45,659 nt of DNA, taken from the IMG/VR virus record IMGVR_UViG_3300037160_000009, positions 1-45,659 of that record, one strand, 5' to 3'. Below, in pieces: positions 1 through 45,659 of the stretch. Made by a program: the position numbers and the translations under genes. Position 1 is the stretch's first letter. The number at the start of each line of letters is the position of its first letter. Source of the DNA: a virus. Under the pieces are notes generated by a model. It was given only the letters and a program-made list of their open reading frames with translations, was not told the origin of the DNA and did no database searches.

Positions 1-127
1 CCCACATTTCCGGCATTACTGTCATAATACGGACCCGTATACTGTCGAAGGAAGTGCAGACGGGCAGCACGAAAGTTAGCAAGGCGGTCAAAGCCCCGTT
101 TGACAGCCAACATCACCTTATGTGGGG
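1..127. repeat. Terminal direct repeat, left copy (circular overlap)
   Basis: These 127 bases are identical to the last 127 bases of the window. The portal reading frame continues without a break when the two copies are merged. That indicates a circular or circularly permuted genome joined at an arbitrary point. An exact length of 127 is typical of a k-mer overlap left by an assembler, so this need not be a physical terminal repeat. Confidence 0.95.
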
Positions 128-149
128 TCACGTCACTGATTAGGGCCAT
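1..149 (-). CDS. Portal protein, 5' end (continues at right end of window)
   Basis: This is the start of the portal gene, cut by the window boundary. The ATG at 149-147 overlaps the terminase stop as TAATG. The encoded start is MALISDVTPHK, followed by residues also encoded at the far right end (VMLAVKRGFD). Read across the circle, the full portal is 648 residues, 11 more than the part visible at the right end from its GTG codon. The terminase-then-portal order with a one-base overlap is a classic head-module arrangement and supports both the start and the circular join. Confidence 0.88.
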   Translation of the reverse strand, partial: MALISDVTPHKVMLAVKRGFDRLANFRAARLHFLRQYTGPYYDSNAGNV

Positions 150-2068
150 TATGCACCAGAAAAGTTAAAAGAAGTCTTGGGGCCTTTGTTTCGCTCTTTG
201 CGTTTCTTATACTCTTTTAGCCGGTGGCCAAAGGACTTCTCGGGAGCTTCGTAGGGATCAATGCGATATTTGGGAGCATCGTTTTGCCCGACGAGGCAGA
301 GCATGTCTGCAATAACCCTGTCTCCGTGAGCAAGTCGTGTAGACTCAGACTCTTCAGTAAGTTCGGCAGGACCAATGCCTCCTCCTTCAAACTGAACATA
401 AGTAAGGCATTCATCAAGAGCTTCTCTGCTGTGGTTGATGAAGCGACCGTGGGCATAGCATTTTCGGAGCCAACCCAACGCCGATGCTTTGACCTCGGGA
501 GAAGACCTCCATCCATAACGCTTTCCTACTTTCTCGCTGGTTGTTCCTGCTTGACGAGCATAGTAGATGACGGGATATCGGTACACTTGAACGAGTTGCC
601 TGCCGAAGTCAAACCCAGGGTCGCCGTTGTTTTCCCAAATGAGTAGGGGTCGCTTATTCCTACCGCCCGTCCAGATCGCCAGAGCACAGCAAATTCTCGC
701 GAACTCATGCGGGGGGACATTGGCATCTGCCCATTCGGCAATTTTCTCCCGAGTCTCATTGCAGAGTATTGAGGCAACACTATTGCTTGCTCCTTGGCCC
801 TTGCTTATGTCAATGCCGATTGTGTAACTCTTTGACTGGTCAGGACGGCCAGACTCATTCGTCGCACACCAAATCCTCAGCGGTCCCTTCGGGGCTGACC
901 AGTGGATCGCGGATACATCACACCGATTGATCGCCTCGACCACAGCCTCATCAGTCAACTTCTTCTTCCACACCACCGAAACCTGCCGGTGAGGAGGACG
1001 GGCAAACAACTTCTTGTGCTGCTCGATAATCACTGCTTCAAAGAACGTGTCGCCAGAACCCACATGATCCATATCAAGTTCGATGGCGATTTCTTTGGGG
1101 CTGTCCTCTTCGCAGCGGCGATCATACCAGGGAGAGCGAATCTTCCACCGGCCCAACTCATCCTCAGTCGCGTAGCGTCCTGCACCCTTCTCTGGATGCT
1201 CCCACCAGGGAAGAACCATTACCTGAATCTGCCCGCTCTGTCTCCACTTACTAAACGTCGTTCCCGCACCGTTGGGTGTGGAGACGACAAGTCGGCAGGC
1301 GGTAACGTCTTTGGTGCTTCGCTTGATTGCTTCGGCTTCTTTGACTTTCGCGAATTCGTCTAGGACAATAGAAGTTCTTCGATCTGAGCTACCCGCTGTG
1401 GCGTTAGCTGACTCGCCATCAATACGCGTCCGGGTGTCGAGATTAACAACGTGTAATTTTTTCCGGATAGTTCGGGGGAGCATCCATTCAGGGAGACGCG
1501 AGAGGATATAGTCGATTTTTCCGAAGAGAGTGCCTGGATCAGCGAGTGAACCATGAGGATAATTTTTTGGCGTTCCGTCGAGTACGTCAACTGCATCTTC
1601 CTTTCTTGAAATCAACAGATGAGATTCATCTGGCCGGAAAAGAAACCTATGAACCAGGACCGCGATATGTATCCAGGTAGCCCCAACATCACGGCTTTTA
1701 TCCGTTAAAAGCGACTCACCTTCATCAATTCCGTGTTCTATTCTGAGAAGCAGAATATCCTGAATGGGCCAAGTGATAAAAGGTAAATGGTTATACTGAG
1801 CTTGTTGTACTTCTCCCGTTTCACTCGGCTCAAATACACGAAGCGTGAAGCAGAAGGAGTTCACAAAAAAGAGAAGAGATTGCGAACACGCCGTATATAA
1901 GTCTGTCCGAAAGTCTTCATCTTTTTCAGCTGCTTCTAAAATATCCGCTCGCCATTCAAGATTCGCGTCTACCGTCTTAGGCACAATCAAGTGAGTGACC
2001 GGACACTCCCAAGTCTCCGGGAGTATGATCGGCGGCAGCTCTGGTTTGGTGAGGAATTGATTAGCCAC
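149..2068 (-). CDS. terL: Terminase large subunit
   Basis: ATP-driven motor and nuclease that packages DNA into the prohead through the portal. The 639-residue length suits the family. The N-terminal ATPase has a Walker A-like SRDVGATW and a Walker B VLDEFA. The C-terminal RNase H-like nuclease shows IGIDISKGQG, a WENNG segment and HGDRVIADML, which carry the expected acidic residues. The start is GTG at 2068, two bases before the upstream stop and without a Shine-Dalgarno, so re-initiation after the endonuclease VII gene is likely. Its TAA overlaps the portal ATG. Confidence 0.93.
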   Translation of the reverse strand: MANQFLTKPELPPIILPETWECPVTHLIVPKTVDANLEWRADILEAAEKDEDFRTDLYTACSQSLLFFVNSFCFTLRVFEPSETGEVQQAQYNHLPFITWPIQDILLLRIEHGIDEGESLLTDKSRDVGATWIHIAVLVHRFLFRPDESHLLISRKEDAVDVLDGTPKNYPHGSLADPGTLFGKIDYILSRLPEWMLPRTIRKKLHVVNLDTRTRIDGESANATAGSSDRRTSIVLDEFAKVKEAEAIKRSTKDVTACRLVVSTPNGAGTTFSKWRQSGQIQVMVLPWWEHPEKGAGRYATEDELGRWKIRSPWYDRRCEEDSPKEIAIELDMDHVGSGDTFFEAVIIEQHKKLFARPPHRQVSVVWKKKLTDEAVVEAINRCDVSAIHWSAPKGPLRIWCATNESGRPDQSKSYTIGIDISKGQGASNSVASILCNETREKIAEWADANVPPHEFARICCALAIWTGGRNKRPLLIWENNGDPGFDFGRQLVQVYRYPVIYYARQAGTTSEKVGKRYGWRSSPEVKASALGWLRKCYAHGRFINHSREALDECLTYVQFEGGGIGPAELTEESESTRLAHGDRVIADMLCLVGQNDAPKYRIDPYEAPEKSFGHRLKEYKKRKERNKGPKTSFNFSGA

Positions 2069-2069
2069 G

Positions 2070-2486
2070 TTATTTTTCTAAGTACCGCACAGCTTCCGTT
2101 AAATTCTCACGAAGAAGTCCCAAAGCCCTATTACATCGGTTACACAGTAGTCCCCGGACTTCTCCGGTTTTATGGCTATGGTCAACAGCTAAAGAATAAC
2201 CTTCTCTAGATTCTGGCTGTTTACAAATCGCACAAACTTGATTCTGTGTTTCTGCCAACCGTTCATATTCAAGCATCGTGAGGTCATACTTTTGGCGAAG
2301 CAACTTGGCTCTATCATTCTTCTTTCGTTTCTCTGGATGCCGCTGTGCCCATTCTCGATTAGCTTTGCGATGAATTGCAGTACGACAAGTTTTACATTGT
2401 CCTCGAAGGCCGTCCGGTTTGTGTTTGTCTTTTCCAAACTTATTCAGAGGTTTAATCTGATTACAGGTTGTACAAAGTTTTGTCAT
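2070..2486 (-). CDS. Recombination endonuclease VII-like protein
   Basis: Resembles the T4 gp49 / endonuclease VII family, which cuts Holliday junctions and branched DNA before and during packaging. The 138 residues show two CxxC pairs (CTTCNQ and CKTC near the N-terminus; CAICKQP and CNRCNRALG near the C-terminus). The second group surrounds the typical AVDHSHKTGEVRGLLCNRCN core with its catalytic DH-H-N residues. The ATG overlaps the upstream stop as ATGA. The gene sits directly before the large terminase, consistent with debranching concatemers ahead of packaging. Such genes can also be mobile HNH-type insertions. Confidence 0.88.
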   Translation of the reverse strand: MTKLCTTCNQIKPLNKFGKDKHKPDGLRGQCKTCRTAIHRKANREWAQRHPEKRKKNDRAKLLRQKYDLTMLEYERLAETQNQVCAICKQPESREGYSLAVDHSHKTGEVRGLLCNRCNRALGLLRENLTEAVRYLEK

Positions 2487-2719
2487 TGGCCATCGACTCG
2501 TTGTTCCCTGATTGAAAGATACCGCTTGACGTTACTCGCAGTGGGGAACCCGCAATTCTCACAGGTCAGGGTTTCAATGAAATGGTGAAAGCAAAAGTTC
2601 TCCGCCTCACACCGTTTGCATTCCCACACTTCCATCACCATCGGTCCAAGCTTCTTCACGTTCTCAACCAACGCATCCACAATAGGCGGTACGACGGGGT
2701 CATCATCACTTATCGGCAT
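2483..2719 (-). CDS. Small zinc-ribbon protein
   Basis: Unrecognised 78-residue protein. A treble-clef or zinc-ribbon pattern is visible: CKRCEAENFCFHH followed by CENCGFP, giving two CxxC knuckles. The gene overlaps its upstream neighbour by 14 bases and its downstream neighbour by an ATGA, so it belongs to the terminase operon. A nucleic-acid-binding or protein-binding accessory role is plausible but not shown. Confidence 0.72.
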   Translation of the reverse strand: MPISDDDPVVPPIVDALVENVKKLGPMVMEVWECKRCEAENFCFHHFIETLTCENCGFPTASNVKRYLSIREQRVDGQ

Positions 2720-3116
2720 TAGCTGTCTCCAACTTTTTCTTCAGCTTCATAGTGATTGCATTCACCCTCTCAACTGAAAGCTCACGTACCTTGTCTGCTG
2801 CCCTGATGCCAGCAGTCTCTTCCTGTACAGCCTGTGGTGCCTTGCCTTCGATTCGCTCGAAGAGGTACTGCATGGCCCAGGCAACAGGCGGGTGACGTAT
2901 CTTCTTCAGGTTCCCATCATCGTCTCGCTGATTCTCAACCCAACCCAGGGCGAGATTCCAAATCATCTGTGCGAGTTTCTGTTCTCGCGTGACTGGTTCT
3001 GCACCGTCATCAATGTCAATAACCTGAGCGGCGAGTTTCTTCAACTCTGTGGTGAGTGCTCGGGTTCCTAACTTACGGTCTGCCACTAGAAGTTTCCGTT
3101 CGGGGTCTGTAGACAT
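2706..3116 (-). CDS. Candidate terminase small subunit
   Basis: 136 residues, largely helical and charged. The central segment (LAQMIWNLALGWVE, HPPVAWAMQYLFERIEGKAPQ) resembles DUF5681-type proteins encoded near large terminases. The small subunit recognises viral DNA and regulates the motor. Position three genes ahead of terL fits, but I do not see a clear N-terminal helix-turn-helix. The start overlaps the end of the upstream paralogue gene by 31 bases. The small-subunit assignment is an inference from position and loose similarity. Confidence 0.6.
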   Translation of the reverse strand: MSTDPERKLLVADRKLGTRALTTELKKLAAQVIDIDDGAEPVTREQKLAQMIWNLALGWVENQRDDDGNLKKIRHPPVAWAMQYLFERIEGKAPQAVQEETAGIRAADKVRELSVERVNAITMKLKKKLETANADK

Positions 3117-3550
3117 TGCCAGTTAGGCCGGACGCCTTGAGTCTTGCCCTCAACTACTCGTCCAGTGCCGGTAACAGTCGTACTTCCGCCAAATGCCGCT
3201 CCTACAAGGGTTAAAGAGGGAGCTAAACCTACAGGCAAAGAAACACCTTCAGTTGTTCCTGGATCAATGAGACTGGTAGCATTACCAAAAGCCTCGCCAT
3301 CAATCACGGTAATCGTTTCGTTAGGTTGAACAGCCCCATCCCCATTGGCATCGGCGAAGACAATAATCCGTCGAACAGACCCATCGGTGGCCGCACCATT
3401 CCCATTTAGGAAATCCAGAATGAGGCGTTCGTAGGATTTCAATGGCCTCGGCTGCATATTCGCATCAAGGACTGTCATCACCGCCCCTGTGCTGCTAAGC
3501 ACTCCGGTGTAGGACAGAAAAACATTTTCACCTTGTTTAATGTTTTGCAT
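3086..3550 (-). CDS. Tandem paralogue 3, beta-rich probable virion protein
   Basis: 154 residues and the last of three adjacent related genes. Shared features are an N-terminal strand-rich segment, a YERLILDFLNG motif matched in the others as TERLLIDSLGG and TERLVIDFLEG, and a GRVVEGKTQGVRP segment. The ending CLQTPNGNF is shared with paralogue 2. It also has a unique DANGDGAVQPNE stretch that looks like a dockerin or EF-hand-type Ca-binding loop. Start and upstream stop overlap as TAATG. A small decoration or fibre-like virion protein is plausible; the function is not recognised. Confidence 0.78.
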   Translation of the reverse strand: MQNIKQGENVFLSYTGVLSSTGAVMTVLDANMQPRPLKSYERLILDFLNGNGAATDGSVRRIIVFADANGDGAVQPNETITVIDGEAFGNATSLIDPGTTEGVSLPVGLAPSLTLVGAAFGGSTTVTGTGRVVEGKTQGVRPNWQCLQTPNGNF

Positions 3551-3987
3551 TAGAAGTTACCGTTCGGGGTCTGTAAACACTGATAAGCGGGACGAACACC
3601 TTGGGTAGTACCTTCCATAATTCGTCCTGCTCCAGCGATCTTAACTACCGCAGTAGAAATCGTGGCAAGTACACAAGGGATTACTCCCACCGGACAAGCG
3701 ATACCTTCCTTGGTGTCGATCTCTAATCCCTCGGCAGTATTGAAGGAAGCGATCAGTGTGCTTGAAAAGGATGTAGATGTAGGAGCAGGTGCTCCAAGAA
3801 CATCGGCAGAACCAGCAGTCAAATTTCCTTCGAGGAAGTCAATCACAAGACGTTCGGTCGGTAGCAAAACATCCACATTTTGATTTGCATCAAAGATACC
3901 GATAGCAACAGAAGTAGAACCAATGGGGTTAGCCACGAGAGCCAATTTTACATTCCGCCCCTGCATACTAAGGTTAAACTGGCCCAT
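3550..3987 (-). CDS. Tandem paralogue 2, beta-rich probable virion protein
   Basis: 145 residues, middle copy of the triplet. It carries TERLVIDFLEG and GRIMEGTTQGVRP, and its end CLQTPNGNF is identical to that of paralogue 3. The body is alanine-, threonine- and valine-rich with alternating hydrophobics, as in a beta-sandwich. TAATG overlaps on both sides indicate strict co-translation with the other copies. No family is recognised. Likely a virion surface or decoration component, inferred from composition and late-operon location. Confidence 0.78.
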   Translation of the reverse strand: MGQFNLSMQGRNVKLALVANPIGSTSVAIGIFDANQNVDVLLPTERLVIDFLEGNLTAGSADVLGAPAPTSTSFSSTLIASFNTAEGLEIDTKEGIACPVGVIPCVLATISTAVVKIAGAGRIMEGTTQGVRPAYQCLQTPNGNF

Positions 3988-4400
3988 TAGAGTGTACCTC
4001 CAGGAGTAATCAAGTCTTTGAAGATAGTAAGAGTTCCTAGGGTGTTCCCATCAACTATGCGACCGACTCCACTAAGAGTAACCGTAGCCGTAGAATCCCC
4101 GGCGTGAACCCAGGGAGTAACTCCAATGGGGATTGCTTTCCCCCCTCCCCCAGCAAAGAAGAATCCTGAAGTTGTGTTAAAGCTCGCGACAATCGTGCTC
4201 CCCGCTACGCCCGCCGTACTCACAAGTTTAACATTGACTGTGCTACTTGTAACCGTGCCTCCGAGAGAGTCAATCAGTAGACGCTCAGTTGAACTCAGAA
4301 TGTGTGGAGTCCCGTCTCCATTATAGATTTCAAGCGGGGCCACGGTAGAGGCAGGATGACCCACGTATCCGATATTGACTGTACGTCCGATGTTAGCCAC
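3987..4400 (-). CDS. Tandem paralogue 1, beta-rich probable virion protein
   Basis: 137 residues and the most divergent of the three copies. It keeps TERLLIDSLGG and GRIVDGNTLG but not the shared CLQTPNGNF end. The start is GTG at 4400, just after the upstream stop, with GGAG overlapping that stop. Its TAA overlaps the next ATG. Small, Ser/Thr/Gly-rich and predicted all-beta, so a minor virion protein is the best guess. Function unknown. Confidence 0.76.
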   Translation of the reverse strand: MANIGRTVNIGYVGHPASTVAPLEIYNGDGTPHILSSTERLLIDSLGGTVTSSTVNVKLVSTAGVAGSTIVASFNTTSGFFFAGGGGKAIPIGVTPWVHAGDSTATVTLSGVGRIVDGNTLGTLTIFKDLITPGGTL

Positions 4401-4406
4401 GAGGAG

Positions 4407-4976
4407 TTACTCCGAAATAAACTCGAACACATTTCCGACGACTTCAGGATCAACAGTCCACCGACTAGCCTCGTGCCCACCCAAGGGCGACTCAGGATCG
4501 TCATCAAGCATTCGATAGTCATTCTCAGGAGCACCACCTGTTGCACGGTCAGGTTCACACCATACGCTGCTGTGAGCGTAGTAGGCACCGGGGACGTTGA
4601 GTTTCAGGTGGCCGACGTTACACGCAAGCAGCACGACTACGCGATCAGGGTAAAGTTGCTGGTAGTGGCGGACAAGGTGTTGGGCAGACGTGTACGGCCA
4701 CCTCACGGCTGCCTTAACGCTCCACTCGCCTTCGATGAAGTTTCCCCCGTGACACAGGATGACAAGAGCCTTGGGGAAACGCCTGCCGACTTCAACCTGC
4801 CAGTCAACTGCAAACTGCTGGAGCGACGGATCGAGTACCTCGACAATAACACCCGGCTGGGAAAGGTAATGAGTGACCTTCACCTGCGGTTTGTAACTGA
4901 CGAGATTGAGGGTGGAGATAAGAGCCAGCAAGAGAACAACAAAGAAGAAGCCGGGAGAAGTGAGAAAGCGTTTCAT
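4407..4976 (-). CDS. Membrane-anchored protein with caspase-like (clan CD) motifs
   Basis: 189 residues. An N-terminal hydrophobic segment (about residues 9-27, FFFVVLLLALISTLNLV) looks like a signal anchor placing the rest outside the inner membrane. The soluble part shows a strand plus CHGGN at about residue 74 and a second strand ending LLACNVGH at about 119. That spacing and order of His-Gly and Ala-Cys is how caspase-fold cysteine hydrolases (C14, C80, CHAT, DUF4347) present their catalytic dyad. Peptidase activity is inferred. It could instead be an inactive fold or a lysis-related hydrolase. It lies between a glycosyltransferase and structural-type genes. Confidence 0.55.
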   Translation of the reverse strand: MKRFLTSPGFFFVVLLLALISTLNLVSYKPQVKVTHYLSQPGVIVEVLDPSLQQFAVDWQVEVGRRFPKALVILCHGGNFIEGEWSVKAAVRWPYTSAQHLVRHYQQLYPDRVVVLLACNVGHLKLNVPGAYYAHSSVWCEPDRATGGAPENDYRMLDDDPESPLGGHEASRWTVDPEVVGNVFEFISE

Positions 4977-4979
4977 ATA

Positions 4980-5912
4980 CTACCTCGTTCGTTCAACAAA
5001 ATAATCCATTACTTGGAGCATGTCATTCACGTCGGTTCCCGAGATAGAGGTAATTTGGAATCCATGGGGCTGGTGTTCGTGCAGAGTCTTCCCATAGACC
5101 TCCATCCACTTATCCGCCGCAGGCTTCCACTTAGGATCACCGTAGCCACCCACAGAAGCATGAGCAAGGCTAAGATCGCAAGCGACGGCCACACGCCATC
5201 CAGAATTAAAAGCCCTATAACTAAAATCCACGTCGTACATGTGGAAGCCGTCGCACAGGGCAGAGTTAAACATTTCTTCGGGATACTTAATTGCGTCACG
5301 GTTGACCGCCATCCAGAAGCCGTCTATCGCTTCTATTCCATGAACGAGGGCTTTGGGAATCCCGTAAACAGAGAGTAGCCATTCGTCTTTGTTTGGAACT
5401 CGGTTAAGGACTTGTCCGAAGCAGTGAGGCGGTCCAGCTGTGAACCAAGCCGGTCCGTCAAGCCTGTCACTGCCTGCCCCACCAATAATGTCCGCCTCTC
5501 TAAAGTGGCGTCGTAGTTTGGAGCCAATGGGCCGCAGAGGAGCGGCATCGTCATGGGTGAAGATAATGTATCTGCCACGGGCTTGTGCGAGTCCCCTAAT
5601 ATATCCCTCGGCAAGCCCGGTCGCATCTTTGATTCGAATGAGTTCATAGTCTTCGCCCGCGAGTGCTTGCTTGTACGCCTGCTCAATCTGGTTAAACCTC
5701 TGGTCTTGAATGGAGCATGAAATCACGGAGAACTCTGGCGTCCTCGTAATAGGAGCAATAGGGATCAATCCGTTTAACGGGTTCTTCGCTGCTTCCCGTT
5801 CCTTTGCCTTCTGATGAATCTCCTGTGCGGTCATCAGCTTTCCCGAAAGCACGCTCCCAGCCTTCGTCGTATCGTTGCTGGTTGACTCTTCGGTATGTGT
5901 CACCTTTTCCAT
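4980..5912 (-). CDS. Family 2-type glycosyltransferase (GT-A fold)
   Basis: 310 residues. After a poorly conserved N-terminus of about 60 residues, the GT-A fold begins at PEFSVISCSIQD. The sugar-nucleotide and metal-binding acid pair is visible as FTHDDAAPLRP. A later CDGFHMYDVDFSYRAFNSGW matches the acceptor and catalytic region of Glyco_tranf_2_5-type proteins. Probably transfers a sugar to a virion protein or host envelope. The first 26 codons overlap another frame encoding the MNGKGD protein, so the true start may be the internal Met at about residue 27. Located in the late minus-strand operon. Confidence 0.82.
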   Translation of the reverse strand: MEKVTHTEESTSNDTTKAGSVLSGKLMTAQEIHQKAKEREAAKNPLNGLIPIAPITRTPEFSVISCSIQDQRFNQIEQAYKQALAGEDYELIRIKDATGLAEGYIRGLAQARGRYIIFTHDDAAPLRPIGSKLRRHFREADIIGGAGSDRLDGPAWFTAGPPHCFGQVLNRVPNKDEWLLSVYGIPKALVHGIEAIDGFWMAVNRDAIKYPEEMFNSALCDGFHMYDVDFSYRAFNSGWRVAVACDLSLAHASVGGYGDPKWKPAADKWMEVYGKTLHEHQPHGFQITSISGTDVNDMLQVMDYFVERTR

Positions 5913-5916
5913 TCAT
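5692..5916 (-). CDS. MNGKGD-type small phage protein overlapping the glycosyltransferase
   Basis: 74 residues starting MNGKGDTYRRVNQQRYDEGW and continuing ERAFGK. This matches a small protein class recurrent in phages (MNGKGD plus Arg/Lys, then an aromatic pattern ending in FG). The ATG at 5916 has GGAG four bases upstream (GGAGACACATG), better placed than for the glycosyltransferase ATG at 5912. Nearly the whole gene overlaps the glycosyltransferase in another frame, so one stretch may encode two proteins. Only the first 26 or so residues look conserved. Function unknown. Confidence 0.6.
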   Translation of the reverse strand: MNGKGDTYRRVNQQRYDEGWERAFGKADDRTGDSSEGKGTGSSEEPVKRIDPYCSYYEDARVLRDFMLHSRPEV

Positions 5917-6046
5917 GTGTCTCCACTCAGGAATAAAAAACCCAGCTGTAGGTGGTATAGAATCCAGGGGAGACTCTGTCGTAGATGACAGCCTAGATAA
6001 AAATCTCTTCCTACAACCGGGTGTACTGTAGCGTCTCCGAGTATAC

Positions 6047-6075
6047 AGTATACACCACAAATGCCTTGGTGTCAA
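6047..6075 (-). promoter_or_regulatory. Sigma-70-type promoter for the left minus-strand operon
   Basis: Minus strand: perfect -35 TTGACA (6075-6070), 17-base spacer, -10 TATACT (6052-6047), with GTGGTG just before the -10. Transcription would start near 6040, about 125 bases before the MNGKGD gene. Confidence 0.85.
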
Positions 6076-6199
6076 GTCTCTTATTGTAAAGGTCTAATAT
6101 TTTTATATGTATTTTTATGCAAGTACAGATGTATAAAGAGGTTAAGCTCGACTAGAAGCTTCCCAGGTTAGGTACCATCAAACACCAAAGGTCATACCG

Positions 6200-6226
6200 T
6201 ACGTCTCATAACATACGTCTCATAAC
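6200..6226. repeat. Tandem 13-base repeat
   Basis: TACGTCTCATAAC occurs at 6200-6212 and 6214-6226, separated by one base, inside the control region. Could be a protein-binding pair. Confidence 0.75.
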
Positions 6227-6342
6227 TTGTGTATGTTATAGGACTTAGCTATCAGGTTGTGCCGGCAGGCTATCAGCCTGAGGGCAGGAATGGTTTAGGA
6301 GTGAACCAACTTGACAATCACCAAATCCTCATGTACGATTGC

Positions 6343-6386
6343 CTTGCATAAAGACTTCGCGTCTATTGTAAACTTGCATGAAAGAC
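6343..6386. repeat. Iteron-like direct repeats, with an inverted copy at 6572-6585
   Basis: CTTGCATAAAGAC (6343-6355) and CTTGCATGAAAGAC (6373-6386) are direct copies. GTCTTTTATGCAAG at 6572-6585 is the inverted version. Thirty-base spacing of the direct pair would place them on nearly the same helix face. Confidence 0.65.
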
Positions 6387-6428
6387 ATTGACAATACTGG
6401 CACCTGCAGGATCGCTTATGCAATCATG

Positions 6429-6529
6429 CACTCCCCTTGGTTAACCACTATATAGAAAACGTGAATGTGTGCAGGCGTACACTGTATATATAATCACTTT
6501 TCTTATATACTAACTAACTAAGGGGAGTG
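6429..6529. repeat. Inverted repeat flanking a TATA-rich stretch
   Basis: Arms CACTCCCCTT (6429-6438) and AAGGGGAGTG (6520-6529) are perfect 10-base complements. They extend to 15 with one mismatch, and enclose 81 bases containing TATATAG and TATATATAAT. Confidence 0.65.
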
Positions 6530-6534
6530 TATGC

Positions 6535-6563
6535 TTGACAAAGGATTATTCGTAGTGTAAATA
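6535..6563 (+). promoter_or_regulatory. Candidate early promoter
   Basis: TTGACA at 6535-6540, 17-base spacer ending GTAGTG, then TAAATA at 6558-6563. The -35 and spacer length match the other promoters here but the -10 is weak. It points at the early genes. Confidence 0.5.
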
Positions 6564-6596
6564 TTGTTAACGTCTTTTATGCAAGTTGCATATAGA

Positions 6597-6627
6597 CGAG
6601 GTTTACAAAAGGATTCGAGGTTTACAA
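6597..6627. repeat. Direct 12-base repeat
   Basis: CGAGGTTTACAA at 6597-6608 and 6616-6627, 19 bases apart, immediately downstream of the candidate early promoter and so possible operator sites. Confidence 0.65.
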
Positions 6628-6740
6628 TATGTGGATGGCACACCGATACGATTTCAATTACTGCATTTGGAAGTGGATGGTCTGCTCGCCGCGTGAGGCC
6701 GCATTGTATGCGTGCATAGGGCAACGTGTCCGGCTTGTGT

Positions 6741-6783
6741 AGGCTAAGGAAAGCGTAAGCGGGATTCGCGTCCCGCATAGCCT
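6741..6783 (+). ncRNA. tRNA-like acceptor/T-arm minihelix upstream of the first early gene
   Basis: A 6-bp outer stem AGGCTA/TAGCCT encloses a 5-6-bp hairpin GCGGG(A)/(T)CCCGC whose loop contains TTCGCG. The architecture matches the truncated tRNA-like element at 7695-7739: acceptor stem, one mismatched pair, T-arm, no D or anticodon arm. It is followed by TTTG and ends 45 bases before the first ATG. It could alternatively be a plain regulatory hairpin. Confidence 0.45.
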
Positions 6784-6828
6784 TTGTTTGAATCACTAAC
6801 CTGCCTCAGGGCAGAGAATGGATACGCA

Positions 6829-7080
6829 ATGAACACGCATGATATCGTTAGTACGCTCCACGAGATCGTAGCCGCGTTGGAAGACGGGGATAATGCCAAG
6901 GCCTTATCAGGTTGTGAAATGCTTCTGGACGACTTGGAAACGGTAGATATTGACAATGATTTTGAAGATGCCGCATACGACGAGGAATTCTCACGGGATT
7001 TCGATTCGTTTATCGACGATGAGGACATGGACATGGATAACGAGGACGTGGACGTAATTGACGCGTACACTGGTAAGTAA
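6829..7080 (+). CDS. Small acidic early protein
   Basis: 83 residues, unrecognised. The C-terminal half is strikingly acidic (DDEDMDMDNEDVDVID), giving a strongly negative protein of the kind phages use as DNA mimics or inhibitors of host nucleic-acid enzymes; that role is speculative. The first third (HDIVSTLHEIVAALEDGD) looks helical. First gene after the control region, so probably expressed immediately. The ATG at 6829 is used. A TTG at 6784, directly after the upstream minihelix, is in frame and would add 15 residues. Confidence 0.7.
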   Translation: MNTHDIVSTLHEIVAALEDGDNAKALSGCEMLLDDLETVDIDNDFEDAAYDEEFSRDFDSFIDDEDMDMDNEDVDVIDAYTGK

Positions 7081-7092
7081 TACCCTGATTCC

Positions 7093-7112
7093 ATCCCCGG
7101 TTATGCGGGGAT
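7093..7112 (+). promoter_or_regulatory. Intergenic hairpin
   Basis: ATCCCC/GGGGAT 6-bp stem with an 8-base loop between the first two early genes. No T-run follows, so it is more likely an mRNA-stabilising or processing structure than a terminator. Confidence 0.45.
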
Positions 7113-7147
7113 GATATCACGATATTAACTCTAAAAGGAGAATGAAT

Positions 7148-7327
7148 ATGGCCCGCGTGAGAATCACAATCGAGTGCGACTATTGGTGTGAATATTCCGG
7201 GGGTCTGCATGATATGAAAGAAGTGGAGGACGCTACTCGCCACCGCTTGGAAAAGGATGACCCCGATGAGGAATGGATCATCCACGAGATATCTGCCAAA
7301 TTTATCCACGACTTGACAAAGCGATAA
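7148..7327 (+). CDS. Small early protein of unknown function
   Basis: 59 residues (MARVRITIECDYWCEYSGG...), unrecognised. AAAAGGAG at 7133-7140 lies 7 bases before the ATG at 7148, so that start is preferred over the ATG at 7142, which is too close. Short beta-strand-like N-terminus followed by an acidic helix. The next promoter's -35 box overlaps the end of this gene. Confidence 0.68.
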   Translation: MARVRITIECDYWCEYSGGLHDMKEVEDATRHRLEKDDPDEEWIIHEISAKFIHDLTKR

Positions 7328-7341
7328 TCGTGGTGTACACT
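7313..7341 (+). promoter_or_regulatory. Sigma-70-type promoter for the 7379 gene and amidoligase genes
   Basis: TTGACA at 7313-7318, 17-base spacer ending GTGGTG, TACACT at 7336-7341. It follows the same pattern as the promoters at 6047 and 10096. The start site would be near 7348, leaving a leader of about 30 bases. Confidence 0.82.
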
Positions 7342-7378
7342 AAGAATCGTGTCTTAAACCCTTTTCTGGAGATCGCAT

Positions 7379-7681
7379 ATGCTGTCTAGTGCTGCTGTTC
7401 GTTCGTTCATTGCGTCATTGTTCGGCTTTAGCGAAGCAACTTCGCCTAAGCCTGTTGATTTCCCTAATTCGTCTATTCCTGGACAACCGGATCCGACAGA
7501 CGTTTACCAGGATAAGGTGGACGCCATCAATGATGCGTTGGATGATCCCCGTTTTGAGTTCCGTTCACTCGCGGCCTTGCAAAAGGTAAGTGGTGCAAGT
7601 GAGGAGGAAGTGCGGATCATCGTGATTGATGAATTGGGCGGACGTACCGCACGCGACAATTCGCGTCTTTTTACCTTGTAA
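7379..7681 (+). CDS. Small early protein with a possible winged-helix-like C-terminus
   Basis: 100 residues. The N-terminal 40 are Ser/Pro-rich and look disordered. The rest (ALDDPRFEFRSLAALQKVSG, then SEEEVRIIVIDELGGRTA) resembles a small helical domain common in bacterial proteins where a helix-turn-helix recognises a target after a DPRW/FRT-type motif. TGGAG sits eight bases before the ATG. Transcribed from the promoter ending at 7341. A regulatory role is possible but not demonstrated. Confidence 0.65.
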   Translation: MLSSAAVRSFIASLFGFSEATSPKPVDFPNSSIPGQPDPTDVYQDKVDAINDALDDPRFEFRSLAALQKVSGASEEEVRIIVIDELGGRTARDNSRLFTL

Positions 7682-7694
7682 GCAAGGTAAACGA

Positions 7695-7739
7695 GTAGTG
7701 GCAGGTTGCCTAGTGTGGGTTCAATTCCCGCACACTACT
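7695..7739 (+). ncRNA. Truncated tRNA-like element (acceptor stem plus T-arm) abutting a start codon
   Basis: GTAGTG (7695-7700) pairs with CACTAC (7733-7738), 7 bp if the outer A-T is counted. A 5-bp T-stem GTGGG/CCCGC carries a canonical seven-base T-loop TTCAATT. D and anticodon arms are replaced by 13 bases containing a small GGCA/TGCC hairpin. The discriminator-like T at 7739 is followed by TT and the ATG of the amidoligase gene. It holds what RNase P and RNase Z need but cannot decode. Confidence 0.6.
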
Positions 7740-7741
7740 TT

Positions 7742-9133
7742 ATGCCCGCAGAAGATCAAAACTTGCTATTCACGCTTGCACCTTGCGACGTACCGCTAAT
7801 CGCTTCTGAAGCGATTTGTTGCGGCCATTGTGGTGAAGAGTGTCACCACAATGAAACGCGTACAGTGGGTGCCCTGGTACTATGCGAGGAATGCCACCAA
7901 TGTCCCGCGTGCAATAACTTTGTCACTAATGACGAGTCTATTGCCGTTAACGGGGATATTCATTGTACGGATTGTGCCAACACATGCGATGAATGTGGTA
8001 ACGGGCATACGACCGACGATTTGTCCTGTGCGTATGACGGAGAATCCAGCCGACGGAACCACAACCCGCAAACGTTATGTGAGGATTGCTGTTGGCAGTG
8101 TGCGGATTGTTCCGGCCAATACTATGGTTCTAGTAGTGAAAATGCCAGTGAGGATGCAATTTGTGCTCGTTGTGCGGAAACCTATTTCCATTGCGACGAA
8201 TGCTCCTGCATGATCCACAGTGAGGAAGCACATAGCAACGAGAATGGCACATATTGTGAATCGTGTTATGACCCTGATTGTGGCGAGGATGAGGATGAGG
8301 ATGAGGACAGACCTACTCCGCCTCTTCACAATCACTCATATACACCAGTGCTAAAGTTTCACGCGTTGCCTGATGAGGCAATAGGTGCCTTAACACTAGG
8401 TTGGGAATTGGAAGTGGATCATAAGGATATTCGTGTTCGCAGATCGGATATCGTTGCGGCGGCATTGCCCGATTTCATTTACTGTAAAGAGGATGGAAGC
8501 CTTAAACATGGGTTCGAGATGGTATCGCATCCTGGCACTTGGAACTATTGGGACGCGGCGGACCTAAGCTTTTGTGGCAAGCTTGTCACTATGGGATATC
8601 GGTCATACGATACGTCAACCTGTGGTATGCACGTCCATGTGCCGTTCTCGTTTCTTAATGAGACAGAACGATACAAGCTACTGCTATTCTTCCGCGAGAA
8701 TCAAGAATTCGTGGTGAGACTATCCCGACGTAAGGGCCAGAAGTCTGAACCACTTGATTCTGATTTAGTGCAACTAACAAATTATGCCGCGTTGGATGAT
8801 AGCAAGAAATCAGAATTGTTACGCAAGGCAAAAGGTAAGGATGGAAGCCGATATCAAGCGATTAACTTAACCAATGGAAAGACGGTGGAATTCCGCATCT
8901 TCCGTGGCACGCTTAATCCGGTGTCGGTTAAACGTAACCTTGCGTTGGTTACGATGCTATGCCACTATGCGAAACATTGTACCGCCAGTGTGAAGGATAT
9001 GACCACGAAAGCTTTCCTCCACTACTGCCGATGGCATGGAGCGAAGATCATAGGTAAGGATGCCCACAAGGCATTGTACGTTTGGGTGAAGATAGCGGTA
9101 AAGAAGCAACTAGACCACGATGAGGGACATTAA
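7742..9133 (+). CDS. LIM-like zinc-finger protein fused to an amidoligase domain
   Basis: 463 residues from the ATG at 7742, which has no Shine-Dalgarno and starts two bases after the tRNA-like element. Residues about 25-190 hold many CxxC/CxxH knuckles (CGHCGEECHH, CEECHQCPACN, CDECGNGH, CARCAETYFHCDEC) spaced like tandem LIM or treble-clef fingers. An acidic linker (EDEDEDEDR) follows. From about 215 comes the amidoligase fold (Pfam Amidoligase_2 type): LGWELEVD, CKEDGSLKHGFEMVSHP, CGMHVHVP and VEFRIFRGTL. Such enzymes form amide bonds between carboxylates and amines using ATP. The downstream amidotransferase could be its partner. Confidence 0.85.
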   Translation: MPAEDQNLLFTLAPCDVPLIASEAICCGHCGEECHHNETRTVGALVLCEECHQCPACNNFVTNDESIAVNGDIHCTDCANTCDECGNGHTTDDLSCAYDGESSRRNHNPQTLCEDCCWQCADCSGQYYGSSSENASEDAICARCAETYFHCDECSCMIHSEEAHSNENGTYCESCYDPDCGEDEDEDEDRPTPPLHNHSYTPVLKFHALPDEAIGALTLGWELEVDHKDIRVRRSDIVAAALPDFIYCKEDGSLKHGFEMVSHPGTWNYWDAADLSFCGKLVTMGYRSYDTSTCGMHVHVPFSFLNETERYKLLLFFRENQEFVVRLSRRKGQKSEPLDSDLVQLTNYAALDDSKKSELLRKAKGKDGSRYQAINLTNGKTVEFRIFRGTLNPVSVKRNLALVTMLCHYAKHCTASVKDMTTKAFLHYCRWHGAKIIGKDAHKALYVWVKIAVKKQLDHDEGH

Positions 9134-9135
9134 CT

Positions 9136-10092
9136 ATGTGTTTGATTATCTACGCTCCCGAATCCGCCACACCTATCCCCGACGAATGGATAGATAGCGG
9201 TTGGCAGGCGAATTCGCACGGTGCCGGTTATATGTTCGCGACCGGCGGTAAATTGGTTGTACGCAAACCCTTCTACAAATTGAAGGAATTGAAAGAAGCG
9301 TACGCTACCGATCATAAGCAATATGGCAAGGTGTCTGCTTTCGTTATGCACTTCCGATGGAGCACGCACGGCACGCGTGAAGTAGAGAACGTCCATCCTC
9401 ATATCCTGGCCGGCGGGGATGTAGGCTTGGTTCACAACGGGATTCTGTCCGATTTCACTCCGCCTTACAAGTCGGAAATGTCGGATACTGCATTCTTCTG
9501 CAGCACCGTTCTAATGGGTCGCACCCCGTTGCAACTGCTATCGGAAGAATTTGCTAAGTCCCTGGAAGATATGATCGGTACGGGTAACAAGCTGGTGCTA
9601 ATGGATAGTGACGGTAACGTTACCATACCGAACCTATCACAAGGTGTATGGGATGGCAATTGCTGGCTTAGCAACGCGTCGTACTTGCCTTCTCCCGGCA
9701 CCAAATGGGTGAATAAGACGTGGACCCCTTCCGTGGTGTCGGATATCGCGAGGGGCATGTCATTCGGGGAATGGCGGAAAGAGGACTATAACGAATATCC
9801 GGAAGAAGAAGATGGGGCGAAATTGCCTATGGCTTATCAGAAGGATATACCGTCATACGACGATGGGGCGGACGATGAGTGTAGGGAAGTGATTGAAGAC
9901 ATTGAAGACTTACTCTTCGCCCGGCTGGAGGACTTGACGCCAGCACAGGAGCATAGGCTATCCGATCTTGTAGACTGGTGGATGGAACAGGAGGCATTAG
10001 AATCGGAGGTGGATCAACGGTGGGAAAGTTACCGCAAGATGGAACAGGATGCGGATAACCTGTTCGCTAATGCGATGGCAAAAGAAGCGTAG
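9136..10092 (+). CDS. Class II glutamine amidotransferase-like protein
   Basis: 318 residues. The Ntn-hydrolase glutaminase fold releases ammonia from glutamine. Cys2, exposed after Met removal (MCLIIYAPES), is the expected nucleophile. FRWSTHGTREVENVHPHI and GLVHNGILSD match the glutamine-binding and oxyanion motifs of GATase class II. The C-terminal 90 residues are acidic and helical (ECREVIEDIEDLL, WWMEQEALESEVDQRW), perhaps a docking region. It starts two bases after the amidoligase stop with GAGGG upstream, so the pair is co-expressed and probably acts on the same substrate. Confidence 0.88.
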   Translation: MCLIIYAPESATPIPDEWIDSGWQANSHGAGYMFATGGKLVVRKPFYKLKELKEAYATDHKQYGKVSAFVMHFRWSTHGTREVENVHPHILAGGDVGLVHNGILSDFTPPYKSEMSDTAFFCSTVLMGRTPLQLLSEEFAKSLEDMIGTGNKLVLMDSDGNVTIPNLSQGVWDGNCWLSNASYLPSPGTKWVNKTWTPSVVSDIARGMSFGEWRKEDYNEYPEEEDGAKLPMAYQKDIPSYDDGADDECREVIEDIEDLLFARLEDLTPAQEHRLSDLVDWWMEQEALESEVDQRWESYRKMEQDADNLFANAMAKEA

Positions 10093-10095
10093 CAT

Positions 10096-10124
10096 TTGAC
10101 AAGCGGGGGAACGTGGTGTATACT
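10096..10124 (+). promoter_or_regulatory. Sigma-70-type promoter
   Basis: TTGACA at 10096-10101, 17-base spacer ending GTGGTG, TATACT at 10119-10124. It would serve the 10152 gene with a leader of about 20 bases containing AAAGGCAGGTG as ribosome-binding site. Confidence 0.86.
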
Positions 10125-10151
10125 AGAAACCTATTGAAAGGCAGGTGATTT

Positions 10152-10415
10152 GTGGGCGGAGTAAGTAAGGCGGATGGCCGCAAGCATACTAAACATGCGT
10201 CCTATTACGGCAGTCTGCCGCCTAGGATTGAGAAGCGTAAGGACAGGAACGTTGTGCGATCTTCTCATGGTAAGTTTACGCGTGAGGCATTGCGTAAGCA
10301 TCAAGAAAAGGTAGAGGGTTCGCGTAAGCCTAAGATTCGCGTTAAGGTCCGGAAGATCGAATGTCCACTAGATCGCTGGATAAAGTACATCCCCGCTAAC
10401 GTCGAATTCGGGTAA
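10152..10415 (+). CDS. Small basic early protein
   Basis: 87 residues with a GTG start, unrecognised. Rich in Lys and Arg (PPRIEKRKDRN, REALRKHQEKVEG, RKPKIRVKVRKIE), so a nucleic-acid-binding role is likely but unproven. A GGCAGG ribosome-binding site lies at suitable distance, and the gene is the first downstream of the promoter at 10096. Confidence 0.68.
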   Translation: MGGVSKADGRKHTKHASYYGSLPPRIEKRKDRNVVRSSHGKFTREALRKHQEKVEGSRKPKIRVKVRKIECPLDRWIKYIPANVEFG

Positions 10416-10434
10416 CTTTTACAGGAGACTGACA

Positions 10435-10668
10435 ATGAAAGCGTTTTTGATTACGGTTCCCTCAGACGACACCCCTAGCGGTAAAGCACTGGACGATATC
10501 CCGATAGGGACTGCCTTTACCGGAGAAATAGAGGGCGTTACGTCCTGTTTTTTGAAAGCGGGGGAGAATGTCTATGACCTAAAAAGCGACCTGAGTTGTG
10601 AAGTTGATAACTATGATGCTGTCGTCACGAACTATAAACCCGTCACGCTTGCTATCAGCGTGAAGTAA
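10435..10668 (+). CDS. Small early protein of unknown function
   Basis: 77 residues beginning MKAFLITVPSDD, unrecognised. Predicted mixed beta strands, no membrane segment, no metal motif. CAGGAG lies 8 bases upstream of the ATG, a strong ribosome-binding site that contrasts with the next gene, which has none. The gene is followed by the tRNA-like sequence. Confidence 0.68.
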   Translation: MKAFLITVPSDDTPSGKALDDIPIGTAFTGEIEGVTSCFLKAGENVYDLKSDLSCEVDNYDAVVTNYKPVTLAISVK

Positions 10669-10706
10669 CGATTGACGCCCGCTAGTCGGCTTGTAAGCTA
10701 GATGTA

Positions 10707-10781
10707 GTGCTAGTGGTCTAATTGGCAGGGATGCTCGCCTCAAAGGGCGGGAAGACGTAGGTTCGATTCCTATCTAGCACT
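10707..10781 (+). tRNA. tRNA-like gene with CAA anticodon and 8-base anticodon loop
   Basis: Acceptor GTGCTAG/CTAGCAC is 7 bp and perfect. T8 is present, the D-loop has GG, and the T-arm GTAGG/CCTAT carries TTCGATT. The anticodon stem CTCGC/GGCGG includes one wobble and would leave an eight-base loop CTCAAAGG with T33 and anticodon CAA (Leu, codon UUG). A six-base loop forms if the extra C-G pairs. The variable loop is only 5 bases, unlike bacterial tRNA-Leu. No CCA is encoded. The next gene's ATG begins two bases after the discriminator T. Confidence 0.68.
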
Positions 10782-10783
10782 TT

Positions 10784-10978
10784 ATGAGTAAGCAGAATAC
10801 ATTAGTTGAGAAGCGTAGGCGTTTTCAGGAGCGAGCAAGGCACAAGGCAGCGGCGAAGCCACCCTCTTTGGGCATTGCCATTGACCGTAAGACGGTCCTG
10901 GCTCACCGCTACCTTGCTCGCAAGGGGTTTGACTTTAGCGAGGGCGTTGCCACCGTAGATTTAACGAGAGTCAAATGA
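10784..10978 (+). CDS. Small basic early protein directly after the tRNA
   Basis: 64 residues, Lys/Arg-rich N-terminus (KRRRFQERARHKAAAK), unrecognised. The ATG lies two bases downstream of the tRNA discriminator and has no Shine-Dalgarno in the 20 bases before it, so translation as a leaderless message after tRNA 3' processing is conceivable. Its TGA overlaps the next ATG as ATGA. Confidence 0.64.
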   Translation: MSKQNTLVEKRRRFQERARHKAAAKPPSLGIAIDRKTVLAHRYLARKGFDFSEGVATVDLTRVK

Positions 10979-11142
10979 GTAAATCTCAGCAAGATCGGCT
11001 AGAGAAACTTCTAGAGTCCGGCGACCAGTCTGCTTATGAGGCGGCACTAGAGGATATGCGTACTCGCCGATCTAAGCGTAAGGCGAAGGAAGTGCCAGAC
11101 GTAGAGGACGTGGAATACTTATTGGACTTGATGGATGAATAA
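10975..11142 (+). CDS. Very small early protein
   Basis: 55 residues (MSKSQQDRLEKLLESGDQSA...), helical and charged, with an acidic end (VPDVEDVEYLLDLMDE). It starts in an ATGA overlap with the preceding stop and overlaps the following start by 8 bases. This tight packing, continuous with its neighbours, supports a real gene despite its size. No family recognised. Confidence 0.6.
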   Translation: MSKSQQDRLEKLLESGDQSAYEAALEDMRTRRSKRKAKEVPDVEDVEYLLDLMDE

Positions 11143-11380
11143 GCCACCCGGTTACTATCCGCCCAACCTTGATTTCCAGTTTGCGGCGGACGTATTCGAT
11201 CTACGTTTTGTGGATCGTACCGCACAGCGTAACCTTACCCCGCTGGGGGTGCTACTCAACGTGTGGTATTGGTATGAGAAACATGAGAAGGAGTGCGGCC
11301 CCGCGTTTAAGCCGATACAGGCGAGCATACGGGAGTTGCTAGAACGTGAGGCCCCCGATCAACTGGAGCAATTGAAATGA
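11135..11380 (+). CDS. Early protein of unknown function
   Basis: 81 residues beginning MNKPPGYYPPNLDFQF, unrecognised. Aromatic-rich centre (LLNVWYWYEKHEKECG) and a helical end. Overlaps both neighbours (8 and 4 bases), so it is translationally coupled within the early operon. No membrane or metal motif is apparent. Confidence 0.65.
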   Translation: MNKPPGYYPPNLDFQFAADVFDLRFVDRTAQRNLTPLGVLLNVWYWYEKHEKECGPAFKPIQASIRELLEREAPDQLEQLK

Positions 11381-11964
11381 CAGAAGACACAAAGACAAAC
11401 CTTGATGATGCTTTTAAGTTGCGGCGTGCAATTTGTGCGGTGGCGGATGGCCTGCAATCGCAATACAAGTGCATGGTGGATCAGTTTCTCCGTTTCGTGT
11501 CGCCTTCAATGGTACGCGAGTACGGAAGCAACTTCCCCTACACCTGCCGCACGCACAACCTAAATGCGGAACGCTGCTCGCACAGCGGGCTGTATCCGCT
11601 GCTCTACTTCCACATAGGCAATGCAATCAAGGCGTATTACGACGGCTTCCACGGACAGACCTACATTCAAGCGGACTCTTTCCCAGACCGGCTTAGGTTG
11701 CTCGAAGAAGTGGCAATACAGGGACTTTACGCTTTTACATTTGACGGCAGTGATTCTTTGGGGTATAGTCTGCTTACCCTTTCGCTCGCTAAGGAAATTC
11801 TGCGAGCGAAGAATCAACTAGAGGCGGAGAAGTTTAAGCGTGAGGACGCGGCATATGCCCTACTCGATCAGACAGAAGCGGAGCGACCGCATGACACCGG
11901 AGGAGTGCCAAGTGATGGGGAGCCTGGAGTTCTACCAATTCAGTACGACGAAGACAACGGCTAA
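11377..11964 (+). CDS. Early protein of unknown function
   Basis: 195 residues, ATGA-coupled to the gene before. Predicted mostly helical. It contains a cysteine/histidine-bearing segment CRTHNLNAERCSHSG that could bind metal, and a long C-terminal helix (LAKEILRAKNQLEAEKFKRE). No family is recognised. The last 74 bases overlap the start of the next gene in another frame. Confidence 0.66.
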   Translation: MTEDTKTNLDDAFKLRRAICAVADGLQSQYKCMVDQFLRFVSPSMVREYGSNFPYTCRTHNLNAERCSHSGLYPLLYFHIGNAIKAYYDGFHGQTYIQADSFPDRLRLLEEVAIQGLYAFTFDGSDSLGYSLLTLSLAKEILRAKNQLEAEKFKREDAAYALLDQTEAERPHDTGGVPSDGEPGVLPIQYDEDNG

Positions 11965-12292
11965 GGATTGGTGTGCTACTCGCGATCTATATGACGAATA
12001 CCGCACATATGTTAAAGTGTACGATAACGTGCGTGAGGGTGTGGACACCCTGGACATAGGCCGGTTCGGATACGCCTTGCGTAGGGTCTTTGGATTAGAC
12101 GACTCACGCAAGGCTAGGGTTCGCGTTAGAGGAAAGAATATCAATGGATACCGATACGTCACCGGCCCCCGATCAATCCGACTCGCTACAATCACTTTTG
12201 AACCAAAGAGAATTCGCGTTGAAACCGCCCCCACCCCCGACCTACACACCCGTATCGCAGAGCGAAGGGCAAGGATGGCCCAAGATTGGTGA
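11891..12292 (+). CDS. Small protein with a primase-tail-like winged-helix segment
   Basis: 133 residues from the ATG at 11891 (MTPEECQVMGSLEF). The part DIGRFGYALRRVFGLDDSRK with VRVRGKNINGYRYVTGPR resembles the winged-helix tail found at the C-terminus of P4/D5-type primase-helicases, here as a free-standing protein. It may therefore assist replication by binding DNA. The gene overlaps its upstream neighbour by 74 bases and its downstream neighbour by 149. An alternative start is the ATG at about 11914 (MGSLEF). Confidence 0.58.
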   Translation: MTPEECQVMGSLEFYQFSTTKTTAKDWCATRDLYDEYRTYVKVYDNVREGVDTLDIGRFGYALRRVFGLDDSRKARVRVRGKNINGYRYVTGPRSIRLATITFEPKRIRVETAPTPDLHTRIAERRARMAQDW

Positions 12293-12458
12293 TACCGTGT
12301 ATGTCGCGGAGTACGGACATGGGGCGAGGAAAGCGTGTGTTGCCGCCCGCGAGAACAAGTTTGTAGAGCTTGTATTCTGGGACGGAATGCCGTATCGTAC
12401 GTGCTACCTTGATAGCGTATTCCGTACCGCCGCTGAGGCAGAGTGGGCCGCAAAGTGA
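12144..12458 (+). CDS. Small protein of unknown function ahead of the DNA polymerase
   Basis: 104 residues. The first 45 are Pro/Ser-rich and overlap the preceding gene in another frame. The remaining 60 (WPKIGDTVYVAEYGHG, VELVFWDGMPYRTCYLD) look like a compact SH3-like beta barrel seen in many small phage proteins. The TGA overlaps the polymerase GTG as GTGA. The function is not known, but coupling to the polymerase suggests a replication accessory. Confidence 0.66.
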   Translation: MDTDTSPAPDQSDSLQSLLNQREFALKPPPPPTYTPVSQSEGQGWPKIGDTVYVAEYGHGARKACVAARENKFVELVFWDGMPYRTCYLDSVFRTAAEAEWAAK

Positions 12459-14515
12459 CTCGATTGCCACCACCACCCCCTAAGTACAGCCGAATACCCC
12501 TGGCCCCAAAGCCGGGGGTAGCTTCGTGGGTAGACATTCTTCGCGAGTGTGGGTATCCCGGTGACGTGCTGGTGATAGATTTTGAAACGTACTTCGACGA
12601 TCAGTACAGTCTAAAGAACCTTAGCACTATTGAGTTTATCACCGATCCTCGATTCGAGGTAGTGAGTTGTGCGTTCACATGGGCTAACGGCAGGACAGTT
12701 TGTAAGCTAAGTGAATCCGTAAGGGATCATATTCAAAATCTCCAATGCGAATACGGGGCGAACCTTGAAGGCGTCACGGTTGTTGCACAGAATGCCAATT
12801 TTGACCTTTGCATTCTATGGAAGCACTACGGGATTAACCCTCCCTACGTGATTGACTTGCTAGGGCTGGCCCGTCATATCAATAGCCGACAGAAGAACGA
12901 CCTTGCTACGCTCTGCAAGCAATACAAGCTGAAAGACAAGGGAGATACCAGCAACTTCAAGAACTTTAGCTTCCGGGAACGGATGATAAAGCCGAAGGGC
13001 CGGGGGAAGAACAAACAGCCTATCGCACTTGCTGCCCCTACTGAGGAGCAGATTTCTGCATTGCGTGAGTACAACGTGAATGACAACCTACGCGAGTGGG
13101 AGCTATTCACTATCATACTCCCGCTGCTTAGCAACCCTAAGACGGAGCTAAGGATCATGCAATCGACCCTGGAGCTATTCACGAAGCCTGTCCTTGAAGT
13201 GGATATGGCGAGGGGTGAGGAGCTAATCAGGTTGTATGATGAGCAGATAGAGCAATCGCTACCGGAGGGCTTAACGCGAGACGATATCAGCGGGAACAAG
13301 TCGTTTGAGTGGAAGCTAGGCGAAGCGATTAAGGCCGCTGGCGAGTCTGTCCTACAGTACACCAAATGGGGCAAGAAGGGTGCAATGTTGGCGTTGGCTA
13401 AGGCCGACGACTCCCGCGAAGTGCTGCTTAATCACCCTGATCCGGCGGTTCGGCAGTTGATGAAAGCCCGCGTTGCGGTGAAATCCTGGCCGCTGCATAT
13501 CTCTCGCGTCCAAAGCATCATGGCCCAAGCTAAGGCCAACGATGGGGTGTTGTGCGTCCCGTTGAAGTATTGCGGGGCACACACTGGCCGCGACTCGGGC
13601 GGGGAGGGTATCAACCTACAAAATTTGAGTAGCCGGGGAGACGATCTGCTTAACGCGATACGCCACATGATTGTTGCCTCCAAGGGCCACAAGCTGGTGA
13701 TTGTAGACGCGGCACAGATTGAAGGACGCGGTACGCCGTGGATTGCGGGACAACAGGATTCCGTGGACCGTTGGGCCGCTGGAGTGGATCAATACAGCCA
13801 CTTCGCCTCAAAGGTTCTCGGCTATCAGGTGCGGAAGCCTAGCCGCGATGAGCCGGAGATCGTATACAAACGCCTAAAGTGGGCTAGAGACGCCGTAGGT
13901 AAGATCGGCGTACTCGGTTGCGGTTATGGTATGGGTGCGGAAAAGGCTATGAGTTATGCGAAGGGAGCGATTGATCTTGACACAGCGACAAAGATTGTTG
14001 AGACTTTTCGGCGAGAGCATTCCTGCATTGTCCAATTCTGGCGTGACGTGGAAAAGGCTTTTGTGTACACAGCCAAGTATAGACGGCCTTGCTCTATGCC
14101 CCGTGGAATTCGGTTCGATCCCTATAACGAGTGCGGAGTGCTGCTCACTCTTCCCAACAGCCGGGAGCTTCACTACCCCATCACTAAATTAGTCCAAGAC
14201 AAGTGGGGGGAGAAGATAGAGTTGTACAATGGTATGACTCGGAGTTGGGAACACACTTGGGGTGGCGGTCTGACTGAGAACATCGTACAAGCGTTCTGCC
14301 GCGATGCGTTCCTAGAAGCGATGCTTCGCATTCAGGATCAAGGATATCCTACGGCCCTTCGCGTACACGATGAGTTGGTGATTTGCGTTCCAGAGGATGA
14401 AGCGGAGAAGGTGTTAGAGATTGCGATCAAGGAAATGTCCGTAACTCCGGTGTGGGCCGCTGGCCTACCTCTTGGAGCAGAGGGTAACATTAGCCAAAGG
14501 TACGGTAAAGAATGA
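12455..14515 (+). CDS. Family A DNA polymerase with 3'-5' exonuclease
   Basis: About 686 residues, replicative polymerase. The exonuclease has DEDD motifs: VIDFETY (Exo I, near residue 42), AQNANFDL (Exo II) and YNVNDN (Exo III). The polymerase has the GRDSGGEGINLQNLSSR segment before the palm, motif A VDAAQIEGRG, O-helix region KIGVLGCGYGMG and motif C RVHDELV. Motif A differs from the usual DYSQIELR by having Ala-Ala where Tyr-Ser is expected. The start is taken as GTG at 12455, overlapping the preceding stop; GTG at 12443 is also in frame. No 5'-3' exonuclease domain is present, as usual for phage enzymes. Confidence 0.93.
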   Translation: MTRLPPPPPKYSRIPLAPKPGVASWVDILRECGYPGDVLVIDFETYFDDQYSLKNLSTIEFITDPRFEVVSCAFTWANGRTVCKLSESVRDHIQNLQCEYGANLEGVTVVAQNANFDLCILWKHYGINPPYVIDLLGLARHINSRQKNDLATLCKQYKLKDKGDTSNFKNFSFRERMIKPKGRGKNKQPIALAAPTEEQISALREYNVNDNLREWELFTIILPLLSNPKTELRIMQSTLELFTKPVLEVDMARGEELIRLYDEQIEQSLPEGLTRDDISGNKSFEWKLGEAIKAAGESVLQYTKWGKKGAMLALAKADDSREVLLNHPDPAVRQLMKARVAVKSWPLHISRVQSIMAQAKANDGVLCVPLKYCGAHTGRDSGGEGINLQNLSSRGDDLLNAIRHMIVASKGHKLVIVDAAQIEGRGTPWIAGQQDSVDRWAAGVDQYSHFASKVLGYQVRKPSRDEPEIVYKRLKWARDAVGKIGVLGCGYGMGAEKAMSYAKGAIDLDTATKIVETFRREHSCIVQFWRDVEKAFVYTAKYRRPCSMPRGIRFDPYNECGVLLTLPNSRELHYPITKLVQDKWGEKIELYNGMTRSWEHTWGGGLTENIVQAFCRDAFLEAMLRIQDQGYPTALRVHDELVICVPEDEAEKVLEIAIKEMSVTPVWAAGLPLGAEGNISQRYGKE

Positions 14516-15240
14516 TAGCATTACTCCACGGTGAGTGTCTAGAGCTAATGAATACGTTACCAGACAAGTCAATAGACATGGTGGCGTGTGATTTACCGTA
14601 TGGAACGACGGCTTGTAAGTGGGATACAATCATTCCGTTTGTTCCGCTGTGGGAACAATATACCCGGTTATTGCGTCCCGGTGGGGCGATTGTTTTGAAC
14701 GCCTCTCAGCCATTTAGTGCGGCTTTGATTATGAGTAATCCGGCATGGTTTCGCTATGAATGGATATGGGAGAAATCTAAGGCATCCAACTTCCTGTTGG
14801 CCCGTAAACAACCGCTCAAAGCCCACGAAAGTATTCTGATCTTCGGTCCTACTCCGGTTCGGTACTTTCCACAAAAAAGTAGTGGTAAACCGTTCAAGGG
14901 TGCTGGTAGATCAAAAAAAGGTTCACAGACGGAATTAGTGAACACCGTCCCGAATCCAACCTTTCGGGCCGATAATATAGGAGATAGATTTCCTCGGAGT
15001 GTCGTATATTTCACTACTGCTGAACGCGAGGGTTGTTTGCACCCTACACAAAAACCCATCGCCCTTATGGAATACTTTATCAAAACGTATACTATAGCGG
15101 GTGAAACTGTTCTTGACAATTGCATGGGCAGCGGTACTACCGGGGTAGCGTGCGTAAACACCAAACGTAACTTTGTGGGCATTGAACTTGATCTAACATA
15201 TTTTCAAGTTGCAAAAACCCGCATAGAGGATTTAACATGA
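14512..15240 (+). CDS. DNA methyltransferase, N6-adenine or N4-cytosine type
   Basis: 242 residues. Motif order is that of the beta class: catalytic motif IV CDLPYG near residue 27, then the SAM-binding motif I DNCMGSGTTGVA near 205, followed by VGIELD. The central part carries a basic patch (KKSSGKPFKGAGRSKKGS) and TQKPIALMEYFIKTYT, typical of N6_N4_Mtase proteins. No restriction enzyme is adjacent, so it is a solitary modifier that may protect phage DNA. ATGA overlaps link it to the polymerase and to the resolvase. Confidence 0.9.
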   Translation: MIALLHGECLELMNTLPDKSIDMVACDLPYGTTACKWDTIIPFVPLWEQYTRLLRPGGAIVLNASQPFSAALIMSNPAWFRYEWIWEKSKASNFLLARKQPLKAHESILIFGPTPVRYFPQKSSGKPFKGAGRSKKGSQTELVNTVPNPTFRADNIGDRFPRSVVYFTTAEREGCLHPTQKPIALMEYFIKTYTIAGETVLDNCMGSGTTGVACVNTKRNFVGIELDLTYFQVAKTRIEDLT

Positions 15241-15797
15241 GTAAGTATACCTGTTTCATGGGGATTGATCCGGGCCGTGAAGGGGCCTTTGGTGTTCTCT
15301 CCACCAATGATGGGGAGTTGTGGGAGCCGGATGTTTGGGATATGAGTCCCACAACCAATAGAGGAATTGATCTGATTTGGGCTAATGATTTGCTAAGCCG
15401 GTTTATGACTTCTGGTGTTCTTGTCATTCTCGAATCCAACACTGCCCGCCCCGGTGAAGTGCCTGATTACGCAATGCGGTTCGGCTGGCAAACAGGCAAT
15501 TTAGAAGCACTTCTGTACGCGAAAGGCTTTGAAACGCGACTCGTACCCCCTAACTTATGGACGGGTAGGCTTGGCTTGCCTGGCAAGACGCACCACGGTT
15601 CAATAGAGCAACGAGCAGCTATGTGGGATGAGCTTTACCCTGAGCACAAGGAAATGGTCCGTGGGCCAAAGGGCGGGCTAAAGGATGGCCGTCTGGATGC
15701 CCTGCTGATGGCCGAATGGCTTAGAATGACGGAATTAAGCCCGGTCGGAACCAAAGGGGGCAAGCGACCGCCAAAGTTTTTCGGATATAAACCTTGA
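15237..15797 (+). CDS. RuvC-like Holliday junction resolvase
   Basis: 186 residues with the RNase H-like fold. The acidic metal ligands appear in order: MGIDPGREGAFGVL (Asp), VILESN (Glu) and KDGRLDALLMAEW (C-terminal Asp). A conserved middle part binds DNA (LVPPNLWTGRLGLPG and a K-T-H helix). It would resolve junctions made by the single-strand annealing and recombination proteins encoded downstream. The ATG overlaps the methyltransferase stop as ATGA. Confidence 0.88.
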   Translation: MSKYTCFMGIDPGREGAFGVLSTNDGELWEPDVWDMSPTTNRGIDLIWANDLLSRFMTSGVLVILESNTARPGEVPDYAMRFGWQTGNLEALLYAKGFETRLVPPNLWTGRLGLPGKTHHGSIEQRAAMWDELYPEHKEMVRGPKGGLKDGRLDALLMAEWLRMTELSPVGTKGGKRPPKFFGYKP

Positions 15798-15809
15798 CAT
15801 GGAGAAAAG

Positions 15810-15920
15810 ATGAGTCCAGAAATGGCTGATGCGATTCTAGCGGTGTTGAGTCAAATGCTCTCTCAACTTGAAGAAATTTCCCGTCAACTATTACGGTTTG
15901 AAGAACGAGCTAGAAAATAA
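15810..15920 (+). CDS. Very small helical protein
   Basis: 36 residues (MSPEMADAILAVLSQMLSQL...), one continuous amphipathic helix with a leucine heptad pattern and no evident function. GGAG lies five bases upstream of the ATG. It fits between the resolvase stop and the next promoter. Could be a small oligomerising inhibitor or a chance reading frame. Confidence 0.45.
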   Translation: MSPEMADAILAVLSQMLSQLEEISRQLLRFEERARK

Positions 15921-15926
15921 AAAAAG

Positions 15927-15955
15927 TTGACAAGTTGCAAATAAAGTGGTATACT
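15927..15955 (+). promoter_or_regulatory. Sigma-70-type promoter giving a probable leaderless mRNA
   Basis: TTGACA at 15927-15932, 17-base spacer ending GTGG, TATACT at 15950-15955. The expected start site (about 15961-15963) falls within three bases of the nuclease ATG at 15964, leaving no room for a ribosome-binding site. Confidence 0.86.
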
Positions 15956-15963
15956 GTAAACCC

Positions 15964-17505
15964 ATGAGTAACCCTTCCTGCTATCACCTTTCAGCTTCTT
16001 CGATCAGTGCCTTCAAGGCGTGTCCTACACGCTTTAGGCTCGCCCATCGTGAGGGCTTGCGGTTGATTGAGGACACCGACAGCCAACGCATGGGAACCAA
16101 TTGGCATGAGTTGCATGAGAAATATGCAGACGCCATGCCACATGTAGTCGATCCTGAACAAGGCGTTACGCCGGAAGAAGTGGCTTTGGATGCCGTCGTG
16201 AGATTGTTAAATGATCGTTACGTGCTTCACAAGCCGGTGAGTAAGACGGATGAAGAGTGGGCGATGGAGCGGCAAATCCTGCTGACTAGCTTTATCGGCT
16301 ACCAGTGGTATTATCAGAATGATCCGGTTGAAGTGCTTGCGAGTGAAGTGCCGTTTGAGTTGCCTTTGAAGAGTCCAAAGGTTGGGATGAATCTGCCGGT
16401 TAGTGAGGTTGTAAGGGTTGGTAGGATTGACCACATAATCCGGTGGCAGGGATCAGTGTGTGCCTTGGAGCGTAAATCAACTTCGCGTTCTATTGCCCCG
16501 GATTCCGATTACTGGGACAAGGCCAAGAAGGATTCTCAGGTGTCTCAATATGCCTGTGCCTTTCGGGACTTGAATCTTGCGGGTTTGCTCCCCGAATCGG
16601 TGAATGCAGCACTTTATGGCAACTACGAACAAAGAGCGGAAGGCCAAACAATATCGGCTACATCGTCCGGAAGTCTTAGCCCGGAACAAGGCGTGGAGGA
16701 CAAAACAGAGACGCCGGGCGATACGGTTGATTTCATTTGTAAAAAGGAGAGGATGCACGATGTGTCCCGAGAAGCGGAAACCTTGTCTGCAATTCCATCA
16801 TCGCAACCCGGTCGAGAAGTTGTTTACGATAGGGTACATGAAGGACATTCGCAGTTTGGCCCGGACTTGGGCGGAGATTCAGAAGTGCGACATACTGTGT
16901 GCCAACTGCCATTGGTGCCTGCATGCAGAGGCCAGAGCGACGTGAGATTTAGTGTTTTGTACGACGTTTGGCATAAGCCGACGATAAAACCTGCCACACT
17001 CACGCAAGCAGAGACGGCGGCGTTCCTCAAGCCCGGCGAAATCCGGCCCGGTCCGCATACCTATTGCGGGCAGGAATTCGAGATTAAGAACGAAAGTGAA
17101 CCTGATGGTCCCTACTTCACAATCAACGGGACGAACGCCACGATTGAACGAGGCAAGAAGGGCTTTGCGATCCGTGAGACGGTGGAAATGTATGGTGCTA
17201 GGCTCTTAGAGGATATCTACGAGAGGCCAGAGCACTACTTTGTGAGACGGGAGATCGCACGTACTGATGCGGACCTTGCTCACTTCGAGAGGCAAGCCTT
17301 CGCAATCTATCAGAGTCAGAAGCTCGCAGAGAAGTACAATGCGTGGGTAGAAAACGAACAGCAATGTAGGGCTACGTTCGCTTGCCCGTACATACCCATA
17401 TGCTACGGTCCTGGGGCTGATGCGGTGTGTGACGGAAAAACTACCCCATCAGGTTTTAAGCGGATTTTCGTGCAGCTTACGGTCAACGAACAGGAGACAG
17501 ATTGA
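15964..17505 (+). CDS. Cas4/RecB-like PD-(D/E)XK nuclease interrupted by an in-frame HNH insertion
   Basis: 513 residues from the ATG at 15964. The N-terminus SASSISAFKACPTRFRL has the first iron-sulphur Cys. Catalytic motifs are GRIDHII, ALERKST (ExK) and QVSQYACAF. The C-terminus has CRATFACPYIPIC, which completes a Cas4/AddB-type 4Fe-4S site. Between ALYG and VLYDVWHKPTIKP lie 111 extra codons, low in pattern, encoded by the opposite reading of the embedded HNH gene. The 333-base insert keeps the frame open, so a full protein with a 111-residue loop could be made. It probably processes DNA ends for recombination with the Sak4-like ATPase. Confidence 0.85.
   Translation: MSNPSCYHLSASSISAFKACPTRFRLAHREGLRLIEDTDSQRMGTNWHELHEKYADAMPHVVDPEQGVTPEEVALDAVVRLLNDRYVLHKPVSKTDEEWAMERQILLTSFIGYQWYYQNDPVEVLASEVPFELPLKSPKVGMNLPVSEVVRVGRIDHIIRWQGSVCALERKSTSRSIAPDSDYWDKAKKDSQVSQYACAFRDLNLAGLLPESVNAALYGNYEQRAEGQTISATSSGSLSPEQGVEDKTETPGDTVDFICKKERMHDVSREAETLSAIPSSQPGREVVYDRVHEGHSQFGPDLGGDSEVRHTVCQLPLVPACRGQSDVRFSVLYDVWHKPTIKPATLTQAETAAFLKPGEIRPGPHTYCGQEFEIKNESEPDGPYFTINGTNATIERGKKGFAIRETVEMYGARLLEDIYERPEHYFVRREIARTDADLAHFERQAFAIYQSQKLAEKYNAWVENEQQCRATFACPYIPICYGPGADAVCDGKTTPSGFKRIFVQLTVNEQETD
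16616..16945 (+). CDS. HNH endonuclease nested in another frame of the Cas4-like gene
   Basis: 109 residues (MATTNKERKAKQYRLHR...). A basic N-terminus precedes an HNH core: GCTMCPEK, then LQFHHRNP with the HH pair, then CDILCANCHWCLHAE with zinc Cys pair, Asn and His. This is the compact HNH layout of free-standing homing nucleases. The ATG at 16616 is two bases before the point where host homology breaks, and the TGA at 16943-16945 is eight bases before it resumes. It has no intron core or intein residues around it. The ATG is not preceded by a good ribosome-binding site. Confidence 0.83.
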   Translation: MATTNKERKAKQYRLHRPEVLARNKAWRTKQRRRAIRLISFVKRRGCTMCPEKRKPCLQFHHRNPVEKLFTIGYMKDIRSLARTWAEIQKCDILCANCHWCLHAEARAT

Positions 17506-17843
17506 TGCCTTACCTCACACCTACTGATAAGTCCCGTCAAGAGCTTGCATGGAGGGCAAGCACCGCCGGTGAGCTTAATTACCGAATCACTCGTCAAATT
17601 ACACGATACATTGAAGGAAAAGGTTTGTCCTATCAGACAATCAATGATATCCTTGGTGCTCTTGATGGGGCGGGTAAAGAGTTCTACCGCCGTGTGGTTG
17701 CCCCCTACGAAGATTTGAAAATCAAAGAGAATGGAGACGTGTACGATGAACAAACCGCCCCCCTTAAAGATGCCTCCAGTTGGACGAACGAACCCTTCTT
17801 CCCTGCGAGCGGTAAAAACCTTCAGCGTAACTCCCTGGACTGA
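17505..17843 (+). CDS. DUF6899-like phage protein
   Basis: 112 residues. TAGELNYRITRQITRYI, GLSYQTINDILGAL and FYRRVVAPYEDLKIKENGDVY match a small family found beside phage recombination genes. No catalytic function is known. The ATG overlaps the nuclease stop as TGATG. The conserved part ends near DVY, and the remaining 33 residues overlap the start of the next gene in another frame, so the tail may be a late extension. Confidence 0.78.
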   Translation: MPYLTPTDKSRQELAWRASTAGELNYRITRQITRYIEGKGLSYQTINDILGALDGAGKEFYRRVVAPYEDLKIKENGDVYDEQTAPLKDASSWTNEPFFPASGKNLQRNSLD

Positions 17844-18627
17844 TGCCGCTGAGGGACAGAAGATTGTACTCTACGGCAAGAGTGGCGTTGGTAAGACGAC
17901 TCTCGCCGTTATGGCACCTAATGCCGTGTTGATTGGTTTAGACGATGGTGGCCGTAAAATCGCCAACCCTAAGACGGGGAAGCCAGCCAATGCCATTCTT
18001 GGCATAGAGACATTTGAGGACTTGCGGGATGCCCTACACCAGAAAAACCTTGTTCCTGAGAAGGGTACAATTGTACTCGATACGGTTACTAAGGTGGAAA
18101 CCCTCATTGAGCCGTATCTATTTGCGACTGCTAAGACGGAAAAAGGCGGCACTGCAACGAGTCTTGAATCATACGGGTGGGGTAAAGGCTACCGACATCA
18201 ACTAGAAACATTGCGACTCGTACTCACTGATTTGGATGCTCTTATCCGATCAGGTCGCAATGTGATTCTGCTGGCCCAACTGGCTCAGGCTCGCATTGCC
18301 AACGCTGAGGGCACTGACTACCTTGAAGATGGCCCTAAGCTGTACCACTCGTCTCAGGCGTCGGATCGTACCGAAGTCTGTGAGTGGGCGGACCACGTAT
18401 TCCGCATCGGCTATCAGGATTTCAGCGTAGTGAAGGAGAATGCTGGGGCCAAGGCTGGTAAGGTACAGGGTACGGGACGCACTCGTTGCGTCTTCACTGA
18501 TGGCCCCTTGCACTTTGTCGCCAAGTCCCGGCCTATCGCGGGCTACCGCATTCCAGAGGTTATCTCGTTTGATAGCCCGGCGGATGATACCCTTTGGGAA
18601 TTTTGTTTCAACGGAGCAAAAGTCTAA
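17746..18627 (+). CDS. Sak4-like RecA-family ATPase
   Basis: 293 residues. A RecA-fold ATPase of the single-strand annealing or recombinase type (AAA_24 group): Walker A GKSGVGKTT near residue 50, Walker B TIVLDTV, and a following polar segment NVILLAQLAQARI in the sensor position. It loads on single-stranded DNA for recombination, usually with a partner single-strand-binding protein, for which the 19013 gene is a candidate. The start at 17746 is chosen because GGAG lies nine bases upstream. The stop overlaps the GroES-like start as TAATG. Confidence 0.85.
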   Translation: MNKPPPLKMPPVGRTNPSSLRAVKTFSVTPWTDAAEGQKIVLYGKSGVGKTTLAVMAPNAVLIGLDDGGRKIANPKTGKPANAILGIETFEDLRDALHQKNLVPEKGTIVLDTVTKVETLIEPYLFATAKTEKGGTATSLESYGWGKGYRHQLETLRLVLTDLDALIRSGRNVILLAQLAQARIANAEGTDYLEDGPKLYHSSQASDRTEVCEWADHVFRIGYQDFSVVKENAGAKAGKVQGTGRTRCVFTDGPLHFVAKSRPIAGYRIPEVISFDSPADDTLWEFCFNGAKV

Positions 18628-19001
18628 TGATTCCACGTCCTCGGAACACGCTTGTACTCTGCAAGCTTATCCTACAGAGTGAACGGAAGATGGGGGCAAT
18701 CACTGTTCCCACGGCACAGGATTGCTATTGTGAAGCGGAGATTATCGCAGTTGGTCCCGGCGTCTCTCGTGCTGGCGGAGCAAGATCAGACACCTTTGAT
18801 CTCAAAGTAGGGATGGTGGTGTTTGTCCGCTACCGCAGGCTGGCTAACCCCCAAATGAAAATCTACTCGGATACAGGTATCCCTGTTATTGTTGATGGGG
18901 AGAAATACTACCTGATTGAAGAAAGCGACCTCGGGGCCATCCTGTACGATAGTCTGTTCGCGATGGAAGCCGATGCGGAGAATTTTGCAGCTATTAACTA
19001 A
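18627..19001 (+). CDS. GroES-like co-chaperonin
   Basis: 124 residues. The ten-stranded GroES barrel pattern is visible: IPRPRNTLVLCKLI at the start, a mobile-loop position with KMGAITVPT, AEIIAVGPGVS, the KVGMVVFVRYRR hairpin, and GEKYYLIEESDLGAIL at the end, as in GroES family proteins. Phages use such proteins (for example T4 gp31) with host GroEL to fold their coat protein. It starts in a TAATG overlap with the Sak4 gene, an unusual setting for a chaperonin. Length is slightly above the usual 95-110 residues. Confidence 0.8.
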   Translation: MIPRPRNTLVLCKLILQSERKMGAITVPTAQDCYCEAEIIAVGPGVSRAGGARSDTFDLKVGMVVFVRYRRLANPQMKIYSDTGIPVIVDGEKYYLIEESDLGAILYDSLFAMEADAENFAAIN

Positions 19002-19012
19002 CTAGGAGACAT

Positions 19013-19912
19013 ATGCCACAGAAGATTGAAGCACCCGGTACATACATCGGGAAAATCACAGAGTCAGCCGTGGGGTTGACTAAGAAACAGTACCCTCAGT
19101 GGGTGGCACGACTTGCCGCGACTCAGAAGTACATCGACGCCCCGGAAGAGATTAAGCACTTCCAGACTCAGGGACACCTGAAGGACGGACAGCCGGGGTA
19201 CGTGGATTGGAGCAGCTTCGGGGAAGAGATTGTTGCCTTCCTCGTGCTCTACAACAACAGCACGATTAGCCCTGAGACTGAGTTGCTTAACGTTAAGCAG
19301 CTTAATGCGGCTACTGGTTGGGAAGCCCCTGACTTCGACAGTCTTAACGGGGATACCCTGATCGGCACGGAAATCCTGTTCCGCGTTGAGTACAGGTCAT
19401 ATACCAACCCTGAGACGGGTAAGGTTACAGAAGGGAATTCGGTTACATGGATCGACAGCAAGGACGCCAGCCCGACGCCTCAGTTGAAGGCACTGGATAC
19501 GGACGGGATCAAGGCCCTGGCGGCACGAACGATGGGTTACGGGGCCAAGCCCTCAAAGCCGGTGAAGCCCACGAAGCCGTCCCCCGCAGCGACGGGGCCT
19601 ACGGGCACTGTATCATCTGTGGCTGGCCCATCTTCACCCACAGCCGCACCCGCGTCGGCCCCAAAGCAGAAGGCCCCTAAGCCGAAGCTGACTTCGCTGG
19701 TGGAAGCCGCTGCTGGCCCTCCGAGTCAGGTTAGCAAGGATGAGGCGTGGGAGTACATCAACGCACGAAAGGGAACTAACGAGGATGAGGTTGTTGCCGA
19801 TACGTGGCTCTCTGTGATTGGTGAGGTTGCGGTTAACCGCACTGAGGAAGAGTTGACGACCCTCGACTGGGCAAAGGTTCGTGATACTGTCTGTAAGGAT
19901 TTGGCTGTCTAG
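19013..19912 (+). CDS. Candidate single-stranded-DNA-binding or recombination accessory protein
   Basis: 299 residues. The N-terminal 165 are a mixed beta region (TYIGKITESAVGLTKKQYPQ, EEIVAFLVLYN, GTEILFRVEYRSYTNPETG) followed by a Pro/Ala/Ser/Lys-rich linker of about 60 residues. A C-terminal helical piece follows (EAWEYINARKGTNEDEVVA). An OB-like domain plus flexible linker directly after a Sak4 ATPase is the layout of phage SSB-type partners, but I do not recognise the family with certainty. AGGAG precedes the ATG by six bases. Confidence 0.68.
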   Translation: MPQKIEAPGTYIGKITESAVGLTKKQYPQWVARLAATQKYIDAPEEIKHFQTQGHLKDGQPGYVDWSSFGEEIVAFLVLYNNSTISPETELLNVKQLNAATGWEAPDFDSLNGDTLIGTEILFRVEYRSYTNPETGKVTEGNSVTWIDSKDASPTPQLKALDTDGIKALAARTMGYGAKPSKPVKPTKPSPAATGPTGTVSSVAGPSSPTAAPASAPKQKAPKPKLTSLVEAAAGPPSQVSKDEAWEYINARKGTNEDEVVADTWLSVIGEVAVNRTEEELTTLDWAKVRDTVCKDLAV

Positions 19913-19913
19913 T

Positions 19914-20020
19914 AGGTTACACCGCTTATATCGCGACTGCCGGGAATACGCAAAGGGCGACGGTTAAGCCCGTCTAGGTGTCCCCGATCTAAGGGACGGA
20001 ATACCGGCTATTAGTAACCT
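19914..20020 (+). ncRNA. Candidate structured RNA between the SSB-like gene and the tRNA
   Basis: Four nested or adjacent perfect helices fit in 107 bases: outer AGGTTAC/GTAACCT (19914-19920 with 20014-20020), GCCGG/CCGGC (19939-19943 with 20004-20008), GGGC/GCCC (19955-19958 with 19968-19971) and GTCCC/GGGAC (19980-19984 with 19993-19997). No reading frame with a ribosome-binding site was noticed. It could be a regulatory RNA, ribozyme or processing signal; I match it to no known class. Confidence 0.5.
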
Positions 20021-20063
20021 TATTTGGTCGTTTGCGTGCTTCGACCGTACTGAAAAGCCGCTA

Positions 20064-20134
20064 GTGCCGATAATTTAACAGGTAGAACCAGGGTATTAAG
20101 CTCTGTGGTGTAGGTTCGAGTCCTACTCGGCACA
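20064..20134 (+). tRNA. tRNA-like gene with an irregular anticodon loop (UUA by geometry)
   Basis: Acceptor GTGCCGA/TCGGCAC is 7 bp and perfect. T8 and A9 are present, the D-arm ATTT/GAAC has one mismatch, and the D-loop includes GG. The T-arm GTAGG/CCTAC carries TTCGAGT. The anticodon stem CAGGG/CTCTG leaves TATTAAG. In register the anticodon is TTA, which would read the stop codon UAA, but position 33 is A rather than the near-universal U and base 26 is missing. A shifted register gives TAA (Leu). No CCA is encoded. The primase ATG lies three bases past the discriminator. Confidence 0.66.
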
Positions 20135-20137
20135 ATA

Positions 20138-22441
20138 ATGGTGACGAAATTTGAGAAGTTGCTAGATGCGTACCAAAGTAATGCCTATCCGGGCATGGTA
20201 GACGATCTAGCAAACCATCTTGGCATTTCCGCCGATTCGATTCGCCGTTTAGGAGTCGGGTGGGCTTCCATAGTTCCTTTTAAGAAGGGAAACAATTTTG
20301 ATGGATGGTGGGCAATTCCAGAACGTGACTCAGATGCTAAGCCAATTGGCTTGAGTCTTCGATCAAAAGATGATTGTAAGGTGATGCTCCCCGGTTCCCA
20401 ACATGGGATGATCTATGAAGTCAATCCGCAGCATAGTTTGGGTGAACGCGGATATAGCTCTGGTTCTCACAACTGGCGACGAACAATGGACGTGGGAGTT
20501 TCTTGCCCCGTGTGCGGGAAACCCGACGGTTGCCTTGTTTCGTCAGATAATCCAATGGAACCCAAGGCGGTTGTATGTATCAGAAATAAATCCTCCAAGC
20601 CCCTTCGCTTCGGATATCTGCATGTCCTTAAGCCAGAAGGAATTCTTAGAAACGCTACGGCCCTAGCCGGGAACATGGAAGAGGAAGTCATTCTTGTGGA
20701 AGGATTTAGCGATGCTGCGGCTGCTATGGATTTGGGTTTTGTTAGTGTTGGTCGCCCATCTAATCTTGCTTGTATGGACATACTCCGCGATGTTGTCAGA
20801 GGTCGGTCGTGCGTGGTCGTCGGAGAGAACGATAAAAAGGCTGATGAGAAATGGCCGGGCAGGGATGGCATGTTGGCGACGTTTCAAGCGTTGAAAGGGT
20901 TGTGTCCTAAGATTAAGATGGTGATGCCCCCCTCGCACATTAAGGACTTACGAGCATGGAAGGTTAAATACGGTCTGACTAAAGAGGACTTCCTAAAGTA
21001 TGTCGCGAAGCATGGCGAGAGTGAGATAAGTGATTGTGTGATTGCTGACGACCGGCCTCTCACCATCGCACGGGCTTACCTGAATCAGTGCTGTCGTATG
21101 GCGAACCGCTATACGGTGCGGCGGTGGGAGCAGACGTGGTACGGGTACGCGGGATACAAGTACAGCCCCATCAAGGAAGAGGCATTCCGTAGGCCGATCT
21201 ATGGATGGTCCCACGACAAGCTGCTAAGCAAGCCTGGGAAGGACGCCCTTCATCCATTGAAGGCTGACAACGCCATGCTTGCTAACGTGACCGGGGCTAT
21301 AACGTCTGAGGTATTGGTAGACTCGCGTCATATGCCCTGCTGGATTAACGGTGCAACTGGACCTGATCCCGCTAACCTTGTAGTGTTTTCAAACGGCATC
21401 TTGGATGTAGGAGCGTACCTTAATGGCGATGCGGAGCCGTTACTTGATTCCACGCCTGATTTATTCACCACTGCTGCACTCCCTCTTGCATTCGACCCGA
21501 CAGCGACTTGCTCGGCGTGGCTTTCATTTCTCAACTCGTCTCTCGGCGACGAAGTTACTAAGATTGACTTACTACAAGAGTGGATAGGCTATTGCCTAAC
21601 ATCTGATACCAGCTATCAGAAAATGATGTATTTCCGTGGTCCCCCCTGTAGTGGTAAGAGCCTTATCCTTGACGTGCTGGGTCACATAATGGGGCCAGAG
21701 CAGACAGCCTGCCCCTCATTCGCCGACCTGACTGAGGGCTTCGCCAAGTCTGCCCTGATGGGTAAGCTGGTGTGTCTGGTGGGTGATGCTCGTACCCCCA
21801 AGTACGGAGACGCAAATAGAGGGCTGGAAATCCTCTTGAATATCACGGGCAACGATTCAGTGATGATTAACCGGAAGTTTAAGGACTACCTTGAAGGCGT
21901 GGCCCTTACCTGTCGCATCACTATCGCCAGTAACGAGATGCTCGACGTTCCCGATCATGCCGGAGCCATGATTCGCCGCCTTAACTTCATCGAGTTCAAC
22001 CGTAGCTTTGCCCATGCTCCAGACTACCAGTTGCCCTTGAAGCTAAAGGCTGAGGCCCAAGGGATTGTGTTGTGGGCCTTGGAAGGACTAAGGCGGTTGC
22101 GTAGTCAAGGATGCTTTACTGTCCCAGACAGTAGTAAAGTCGCCCTGATGGAGTGGCGTATTGGCAGTAGTCCTACCGCTGGGTTCCTCGAAGAGTGTGT
22201 AGATCAGGGGGAACAGAAGTACGAAGTCACGAAGAAGGAATTGTATGATGCCTGGACCTCATGGAGTACAGAACGCCGCATCATTCAGGTGACTACGACA
22301 AAGTTCTTTGAGCGGATCAAAGCCAACTGCCCATCAGGGATTAGTGATACCTATGAGCGTGGTGGACAGAAGTTTAGTATCTTTCGTGGCCTACGGCTGA
22401 AGCCCTGGGCATCAAAACAATACCTCGGGAGGCCAAACTAA
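20138..22441 (+). CDS. Primase-helicase (TOPRIM plus D5-like superfamily 3 helicase)
   Basis: 767 residues. Order: an N-terminal module with a possible zinc knuckle (CPVCGKPDGC plus a later Cys), a TOPRIM catalytic core with VEGFSDAAAAM and VGENDKK, then a D5_N/SF3 helicase from about residue 455. The helicase has Walker A GPPCSGKS, Walker B VCLVGDA, motif C ITIASNEM and arginine finger MIRRLNF, followed by a C-terminal winged-helix tail. It lays primers and unwinds DNA for the family A polymerase. The start is directly after the tRNA-like gene with no Shine-Dalgarno; the stop overlaps the next ATG. Confidence 0.92.
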   Translation: MVTKFEKLLDAYQSNAYPGMVDDLANHLGISADSIRRLGVGWASIVPFKKGNNFDGWWAIPERDSDAKPIGLSLRSKDDCKVMLPGSQHGMIYEVNPQHSLGERGYSSGSHNWRRTMDVGVSCPVCGKPDGCLVSSDNPMEPKAVVCIRNKSSKPLRFGYLHVLKPEGILRNATALAGNMEEEVILVEGFSDAAAAMDLGFVSVGRPSNLACMDILRDVVRGRSCVVVGENDKKADEKWPGRDGMLATFQALKGLCPKIKMVMPPSHIKDLRAWKVKYGLTKEDFLKYVAKHGESEISDCVIADDRPLTIARAYLNQCCRMANRYTVRRWEQTWYGYAGYKYSPIKEEAFRRPIYGWSHDKLLSKPGKDALHPLKADNAMLANVTGAITSEVLVDSRHMPCWINGATGPDPANLVVFSNGILDVGAYLNGDAEPLLDSTPDLFTTAALPLAFDPTATCSAWLSFLNSSLGDEVTKIDLLQEWIGYCLTSDTSYQKMMYFRGPPCSGKSLILDVLGHIMGPEQTACPSFADLTEGFAKSALMGKLVCLVGDARTPKYGDANRGLEILLNITGNDSVMINRKFKDYLEGVALTCRITIASNEMLDVPDHAGAMIRRLNFIEFNRSFAHAPDYQLPLKLKAEAQGIVLWALEGLRRLRSQGCFTVPDSSKVALMEWRIGSSPTAGFLEECVDQGEQKYEVTKKELYDAWTSWSTERRIIQVTTTKFFERIKANCPSGISDTYERGGQKFSIFRGLRLKPWASKQYLGRPN

Positions 22442-23250
22442 TGACGGATGATAAGACCCAGCGTAAGGAATGTCCGATTGCTCGTGGCGTCGTGGATTAT
22501 TTTCCTGATGCCCTCGCGGAAGTGGCTCACGTTAGCTTCATGGGTAATTTTCAGCATAATCCAGGAGAACCGATGCGATGGGCACGAGAGAAGTCTCCGG
22601 ATCATGCCGATTGTCTTGCCCGGCATCTGGCCGAACGAGGCACCGTTGACACTGATGGCCTTCGGCATACCGCTAAGATTGCGTGGCGGGCATTAGCGAT
22701 GCTCCAGATTGAGTTGGAAGGACTTGTAACCTCCAACGCGGATGCTTGTGAGGTCACACAAGAATGTTGTCCTCCAGTGACGGCAGAGGACTACGATAGA
22801 ATTGCTATTCTGGTGGCTAAGGGCGATCAGTGGAATCAGCTTGTAGACCTTGGGTGTGATGAAGACGTTGCGGACAACATTGTGGATGGCACCACATATC
22901 CGGATAATCCGAACGGGACAATAATTTATATCGCCGGTCCCATGAGAGGCTACGAGCACCACAACTACCCTGCCTTCGATGAAGCCCGGTGCCGTCTAGT
23001 TAAGAAGGGTTATACCGTTATCTCCCCGGCAGATATTGATAGGGCTGCGGGGGGCGTTAGTGGAGACCAAGACGATCAGAGTGCGTTTGTAATTCGCGAT
23101 CTCTACTCTCTTCTGCTGTTGAAAATGGGTGAAAATCCGAAGAACGGTCTGTATATGCTTCCGGGGTGGAAGCGTAGTAAAGGAGCCTGCGGAGAGGCTG
23201 GTATTGCAGATTGGCTTGGATTGGAAATATATCGGGAAGGGAGCCTCTAA
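22441..23250 (+). CDS. dATP/dGTP diphosphohydrolase-like domain fused to DUF4406
   Basis: 269 residues in two parts. Residues 1-95 resemble the N-terminal domain of phage dATP/dGTP diphosphohydrolases (ALAEVAHVSFMGNFQH, ARHLAERGTVDTDGLRH, KIAWRALAMLQIE). Residues about 158-265 are DUF4406 (IYIAGPMRGYEHHNYPAFDE, GYTVISPADID, GACGEAGIADWLG), related to nucleoside 2-deoxyribosyltransferases. Both halves act on deoxynucleotides in known relatives, so the fusion probably remodels the dNTP pool. Coupled by overlapping stop and start to the primase and the phosphoesterase. Confidence 0.82.
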   Translation: MTDDKTQRKECPIARGVVDYFPDALAEVAHVSFMGNFQHNPGEPMRWAREKSPDHADCLARHLAERGTVDTDGLRHTAKIAWRALAMLQIELEGLVTSNADACEVTQECCPPVTAEDYDRIAILVAKGDQWNQLVDLGCDEDVADNIVDGTTYPDNPNGTIIYIAGPMRGYEHHNYPAFDEARCRLVKKGYTVISPADIDRAAGGVSGDQDDQSAFVIRDLYSLLLLKMGENPKNGLYMLPGWKRSKGACGEAGIADWLGLEIYREGSL

Positions 23251-24149
23251 TGGCAAAAGTCCTAGCAGTCGGTGATACACATTTCCCGGCGGTACATCCC
23301 GGCTACCTTCAATTTTGTCTTGATCTTCAGGACAAGTATCAGTGTGACACCGTGGTGCATATCGGCGACGTGTGCGACGTTCATGCAATCAGCCAGCATG
23401 AGCGTAGCCCTGATGCGGAAGGGCCGGTGGATGAGTACGAATCCGCCCTAGTGCATGTGCAACGATGGTACGAGCAATTCCCGAAGGTGCGGGTCTGCGA
23501 AGGGAACCACGACGCACGTATCGCCCGCATGGCAGCTACAGTGAATATCCCGTCCCGGTTCTTGAAGGGATACAACGAGTTGTATTTTACGCCGGGATGG
23601 GACTGGAAGCCTGACCACACCATAGACGACGTTCACTATACACACGGTACGGGATGCGGGGGTCTGTACCCGGCCTTCAACATCATGCAGAAGCTACTCA
23701 TGGCTGTGGTATCAGGCCACGTTCATAGTGCTGCTGGGATTTGGTGGCGTGCGAACCCTCTTAGGAGAATCTTTGGTATGAACCTAGGATGCGGCGTAGA
23801 CGATAAGCACGTCGCATTCAAGTATGGTGAGAATCTTAAAATCCGTTCAATCCTGTCTGCCGGGGTCGTGATTGACGGAACGCCATATCATCATGTGATG
23901 CAATGTGGCCCGAAAGAAAAATATCACCGATCCCGGTTTACAAACAGGAGTGCAAGTAATGCGGTATCTATTGTATGCGGTAGTGGCGATTCTAGCGGTT
24001 CTGTTCGGGATGAGCCTATTGACTGTAGGTGGGTGTGCAGCGGCAAAGCCCCCGCCAAAGCCAGCGGCGGTCGTAGACGCCCCAAGGCCGCTGCTAACAA
24101 AGCCCGGTCAAACTCCAAGCGAGTTAAAGCCGGTGGCAAAAAGCGTTAA
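23250..24149 (+). CDS. Calcineurin-like metallophosphoesterase
   Basis: 299 residues from the ATG at 23250 (TAATG overlap). All five metal motifs are present: GDTHFP, HIGDVCD, EGNHDA, a His in YTHGTG and SGHVHS. Phosphodiesterase or phosphatase activity on DNA or nucleotides is likely. The family core ends near residue 225. The remaining tail is Arg/Lys/Ala-rich (GRRRPKAAANKARSNSK) and is encoded by the same bases as the next gene's signal peptide in another frame, so it may be a by-product or a DNA-binding tail. Confidence 0.87.
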   Translation: MAKVLAVGDTHFPAVHPGYLQFCLDLQDKYQCDTVVHIGDVCDVHAISQHERSPDAEGPVDEYESALVHVQRWYEQFPKVRVCEGNHDARIARMAATVNIPSRFLKGYNELYFTPGWDWKPDHTIDDVHYTHGTGCGGLYPAFNIMQKLLMAVVSGHVHSAAGIWWRANPLRRIFGMNLGCGVDDKHVAFKYGENLKIRSILSAGVVIDGTPYHHVMQCGPKEKYHRSRFTNRSASNAVSIVCGSGDSSGSVRDEPIDCRWVCSGKAPAKASGGRRRPKAAANKARSNSKRVKAGGKKR

Positions 24150-24525
24150 CGTTATCATCGTACTTGCAATGGTTGTGGCTGGTGTTGGCCTCGGGCTGTA
24201 CTTTGTCGTGCCTGCCGCCCACAGCCTGTCGTTGCCCATTGCGGGTATGGGTGTCGGCGTTGAAGTCGTCTCTCTGATTACGCGAGTCAGCTTATGGTTT
24301 ATCCCATGGTTGTCCCTGGGGTTGATCGTGGCCGGTGGGGTATTCCTTCTGTACGAGGCGTATCGGAATCGAGCAAGGTTTGAGAGTGTGATGGGTTCAG
24401 CCCACTCGGTTTCATCATACTGGTGTGATGAATACACGAAGTTGAGAGACTATATTAAAGGAGAGAAAGCCGCTGTAGTTCCTCCCTCAACTGCCCCCGT
24501 TCAAGTTCAAATCGTACATCCATGA
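23959..24525 (+). CDS. Lipoprotein-signal membrane protein, possible lysis-module protein
   Basis: 188 residues from the ATG at 23959, which has AGGAG about 10 bases upstream. A hydrophobic signal (LLYAVVAILAVLFGMSLLTV) ends in GGC, a plausible lipobox, followed by a Pro/Lys-rich linker (AAAKPPPKPAAV). Two or three further membrane segments follow (VNVIIVLAMVVAGVGLGLYF, LWFIPWLSLGLIVAGGVFLL), then a charged cytoplasmic end. The architecture could suit a spanin-like or holin-type envelope protein, but no family is recognised. The first 190 bases overlap the phosphoesterase gene. Confidence 0.66.
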   Translation: MRYLLYAVVAILAVLFGMSLLTVGGCAAAKPPPKPAAVVDAPRPLLTKPGQTPSELKPVAKSVNVIIVLAMVVAGVGLGLYFVVPAAHSLSLPIAGMGVGVEVVSLITRVSLWFIPWLSLGLIVAGGVFLLYEAYRNRARFESVMGSAHSVSSYWCDEYTKLRDYIKGEKAAVVPPSTAPVQVQIVHP

Positions 24526-24917
24526 AACCTCTTCGTTCTGCACAGGATGTTTTAGAGATCGCCGCTAGGTGTGCTCCTACCACAGCGGTAGCACGGAGGA
24601 TTAGAGAGAGTGGAGCAACAGTTTTGGGCAGGTTCAACCCTGTCCAGAACCTTCCCGGTTGGATTGTGAAGACACAGGATAACCGGCTGATTGGGATCGA
24701 ACTAGATGAGGTGAACAGACGGTATAGGGTGTGTTACCCTAAAGAAGTTCCGTGGTCAAACTTTGAAGGAAACCCCTATGCCCCCCATACCCAAGACGTT
24801 GAAGCTGCACGAAGTTCCCCCCTACATCAAGGCCAAATTCGGTCTGAAGGTGTCCCGCCAGACCGTAACATCGTGGGTGAAGAAAGGGGTAAAGAACGAG
24901 ACGCTTCGGAGTCGTAA
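24522..24917 (+). CDS. Small protein of unknown function
   Basis: 131 residues, ATGA-coupled to the membrane protein. The first 85 residues look like a compact domain (RSAQDVLEIAARCAPTTAVA, GWIVKTQDNRLIGIELDEV). The last 45 overlap the helix-turn-helix gene in another frame and have low-quality composition. Its true functional end may lie near the overlap. No family recognised. Confidence 0.55.
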   Translation: MKPLRSAQDVLEIAARCAPTTAVARRIRESGATVLGRFNPVQNLPGWIVKTQDNRLIGIELDEVNRRYRVCYPKEVPWSNFEGNPYAPHTQDVEAARSSPLHQGQIRSEGVPPDRNIVGEERGKERDASES

Positions 24918-25098
24918 GATTGCAACGCAACTGGGGCGGGGATTTGGTCGATGGCCGGAAGTCACAGTAACAACGGAGCTTTGGGTCAATGAATTTATTC
25001 AAAGAACATACAGTCACTTGCTCACTGGACAAGTTGCCGCTGAGCCAGATTCCCCCGGTATTCCTGTTAGATCATTCCTTCCGAATATCGTGGAATAG
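24778..25098 (+). CDS. Helix-turn-helix DNA-binding protein, MerR/excisionase-like
   Basis: 106 residues from the ATG at 24778, preceded by GAAGGAAA. TLKLHEVPPYIKAKFGLKVS then RQTVTSWVKKGV is the pattern of small excisionase/MerR-type winged helix-turn-helix proteins. The C-terminal half is less structured. With no integrase in the genome, a transcriptional regulator is more likely than an excisionase, perhaps acting in the early-to-late switch since it is among the last rightward genes. Confidence 0.72.
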   Translation: MPPIPKTLKLHEVPPYIKAKFGLKVSRQTVTSWVKKGVKNETLRSRKIATQLGRGFGRWPEVTVTTELWVNEFIQRTYSHLLTGQVAAEPDSPGIPVRSFLPNIVE

Positions 25099-25333
25099 AG
25101 ATGGGGACGTTCATCTGATTCCCAGCTTCGTGTGGGAAGATTCCTGTGAGCTATATCAGTGCTTACATCAGTTTGTTAAGGCTGGACGTATAGAGGCTGC
25201 CCCGGAAATTTATATCCTTTGGGATCAGACTATACCCAAGTTCTTAACTAATGTGGAAGTGCTTCTTAATCCACACCCAAGCGTAGCTCATGGCAGCAGC
25301 ACCGCCAGTAGCGAAGACACCCCACCCGACTAA
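24989..25333 (+). CDS. Small protein, convergent with the late operon
   Basis: 114 residues (MNLFKEHTVTCSLDKLPLSQ...), unrecognised. The central part (FRISWNRDGDVHLIPSFVWE, LHQFVKAGRIEAAPEIYILW) reads like real coding sequence. It overlaps the helix-turn-helix gene by 110 bases, and its last 90 bases are antisense to the holin-like gene. Only a weak CGGAG precedes the start. It is the last plus-strand gene. Confidence 0.45.
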   Translation: MNLFKEHTVTCSLDKLPLSQIPPVFLLDHSFRISWNRDGDVHLIPSFVWEDSCELYQCLHQFVKAGRIEAAPEIYILWDQTIPKFLTNVEVLLNPHPSVAHGSSTASSEDTPPD

Positions 25334-25534
25334 TGCTTTCTTCTGACTCCCTTGGAGATTGGCGATTGCTTTATCGTGGCCTACCACCTTCTCTCCAAGG
25401 GCTTTTTGGGTGTCAATCACCGGCTGAAGCAGGGTCGTCAATTTAATCTCTACCGCTGCTACCATCGGCGTAACGAAGTGCTGCTGGAACTTCTCAGCGG
25501 CTTCCATGTAATCAGTAAAATTTGTGCTGCTCAT
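25244..25534 (-). CDS. Small coiled-coil protein with a C-terminal membrane segment, holin-like
   Basis: 96 residues. The N-terminal two thirds form a helical, probably coiled-coil region (VEIKLTTLLQPVIDTQKALG). The C-terminus holds one hydrophobic segment (ALVGWGVFATGGAAAMSYAWVW) ending in basic residues, like XhlA/holin-type proteins. It is coupled to the ejection-protein gene by TAATG and closes the late operon, a common place for lysis genes. No endolysin is adjacent, so the holin role remains an inference. Confidence 0.6.
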   Translation of the reverse strand: MSSTNFTDYMEAAEKFQQHFVTPMVAAVEIKLTTLLQPVIDTQKALGEKVVGHDKAIANLQGSQKKALVGWGVFATGGAAAMSYAWVWIKKHFHIS

Positions 25535-28500
25535 TATTGCACCCCAGCTAGTTTCGTTGTTTCTTTGTTGATCTTCTCAAGCAAGGCATCCCGCTTATCA
25601 GGGTCCATTGCCTTGCTGTGAGAGATTGTCTTGTACATCGCGTCCCCGTTATCCGACTTCTCTGTGTGGGTCATCTTATCCCACACCTTCTCCAGCAACT
25701 CAGGCTTGCCCCGCAACTCTGGCCGTTGAATCAACCCTGCTAATCCTGTCGGACCCTGAGATTGCTTCACAATTGTCTTGTAATCCTGGTTAGTTAGCTT
25801 CCCGGCATCAATCGCCTTATCAACATCCGCATCCACGTGGGGATCGTCCTTACGCATTCGATCCGAGAGTCCTGAGATCAGGTTAGACTTGGCGGTGGCC
25901 TCTGCCGTCCTGCCCCCGATGGGCTGGGATTCATTGATAGCCTGATAGGCTGCTTGGGTCGCATCAGACTGGCTCATCCACTTAGGGGCCTTGGTGATAC
26001 CTACAAACGGCAGGACTTTTTCCTTCGTCGTAGTCGGTTTATCAGAGAGAATATTCTGAAGGCTGATGGGCGAAGATTGCTTACCGGCGTATTGCACGCG
26101 ATCTAGCATCTGCTTGTAGAAGGGATCGTCCTCGTTGGCGATCTTGGTGCCGTAGAAATCCTTGTTCTTCAGCATGTCAATCGTCATTCCGACTGCCGGA
26201 TGTAGCTTGTTCGCCACCGTACCCAGCGGTGAGTGAGCGACGTTAAACACGTCCTTCATGTACGTCGGCAGGTTGATCCTCACGTCGTCCCCATTCTTAT
26301 CCTTGTCACCAGTCTTGGGGAAGAACGCATCCTTCATACTTTGCGGGGCCGTTCCGGTCATGGCGTAATGCAGCATTGCTCCCCACGTACCAACGAGGGC
26401 TGGGAGGGCCACAGTATACGCCATCTTGTGCGTCATTTCTGGAGTCTTGCCTTGTGCCACCCGTCCAAGCATTTTCGCCCAATCCACCACGCCTCCACCC
26501 AATTCGTCCGCCGTACCGAAGTTCCAACCCACAGAGCGGAAGGTGGCATTAGCAACGTGCCGGGCGGTCTGACTCCAGAAGCGATTGTCGTGAACCATCT
26601 CACCGAAGCGGTTATCCACTGATCGCCAAGCATCCCCCATCTTGCCGCTCAACTCTTCGCCTGAGAGGTTGGGGTTATCGCTGAGGGCATGTTGTGCCAT
26701 CTGGAAGAATGCCCCCATCTTCAGGCGGGGCACGAGGAAGTTCATAATGGGCTTCGAGGTTGTCTCAATGGCGGCTAACGGGGAACGAAGTGCGGCCCCG
26801 ATGTAGTTGCCCGTGCGGAAGGCGTGAAGCATCTTGTCGGTCATGTTCGTGGCATAGAACTTATCCATGCCTGCCCTGCCTCCCTGGGCCTTCATAGCAT
26901 CAACGATAGTAGCTGTCTGAGCATCAGTGGTCCCAGGTTTCAGCCATTCCTTCAGCATCCGGGAGCCGTTCCAGTAGTCGCGAGCCGCAGGACCAACGCC
27001 AGTGAAGGCGAGGCCCATAGACTTCACACCCTCGACCGGCTTGCCCTCGACGGTCTTCTTGATGCCCATCGCAAATTCGCTGACGGCGGAGTTTATAGCA
27101 GACTCCGTAGCGTGGAATGCCGACAATCCGAGGTTCGATTGGTTGATGGTATTCGCTACGCCGGTCAGACCCCGCAGGGCTGGGCCGTACAGAGGGTGCC
27201 CCAGCGGGCCAGAAGAAAGCGTGTTGTTTATGACGCTCGCCACGGGATCAGGGAGAATCTTACCTCGGAACATCGGGTCCGATACTTGAGAATAACCCTC
27301 AGGAACCTTACCATTTCCAGTGGGGGCGTCCTGTATTAAACCACGATCCGTGAGGTTCTTTTTCAAGTCGAAGGCCGTAATCCACTTGTCCATCTGATGG
27401 GCTTTTAGCTTAGCCATCGTTACCGGATTATCAGTAACGGGTTCCAGGCCCGCCTTAATGCCTTCTGATTGATATACAATAGACCTACCTTTAGTAAACC
27501 CTTTATCCCCTTGTAGGGGTTTACGGGTGAGAAACTCTTGAAGCACAGAGTTCGCTCTATCAGGTTGTTTCCAAGCATGACCCATATAATCAGGAAGACC
27601 TTTGAATTCCGGGTCCCGGTCCTGAATTTGTTGAAGACGGTCATCCATAACTGAGCGGATGTAGTCGGCTACCTTCTGGAAGCGGGGATCAGATTGCTTT
27701 TCCCCGCGTTCCGCCGCATCGGTTATTGCGTGTTGGTCTTCTTTAGGCAGCGTATCAATCATCGCCTCAGCCTTGCGAGACTGATCGTGAATCTGGTCCA
27801 TACGCTGAGCGAGTTCTGCTCCCCGGCCTTTGAGTAGACTCTTGGTAGCCTCAGCTTCCGAGCCACTCTGAGCACCAAAGGTATTCTTGAGGCCCTGGGT
27901 TAGCTTCTTCAGACCCGTGGCCGCAGCGTCAACCTTCGGCAATACGTCCTGCTCTGCGAACTTCTTGCTCGCAGTCATTGCCGCCCCGCCCTCTTCTTCT
28001 GTAGCAAGACGCTTCCCAAGTTCCGCCGCTTGTGCCCCCTTTGCTTTTATGCGGGCGAAGAAATCGGACTGAGGTTTCTGTTCTACTTGATTCTGAGTAG
28101 CGGAAGGGGTAGTTTCCTTAGCTGTTTCGGTAGCTAGAGTCACACCGTTCTTGCCAACCATTGATTCAGGCACGTAGGCGGTTACTGGCTCGCCTAAGTT
28201 TTGGGCAGCCGATACCCGATGTACGCCGTCAGCAACCATGCCATCTTTATTGGCGTAGACTGGAGGTAACTTCGCTCGTTCTTCTGACGAGAGATTCTGG
28301 ATTGCAGCGATCTTAGCGGGGTTCTTGTCCCCGGCCATGAAGTTTGCCGTCTCCAAGTTCTCTGAAGGCACTGTCGCCTTAACGAATTTTTCACCGGGGG
28401 ATAGTTTCATCCCCATCATGCTCTGGATAGCCCCGATTTGGGCCGGGTCTTTCTCACCGTAGGTATCAGCGTAGTGCTGAGCTACCGCTTCAGGGTCAGC

Positions 28501-29727
28501 CAGAGTCGCAGGGTGTTTCTCAAGGGCTTTCTCCCCTTCTCGCGGCGGAGCCTCCATCTTCGCGGCGGCATGTTCTGAGGCAAGCTGTTGTCCGCGTTGA
28601 GCAGATTCTAGAAGCTGTTTCCTGGTTTCAAATAGGGGGGCTTCGTTGCCGCCAAGGGCGGGCTTCTCTTCAACCTTTGGAGCTTCTTCTCCCTCGCGTG
28701 GGGGAGCTTCCATTTTAGCCGCAGCATGTTCTGAAGCTAGTTGTTGCCCTCGTTGGGCAGACTCCAGAAGTTCTCTTCGAGTCTCAAATGGGGGAGCCTC
28801 GTCGCCTTTAAGTGCAGGCTGTACTCCTTGAGTTCCTTCTGTCTTAGATTCTTCAGGTGGAGTCTGAGCCTTCTCACCCTCTGCCGGTCGTGCTTCTTGC
28901 ACTGGCGGCTTAGTCTCCGCAGGTGTAGTCTGTCCTTCAGCCACAGGAACATTGGCAGCCTCTTTCTTAGGGAATAAACGGTTTACGGCGTTAGGGGCTT
29001 CGTGCAAGGCTTGGCCTACCCCGCCGAAGATCGCCCCCTGTCCCGTCGCTTGCTGCCAACCTTGATTCCAAGTTGCGTTGGGGTCTACGTTGGTAGCCTT
29101 ATTGATTGTATTGGCGGCGATGTTGAAAGCGTTTTGCTCAACTGCTCCAACGCCTGCACCCACAGCGATATTCTTCCCGGCGTTAAGCAGGACGTTTGCG
29201 AGGGTCGGTGTAGCCCCGATGATCTTGCTACCTATTCGCTGACCGGGCATCAGCTTGCCCATTCCATAACCCAACGCTGCCTGTCCCCCCACAGTTAACA
29301 TCTGCTGTGCGGCTGAGAGTTCCGGTAAACCCTGTTGGCGAAGTTCCGCATTGCGAGCATCAACCTGTTCTCGGGAATTTTCCGCCGCTTGAACAGTCAT
29401 CATAGCCGGAGCCAAAGGCCCGAACAGTGCGGGGGCAGCCCCACCAATCATGCCGCCAGCTTTAGCAGCAAGACTGTTGGGATCAGTGGGAAGCTGTGTT
29501 CCTATTGCTTGCTGTGCTCGTTCCGGAGAAATCAGGCCCACGCGAGAGGCCGCACGAATTCCAGCATTTGCAAGCCAGCCTGCTCCCTGATTCACAGTCG
29601 CGTTGAACAGATTACCGACTGCTCCAAGTTGTTGTGGTGCTGGCTGTTGAGGCTGGGGAGGGGGCGTAGCTCCTCGTTCGGGAGTAGCTGTAACAATCTG
29701 ATTAGCCTGATCCCAAATATCAGCCAT
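25534..29727 (-). CDS. Giant internal virion (ejection) protein with a ParB-like domain
   Basis: 1397 residues from the ATG at 29727, chosen because it overlaps the upstream stop as TAATG. The N-terminus is Gly/Ala-rich with hydrophobic stretches (AKAGGMIGGAAPALFGPLAP). Residues about 310-400 hold two copies of a 53-residue repeat (LLESAQRGQQLASEHAAAKM). Residues about 455-530 resemble ParB/sulfiredoxin-like domains (VADGVHRVSAAQNLGEPVTA). The long helical remainder includes several amphipathic or hydrophobic segments. Size, composition and position after the fibre and Gln-rich genes match proteins injected with DNA by short-tailed phages. I see no transglycosylase or peptidase motif. Confidence 0.78.
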   Translation of the reverse strand: MADIWDQANQIVTATPERGATPPPQPQQPAPQQLGAVGNLFNATVNQGAGWLANAGIRAASRVGLISPERAQQAIGTQLPTDPNSLAAKAGGMIGGAAPALFGPLAPAMMTVQAAENSREQVDARNAELRQQGLPELSAAQQMLTVGGQAALGYGMGKLMPGQRIGSKIIGATPTLANVLLNAGKNIAVGAGVGAVEQNAFNIAANTINKATNVDPNATWNQGWQQATGQGAIFGGVGQALHEAPNAVNRLFPKKEAANVPVAEGQTTPAETKPPVQEARPAEGEKAQTPPEESKTEGTQGVQPALKGDEAPPFETRRELLESAQRGQQLASEHAAAKMEAPPREGEEAPKVEEKPALGGNEAPLFETRKQLLESAQRGQQLASEHAAAKMEAPPREGEKALEKHPATLADPEAVAQHYADTYGEKDPAQIGAIQSMMGMKLSPGEKFVKATVPSENLETANFMAGDKNPAKIAAIQNLSSEERAKLPPVYANKDGMVADGVHRVSAAQNLGEPVTAYVPESMVGKNGVTLATETAKETTPSATQNQVEQKPQSDFFARIKAKGAQAAELGKRLATEEEGGAAMTASKKFAEQDVLPKVDAAATGLKKLTQGLKNTFGAQSGSEAEATKSLLKGRGAELAQRMDQIHDQSRKAEAMIDTLPKEDQHAITDAAERGEKQSDPRFQKVADYIRSVMDDRLQQIQDRDPEFKGLPDYMGHAWKQPDRANSVLQEFLTRKPLQGDKGFTKGRSIVYQSEGIKAGLEPVTDNPVTMAKLKAHQMDKWITAFDLKKNLTDRGLIQDAPTGNGKVPEGYSQVSDPMFRGKILPDPVASVINNTLSSGPLGHPLYGPALRGLTGVANTINQSNLGLSAFHATESAINSAVSEFAMGIKKTVEGKPVEGVKSMGLAFTGVGPAARDYWNGSRMLKEWLKPGTTDAQTATIVDAMKAQGGRAGMDKFYATNMTDKMLHAFRTGNYIGAALRSPLAAIETTSKPIMNFLVPRLKMGAFFQMAQHALSDNPNLSGEELSGKMGDAWRSVDNRFGEMVHDNRFWSQTARHVANATFRSVGWNFGTADELGGGVVDWAKMLGRVAQGKTPEMTHKMAYTVALPALVGTWGAMLHYAMTGTAPQSMKDAFFPKTGDKDKNGDDVRINLPTYMKDVFNVAHSPLGTVANKLHPAVGMTIDMLKNKDFYGTKIANEDDPFYKQMLDRVQYAGKQSSPISLQNILSDKPTTTKEKVLPFVGITKAPKWMSQSDATQAAYQAINESQPIGGRTAEATAKSNLISGLSDRMRKDDPHVDADVDKAIDAGKLTNQDYKTIVKQSQGPTGLAGLIQRPELRGKPELLEKVWDKMTHTEKSDNGDAMYKTISHSKAMDPDKRDALLEKINKETTKLAGVQ

Positions 29728-30770
29728 TACGATTGCCATCCTTCCGCAGCAGCAGCAGCCTTCGCGGCTTCAACGCTTCCAGTCCGACGAATATAGTGAG
29801 CAGCGATATCCGGAGTGATGGCTCCGCGACTGCCAGCAACCACTTTTCCCTGCTTATCAAATTGCACATGGGGAATATGTGGCTGATCTTGCTGTTGTTG
29901 AGGTTGCCCTTGTTGCTGTTGTTGTCCCTGCTGAGGGCTAATAAGCCCCTTCAATCTCAGACTTATATCACCTTCTTCTTTCTTTAGTTGGGCATAATCC
30001 GTCGCAACATTAGGATCGCGAGCGTGTCCTCGTAGCAAACCGGGGTCTTGTGCTTCAAATTCTTTTTGACGTTTCTGATTCTCTGCCAACAGGCTTTGAT
30101 TCTCTTGAACCTGCTGATGGTGTTCCGCTCGCTGTTCCCGTTGCTCCGCTCCGGTAGGAGGCTTCGGTTGTTCCTGTGGAGCAGCGGGTTGGGGCATTCC
30201 AATTCCACTAACCTCAAAGCCTTTTTCTCCACGGGTTAAATCCGCCTGATTAGTTACGGGGGCGTTGGGATTGTTTGTCTTAGCCGCCATTGCCCAACGG
30301 TGCATCCCTTCTGGCGACATTACTGGACGGCCATCCCGACCACTTCCCGGTGTCACGGTCATCGTACCAGCGTTAGGATCATTGGAAGGTTGCTCTGGTT
30401 GCTTCGGGGCTTTATTGGCTTTGTAGACCTTGACGAGGTGTTCAAACTGCTGCATCGGGACCGAAGGATCATCCCTTAGCTGTTTCAGATCAGCAGGGAT
30501 ATCTTCCTCGTCTCCCAACTCAGAGTTCATTACGAGGCTTTTGGCCTTCAACATGCTGTTAGCCAACGGAGAGGCCCCACCAGACCCATAACTGCCCGGC
30601 ATTGAGCCAGACTGGCCTCCACCCTGTCGGGCCTTTCCAAGAGCGTACGCGGCCTGCAATCGCTGGGAAGGGTTATTAGGGTCCAGCGGCGGCTGCATCA
30701 TGTTCGCCATCTGCTGAGGGCGGAACAGGGATTGCCGAAGCGGGCTGTAGGGATTAGGGAATTGACTCAT
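29727..30770 (-). CDS. Gln-rich internal virion protein
   Basis: 347 residues, low complexity and rich in Gln, Pro and Ala (QQQQQGQPQQQQDQ near the C-terminus), with a coiled-coil-like stretch (REQRAEHHQQVQENQSLLAE). It ends in a TAATG overlap with the giant ejection protein. Such Gln-rich proteins commonly accompany large ejection proteins as core or scaffold components. Function inferred from position and composition only. Confidence 0.65.
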   Translation of the reverse strand: MSQFPNPYSPLRQSLFRPQQMANMMQPPLDPNNPSQRLQAAYALGKARQGGGQSGSMPGSYGSGGASPLANSMLKAKSLVMNSELGDEEDIPADLKQLRDDPSVPMQQFEHLVKVYKANKAPKQPEQPSNDPNAGTMTVTPGSGRDGRPVMSPEGMHRWAMAAKTNNPNAPVTNQADLTRGEKGFEVSGIGMPQPAAPQEQPKPPTGAEQREQRAEHHQQVQENQSLLAENQKRQKEFEAQDPGLLRGHARDPNVATDYAQLKKEEGDISLRLKGLISPQQGQQQQQGQPQQQQDQPHIPHVQFDKQGKVVAGSRGAITPDIAAHYIRRTGSVEAAKAAAAAEGWQS

Positions 30771-30773
30771 GGT

Positions 30774-31463
30774 TTAACCTTGGTCTGAGCCGAGATCAGC
30801 GTATGGGTCTTGCGGTTGCATCATGTTAGGGTCGGTTACGCCGCCATAGCCCTGATTAGGGTTTAGGCTCCCGGCTTGTCCCGGCCCGAGGTATCCGCCA
30901 CCGCTACCATACTGCTGCATGTTCATCAGGTTTTGGTAGTTAGACATATTCATCGGACCCTGTTGACCGCCTCCGCCAGCAGCACCGCCTGGACCGCCCA
31001 TTGCACCACCCATTCCCATTGTTGGAGCCGGGGGAGCGTTGGGGATTTGCTGTTGTCCCTGGCCCATCTGCTGCTTCATAAAGTTGCTTTGGGCATAGGG
31101 CTGGGCCGTCTGAGTAATGGCGTTACCACCCTGGGCAGTCATGTTAGCAAGGTTGTTGTAGGCACCCATCTGCCGCATGTTACCCAGGTCCGATAACTGA
31201 GCCATCCCTAGGTTGTAGGTCTGCTGAGGAGCCTGCTGCATCGTGTTAGCCATCGTGGTGTTACCCAAACCCCGGTTAGTGAGGTTCTGGCCTACGTTAG
31301 CTTGGTTCTGTTGAAGCTGCTGTCCAAGCTGCATCTGTCCCGCTTGCGTCGTCTGCTGTGACGATTGCAGAGATTTATTCAGGTCGCCTAACGCCTGATT
31401 GTAACCCCCGGTCTGAGCACCAGTGCCAGGAGAATTGCTTCCGAATTGAAAAGGTTGAGGCAT
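30774..31463 (-). CDS. Gln/Gly/Asn-rich internal virion protein
   Basis: 229 residues, almost entirely Gln, Gly, Asn, Met and Ala. The N-terminal half repeats polar helices (LQSSQQTTQAGQMQLGQQLQ); the C-terminal half is Gly/Met-rich (GMGGAMGGPGGAAGGGG). No enzymatic motif. It lies between the fibre and ejection-protein genes, so an internal core or ejection component is likely. Confidence 0.62.
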   Translation of the reverse strand: MPQPFQFGSNSPGTGAQTGGYNQALGDLNKSLQSSQQTTQAGQMQLGQQLQQNQANVGQNLTNRGLGNTTMANTMQQAPQQTYNLGMAQLSDLGNMRQMGAYNNLANMTAQGGNAITQTAQPYAQSNFMKQQMGQGQQQIPNAPPAPTMGMGGAMGGPGGAAGGGGQQGPMNMSNYQNLMNMQQYGSGGGYLGPGQAGSLNPNQGYGGVTDPNMMQPQDPYADLGSDQG

Positions 31464-31467
31464 GGGA

Positions 31468-32820
31468 TTATCCTATTACGTGGTAAGTCCAGATGTACTG
31501 AGTAGCCGCAGTGATTGCAGTCGTATCTGAATTGAATACGAATGTTGTAGTTGTCGCCGTTACATAGATTGCGGAGAGAGCACTCAAAGATGCGGCGGCT
31601 CCGTTTCCGGGGGAGAAGACTACATAGGGGGTGGTTCCGTAAGCAGAAGCAAAGGTCACCGTGAGAATCACCGCAGAGATTGCAGGAAGAGTTCCTGAAG
31701 TTAAAGTAATCTTACCGGCGGTATCCGTACCGACTAGGGCAATCGTTGGCCCTGTTCCTGCACCCGCACCCGCAGCGATTCCGGGAGTCGTGCTACTACC
31801 CTTGAAGTGGGGAGCATTAACCGTTCCAGCTACGTCAAGGGCAAATAGAGGAACAGGAATTCCTATTCCTACATTTCCGGAATTTAATATCGCTACAACA
31901 GGGGCAGCTTGGGCATTTCCACCAAGATAAACATTTTGATTGTTTATGAACATCTTCGTAACAATATTCGTCTGATCGAAGATGTAAAATGTTTGAGTGC
32001 CATTAGCAAAAAAGTCACTGCCGACTTGCCAACGACTTACTCCAGCTTGTTGAAACAGTAAAGAGGTCTGAAATCCGGCCCCATTATTAAAGAATAAAGC
32101 ACAAAAAGCTTGCCCAAAGTTTTCTACAGTTAGCGGGGAGGAATCGGTGCCGATAATTGTTTGATCTTTTGTAAAAACATTTGCAACATCTGTGTAAGCA
32201 ATATCTCCCGGCAAATTCGTACTTGTTAATACTCCTACAGCTAACCCACTAGAACTTTCAACTAGCGTTGTACCAGAAAGTTTAATTCCAATTCCCGTAG
32301 GACCAGTAGAGATACCTCCCGTTGAAGATTCTTGAACCCGGATAGTGGTGCTACCCGTGCTGGTGCTTACCAAGATACTCGCGTCCGCAGCGATCAGGGG
32401 AGAGGGCGGAGTAACAGAAGCGACTAAATTGTCTCCAACAATTTTTATAGTCGTGCCATCAACTCTGACACCTGCTCCAGTAGCTCCTGTTGACAGAGCA
32501 CCGTTGGGGTCTAAAAACAACCCGATGCCATTCGCACCAGTAGAAATTCCGCCCGTCGAAAGTTCTTGGACCCGGATACCGTTCGTTGAACCAACAATGG
32601 AGTGGTCAGCAAACAGGAGGGCCAACGCTCCAGAGACGACTGCTAACCCGGTAGAGGTGGCGATAGCCAAACCAACGGTCGAACCGCCGGTAATTGGCCC
32701 TGTGGTCCGAATAGTCCCGGTCAGTGCTCCCTGAGAGAGCCTCTGCCAGTTACGACGGTGCCTATCCGGAGAGTTGGAGTTGCGGTCAATCGGGTTGGAC
32801 ACATTCTTAGGAGCAGGCAT
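31468..32820 (-). CDS. Tail fibre protein
   Basis: 450 residues. A short basic N-terminus (NPIDRNSNSPDRHRRNWQRL) could attach to the tail. Repeated Ser/Thr/Gly strand units follow (VQELSTGGISTGANGIGLFL, VQESSTGGISTGPTGIGIKL), typical of a trimeric beta shaft. The later VGIGIPVPLFALDVAGTVNA and the end (FNSDTTAITAATQYIWTYHV) resemble fibre-tip domains. Probably binds the host receptor. The ATG overlaps the nozzle stop as TAATG. Confidence 0.8.
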   Translation of the reverse strand: MPAPKNVSNPIDRNSNSPDRHRRNWQRLSQGALTGTIRTTGPITGGSTVGLAIATSTGLAVVSGALALLFADHSIVGSTNGIRVQELSTGGISTGANGIGLFLDPNGALSTGATGAGVRVDGTTIKIVGDNLVASVTPPSPLIAADASILVSTSTGSTTIRVQESSTGGISTGPTGIGIKLSGTTLVESSSGLAVGVLTSTNLPGDIAYTDVANVFTKDQTIIGTDSSPLTVENFGQAFCALFFNNGAGFQTSLLFQQAGVSRWQVGSDFFANGTQTFYIFDQTNIVTKMFINNQNVYLGGNAQAAPVVAILNSGNVGIGIPVPLFALDVAGTVNAPHFKGSSTTPGIAAGAGAGTGPTIALVGTDTAGKITLTSGTLPAISAVILTVTFASAYGTTPYVVFSPGNGAAASLSALSAIYVTATTTTFVFNSDTTAITAATQYIWTYHVIG

Positions 32821-35138
32821 TATCTACGCTCCCTATTCCGGCCAGCGGGATCGAATTCCAGCAGCCCGGATTCAAAGGAGAAGTATTGATTATCGGTAAA
32901 GTTGTACAACCCGATAGTAAACCATCCGCCACGGAGCCGCTGTCGAAACGTCTTCTGACGGCGATCCATAGTTAGGTTGATGTTCGCATCCGTGTGAGGC
33001 AAGCCTTCCGTCACTGAATACGCATCGGGTCCGGAGGATAGCCGAACCGTCGCCCCAAAGGTTGAAGAGACCGTGCGGGGCGAGATTTCTCCCATATCAA
33101 TCGTGCAGGCAATCAGGATTCCCGCTTCCGGGAACGGCTTGAACGGCCCTAGTATGACGAACGAACTTATCGGCGTGCCATCGTCATCCGTGGCAGTGTA
33201 ATCGAATTTGCGGATATACCCATCCCAGCCCCCGAGCAGAACCGAACGGTCGGTGGGGCTGTTATCTCCGAGATACAAGATCGCCGAGGTTGGGCCAAGA
33301 TAGCCGCCCATTAATTGCGGCCACAGACCGCCGGTGCGAGTATCGTAGATCAGGTGGGCACTGGGTCGGTTAGGTCCGAATATGTCTGTTAGGTACATGT
33401 GCAGGTAGTGGTGGTCGGTATCCCACGCCATGCTCACACGGGTCAGACTCCACGGACGGTCCATGAAGAATTGGTTCATGCTCTCCGCCGTGAGGAGTTG
33501 CGGAGGTTGATACATTTCCCAAATCGGTTTGACCGAGTACAATCCACCGCTACAGATAAAGTAGAGGGTTCCCTGGGGATCGACGCACCACGCGTCCTTA
33601 CCCATGATGCCCATCTGCTCCGACACGCGGAGAATAGTGCCACCGTCTGCTAGGTCTCCCTGGATCATCCACAGCGAATTCGCACACCCCATCAGCATGA
33701 TATCGTCGGTGTATGGAATCAGGGCAGTAATCGGCTCCCCGATCTTACCTGAGTTAGAGAGATTGCCCGCAACTGCTGCTGCTGAGTCAAGCTGCGAATA
33801 GTCCCAATCGCTAGGGTCTCCTTGGCGGCTCATGTAGAAGTTCTGTGGGTTGTTAGGATCGCCCGCGAGCACGAGACGCCCCCGCCAGTTACAGGCGAGG
33901 CTGGTGACGGCGGGTGGAGGATTTCCACCAGTTTTGGGAACCAAGAACTGCATCGTTGAGGTTGCGAGATTCAACGCGGCAATAGTGCTACTCACGCCAT
34001 CTACGAAGTAAACTGCCTGTCCTATGGCATTCGCATCAGGGAATCCTACCTGCGAGGTATAGTTGACCGCAGCCATCGAAACAAACGTGCCGGGCACAAG
34101 TCGTGGGGTCACTTGTCCGAGGGCTTTTGCAATCGTGCTTCCGGGCGATGCCGAACCAATCCATACGTATCCAAGGTCAACCGCAATCAGGATACTTTGG
34201 AAAATCATCTGAAGTGCGGCCACTGTTGACCCGGAAGTAGCCGAGGTGATGGAGATCGTATTTATGCTCGCACTGATGCCCGCAGGCAAGGCAGACATAG
34301 TAAACCACGGAAGCGTTGATCCCGTAAGAGTTACGGCGAGGTTGCCGGTATTTGTGCTGACAGTATTAGAATCAGTGGATACCCCTGACCCAACCATAGA
34401 AGCGAGGGTGCCGGTGTAGTTCCCAAGCAGAACAAAGTTGGTGCTGGAGGCTTGATTTGGACTGGTGGAAGCATACGCGGCATCAGACGTAGTGGAACTA
34501 AAGACCGCCGGTCCCACGGTCAGCAAAAGGGTGGAAGATGTTCCGCCATTGATTATGCCGCTGAAGTTGTAGTCGAGATCGGTGAGACCGCTTGTAGCCG
34601 CCCCTTGGTTAGGCGGAGTAGCATTCAGTCCGTAGTCAATGGACACCGCACCATTCGTGCTGGTTACTTCACCGCTGTAGGTGAAACTTATATTGTATTG
34701 TCTTATATTCTGAGCTAGAAATGTAGAAGCAATCAGGGTCGGAATGGGGTCGCCAGCACTCGGATTCCATCCCGCAGGAATGTGTAGTTGACCGCCAGAC
34801 ACGGTCCACGTCGAAGGAACATTCTGCCAAGTGCTTTTGAATTCGGCAAGACTCGTGAAGGGTTCAGTGAAAGTGGTGCTACCCCCGCCCCCACCGCCAA
34901 TGCCGCTGGCGTACGTGACCTGATTGACTGCGAGCATTCCCTGGATGAAGCTGGACCCAAGGTTGGTGGTATATCGCTTCGTTAGTCCGGGACGCTGGGC
35001 GACACGCCTACGGCCAAAGTAGTCGAAGGGAAGAACGTTCTGTGCGGACCAGCAGGTGTTTGGAGGCTGTCCTTCACGATTCGTGACTTGGTTCACGCCG
35101 TTAATCGGAGACTCAATCGGTAACTGTTTTTGAGCCAT
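32820..35138 (-). CDS. Tail nozzle-type protein (tail tubular B-like beta-propeller)
   Basis: 772 residues. N-terminal INGVNQVTNREGQPPNTC and the GRRRVAQRPGLTKRY segment resemble tail tube or nozzle proteins of short-tailed phages. The middle (NWRGRLVLAGDPNNPQNFYM, GDPSDWDYSQLDS, LIPYTDDIMLMGCANSLWMI) has the repeated strand pattern of a propeller. A Ser/Thr-rich insertion lies before it. The C-terminus is charged. No Shine-Dalgarno is evident; a hairpin sits immediately upstream. Confidence 0.72.
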   Translation of the reverse strand: MAQKQLPIESPINGVNQVTNREGQPPNTCWSAQNVLPFDYFGRRRVAQRPGLTKRYTTNLGSSFIQGMLAVNQVTYASGIGGGGGGSTTFTEPFTSLAEFKSTWQNVPSTWTVSGGQLHIPAGWNPSAGDPIPTLIASTFLAQNIRQYNISFTYSGEVTSTNGAVSIDYGLNATPPNQGAATSGLTDLDYNFSGIINGGTSSTLLLTVGPAVFSSTTSDAAYASTSPNQASSTNFVLLGNYTGTLASMVGSGVSTDSNTVSTNTGNLAVTLTGSTLPWFTMSALPAGISASINTISITSATSGSTVAALQMIFQSILIAVDLGYVWIGSASPGSTIAKALGQVTPRLVPGTFVSMAAVNYTSQVGFPDANAIGQAVYFVDGVSSTIAALNLATSTMQFLVPKTGGNPPPAVTSLACNWRGRLVLAGDPNNPQNFYMSRQGDPSDWDYSQLDSAAAVAGNLSNSGKIGEPITALIPYTDDIMLMGCANSLWMIQGDLADGGTILRVSEQMGIMGKDAWCVDPQGTLYFICSGGLYSVKPIWEMYQPPQLLTAESMNQFFMDRPWSLTRVSMAWDTDHHYLHMYLTDIFGPNRPSAHLIYDTRTGGLWPQLMGGYLGPTSAILYLGDNSPTDRSVLLGGWDGYIRKFDYTATDDDGTPISSFVILGPFKPFPEAGILIACTIDMGEISPRTVSSTFGATVRLSSGPDAYSVTEGLPHTDANINLTMDRRQKTFRQRLRGGWFTIGLYNFTDNQYFSFESGLLEFDPAGRNRERR

Positions 35139-35141
35139 GAT

Positions 35142-35173
35142 AAAAGTCTCTGCCCCCGTTAAGGAGCAGAGAC
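35142..35173 (-). terminator. Hairpin with T-run before the nozzle gene
   Basis: On the minus strand an 8-bp stem GTCTCTGC/GCAGAGAC with a 12-base loop is followed by TTTT at 35145-35142, immediately before the nozzle ATG. It may partially terminate or attenuate late transcription. Confidence 0.6.
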
Positions 35174-35182
35174 CTAAGAGAG

Positions 35183-36328
35183 TTACCGAAGTTCAGCACT
35201 CAGATCATTCGTATCACCCACACCCGCAGTCTCGTTGTAACTAACGAGGCAGGAACGGTAGGAAACTTCCGTGAAGAAAACTTGGATGTTGTTAGTGGCG
35301 TGTGCCCCAGTGCTGAGTACAATCGTCAAGGCATCGTCACGCAACAGACCCAACCCGCCGAAGTTGAAGTCAATCACTTGCTCCGTAGAGGACAGAGGCA
35401 GTGCAGTCGTTCCCTGACTCACGAATCCAGTAAAGGCGTCCGACGTACCATTAACCGTAACGCCAGGAGTCGTAGAAGACCCGGCTCGTTTGCGATACAG
35501 CGTAGCAGAGAGCGTGGGGGCGTCCGTGGAACCATCCATCTGTGCCGCGAGGCGGACATGGAAATGGTTCGTTGCTTCATCATATTCTCGGGGAATGGGG
35601 AACAACAGGGTGCCGATTGACGTGGTTCCCGCTGCGGCCTGAAGCACCAACATCGTCGAGTCAAGTCCCGCTCCAGCCACAAAGGTCGGACCACTCACAC
35701 CGCCAATACCGAGTTGGGTAATAACCAGCGTTTGGGCTTCCGCGTGGGTTGTAGCACCATTCGCCGGGGTGATGGAGAAAGCAGGCGAGTTGCCTGCCGG
35801 GTTAATAACCGCGAGAATAGAGTTCGGAACGACGGTTGTAATCAGGGAGACGCCATTGGTACGGTTGGGTGAGGTATTATCGCCGACAACCGTGGCAAAT
35901 TGATCGACGCCATTCAGTTCAAGCTGCAACTGATTGCCGCCAGTAGCACCCACGCTAAAATCGACTCGGTATGTGCCAACAGCAGGAATTAGGAAGGCAC
36001 CGCTGCTGGTAGTGGAGGAAGCGATTCCGGAGTTAGGGCCTGCACGAGGGAATGGAACCCGACCAGTCCCTACAGAAGTTTTCACTGCGACGGTCGTGGC
36101 GTAGTCCGTTGTGGTGCTGTTTCCTGTACCCGCAGTTAGGCCATAGAACATGGCTGAGTTGCTAGGACCACTTGCACCAGCTGCCCCGACGATATCCCCA
36201 AGGAAGTAAGGCACGTCCTTGATGAATCCGCCATCAGCAGGAAGACCCCCACCCGGAACATTGGGAGCGTCGCTCCCCGTGACAAGTTGTTTGATACCAT
36301 AGAGCCAATTTGCAGGATTGAAGTGCAT
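35183..36328 (-). CDS. Probable virion surface protein with a C1q/TNF-like jelly-roll region
   Basis: 381 residues. Residues about 80-210 (GTYRVDFSVGATGGNQLQLE, VDQFATVVGDNTSPNRTNGV, AEAQTLVITQLG) have the strand order of BclA/C1q-like jelly-roll domains. A second beta domain follows (EYDEATNHFHVRLAAQMDGS). It could be a head fibre, decoration or adsorption protein. It lies between connector and nozzle genes and is followed by a terminator-like hairpin. Confidence 0.7.
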   Translation of the reverse strand: MHFNPANWLYGIKQLVTGSDAPNVPGGGLPADGGFIKDVPYFLGDIVGAAGASGPSNSAMFYGLTAGTGNSTTTDYATTVAVKTSVGTGRVPFPRAGPNSGIASSTTSSGAFLIPAVGTYRVDFSVGATGGNQLQLELNGVDQFATVVGDNTSPNRTNGVSLITTVVPNSILAVINPAGNSPAFSITPANGATTHAEAQTLVITQLGIGGVSGPTFVAGAGLDSTMLVLQAAAGTTSIGTLLFPIPREYDEATNHFHVRLAAQMDGSTDAPTLSATLYRKRAGSSTTPGVTVNGTSDAFTGFVSQGTTALPLSSTEQVIDFNFGGLGLLRDDALTIVLSTGAHATNNIQVFFTEVSYRSCLVSYNETAGVGDTNDLSAELR

Positions 36329-36391
36329 GACGTTTGCCTTTCGGGGCTAAAGAACGCTCCCAAGGATGCCTGGAGCTACTGGCGTGACACG

Positions 36392-37642
36392 TTAACGATT
36401 GTTGACACTGACTGTGGGTCGTTGATACCAATTATTTCTGAAGTCTCGGATCGCAGCTCCCATGCCCAAGTGAGCCGTCGGATTGCCGAAGTATCCCATT
36501 TTCTTCGGAGCCGACATGGCATCAAGCATGAACGCTTTGGGGAGGGCCTGCTGCTTGTAGTAATTCCACGCTACACCGTACTGGTTCTCAACATCGAACT
36601 CGGCCTGAGCGAGAATCGCCGCCTTCAGCGTTTCATCGAAGGCGAAGGGTGACGGCGGAGTATCCGTCATGTTCAAGAGATACTGAAACCCTAATTGATA
36701 CGGAAAGAGAACATGAAGGAACTCGTTAGAGATTCGCCATGTCATCAGTTGCCACCTACGCCTCATAGGGGCGTAGGTAAGCGGGGCCTGCCCATTCGTT
36801 GTCGGCGTAATCGAGGACGTGGGCATCAGTCTGATTGCTGCCTCATATGGCGTACCTGACTCGAAGTTAAAGTTCTGCCGTCGCTGACGGATGCTGGCCT
36901 CATCCGTCCAGTGAATCTGCATACCACGATTGGTGTTGCTGATGTAGGAGATATCCCCGACATATTGACCGGAGAAATCCGCTGGCATCGTGTAGTCGCC
37001 GGTGGCGATCATCGACCAATCAGTGCTGTGAGCACCAGTAGAAAAAGTGCTTGATGCCGGTTGCCCAAAAATCTGAATCTGTGTAGAGGACAGATAGTTG
37101 ACAATCGTGAACGGCACTCCGACCGTCGAAGTGCTTTGGAAACTCTGAAACGGAAGTTGCCAACCAGGAGTTCCCGCAGGCGGGTTGCCCCCGAGATAGA
37201 TCGTCTGCAACTCCATCGTCGGATAGAAGGTCGGAATTGCCGTGCTAAAAGCGAGACTCGAAGCAATGCCCACCGTCGTAAGAGTGAGTGTAAGGGTGGT
37301 CAGGCTCGAAGTCGAGTTGTACCCGGTGCTGGTGATGTACTGCGTGATGCCGGTGCTATCCGCCGCGATCATCGGCCACACGTCCACCTGAGCAATAGGC
37401 CGGAGAAACTTCCAGCCATTCGGGGGCGGACCGTCATTCAGGAACATCCTGATGCCCTTGTTCACAATCGTCGAACAAATATACAGATCGTGGGCATCAA
37501 TCGGAACCTGTGGAGCAGTTGTTCCATCAGTCCCATAATAGGCATTACCTATTTTGTAGGCAACTTCTACCAGCAAGTCCTGAAACCGCAGGACTGAAGA
37601 GGGTTCTGTAATCGGGTATGTCTGTAATCCACCAAGAGGCAT
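36392..37642 (-). CDS. Head-to-tail connector / tail tubular A-like protein
   Basis: 416 residues. The start FQDLLVEVAYKIGNAYYG and the segment IVNKGIRMFLNDGP resemble the N-terminal helices of podovirus head-tail adaptors, here with a large beta insertion (about residues 90-210). The C-terminal FAFDETLKAAILAQAEFDVE and YYKQQALPKAFMLDAM form further helices. It would sit between portal and nozzle. AAGGG lies before the ATG; a strong hairpin lies just upstream. Confidence 0.65.
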   Translation of the reverse strand: MPLGGLQTYPITEPSSVLRFQDLLVEVAYKIGNAYYGTDGTTAPQVPIDAHDLYICSTIVNKGIRMFLNDGPPPNGWKFLRPIAQVDVWPMIAADSTGITQYITSTGYNSTSSLTTLTLTLTTVGIASSLAFSTAIPTFYPTMELQTIYLGGNPPAGTPGWQLPFQSFQSTSTVGVPFTIVNYLSSTQIQIFGQPASSTFSTGAHSTDWSMIATGDYTMPADFSGQYVGDISYISNTNRGMQIHWTDEASIRQRRQNFNFESGTPYEAAIRLMPTSSITPTTNGQAPLTYAPMRRRWQLMTWRISNEFLHVLFPYQLGFQYLLNMTDTPPSPFAFDETLKAAILAQAEFDVENQYGVAWNYYKQQALPKAFMLDAMSAPKKMGYFGNPTAHLGMGAAIRDFRNNWYQRPTVSVNNR

Positions 37643-37659
37643 AGTGTTCCCTTAGCGAA

Positions 37660-37700
37660 ACCGGCCATAGGCTAGAAATAAATCCTTGCCTATGGCCGGT
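37660..37700 (-). promoter_or_regulatory. Perfect 13-bp hairpin between structural genes
   Basis: Arms ACCGGCCATAGGC (37660-37672) and GCCTATGGCCGGT (37688-37700) with a 15-base loop. No T-run follows on either strand, so RNase-blocking, processing or attenuation is likelier than simple termination. It separates the highly expressed decoration-type gene from the connector gene. Confidence 0.75.
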
Positions 37701-37726
37701 AGTATTCGCGAGACAGAGAGGAAGTG

Positions 37727-38758
37727 TTACAGAATCTTACCCGCCACGCGGAAGAAGTCCATCTTAACACCACCAGTGCTCGTGCTGGTAGCCAAGTTAA
37801 GAACATGGGCCATGCCGCCGTAGCTATCCGTCAGATCGAAACTTGAGTCAAGGGCTTTCTTTGCGAGCAAAGAACCGTTGACATACCAATAGGCATTGGT
37901 CTTGTCCACGCGAACGCCCAACTTCACCCAAGTGCTGCCAGTGAAGGCACCAGGAGGAACCGGCGGAATGTATGCCAAGTTACCGGGGTTGGGGTTATTC
38001 TGCGGTGCAGTCAGCACGTTAGCCAGCACGGTAGTTGTGGACGTGCTGGTAGAAGAGAAGTTGAACGGCTTCTGGTAAATCGCGTCCAAGTTGGAGGGAG
38101 CGTCACCGTGCATGTAGAACCCGATAACACCCGCAGTAGAGAGCAGCGTGGTGCTAGAGGGGGTCAAAGTGGGAGCCACAAGCGAGGTGGTTCCGAGCGT
38201 CACGATGGTCGAAGTCACCGTTGATGGATTGATGGCCATCAAGGTAGAACCCGTCGAAGCATAGTACGACGTAGAAATCAGTGTAGACAGAATCGCCGTA
38301 CTATAAACCGCAGTGGAATACGTAGTCGAAGTTGAAGACGTTCCTGTAACTGTGGAAGTCACAATTCCAGTGCTTGTCACCAAACCGAAGAACATCGACT
38401 GCCCCGCAGTAATCTGTTGCGGGGAGACGTTGACTTCATACCACAGATTCGTTCCGCCGTTAGCCAAGGCAGGAGCCATCGGGCGAGTCCAGAGAGCACC
38501 GCCGGTGCTATTCACCTGGATGATGATCGCACTATCATCGGTCGAAGAGTACGTAAATGTACCAACGTTAGCCACACCCGGAGGCGTGGTGGCGTCTTTG
38601 AAATCCTTGTCAACGTAGAAACCGTTGCCCTGATCTCGAAGTTCGTCATTCTGCGAGTCACCCCAAATCGTACCGCTGGGGGTAGACTGCGTAGTGCCAA
38701 CCTGAATGGTCGAGTTGACCTGATTCACCTGGCTGTATCCAATTATTCCAAACGACAT
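37727..38758 (-). CDS. Capsid decoration-type protein, concanavalin-like fold
   Basis: 343 residues, very Ser/Thr-rich in the middle (STSTTYSTAVYSTAILSTLI). The C-terminal TNAYWYVNGSLLAKKALDSS and GGVKMDFFRVAGK match the last strands of LamG/concanavalin-like jelly rolls. N-terminal strands are similar. It follows the capsid gene with AGGAG before the ATG. A surface or decoration protein binding glycans is plausible. Confidence 0.7.
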   Translation of the reverse strand: MSFGIIGYSQVNQVNSTIQVGTTQSTPSGTIWGDSQNDELRDQGNGFYVDKDFKDATTPPGVANVGTFTYSSTDDSAIIIQVNSTGGALWTRPMAPALANGGTNLWYEVNVSPQQITAGQSMFFGLVTSTGIVTSTVTGTSSTSTTYSTAVYSTAILSTLISTSYYASTGSTLMAINPSTVTSTIVTLGTTSLVAPTLTPSSTTLLSTAGVIGFYMHGDAPSNLDAIYQKPFNFSSTSTSTTTVLANVLTAPQNNPNPGNLAYIPPVPPGAFTGSTWVKLGVRVDKTNAYWYVNGSLLAKKALDSSFDLTDSYGGMAHVLNLATSTSTGGVKMDFFRVAGKIL

Positions 38759-38794
38759 AGCTTGTTACTCCTAAAGAGGTTGGATTCAACCAGA

Positions 38795-39922
38795 TTAAAC
38801 AATACCGTTGTGAAGAACGAAACCGCAGGTTCGACGATTGATGCACAGGTTGTTGTGGCATCCGTCGAGGAACACGGTGAAGGTCGTGTGCTGTCCGCGA
38901 TCAAACATCGGCTTGCCTTCCTCCATCCAATACCCGTCCTGCACAACGGGCTGGAGTTTAGTCCAGTCCACGCAATAGATCGGGTTAGGAGTTTGAAGGG
39001 TAGACGTACCTTGGACAGACATACCGTCAAGCTGCGGGACATACACGATGGGCATCTTGTTGAAGTGCGAGACGCCTTCAAAGTCATGCAGCATCTTGCC
39101 CGCGAGATCGTTGTACGTCTTGTTGAAGTCCGGCTGAGTGTGGTCATCCCTCTTATCAGCCAAGTCGTCAAGCTGACTACACACGTCATCAGCCACGTAG
39201 AGGCGGATGGGCGAGCCAACCTTATCGTTGCCCGGCTTGATCGCCCACGGAGCGGGCTTAAAGCGAGTACGCCGAATGGCAGATCGCATCTTGCGGAGCA
39301 AGCTGTTATCCACACGGATGTAGGTATCAGCGTAGTTGTTCCACTTAGGCTCAGCCGCACCGTCGATACCGGCCACTAGAGTTCCAGTCGTGCCGTTTTG
39401 GTAACGAACAGTCTTACCAGCGAACCCACCAGTCGTCACGCCGTTATCGAGGAAGTTGATGTAGTACGGAATACCGTAGGGAAAGAGCGAGTCGGTCGCA
39501 GAGGTAGGAGCGACCCAACCACGGCTTTCGATAAGTTCCGCCATATCCCACATGCGTTCGCAACGCCGGGACTCAAGCAGGTCGATGAACCCCTTAGCGG
39601 AGTTCTTGTTACGCATGATTTCCAGAACGTCCCAGCTATAGTCCGTGCTCAACTGAGTCCACGGCACGTTGATCTGGAATTGACTCTGGTCAACGGTCGG
39701 CTGATCGGTGTCGTAGAGCTTACGGTAACGAGCACGACCAAAGCGGTCGAGAATCACGTTCCGCTGGATGCTGGTGCCGCCGTCAATCTTTCGACGGTGC
39801 TCCTGGTAAATTTCGCAGAACTCGTAGTGCTGACTATCCCACATGACTTCGAATTGATCCTTGGGGAGATCACGAAGCGTAGTGGCGATCAGGTCAGCAA
39901 GGGAGGCATTATCAACAGGCAT
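38795..39922 (-). CDS. Major capsid protein
   Basis: 375 residues. It follows the scaffold gene and has GGAG before the ATG, as expected for the most abundant protein. The sequence lacks low-complexity regions, has an N-terminal helical arm (LADLIATTLRDLPKDQFEVM), a central strand region (SQFQINVPWTQLSTDYSWDV) and a long spine-helix-like segment (RVDNSLLRKMRSAIRRTRFK), compatible with an HK97 fold. Identification rests on size, composition and gene order. Confidence 0.82.
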   Translation of the reverse strand: MPVDNASLADLIATTLRDLPKDQFEVMWDSQHYEFCEIYQEHRRKIDGGTSIQRNVILDRFGRARYRKLYDTDQPTVDQSQFQINVPWTQLSTDYSWDVLEIMRNKNSAKGFIDLLESRRCERMWDMAELIESRGWVAPTSATDSLFPYGIPYYINFLDNGVTTGGFAGKTVRYQNGTTGTLVAGIDGAAEPKWNNYADTYIRVDNSLLRKMRSAIRRTRFKPAPWAIKPGNDKVGSPIRLYVADDVCSQLDDLADKRDDHTQPDFNKTYNDLAGKMLHDFEGVSHFNKMPIVYVPQLDGMSVQGTSTLQTPNPIYCVDWTKLQPVVQDGYWMEEGKPMFDRGQHTTFTVFLDGCHNNLCINRRTCGFVLHNGIV

Positions 39923-39949
39923 GGATGTTACTCCGAATCAGACACGAGC

Positions 39950-40987
39950 TTAACCAAACATCGCTCTCAAACCACCTGAGACCCGCTTTTCCAGGGCTTG
40001 CTTATTGGAGGCTTTCGTGGGCGACTTCAAGTTGGTTCCGCGACTTCCGGGCTTCAAACTGATGCCCTTCTGTCGTTCGACCATCTTGCCTTTGATTTCT
40101 TCTCGTGCTGCTTGTGTTTTGGTTGAACCGGAAACCGCGTCATGGGCCATCGTAAGGGCTTCGTTAAGGTTTAACGATCTGCCATTTTGACTGGCCCCAC
40201 CTACAAGATAGTCCGCGTATTCCACAACTTTCTGACGGGCACCCTCTTGGGTTGGCGTCAGCTTTCCATTGACCCCGTACAATTCCTTGTACGACTTCAA
40301 TTCCTTGTCACCGAAGAAGCCATCGACTTGTCGGCTCAGCACTTCAAGCTGGCTCATCGCCGCCCGTTGCTGGACCTTCTGGACCTCAGGCATCATCGAG
40401 TTCAGTTGCCTGATCGTCTCGTTGATAGGTCCGACTAACTCGTCAATCAGGCCCTCGTCTCCATACTTGGCCTTCAGGGCTGCAACGTCAACCGGCTTCA
40501 TTGCCGTAACCGCTGGTGCGGCTTGGGGTGCTGGTTTCTGTTGAGCAGCCTGCTCTTTGGCTCTACGCCCCGCTGCTGCCCACTCGCCGACTTCCTTGTT
40601 GCGACTGGCGTGTAGCTTGGCGATGGACGTTAAGAGTTCAGGACGCCTAGCCGCATCATTGATCTCTTCATCAGTCCACTCAAGGGCTTTCAGGGTTCGC
40701 CTGTAAGCGGCTGGAAAGGTTGGTGCTGAGGGTTCTTTCTTCTCAACAGCAGTTTCCGTCGTCTCGGCATCATCCTGCTCGCCGTCAGTCTCTTTGGCCT
40801 CGGGTTCGGTTTCTGCCGAACTATCAGCCTCTCTAGCTTCCGGCTCTGGAGTCGAGTCATCCTCGTCAGTATTCCCCATTGCTTTATCAAAGTCGCCTTG
40901 GATTTTACCCGCAAGGTCTTCTTTGATATCTTCAGCGATAGGTTCTGCTTCCGGGCGTGGTCCGGCTCCGTTTTCTAATCCTGGCAT
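39950..40987 (-). CDS. Scaffolding protein
   Basis: 345 residues. The first 95 are acidic and disordered (EDDSTPEPEAREADSSAETE). The middle is helical or coiled-coil, and the C-terminus is short and basic (KASNKQALEKRVSGGLRAMF), the usual coat-binding tail of scaffolds. Directly upstream of the capsid gene and first gene after a strong minus-strand promoter. Confidence 0.8.
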   Translation of the reverse strand: MPGLENGAGPRPEAEPIAEDIKEDLAGKIQGDFDKAMGNTDEDDSTPEPEAREADSSAETEPEAKETDGEQDDAETTETAVEKKEPSAPTFPAAYRRTLKALEWTDEEINDAARRPELLTSIAKLHASRNKEVGEWAAAGRRAKEQAAQQKPAPQAAPAVTAMKPVDVAALKAKYGDEGLIDELVGPINETIRQLNSMMPEVQKVQQRAAMSQLEVLSRQVDGFFGDKELKSYKELYGVNGKLTPTQEGARQKVVEYADYLVGGASQNGRSLNLNEALTMAHDAVSGSTKTQAAREEIKGKMVERQKGISLKPGSRGTNLKSPTKASNKQALEKRVSGGLRAMFG

Positions 40988-41000
40988 GTAATTTCCATTG

Positions 41001-41016
41001 TTCGGTTAAAACCGAA
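41001..41016 (-). promoter_or_regulatory. Inverted repeat between promoter and scaffold gene
   Basis: TTCGGTT-AA-AACCGAA has perfect 7-base arms, lies 21-36 bases downstream of the -10 box and ends 14 bases before the scaffold ATG. Could be an operator or a leader hairpin controlling capsid expression. Confidence 0.6.
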
Positions 41017-41036
41017 GGTAAGGGATTTGATGATAC

Positions 41037-41065
41037 AGTATACCACATAAATCGGTCTGTGTCAA
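41037..41065 (-). promoter_or_regulatory. Sigma-70-type promoter for scaffold and capsid genes
   Basis: Minus strand: TTGACA (41065-41060), 17-base spacer ending GTGG, TATACT (41042-41037). It is in the only appreciable gap of the right-hand late region, giving a leader of about 43 bases. Confidence 0.86.
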
Positions 41066-41074
41066 GTTTAACGG

Positions 41075-41416
41075 TTATTTTCCTTCTACGAATCCTGCCG
41101 ATTTCAGGGCTTGTAGCTTCTGATACCGGGATGCGGCCACAGGAACGCCGTACATATCATCATCCGGATCAGTGGAAACGTGAACGTCAGGAGCTTTTTT
41201 CATAAACTCTCTGATCTCTTCATCCGTTTCCATCGCTATAGAATACAATTCAATCGGCGTATGATACGCCTGCATTGACGTGTGCGGGAGCGTGGGTTTG
41301 CGATGGTATGTCTTAGACACGCATCGCGGGCACAAGACAAGAGAATCACTGGTGATTCGTTGAAACTCTTCTTGTTCTAATTTACAATCGAGGCAAGCAT
41401 ACAGGTAAATCGGCAT
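41075..41416 (-). CDS. FmdB-like zinc-ribbon protein
   Basis: 113 residues from MPIYLYACLDCKLEQEEFQR with CPRC near residue 30, the FmdB/CxxC regulatory-protein pattern (MPxYxYxCxxC...CPxC). The C-terminal 80 residues are a phage-specific helical extension. The start at 41416 overlaps the upstream stop as TGATG. Likely a small metal-binding adaptor; no defined activity is known for the phage versions. Confidence 0.8.
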   Translation of the reverse strand: MPIYLYACLDCKLEQEEFQRITSDSLVLCPRCVSKTYHRKPTLPHTSMQAYHTPIELYSIAMETDEEIREFMKKAPDVHVSTDPDDDMYGVPVAASRYQKLQALKSAGFVEGK

Positions 41417-41475
41417 CACTCTATCTCCCACGGGTCCACGTCACACGGATAAACCGTTCCAAGTATGTCACTCAT
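41416..41475 (-). CDS. Possible 19-residue leader peptide
   Basis: Encodes MSDILGTVYPCDVDPWEIE. AGGAG lies seven bases before the ATG and the stop overlaps the FmdB-like start (TGATG), the arrangement of a coupling leader peptide. Too short to judge by composition; included because the ribosome-binding site is strong and there is no other signal for the FmdB-like gene. Confidence 0.4.
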   Translation of the reverse strand: MSDILGTVYPCDVDPWEIE

Positions 41476-41488
41476 CGGTGACTCCTGG

Positions 41489-41680
41489 TTAGTCCCCCTT
41501 AGTGCCTTTGCTCTTGCATTCAGTCCCATGAGTCTCAGGAGCCGCCCTAAACCCCTGCAACTCATCCTGATTAGAAGCACATTCCTCGCCGTGCCACTCA
41601 CACTTGGCCGGGCCGTCAGCGTGACTAGCCGCAGAGTTGGACTCTTTGGATGCCTCATACTGTTCATTTGAATTTTTCAT
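41489..41680 (-). CDS. Small polar protein
   Basis: 63 residues (MKNSNEQYEASKESNSAASH...), highly polar, with three cysteines (CEWHGEEC and a later Cys) that might bind metal. It starts in an ATGA overlap with the preceding small gene. The alternative frame over the same bases gives a low-quality basic peptide and is not preferred. Function unknown. Confidence 0.55.
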   Translation of the reverse strand: MKNSNEQYEASKESNSAASHADGPAKCEWHGEECASNQDELQGFRAAPETHGTECKSKGTKGD

Positions 41681-41853
41681 CGTGACCCTTTCTTTGTTGG
41701 TTTGCCTGAACTATCGTACAACGCTTTCTTCGGTTTCTTGTGAACACGATCAGGGAGTGAGGCGTCTTTTGGGGTCGCCGACTCCCATTCTTTAGCCATT
41801 TCCGGGTGGTTCGCGTGCATCCACTTTCGCTGTGCTTGCGATACGAAGGGCAT
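41677..41853 (-). CDS. MPF-type small phage protein (MPFVSQAQRKWMHANHPEMA)
   Basis: 58 residues starting MPFVSQAQRKWMHANHPEMA and continuing KEWESATP. This matches a small protein type recurrent in phages (MPFxSxAQxxWMxANHPEMAKxW). It ends with a basic Lys-rich tail. The ATG is inside the 3' end of the glycosyltransferase gene (62-base overlap) and its TGA overlaps the next ATG. Function unknown; DNA or capsid association is only a guess from the basic tail. Confidence 0.68.
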   Translation of the reverse strand: MPFVSQAQRKWMHANHPEMAKEWESATPKDASLPDRVHKKPKKALYDSSGKPTKKGSR

Positions 41854-42550
41854 GGGAAATGTTCTCCAAGTTTACATACTCGTTGGGTCGATTGAAAACA
41901 CAATTAGGATTCGCGGAACACACTTCCATCAGTACAGGCACCCCCAAACCGTGAGCAATAGCTAGTGGACTCGATTGATTACCGACGAACAAACAATTTT
42001 CGGCGATGCTTTTTGCAACGTCGTACAAATTATTTGTAGGAACTTGTGTAAGATAATCGCAGTCGAATTCCTTACAGAAAGTTTTATGCTCATCAGGAGT
42101 TCCTATAAACTGAGCAAATTCTCTGAGACTTCTTACTATCTGTAACCAAGGAAAATCAGCACTGTGATACCGTGCTGAGCGAGCAAATACTGCTCCACAT
42201 TTTTTCTCCCCCTTGATTGGTTCGAGCCACGGCTTGGTTAGATCGACCTCAATTCCTTGAGCCTTAGCGTGGGCATAAACGAGATTTGTTGTACTCAGAT
42301 TGCAATCAATTTTCCGGAACCTATTTAGATCAATTGCTCCATCCACATAATCATATCGAACCTCGACAATGTATGGTTGAACTTTCAACAATGGGGTAAG
42401 TAAGTTCTGCCAGTCTTTAGTCATCTCCCCATTATCAACGTGGTGTCGCGTATCTACTAGATGAAGAACGCCCCCGCCCATTGCCTTGATGGTAGGTAGG
42501 GAATAAATCACGTCCCCCATAGCTCCACTATGAAGGAAGTGTTTAGACAT
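41792..42550 (-). CDS. Family 9-like glycosyltransferase (GT-B, heptosyltransferase-type)
   Basis: 252 residues from the ATG at 42550. HSGAMGDVIYSLPTIKAMGG is the N-terminal GT9 motif with the Asp of ADP-heptose:LPS transferases. FVGNQSSPLAIAHGLGVPVL is the sugar-nucleotide-binding motif of the C-terminal Rossmann half. Shorter than host enzymes (about 320-350). It lies next to a SAM methyltransferase in a late operon, so it may modify a virion protein rather than LPS. It overlaps the methyltransferase gene by eight bases. Confidence 0.82.
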   Translation of the reverse strand: MSKHFLHSGAMGDVIYSLPTIKAMGGGVLHLVDTRHHVDNGEMTKDWQNLLTPLLKVQPYIVEVRYDYVDGAIDLNRFRKIDCNLSTTNLVYAHAKAQGIEVDLTKPWLEPIKGEKKCGAVFARSARYHSADFPWLQIVRSLREFAQFIGTPDEHKTFCKEFDCDYLTQVPTNNLYDVAKSIAENCLFVGNQSSPLAIAHGLGVPVLMEVCSANPNCVFNRPNEYVNLENISHALRIASTAKVDAREPPGNG

Positions 42551-43163
42551 GACACACTCCAATGCCGAAGGGTTTATCCAGCGAGATAAACTCTGCTACC
42601 TTGTTATCTGCCATATCCCACACCTGCTTAACGCCAGGGCAGGCGACGGTATCGTGGAACAATATAAATGTGTGCTTGTCGCAATATGGGAGCATCAGGA
42701 TGGCATCCTTCAATACTCCTTCGTAAGAATGATCGCCGTCGATCCAGATAACTTCAAACTTGGGAATCCCCAAGTCCTTCAGCCATTGCTCGCAGGCTTT
42801 GCTATGGCTGTCGCCCTTAAAGAAGCGGCAGGACTTCAAACCCTTCGTATTTGTTTCCCAAATCTGGTGAGCAAGATGAGTTCCCTCATCCATGACAACC
42901 GCTTCATCTATCCCGATAAGTTCGTTGAGTAGACGAATCGTGCCACCAGAGGCAGAACCGATCTCGGCGTATCGCTTGATCGGGGCACAGTGGTATTCGA
43001 GGAAACAAAGTAAAGCCGCGAACTCCTGGGGGTTTTGTTGAAGACAATATCCTCCGCTAAATTCCCCGCCAAAGAACTCAGAACTATCTGATCCCGCTTT
43101 GTTAATGGTTTGAACATATCCGTCAAAGCTGGGAGTTCCCACCATATCGTTCAACGTAATCAT
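42543..43163 (-). CDS. SAM-dependent methyltransferase (class I, Methyltransf_24-like)
   Basis: 206 residues. The SAM-binding loop YAEIGSASGGTIRLL lies near residue 65 and the second acidic motif in VIWIDGDHSYEGVLKD near 140, followed by FILFHDTV, as in Methyltransf_24 / cephalosporin-hydroxylase-like enzymes that modify sugars. The coupling to a GT9 gene suggests O-methylation of the transferred glycan. Confidence 0.8.
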   Translation of the reverse strand: MITLNDMVGTPSFDGYVQTINKAGSDSSEFFGGEFSGGYCLQQNPQEFAALLCFLEYHCAPIKRYAEIGSASGGTIRLLNELIGIDEAVVMDEGTHLAHQIWETNTKGLKSCRFFKGDSHSKACEQWLKDLGIPKFEVIWIDGDHSYEGVLKDAILMLPYCDKHTFILFHDTVACPGVKQVWDMADNKVAEFISLDKPFGIGVCHV

Positions 43164-43195
43164 CTTAGTCTCCTAGTGGATAGAAACGTCTGCAC

Positions 43196-43519
43196 TTATT
43201 CCTTAGTGTTGACAGTTTGTTCCGCCTGTCCTTGTTCCTTCTCTTGTTCCTGCTGGAAGGTGTTGCCGCCGCCAAAGGATTTAGCCAGCCCCTTCTTCAC
43301 CTTCTTGTGAAGTTGTTTACGGGCGGCATCACGAGCACCCTGCATTTTCTCAACCTGTTGGTTAATGTAATCATGTGCCTTTTGGTGGCGATCCGGGTCT
43401 TGCTGAATGGCGTGAGCCTTTTGCAGAGTCTCAGCATCATCTTGAAGACCAGGAAGACCGTCCGGATCATATTCACCGTTCTGATTTTCAACGTCGGCTT
43501 TATTAGGTGCTTTGGGCAT
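43196..43519 (-). CDS. Charged helical protein near the portal gene
   Basis: 107 residues, unrecognised. Gln/Lys/Glu-rich with probable coiled coil (HDYINQQVEKMQGARDAARK, then QLHKKVKKGLAKS) and a disordered end (QQEQEKEQGQAEQTV). Position after the portal gene suggests a small head-assembly or internal protein. No catalytic motif. Confidence 0.6.
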   Translation of the reverse strand: MPKAPNKADVENQNGEYDPDGLPGLQDDAETLQKAHAIQQDPDRHQKAHDYINQQVEKMQGARDAARKQLHKKVKKGLAKSFGGGNTFQQEQEKEQGQAEQTVNTKE

Positions 43520-43522
43520 TGT

Positions 43523-43732
43523 TTATTCCTCGTCGAGTTTAAGATATTGAGAAAGAACTTCCGCAGACTTTACAAAAGCCTTTCGTAGTTTGTGAAACTT
43601 GGCATCTTTGATCTGGTTAAAATTGGAATAGTGGAGGAAGGTATAATCAAAACCTTCACCATCTACACACTGTTGGACAAACTCAAGTTCTTTTTTGGTC
43701 ACGGTATCCTCGTAAGAAATCCTACGTAACAT
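43523..43732 (-). CDS. Small protein after the portal gene
   Basis: 69 residues beginning MLRRISYEDTVTKKELEFVQ, helical, no recognised family. It starts three bases after the portal stop and ends four bases before the next gene, so it is part of the portal operon. Possibly a head-completion or regulatory protein. Confidence 0.6.
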   Translation of the reverse strand: MLRRISYEDTVTKKELEFVQQCVDGEGFDYTFLHYSNFNQIKDAKFHKLRKAFVKSAEVLSQYLKLDEE

Positions 43733-43734
43733 TT

Positions 43735-45659
43735 CTAAAAGGCATTGCTATTTGCGAAGGGCGGTTTTGGAGTTGGCCCCGCCACGAAGGCTCGCGTCAT
43801 TCCGGCTTTAACCATACGCTGGGCATCTTCTGCACCAGCCTGGGCATTCTGGTTAACTTGTTGTCCGGGAGACGGTTGTCCCCCCATCACGCTTGCAGGC
43901 TGACCGTTCTGGAGAATCTGATTCATCATGTTGGGTTTAGGCGGACCAGCCTGTCCCTTGCTGTCCTGCATCTGCGGTCCCATCATCTGCATCTGTTGTT
44001 GCTGCTGCTGGAATTGAGGATCATAGAAGACCTCATCCATCCACTGGATGCCAGCATCCTTCGCCATCCGTAGCACGAAGGCTTGGAAGGAGAACGGAAC
44101 ACCCAGGCCCATACAGATTTGTGCAGCAGCCGCAGCAGCCGGGAGAATCTTCTGAGCGAGGTCGTACTCCTGTTGGAGGCGAACCTTGCTGTCGATTCGT
44201 CCCATCGACTCAGGTTCGATCTCGAACGTGAAGTCGATGTAATCCCCGCTGCGAATCTCCGGCGTCAGGATGACTTGAACTTCCTGAATCGTCGGCGGTT
44301 GCAGGAATTGTGCCCCAGTCATGGGGTCCATCTGCATTCCACCGGGAGTAACGTGCCGCTTCGCGAGCGGGATGTTCATCAGGGGATCAGTGTGGAAGTA
44401 CCACGCTCGCCGACGCTTCTCGTCGGCAGCAAACTTGTACACCATGTCCTTCATGTCTTCCAGGGACACGGAAGCATTCTGCTGGAGGATGTTCGCAGCT
44501 GTCGCGGACTTTGCATCGACTCGCTGACCACCCACCTGCTCGGGATTGCCCGCCATCATGTTGAACCACGCCTGAAGAGAGGACAGGTGGTTCTCGTTGG
44601 AATTCTCCTGCCCGCCGAGTCGCATGATCTCCACGGCTGAGGGATCATCAACTGCCACACCTTCGCCATCGGACGCATTCCGAATCTCTTCCGCATCGTC
44701 GGCGGCAGATCGCTTGTAGGCGTACACGTCCTTCTGACGTTGGGCCTGCTCCACGATCTTCTTCGCCATCCGGTTAGAGAGTTCGTGCAGATCAGACCAG
44801 ATGCCAACCATCGGGACGGGGAGGCAGTTACCCGGCACGGGCGGCGTCAGGGCGAGCAAGGAGTACGGACCTTCCTTCACGCCGTAGTAGTCCTCTACGC
44901 GGAGATATTCGTCATAGTCCATATCCTCGCTGCCGGGGATCGTGACCATCGCGTTCGCATCAGGCACCCACAATTCCACGATCTCCACGTCGTCTTCCAG
45001 GGCGGAGTTCTCAGACTCCTCAATGTTTCTCATCGACAGGTTGTAAGCCCGCTTGTCTCTGTGAGTTTCCTGTCCGGCTCTAGGAAGACGCTCAACCAAG
45101 TCATTGTCGTACAGCCCGCTATCAAGCAGCACACGGCGGGGAACGGTAATACGGTCCCCCATAAAAGAGGCATCAACGAACATATGCTCGCGGCTATTTG
45201 GATCAACCACCCAATTGTCAAAGTCCACTTTCTTTGTATAAACCGTACCAGCATCAACATGCCCTTCCATATCATCCATCGCGTAGACGCTATCACTTTG
45301 ACACAGGCCGGTCTTCAGAATCCCGAGAGTGAAGATCGCGTCCACGATGGAGGCCCGATACTCATTACAGATGTTAATTTTCTTATCATTCTGGTCTAAA
45401 GCTAGTCCCAACAGGGTTGCGTACTCGCGTGAGGCGAGATATGGGGTCATAATGATCGTTCGAGGGAAGTTCATCACCATCGTGGGAAGTAGCACTCGGA
45501 TGGCATTAAATACCATATTTAGGGCTTCATCGCCCACATTTCCGGCATTACTGTCATAATACGGACCCGTATACTGTCGAAGGAAGTGCAGACGGGCAGC
45601 ACGAAAGTTAGCAAGGCGGTCAAAGCCCCGTTTGACAGCCAACATCACCTTATGTGGGG
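43735..45659 (-). CDS. Portal protein (main part; starts at position 149 across the circle)
   Basis: Forms the dodecameric ring through which DNA enters and leaves the head. 637 residues are visible from the GTG at 45648; the true protein is 648 residues from the ATG at 149. The body has long helices and acidic regions (ALEDDVEIVELWVPDANAMV, YDEYLRVEDYYGVKEG), and the C-terminus is rich in Gln, Met and Pro (QFQQQQQQMQMMGPQMQ), like podovirus portals. WSDLHELSNRMAKKIVEQAQ matches portal stem-region helices. It is immediately downstream of the terminase and its ATG overlaps the terminase stop. Confidence 0.88.
   Translation of the reverse strand, partial: PHKVMLAVKRGFDRLANFRAARLHFLRQYTGPYYDSNAGNVGDEALNMVFNAIRVLLPTMVMNFPRTIIMTPYLASREYATLLGLALDQNDKKINICNEYRASIVDAIFTLGILKTGLCQSDSVYAMDDMEGHVDAGTVYTKKVDFDNWVVDPNSREHMFVDASFMGDRITVPRRVLLDSGLYDNDLVERLPRAGQETHRDKRAYNLSMRNIEESENSALEDDVEIVELWVPDANAMVTIPGSEDMDYDEYLRVEDYYGVKEGPYSLLALTPPVPGNCLPVPMVGIWSDLHELSNRMAKKIVEQAQRQKDVYAYKRSAADDAEEIRNASDGEGVAVDDPSAVEIMRLGGQENSNENHLSSLQAWFNMMAGNPEQVGGQRVDAKSATAANILQQNASVSLEDMKDMVYKFAADEKRRRAWYFHTDPLMNIPLAKRHVTPGGMQMDPMTGAQFLQPPTIQEVQVILTPEIRSGDYIDFTFEIEPESMGRIDSKVRLQQEYDLAQKILPAAAAAAQICMGLGVPFSFQAFVLRMAKDAGIQWMDEVFYDPQFQQQQQQMQMMGPQMQDSKGQAGPPKPNMMNQILQNGQPASVMGGQPSPGQQVNQNAQAGAEDAQRMVKAGMTRAFVAGPTPKPPFANSNAF
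45533..45659. repeat. Terminal direct repeat, right copy (circular overlap)
   Basis: Exact copy of bases 1-127, inside the portal gene. See the left copy for interpretation. Confidence 0.95.

Follow-up and report, generated by a model that had tools for sequence, protein, structure and literature searches.

The virus record IMGVR_UViG_3300037160_000009, analysed here over its whole length of 45,659 bases (the window), carries a gene for a RecB/Cas4-like nuclease that probably acquired an HNH endonuclease gene by in-frame insertion. Under this reading the nuclease would be made with a disordered loop, the HNH protein would be translated separately and serve homing, and the host frame would have been kept open. 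The record is of metagenomic origin. An exact 127-bp direct repeat is found at its two ends (1-127 and 45533-45659), which suggests that the phage genome is complete and was assembled as a circle.

The nuclease gene (15964..17505, + strand) is preceded by a Holliday junction resolvase-like gene (15237..15797, +; phrog_1770, 8.6e-13) and followed by a Sak4-like recombinase gene (17731..18627, +; phrog_124, 6e-21), neighbours that, going by these family matches, mark a recombination/replication module. A putative sigma-70-like extended -10 promoter, TTGACA-17-TATACT, recognised by consensus match only (15927..15955, +), has its predicted transcription start ~2 nt before the nuclease ATG at 15964, and a leaderless or nearly leaderless nuclease message is therefore possible. 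Elsewhere in the window a second gene of the HNH superfamily (2070-2486, -), which is endonuclease VII-like (phrog_2633, 1.1e-34) and free-standing, adjoins ORF 149-2068 (-); its family differs from that of the HNH gene nested in the nuclease gene. Three neighbouring small ORFs at 3086-4400 (-) are alike in length and sequence and look like tandem paralogues, two of them ending in QCLQTPNGNF.

The host gene codes for 513 aa, in-frame insert included, with zero internal stops. Its product is assigned to the RecB/Cas4/EXO5-like PD-(D/E)XK nucleases with iron-sulphur-type cysteines by its PD-(D/E)XK motif and by the presence of one N-terminal cysteine together with C-terminal ones, and it matches Pfam PF12705 (7.8e-17) and the phrog_1218 exonuclease family (2.6e-18). 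Catalytic residues D156, E169 and K171 are kept and are invariant across 17 aligned sequences, as are Cys 20/468/474/480/489. The relatives come from IMG/VR scans, which yielded ~25 distinct nucleases, all uninterrupted; searches of named phages and of GTDB genomes found no relative. Constraint on the host nuclease was compared within a set of 13 nuclease sequences that are <85% identical. Six of the 108 positions invariant in the other sequences are changed in the host nuclease, two of them at the junction; the four others fall within the range of relatives (0-8). Mean identity is 0.615 for the half before the insert (0.612 among relatives) and 0.602 for the half after it (0.605 among relatives). 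By this comparison both halves of the nuclease are as conserved as those of its uninterrupted relatives.

Alignment to the uninterrupted relatives, the check proposed in the preliminary description, was combined with an enumeration of in-frame joins and places the ends of the insert at a conserved motif. The insert has a net length of 330 nt (16623..16952, +); its ends are ambiguous by a few bases, 16621-16950 fitting equally. The insertion point is within the relatives' conserved R-x-G-[N/S]-T-LYDVWHKPTIKP, and nearly all of them read R-x-G-N/S-T-LYDVWHKPTIKP at this site, the more distant ones reading G-V/M/G/A-[L/F]YDVWHKPTI. The empty site of the uninterrupted relatives is the conserved GGCAAYACNCTNTAYGAYGTNTGG stretch, while the host nuclease reads LYG, ~110 additional residues and then S-VLYDVWHKPTIKP. 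Net removal of 330 nt joins either GGC-AA to TGTTTTG, giving G-N-V-L, or GGC to AGT-GTT-TTG, giving G-S-V-L. QVS and LYDVW are 140 residues apart in the host nuclease, compared with 21-53 in every relative that allows the measurement. The insert is divisible by three in length and falls between codons amid conserved host residues, as do inserts of the ShiLan type discussed below. It had been described as a 333-base insertion; the insertion itself stands, since it is absent from the ~25 distinct relatives, and its size is corrected to net ~330 nt because one of the codons counted has a counterpart in relatives. A similar linker in HNH-free homologues had been named as one of the observations that would speak against this reading, and none of such size occurs among the relatives. 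Note that one relative (L042, 4001-5236) is longer by five residues, GGATI, at the insertion site, so the turn found there tolerates small length changes.

A single insert-bearing allele was found: across phages the HNH insert is present once and absent from all relatives found. This, and the metagenomic nature of the record, would fit an assembly artefact in which an HNH gene was misjoined into a nuclease contig. Such an artefact is very improbable, however, given that the record closes with an exact end repeat of 127 bp, that the frame is kept at both junctions with the HNH stop just before the host sequence resumes, and that the HNH coding sequence accommodates the host frame for 110 codons.

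The nested HNH endonuclease gene (16616..16945, +; 109 aa) is in the +1 frame relative to the host and fills the insert. An alternative ATG is present at 16604, and the HNH ORF (16604/16616-16945) is wholly within the host ORF; the ATG at 16616 is built from the host codons TAT-GGC. The earlier assignment of the second frame to a full 109-residue HNH protein is upheld by matches to phrog_3106 (5.3e-20) and phrog_2255 (3.1e-18), both annotated as HNH endonuclease, and by intact Zn/HNH residues (CxxC, HH and CANCH, as in relatives). HNH relatives were found in ~351 phage records, every one under 60% identity, and a search of IMG/VR for closer ones returned none. The relatives examined are free-standing genes, often close to phage tRNA genes. 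The family of the nested HNH is absent from 15 viral records (some of them fragments) that bear uninterrupted nuclease relatives, which suggests that the gene originated outside this phage group. Locus L118 was considered as a second nested case and rejected: its 183-aa overlapping ORF is found in very GC-rich DNA, has no family match and reaches just 25 nt upstream of the HNH start. The ATG at 16616 lacks a clear ribosome-binding site, the GGTGA 12 nt upstream being too far. Several T4 homing endonuclease genes likewise have no good ribosome-binding site and overlap the upstream gene (PMC2988022).

The host frame is stop-free across the whole insert (110 codons), in agreement with the preliminary description, and this openness is unlikely to be due to chance. 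A host-frame stop arises where an HNH codon ending in T precedes a codon starting with AA, AG or GA. T precedes none of the 29 potential stop-forming followers, against 19 of the 79 other positions (Fisher P 0.0016). The exact probability of an open frame was then computed with the HNH protein fixed and synonymous codons drawn by a given codon usage. P(open) is 1.1e-3 under phage codon usage (15 other phage genes), 4.4e-4 under that of the host nuclease and 2.4e-2 under the HNH gene's own usage, which is a weaker null. Windows of 109 codons taken from the 15 other genes are never open in the matching offset (0/6082), and none of 73 IMG/VR HNH relatives is open in the host-offset frame over the core, where stops range from 1 to 26. 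It is on these codon nulls, the two empty counts and the multiple-of-three length that chance is judged an unlikely cause. The acidic character of the host-frame peptide was also considered as a sign of selection (P 0.00025 against whole-phage codon usage) and was dropped because P is 0.14-0.15 against host-nuclease or HNH codon usage.

These results weigh on the alternative that the HNH insertion was damaging, with the nuclease inactivated or being lost and its frame open by chance. The insertion breaks the conserved R-x-G-N-T motif, which becomes L-Y-G...S-V, so nuclease activity has possibly been lost; the single known allele and the P(open) of 0.024 under the HNH's own codons point the same way. 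Loss of the nuclease is nevertheless unlikely, as an in-frame length combined with 110 stop-free codons is improbable by chance and neither half shows stops, frameshifts or an excess loss of invariant residues.

A group I intron carrying the HNH gene was rejected. An Rfam search of the insert for group I or other structured RNA gave no match even at E<10, the folding of the insert RNA is ordinary compared with shuffles (z 0.45), and there is no room for a ribozyme core because HNH coding sequence takes up nearly all of the insert, leaving no space beyond the ORF. Inteins, which have Cys, Ser or Ala as first residue and His-Asn before Cys, Ser or Thr at their end, were rejected as well: the host-frame insert begins with NYE and ends with VRF before S, that is with Asn first and Phe last, and the required residues are absent. 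The two earlier statements, that the insert is too short for a group I intron core and that it has no intein end residues, are thus both sustained. A very small or new type of self-splicing RNA or protein element, from which a mature nuclease without the insert would result, could explain the position between codons of a conserved motif, as is found for introns and inteins, the Ser directly after the insert and the clean in-frame joins to G-N-V-L or G-S-V-L. It is quite improbable in view of the empty Rfam search, of folding no better than that of shuffles, of the coding content of the insert and of its end residues; moreover, introns do not require an open host frame. The insertion could also have created a gene in pieces, with two working nuclease halves made separately as in NrdA/mobE of Aeromonas phage Aeh1, and function-preserving splits of genes by HNH genes are documented (PMC2988022). 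The host, however, is one uninterrupted ORF and not two frames; with no host-frame stop, nothing would terminate the first half, and the second needs no start of its own, which leaves this possibility a very slim one.

The in-frame insertion that we favour can be put as a sequence of steps. A mobile HNH gene of the free-standing type would have entered the RecB/Cas4-like nuclease gene in frame, its landing site being a conserved DNA motif that encodes a turn before a core beta-strand, a loop likely to be tolerant. One message would then have two starts. Initiation at 15964 would lead to read-through of the insert and to a 513-residue nuclease with a disordered surface loop of 110 residues, and internal initiation at the ATG 16616 would give the 109-residue HNH protein. 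The HNH protein would presumably cleave or nick uninterrupted nuclease genes of co-infecting phages, whose repair would copy the insert into them. Selection, at entry or afterwards, would have kept the host frame stop-free. Translation of both products, activity of the nuclease with its loop and homing are parts of this scheme that we infer, homing on the grounds of the HNH family and of the conserved insertion site. The best reading of a frame that is non-randomly open between two conserved halves remains the one first suggested from the letters alone, a mobile gene tolerant of its host's co-translation, co-translation itself being presumed.

Structure prediction of the 513-residue protein, also proposed at the outset, is compatible with such a loop. 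In the AlphaFold model most of the insert has a pLDDT of ~25-30 and sits between helix 211-218 and the confident strand 330-337, so the in-frame insert is predicted to be disordered and to precede a core strand. The length of the loop ahead of strand 330-337 varies among nuclease relatives. Overall confidence in the model is low (pTM 0.57), and its PDB fold matches, the best of which include AddAB, EXO5 and MGME1, are weak, all with E above 0.007. The control model of an uninterrupted relative (L001) is no better and is too poor for a detailed comparison of the loop.

The arrangement had been contrasted with the usual sites of HNH genes (intergenic space, introns or inteins), but it has a precedent: the ShiLan domain is an out-of-frame HNH gene in mycobacteriophage DNA methylases, with a stop-free host frame, no intron or intein, a predicted loop and a scattered distribution (Arsenault, Gosselin and Gogarten, 2025, PMC11855218). 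Applejack gp54/gp55 is annotated as a nested pair (PMC12613952), and nested pairs are found by annotation also in Lamina13, Molly and StellaBean. The Applejack pair was re-tested here (PP978873.1; locus L174, 3659-5218). Its HNH gene is in the +1 frame, as in the nuclease/HNH pair, and the methylase host frame has 0 stops in 208 codons versus 9 stops in the other offset, an openness beyond chance (P(open) 0.003). Both systems have the insert between codons of a conserved stretch, a stop-free host frame, an insert taken up by an HNH gene on the same strand but in an alternate frame, no sign of an intron or intein and a host-frame product predicted to be disordered. They differ in the host gene (RecB/Cas4-like nuclease here, methylase in ShiLan), in the HNH protein (phrog_3106/2255 with 109 aa versus phrog_589 with 195-208 aa), in the GC content of the HNH gene (52.6% versus 61.5%), in the HNH start (a codon borrowed from the host versus a GTG inside the insert) and in that a single allele is known here. 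The nested HNH and the ShiLan HNH match at only 26% over the HNH core (E 0.017). Common descent of the two elements is not borne out, and their sequences point to the same kind of element in another lineage; with host gene and HNH family both unrelated, the nuclease/HNH pair is an independent case of the ShiLan kind.

Two unrelated HNH families in unrelated hosts, the nuclease and the Applejack methylase, thus have the same frame and a non-random openness. A general conclusion from them can be drawn tentatively: possibly, dual readability lets HNH genes invade functional phage genes again and again with no need of an intron or intein, selection keeping the host frame stop-free and the host protein merely gaining a disordered loop. 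The methylase cases are from GC-rich genomes, in which the scarcity of stops might account for an open host frame. What is added here is an independent case from a phage of ~52% GC, with quantified evidence against chance openness. This suggests a fourth way for homing endonuclease genes to reside inside functional genes, beside introns, inteins and split genes, and the nuclease/HNH pair puts the question in a small, assayable enzyme.

Other known systems share part of this organization. Pacc40 gp60 carries a second hidden HNH-like insertion (PMC11855218), likewise an out-of-frame HNH-like gene whose host gene remains open; the host gene and the HNH-like protein are different ones and the frame is +2 instead of +1. 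A universal relative frame for nested HNH genes is ruled out because of this +2 frame. Free-standing HNH genes of phrog_3106/phrog_2255 share the family, the Zn/HNH motifs and a length of about 100-140 aa with the nested gene; their location, however, is intergenic, and 1-26 stops interrupt the corresponding frame. The gene-in-pieces homing endonucleases, mobE in nrdA of Aeh1 and mobA in gene 60/39 of T4 (PMC2988022), are similarly found within functionally critical coding regions. They split their host into two polypeptides, whereas the nuclease frame described here runs uninterrupted through the HNH gene.
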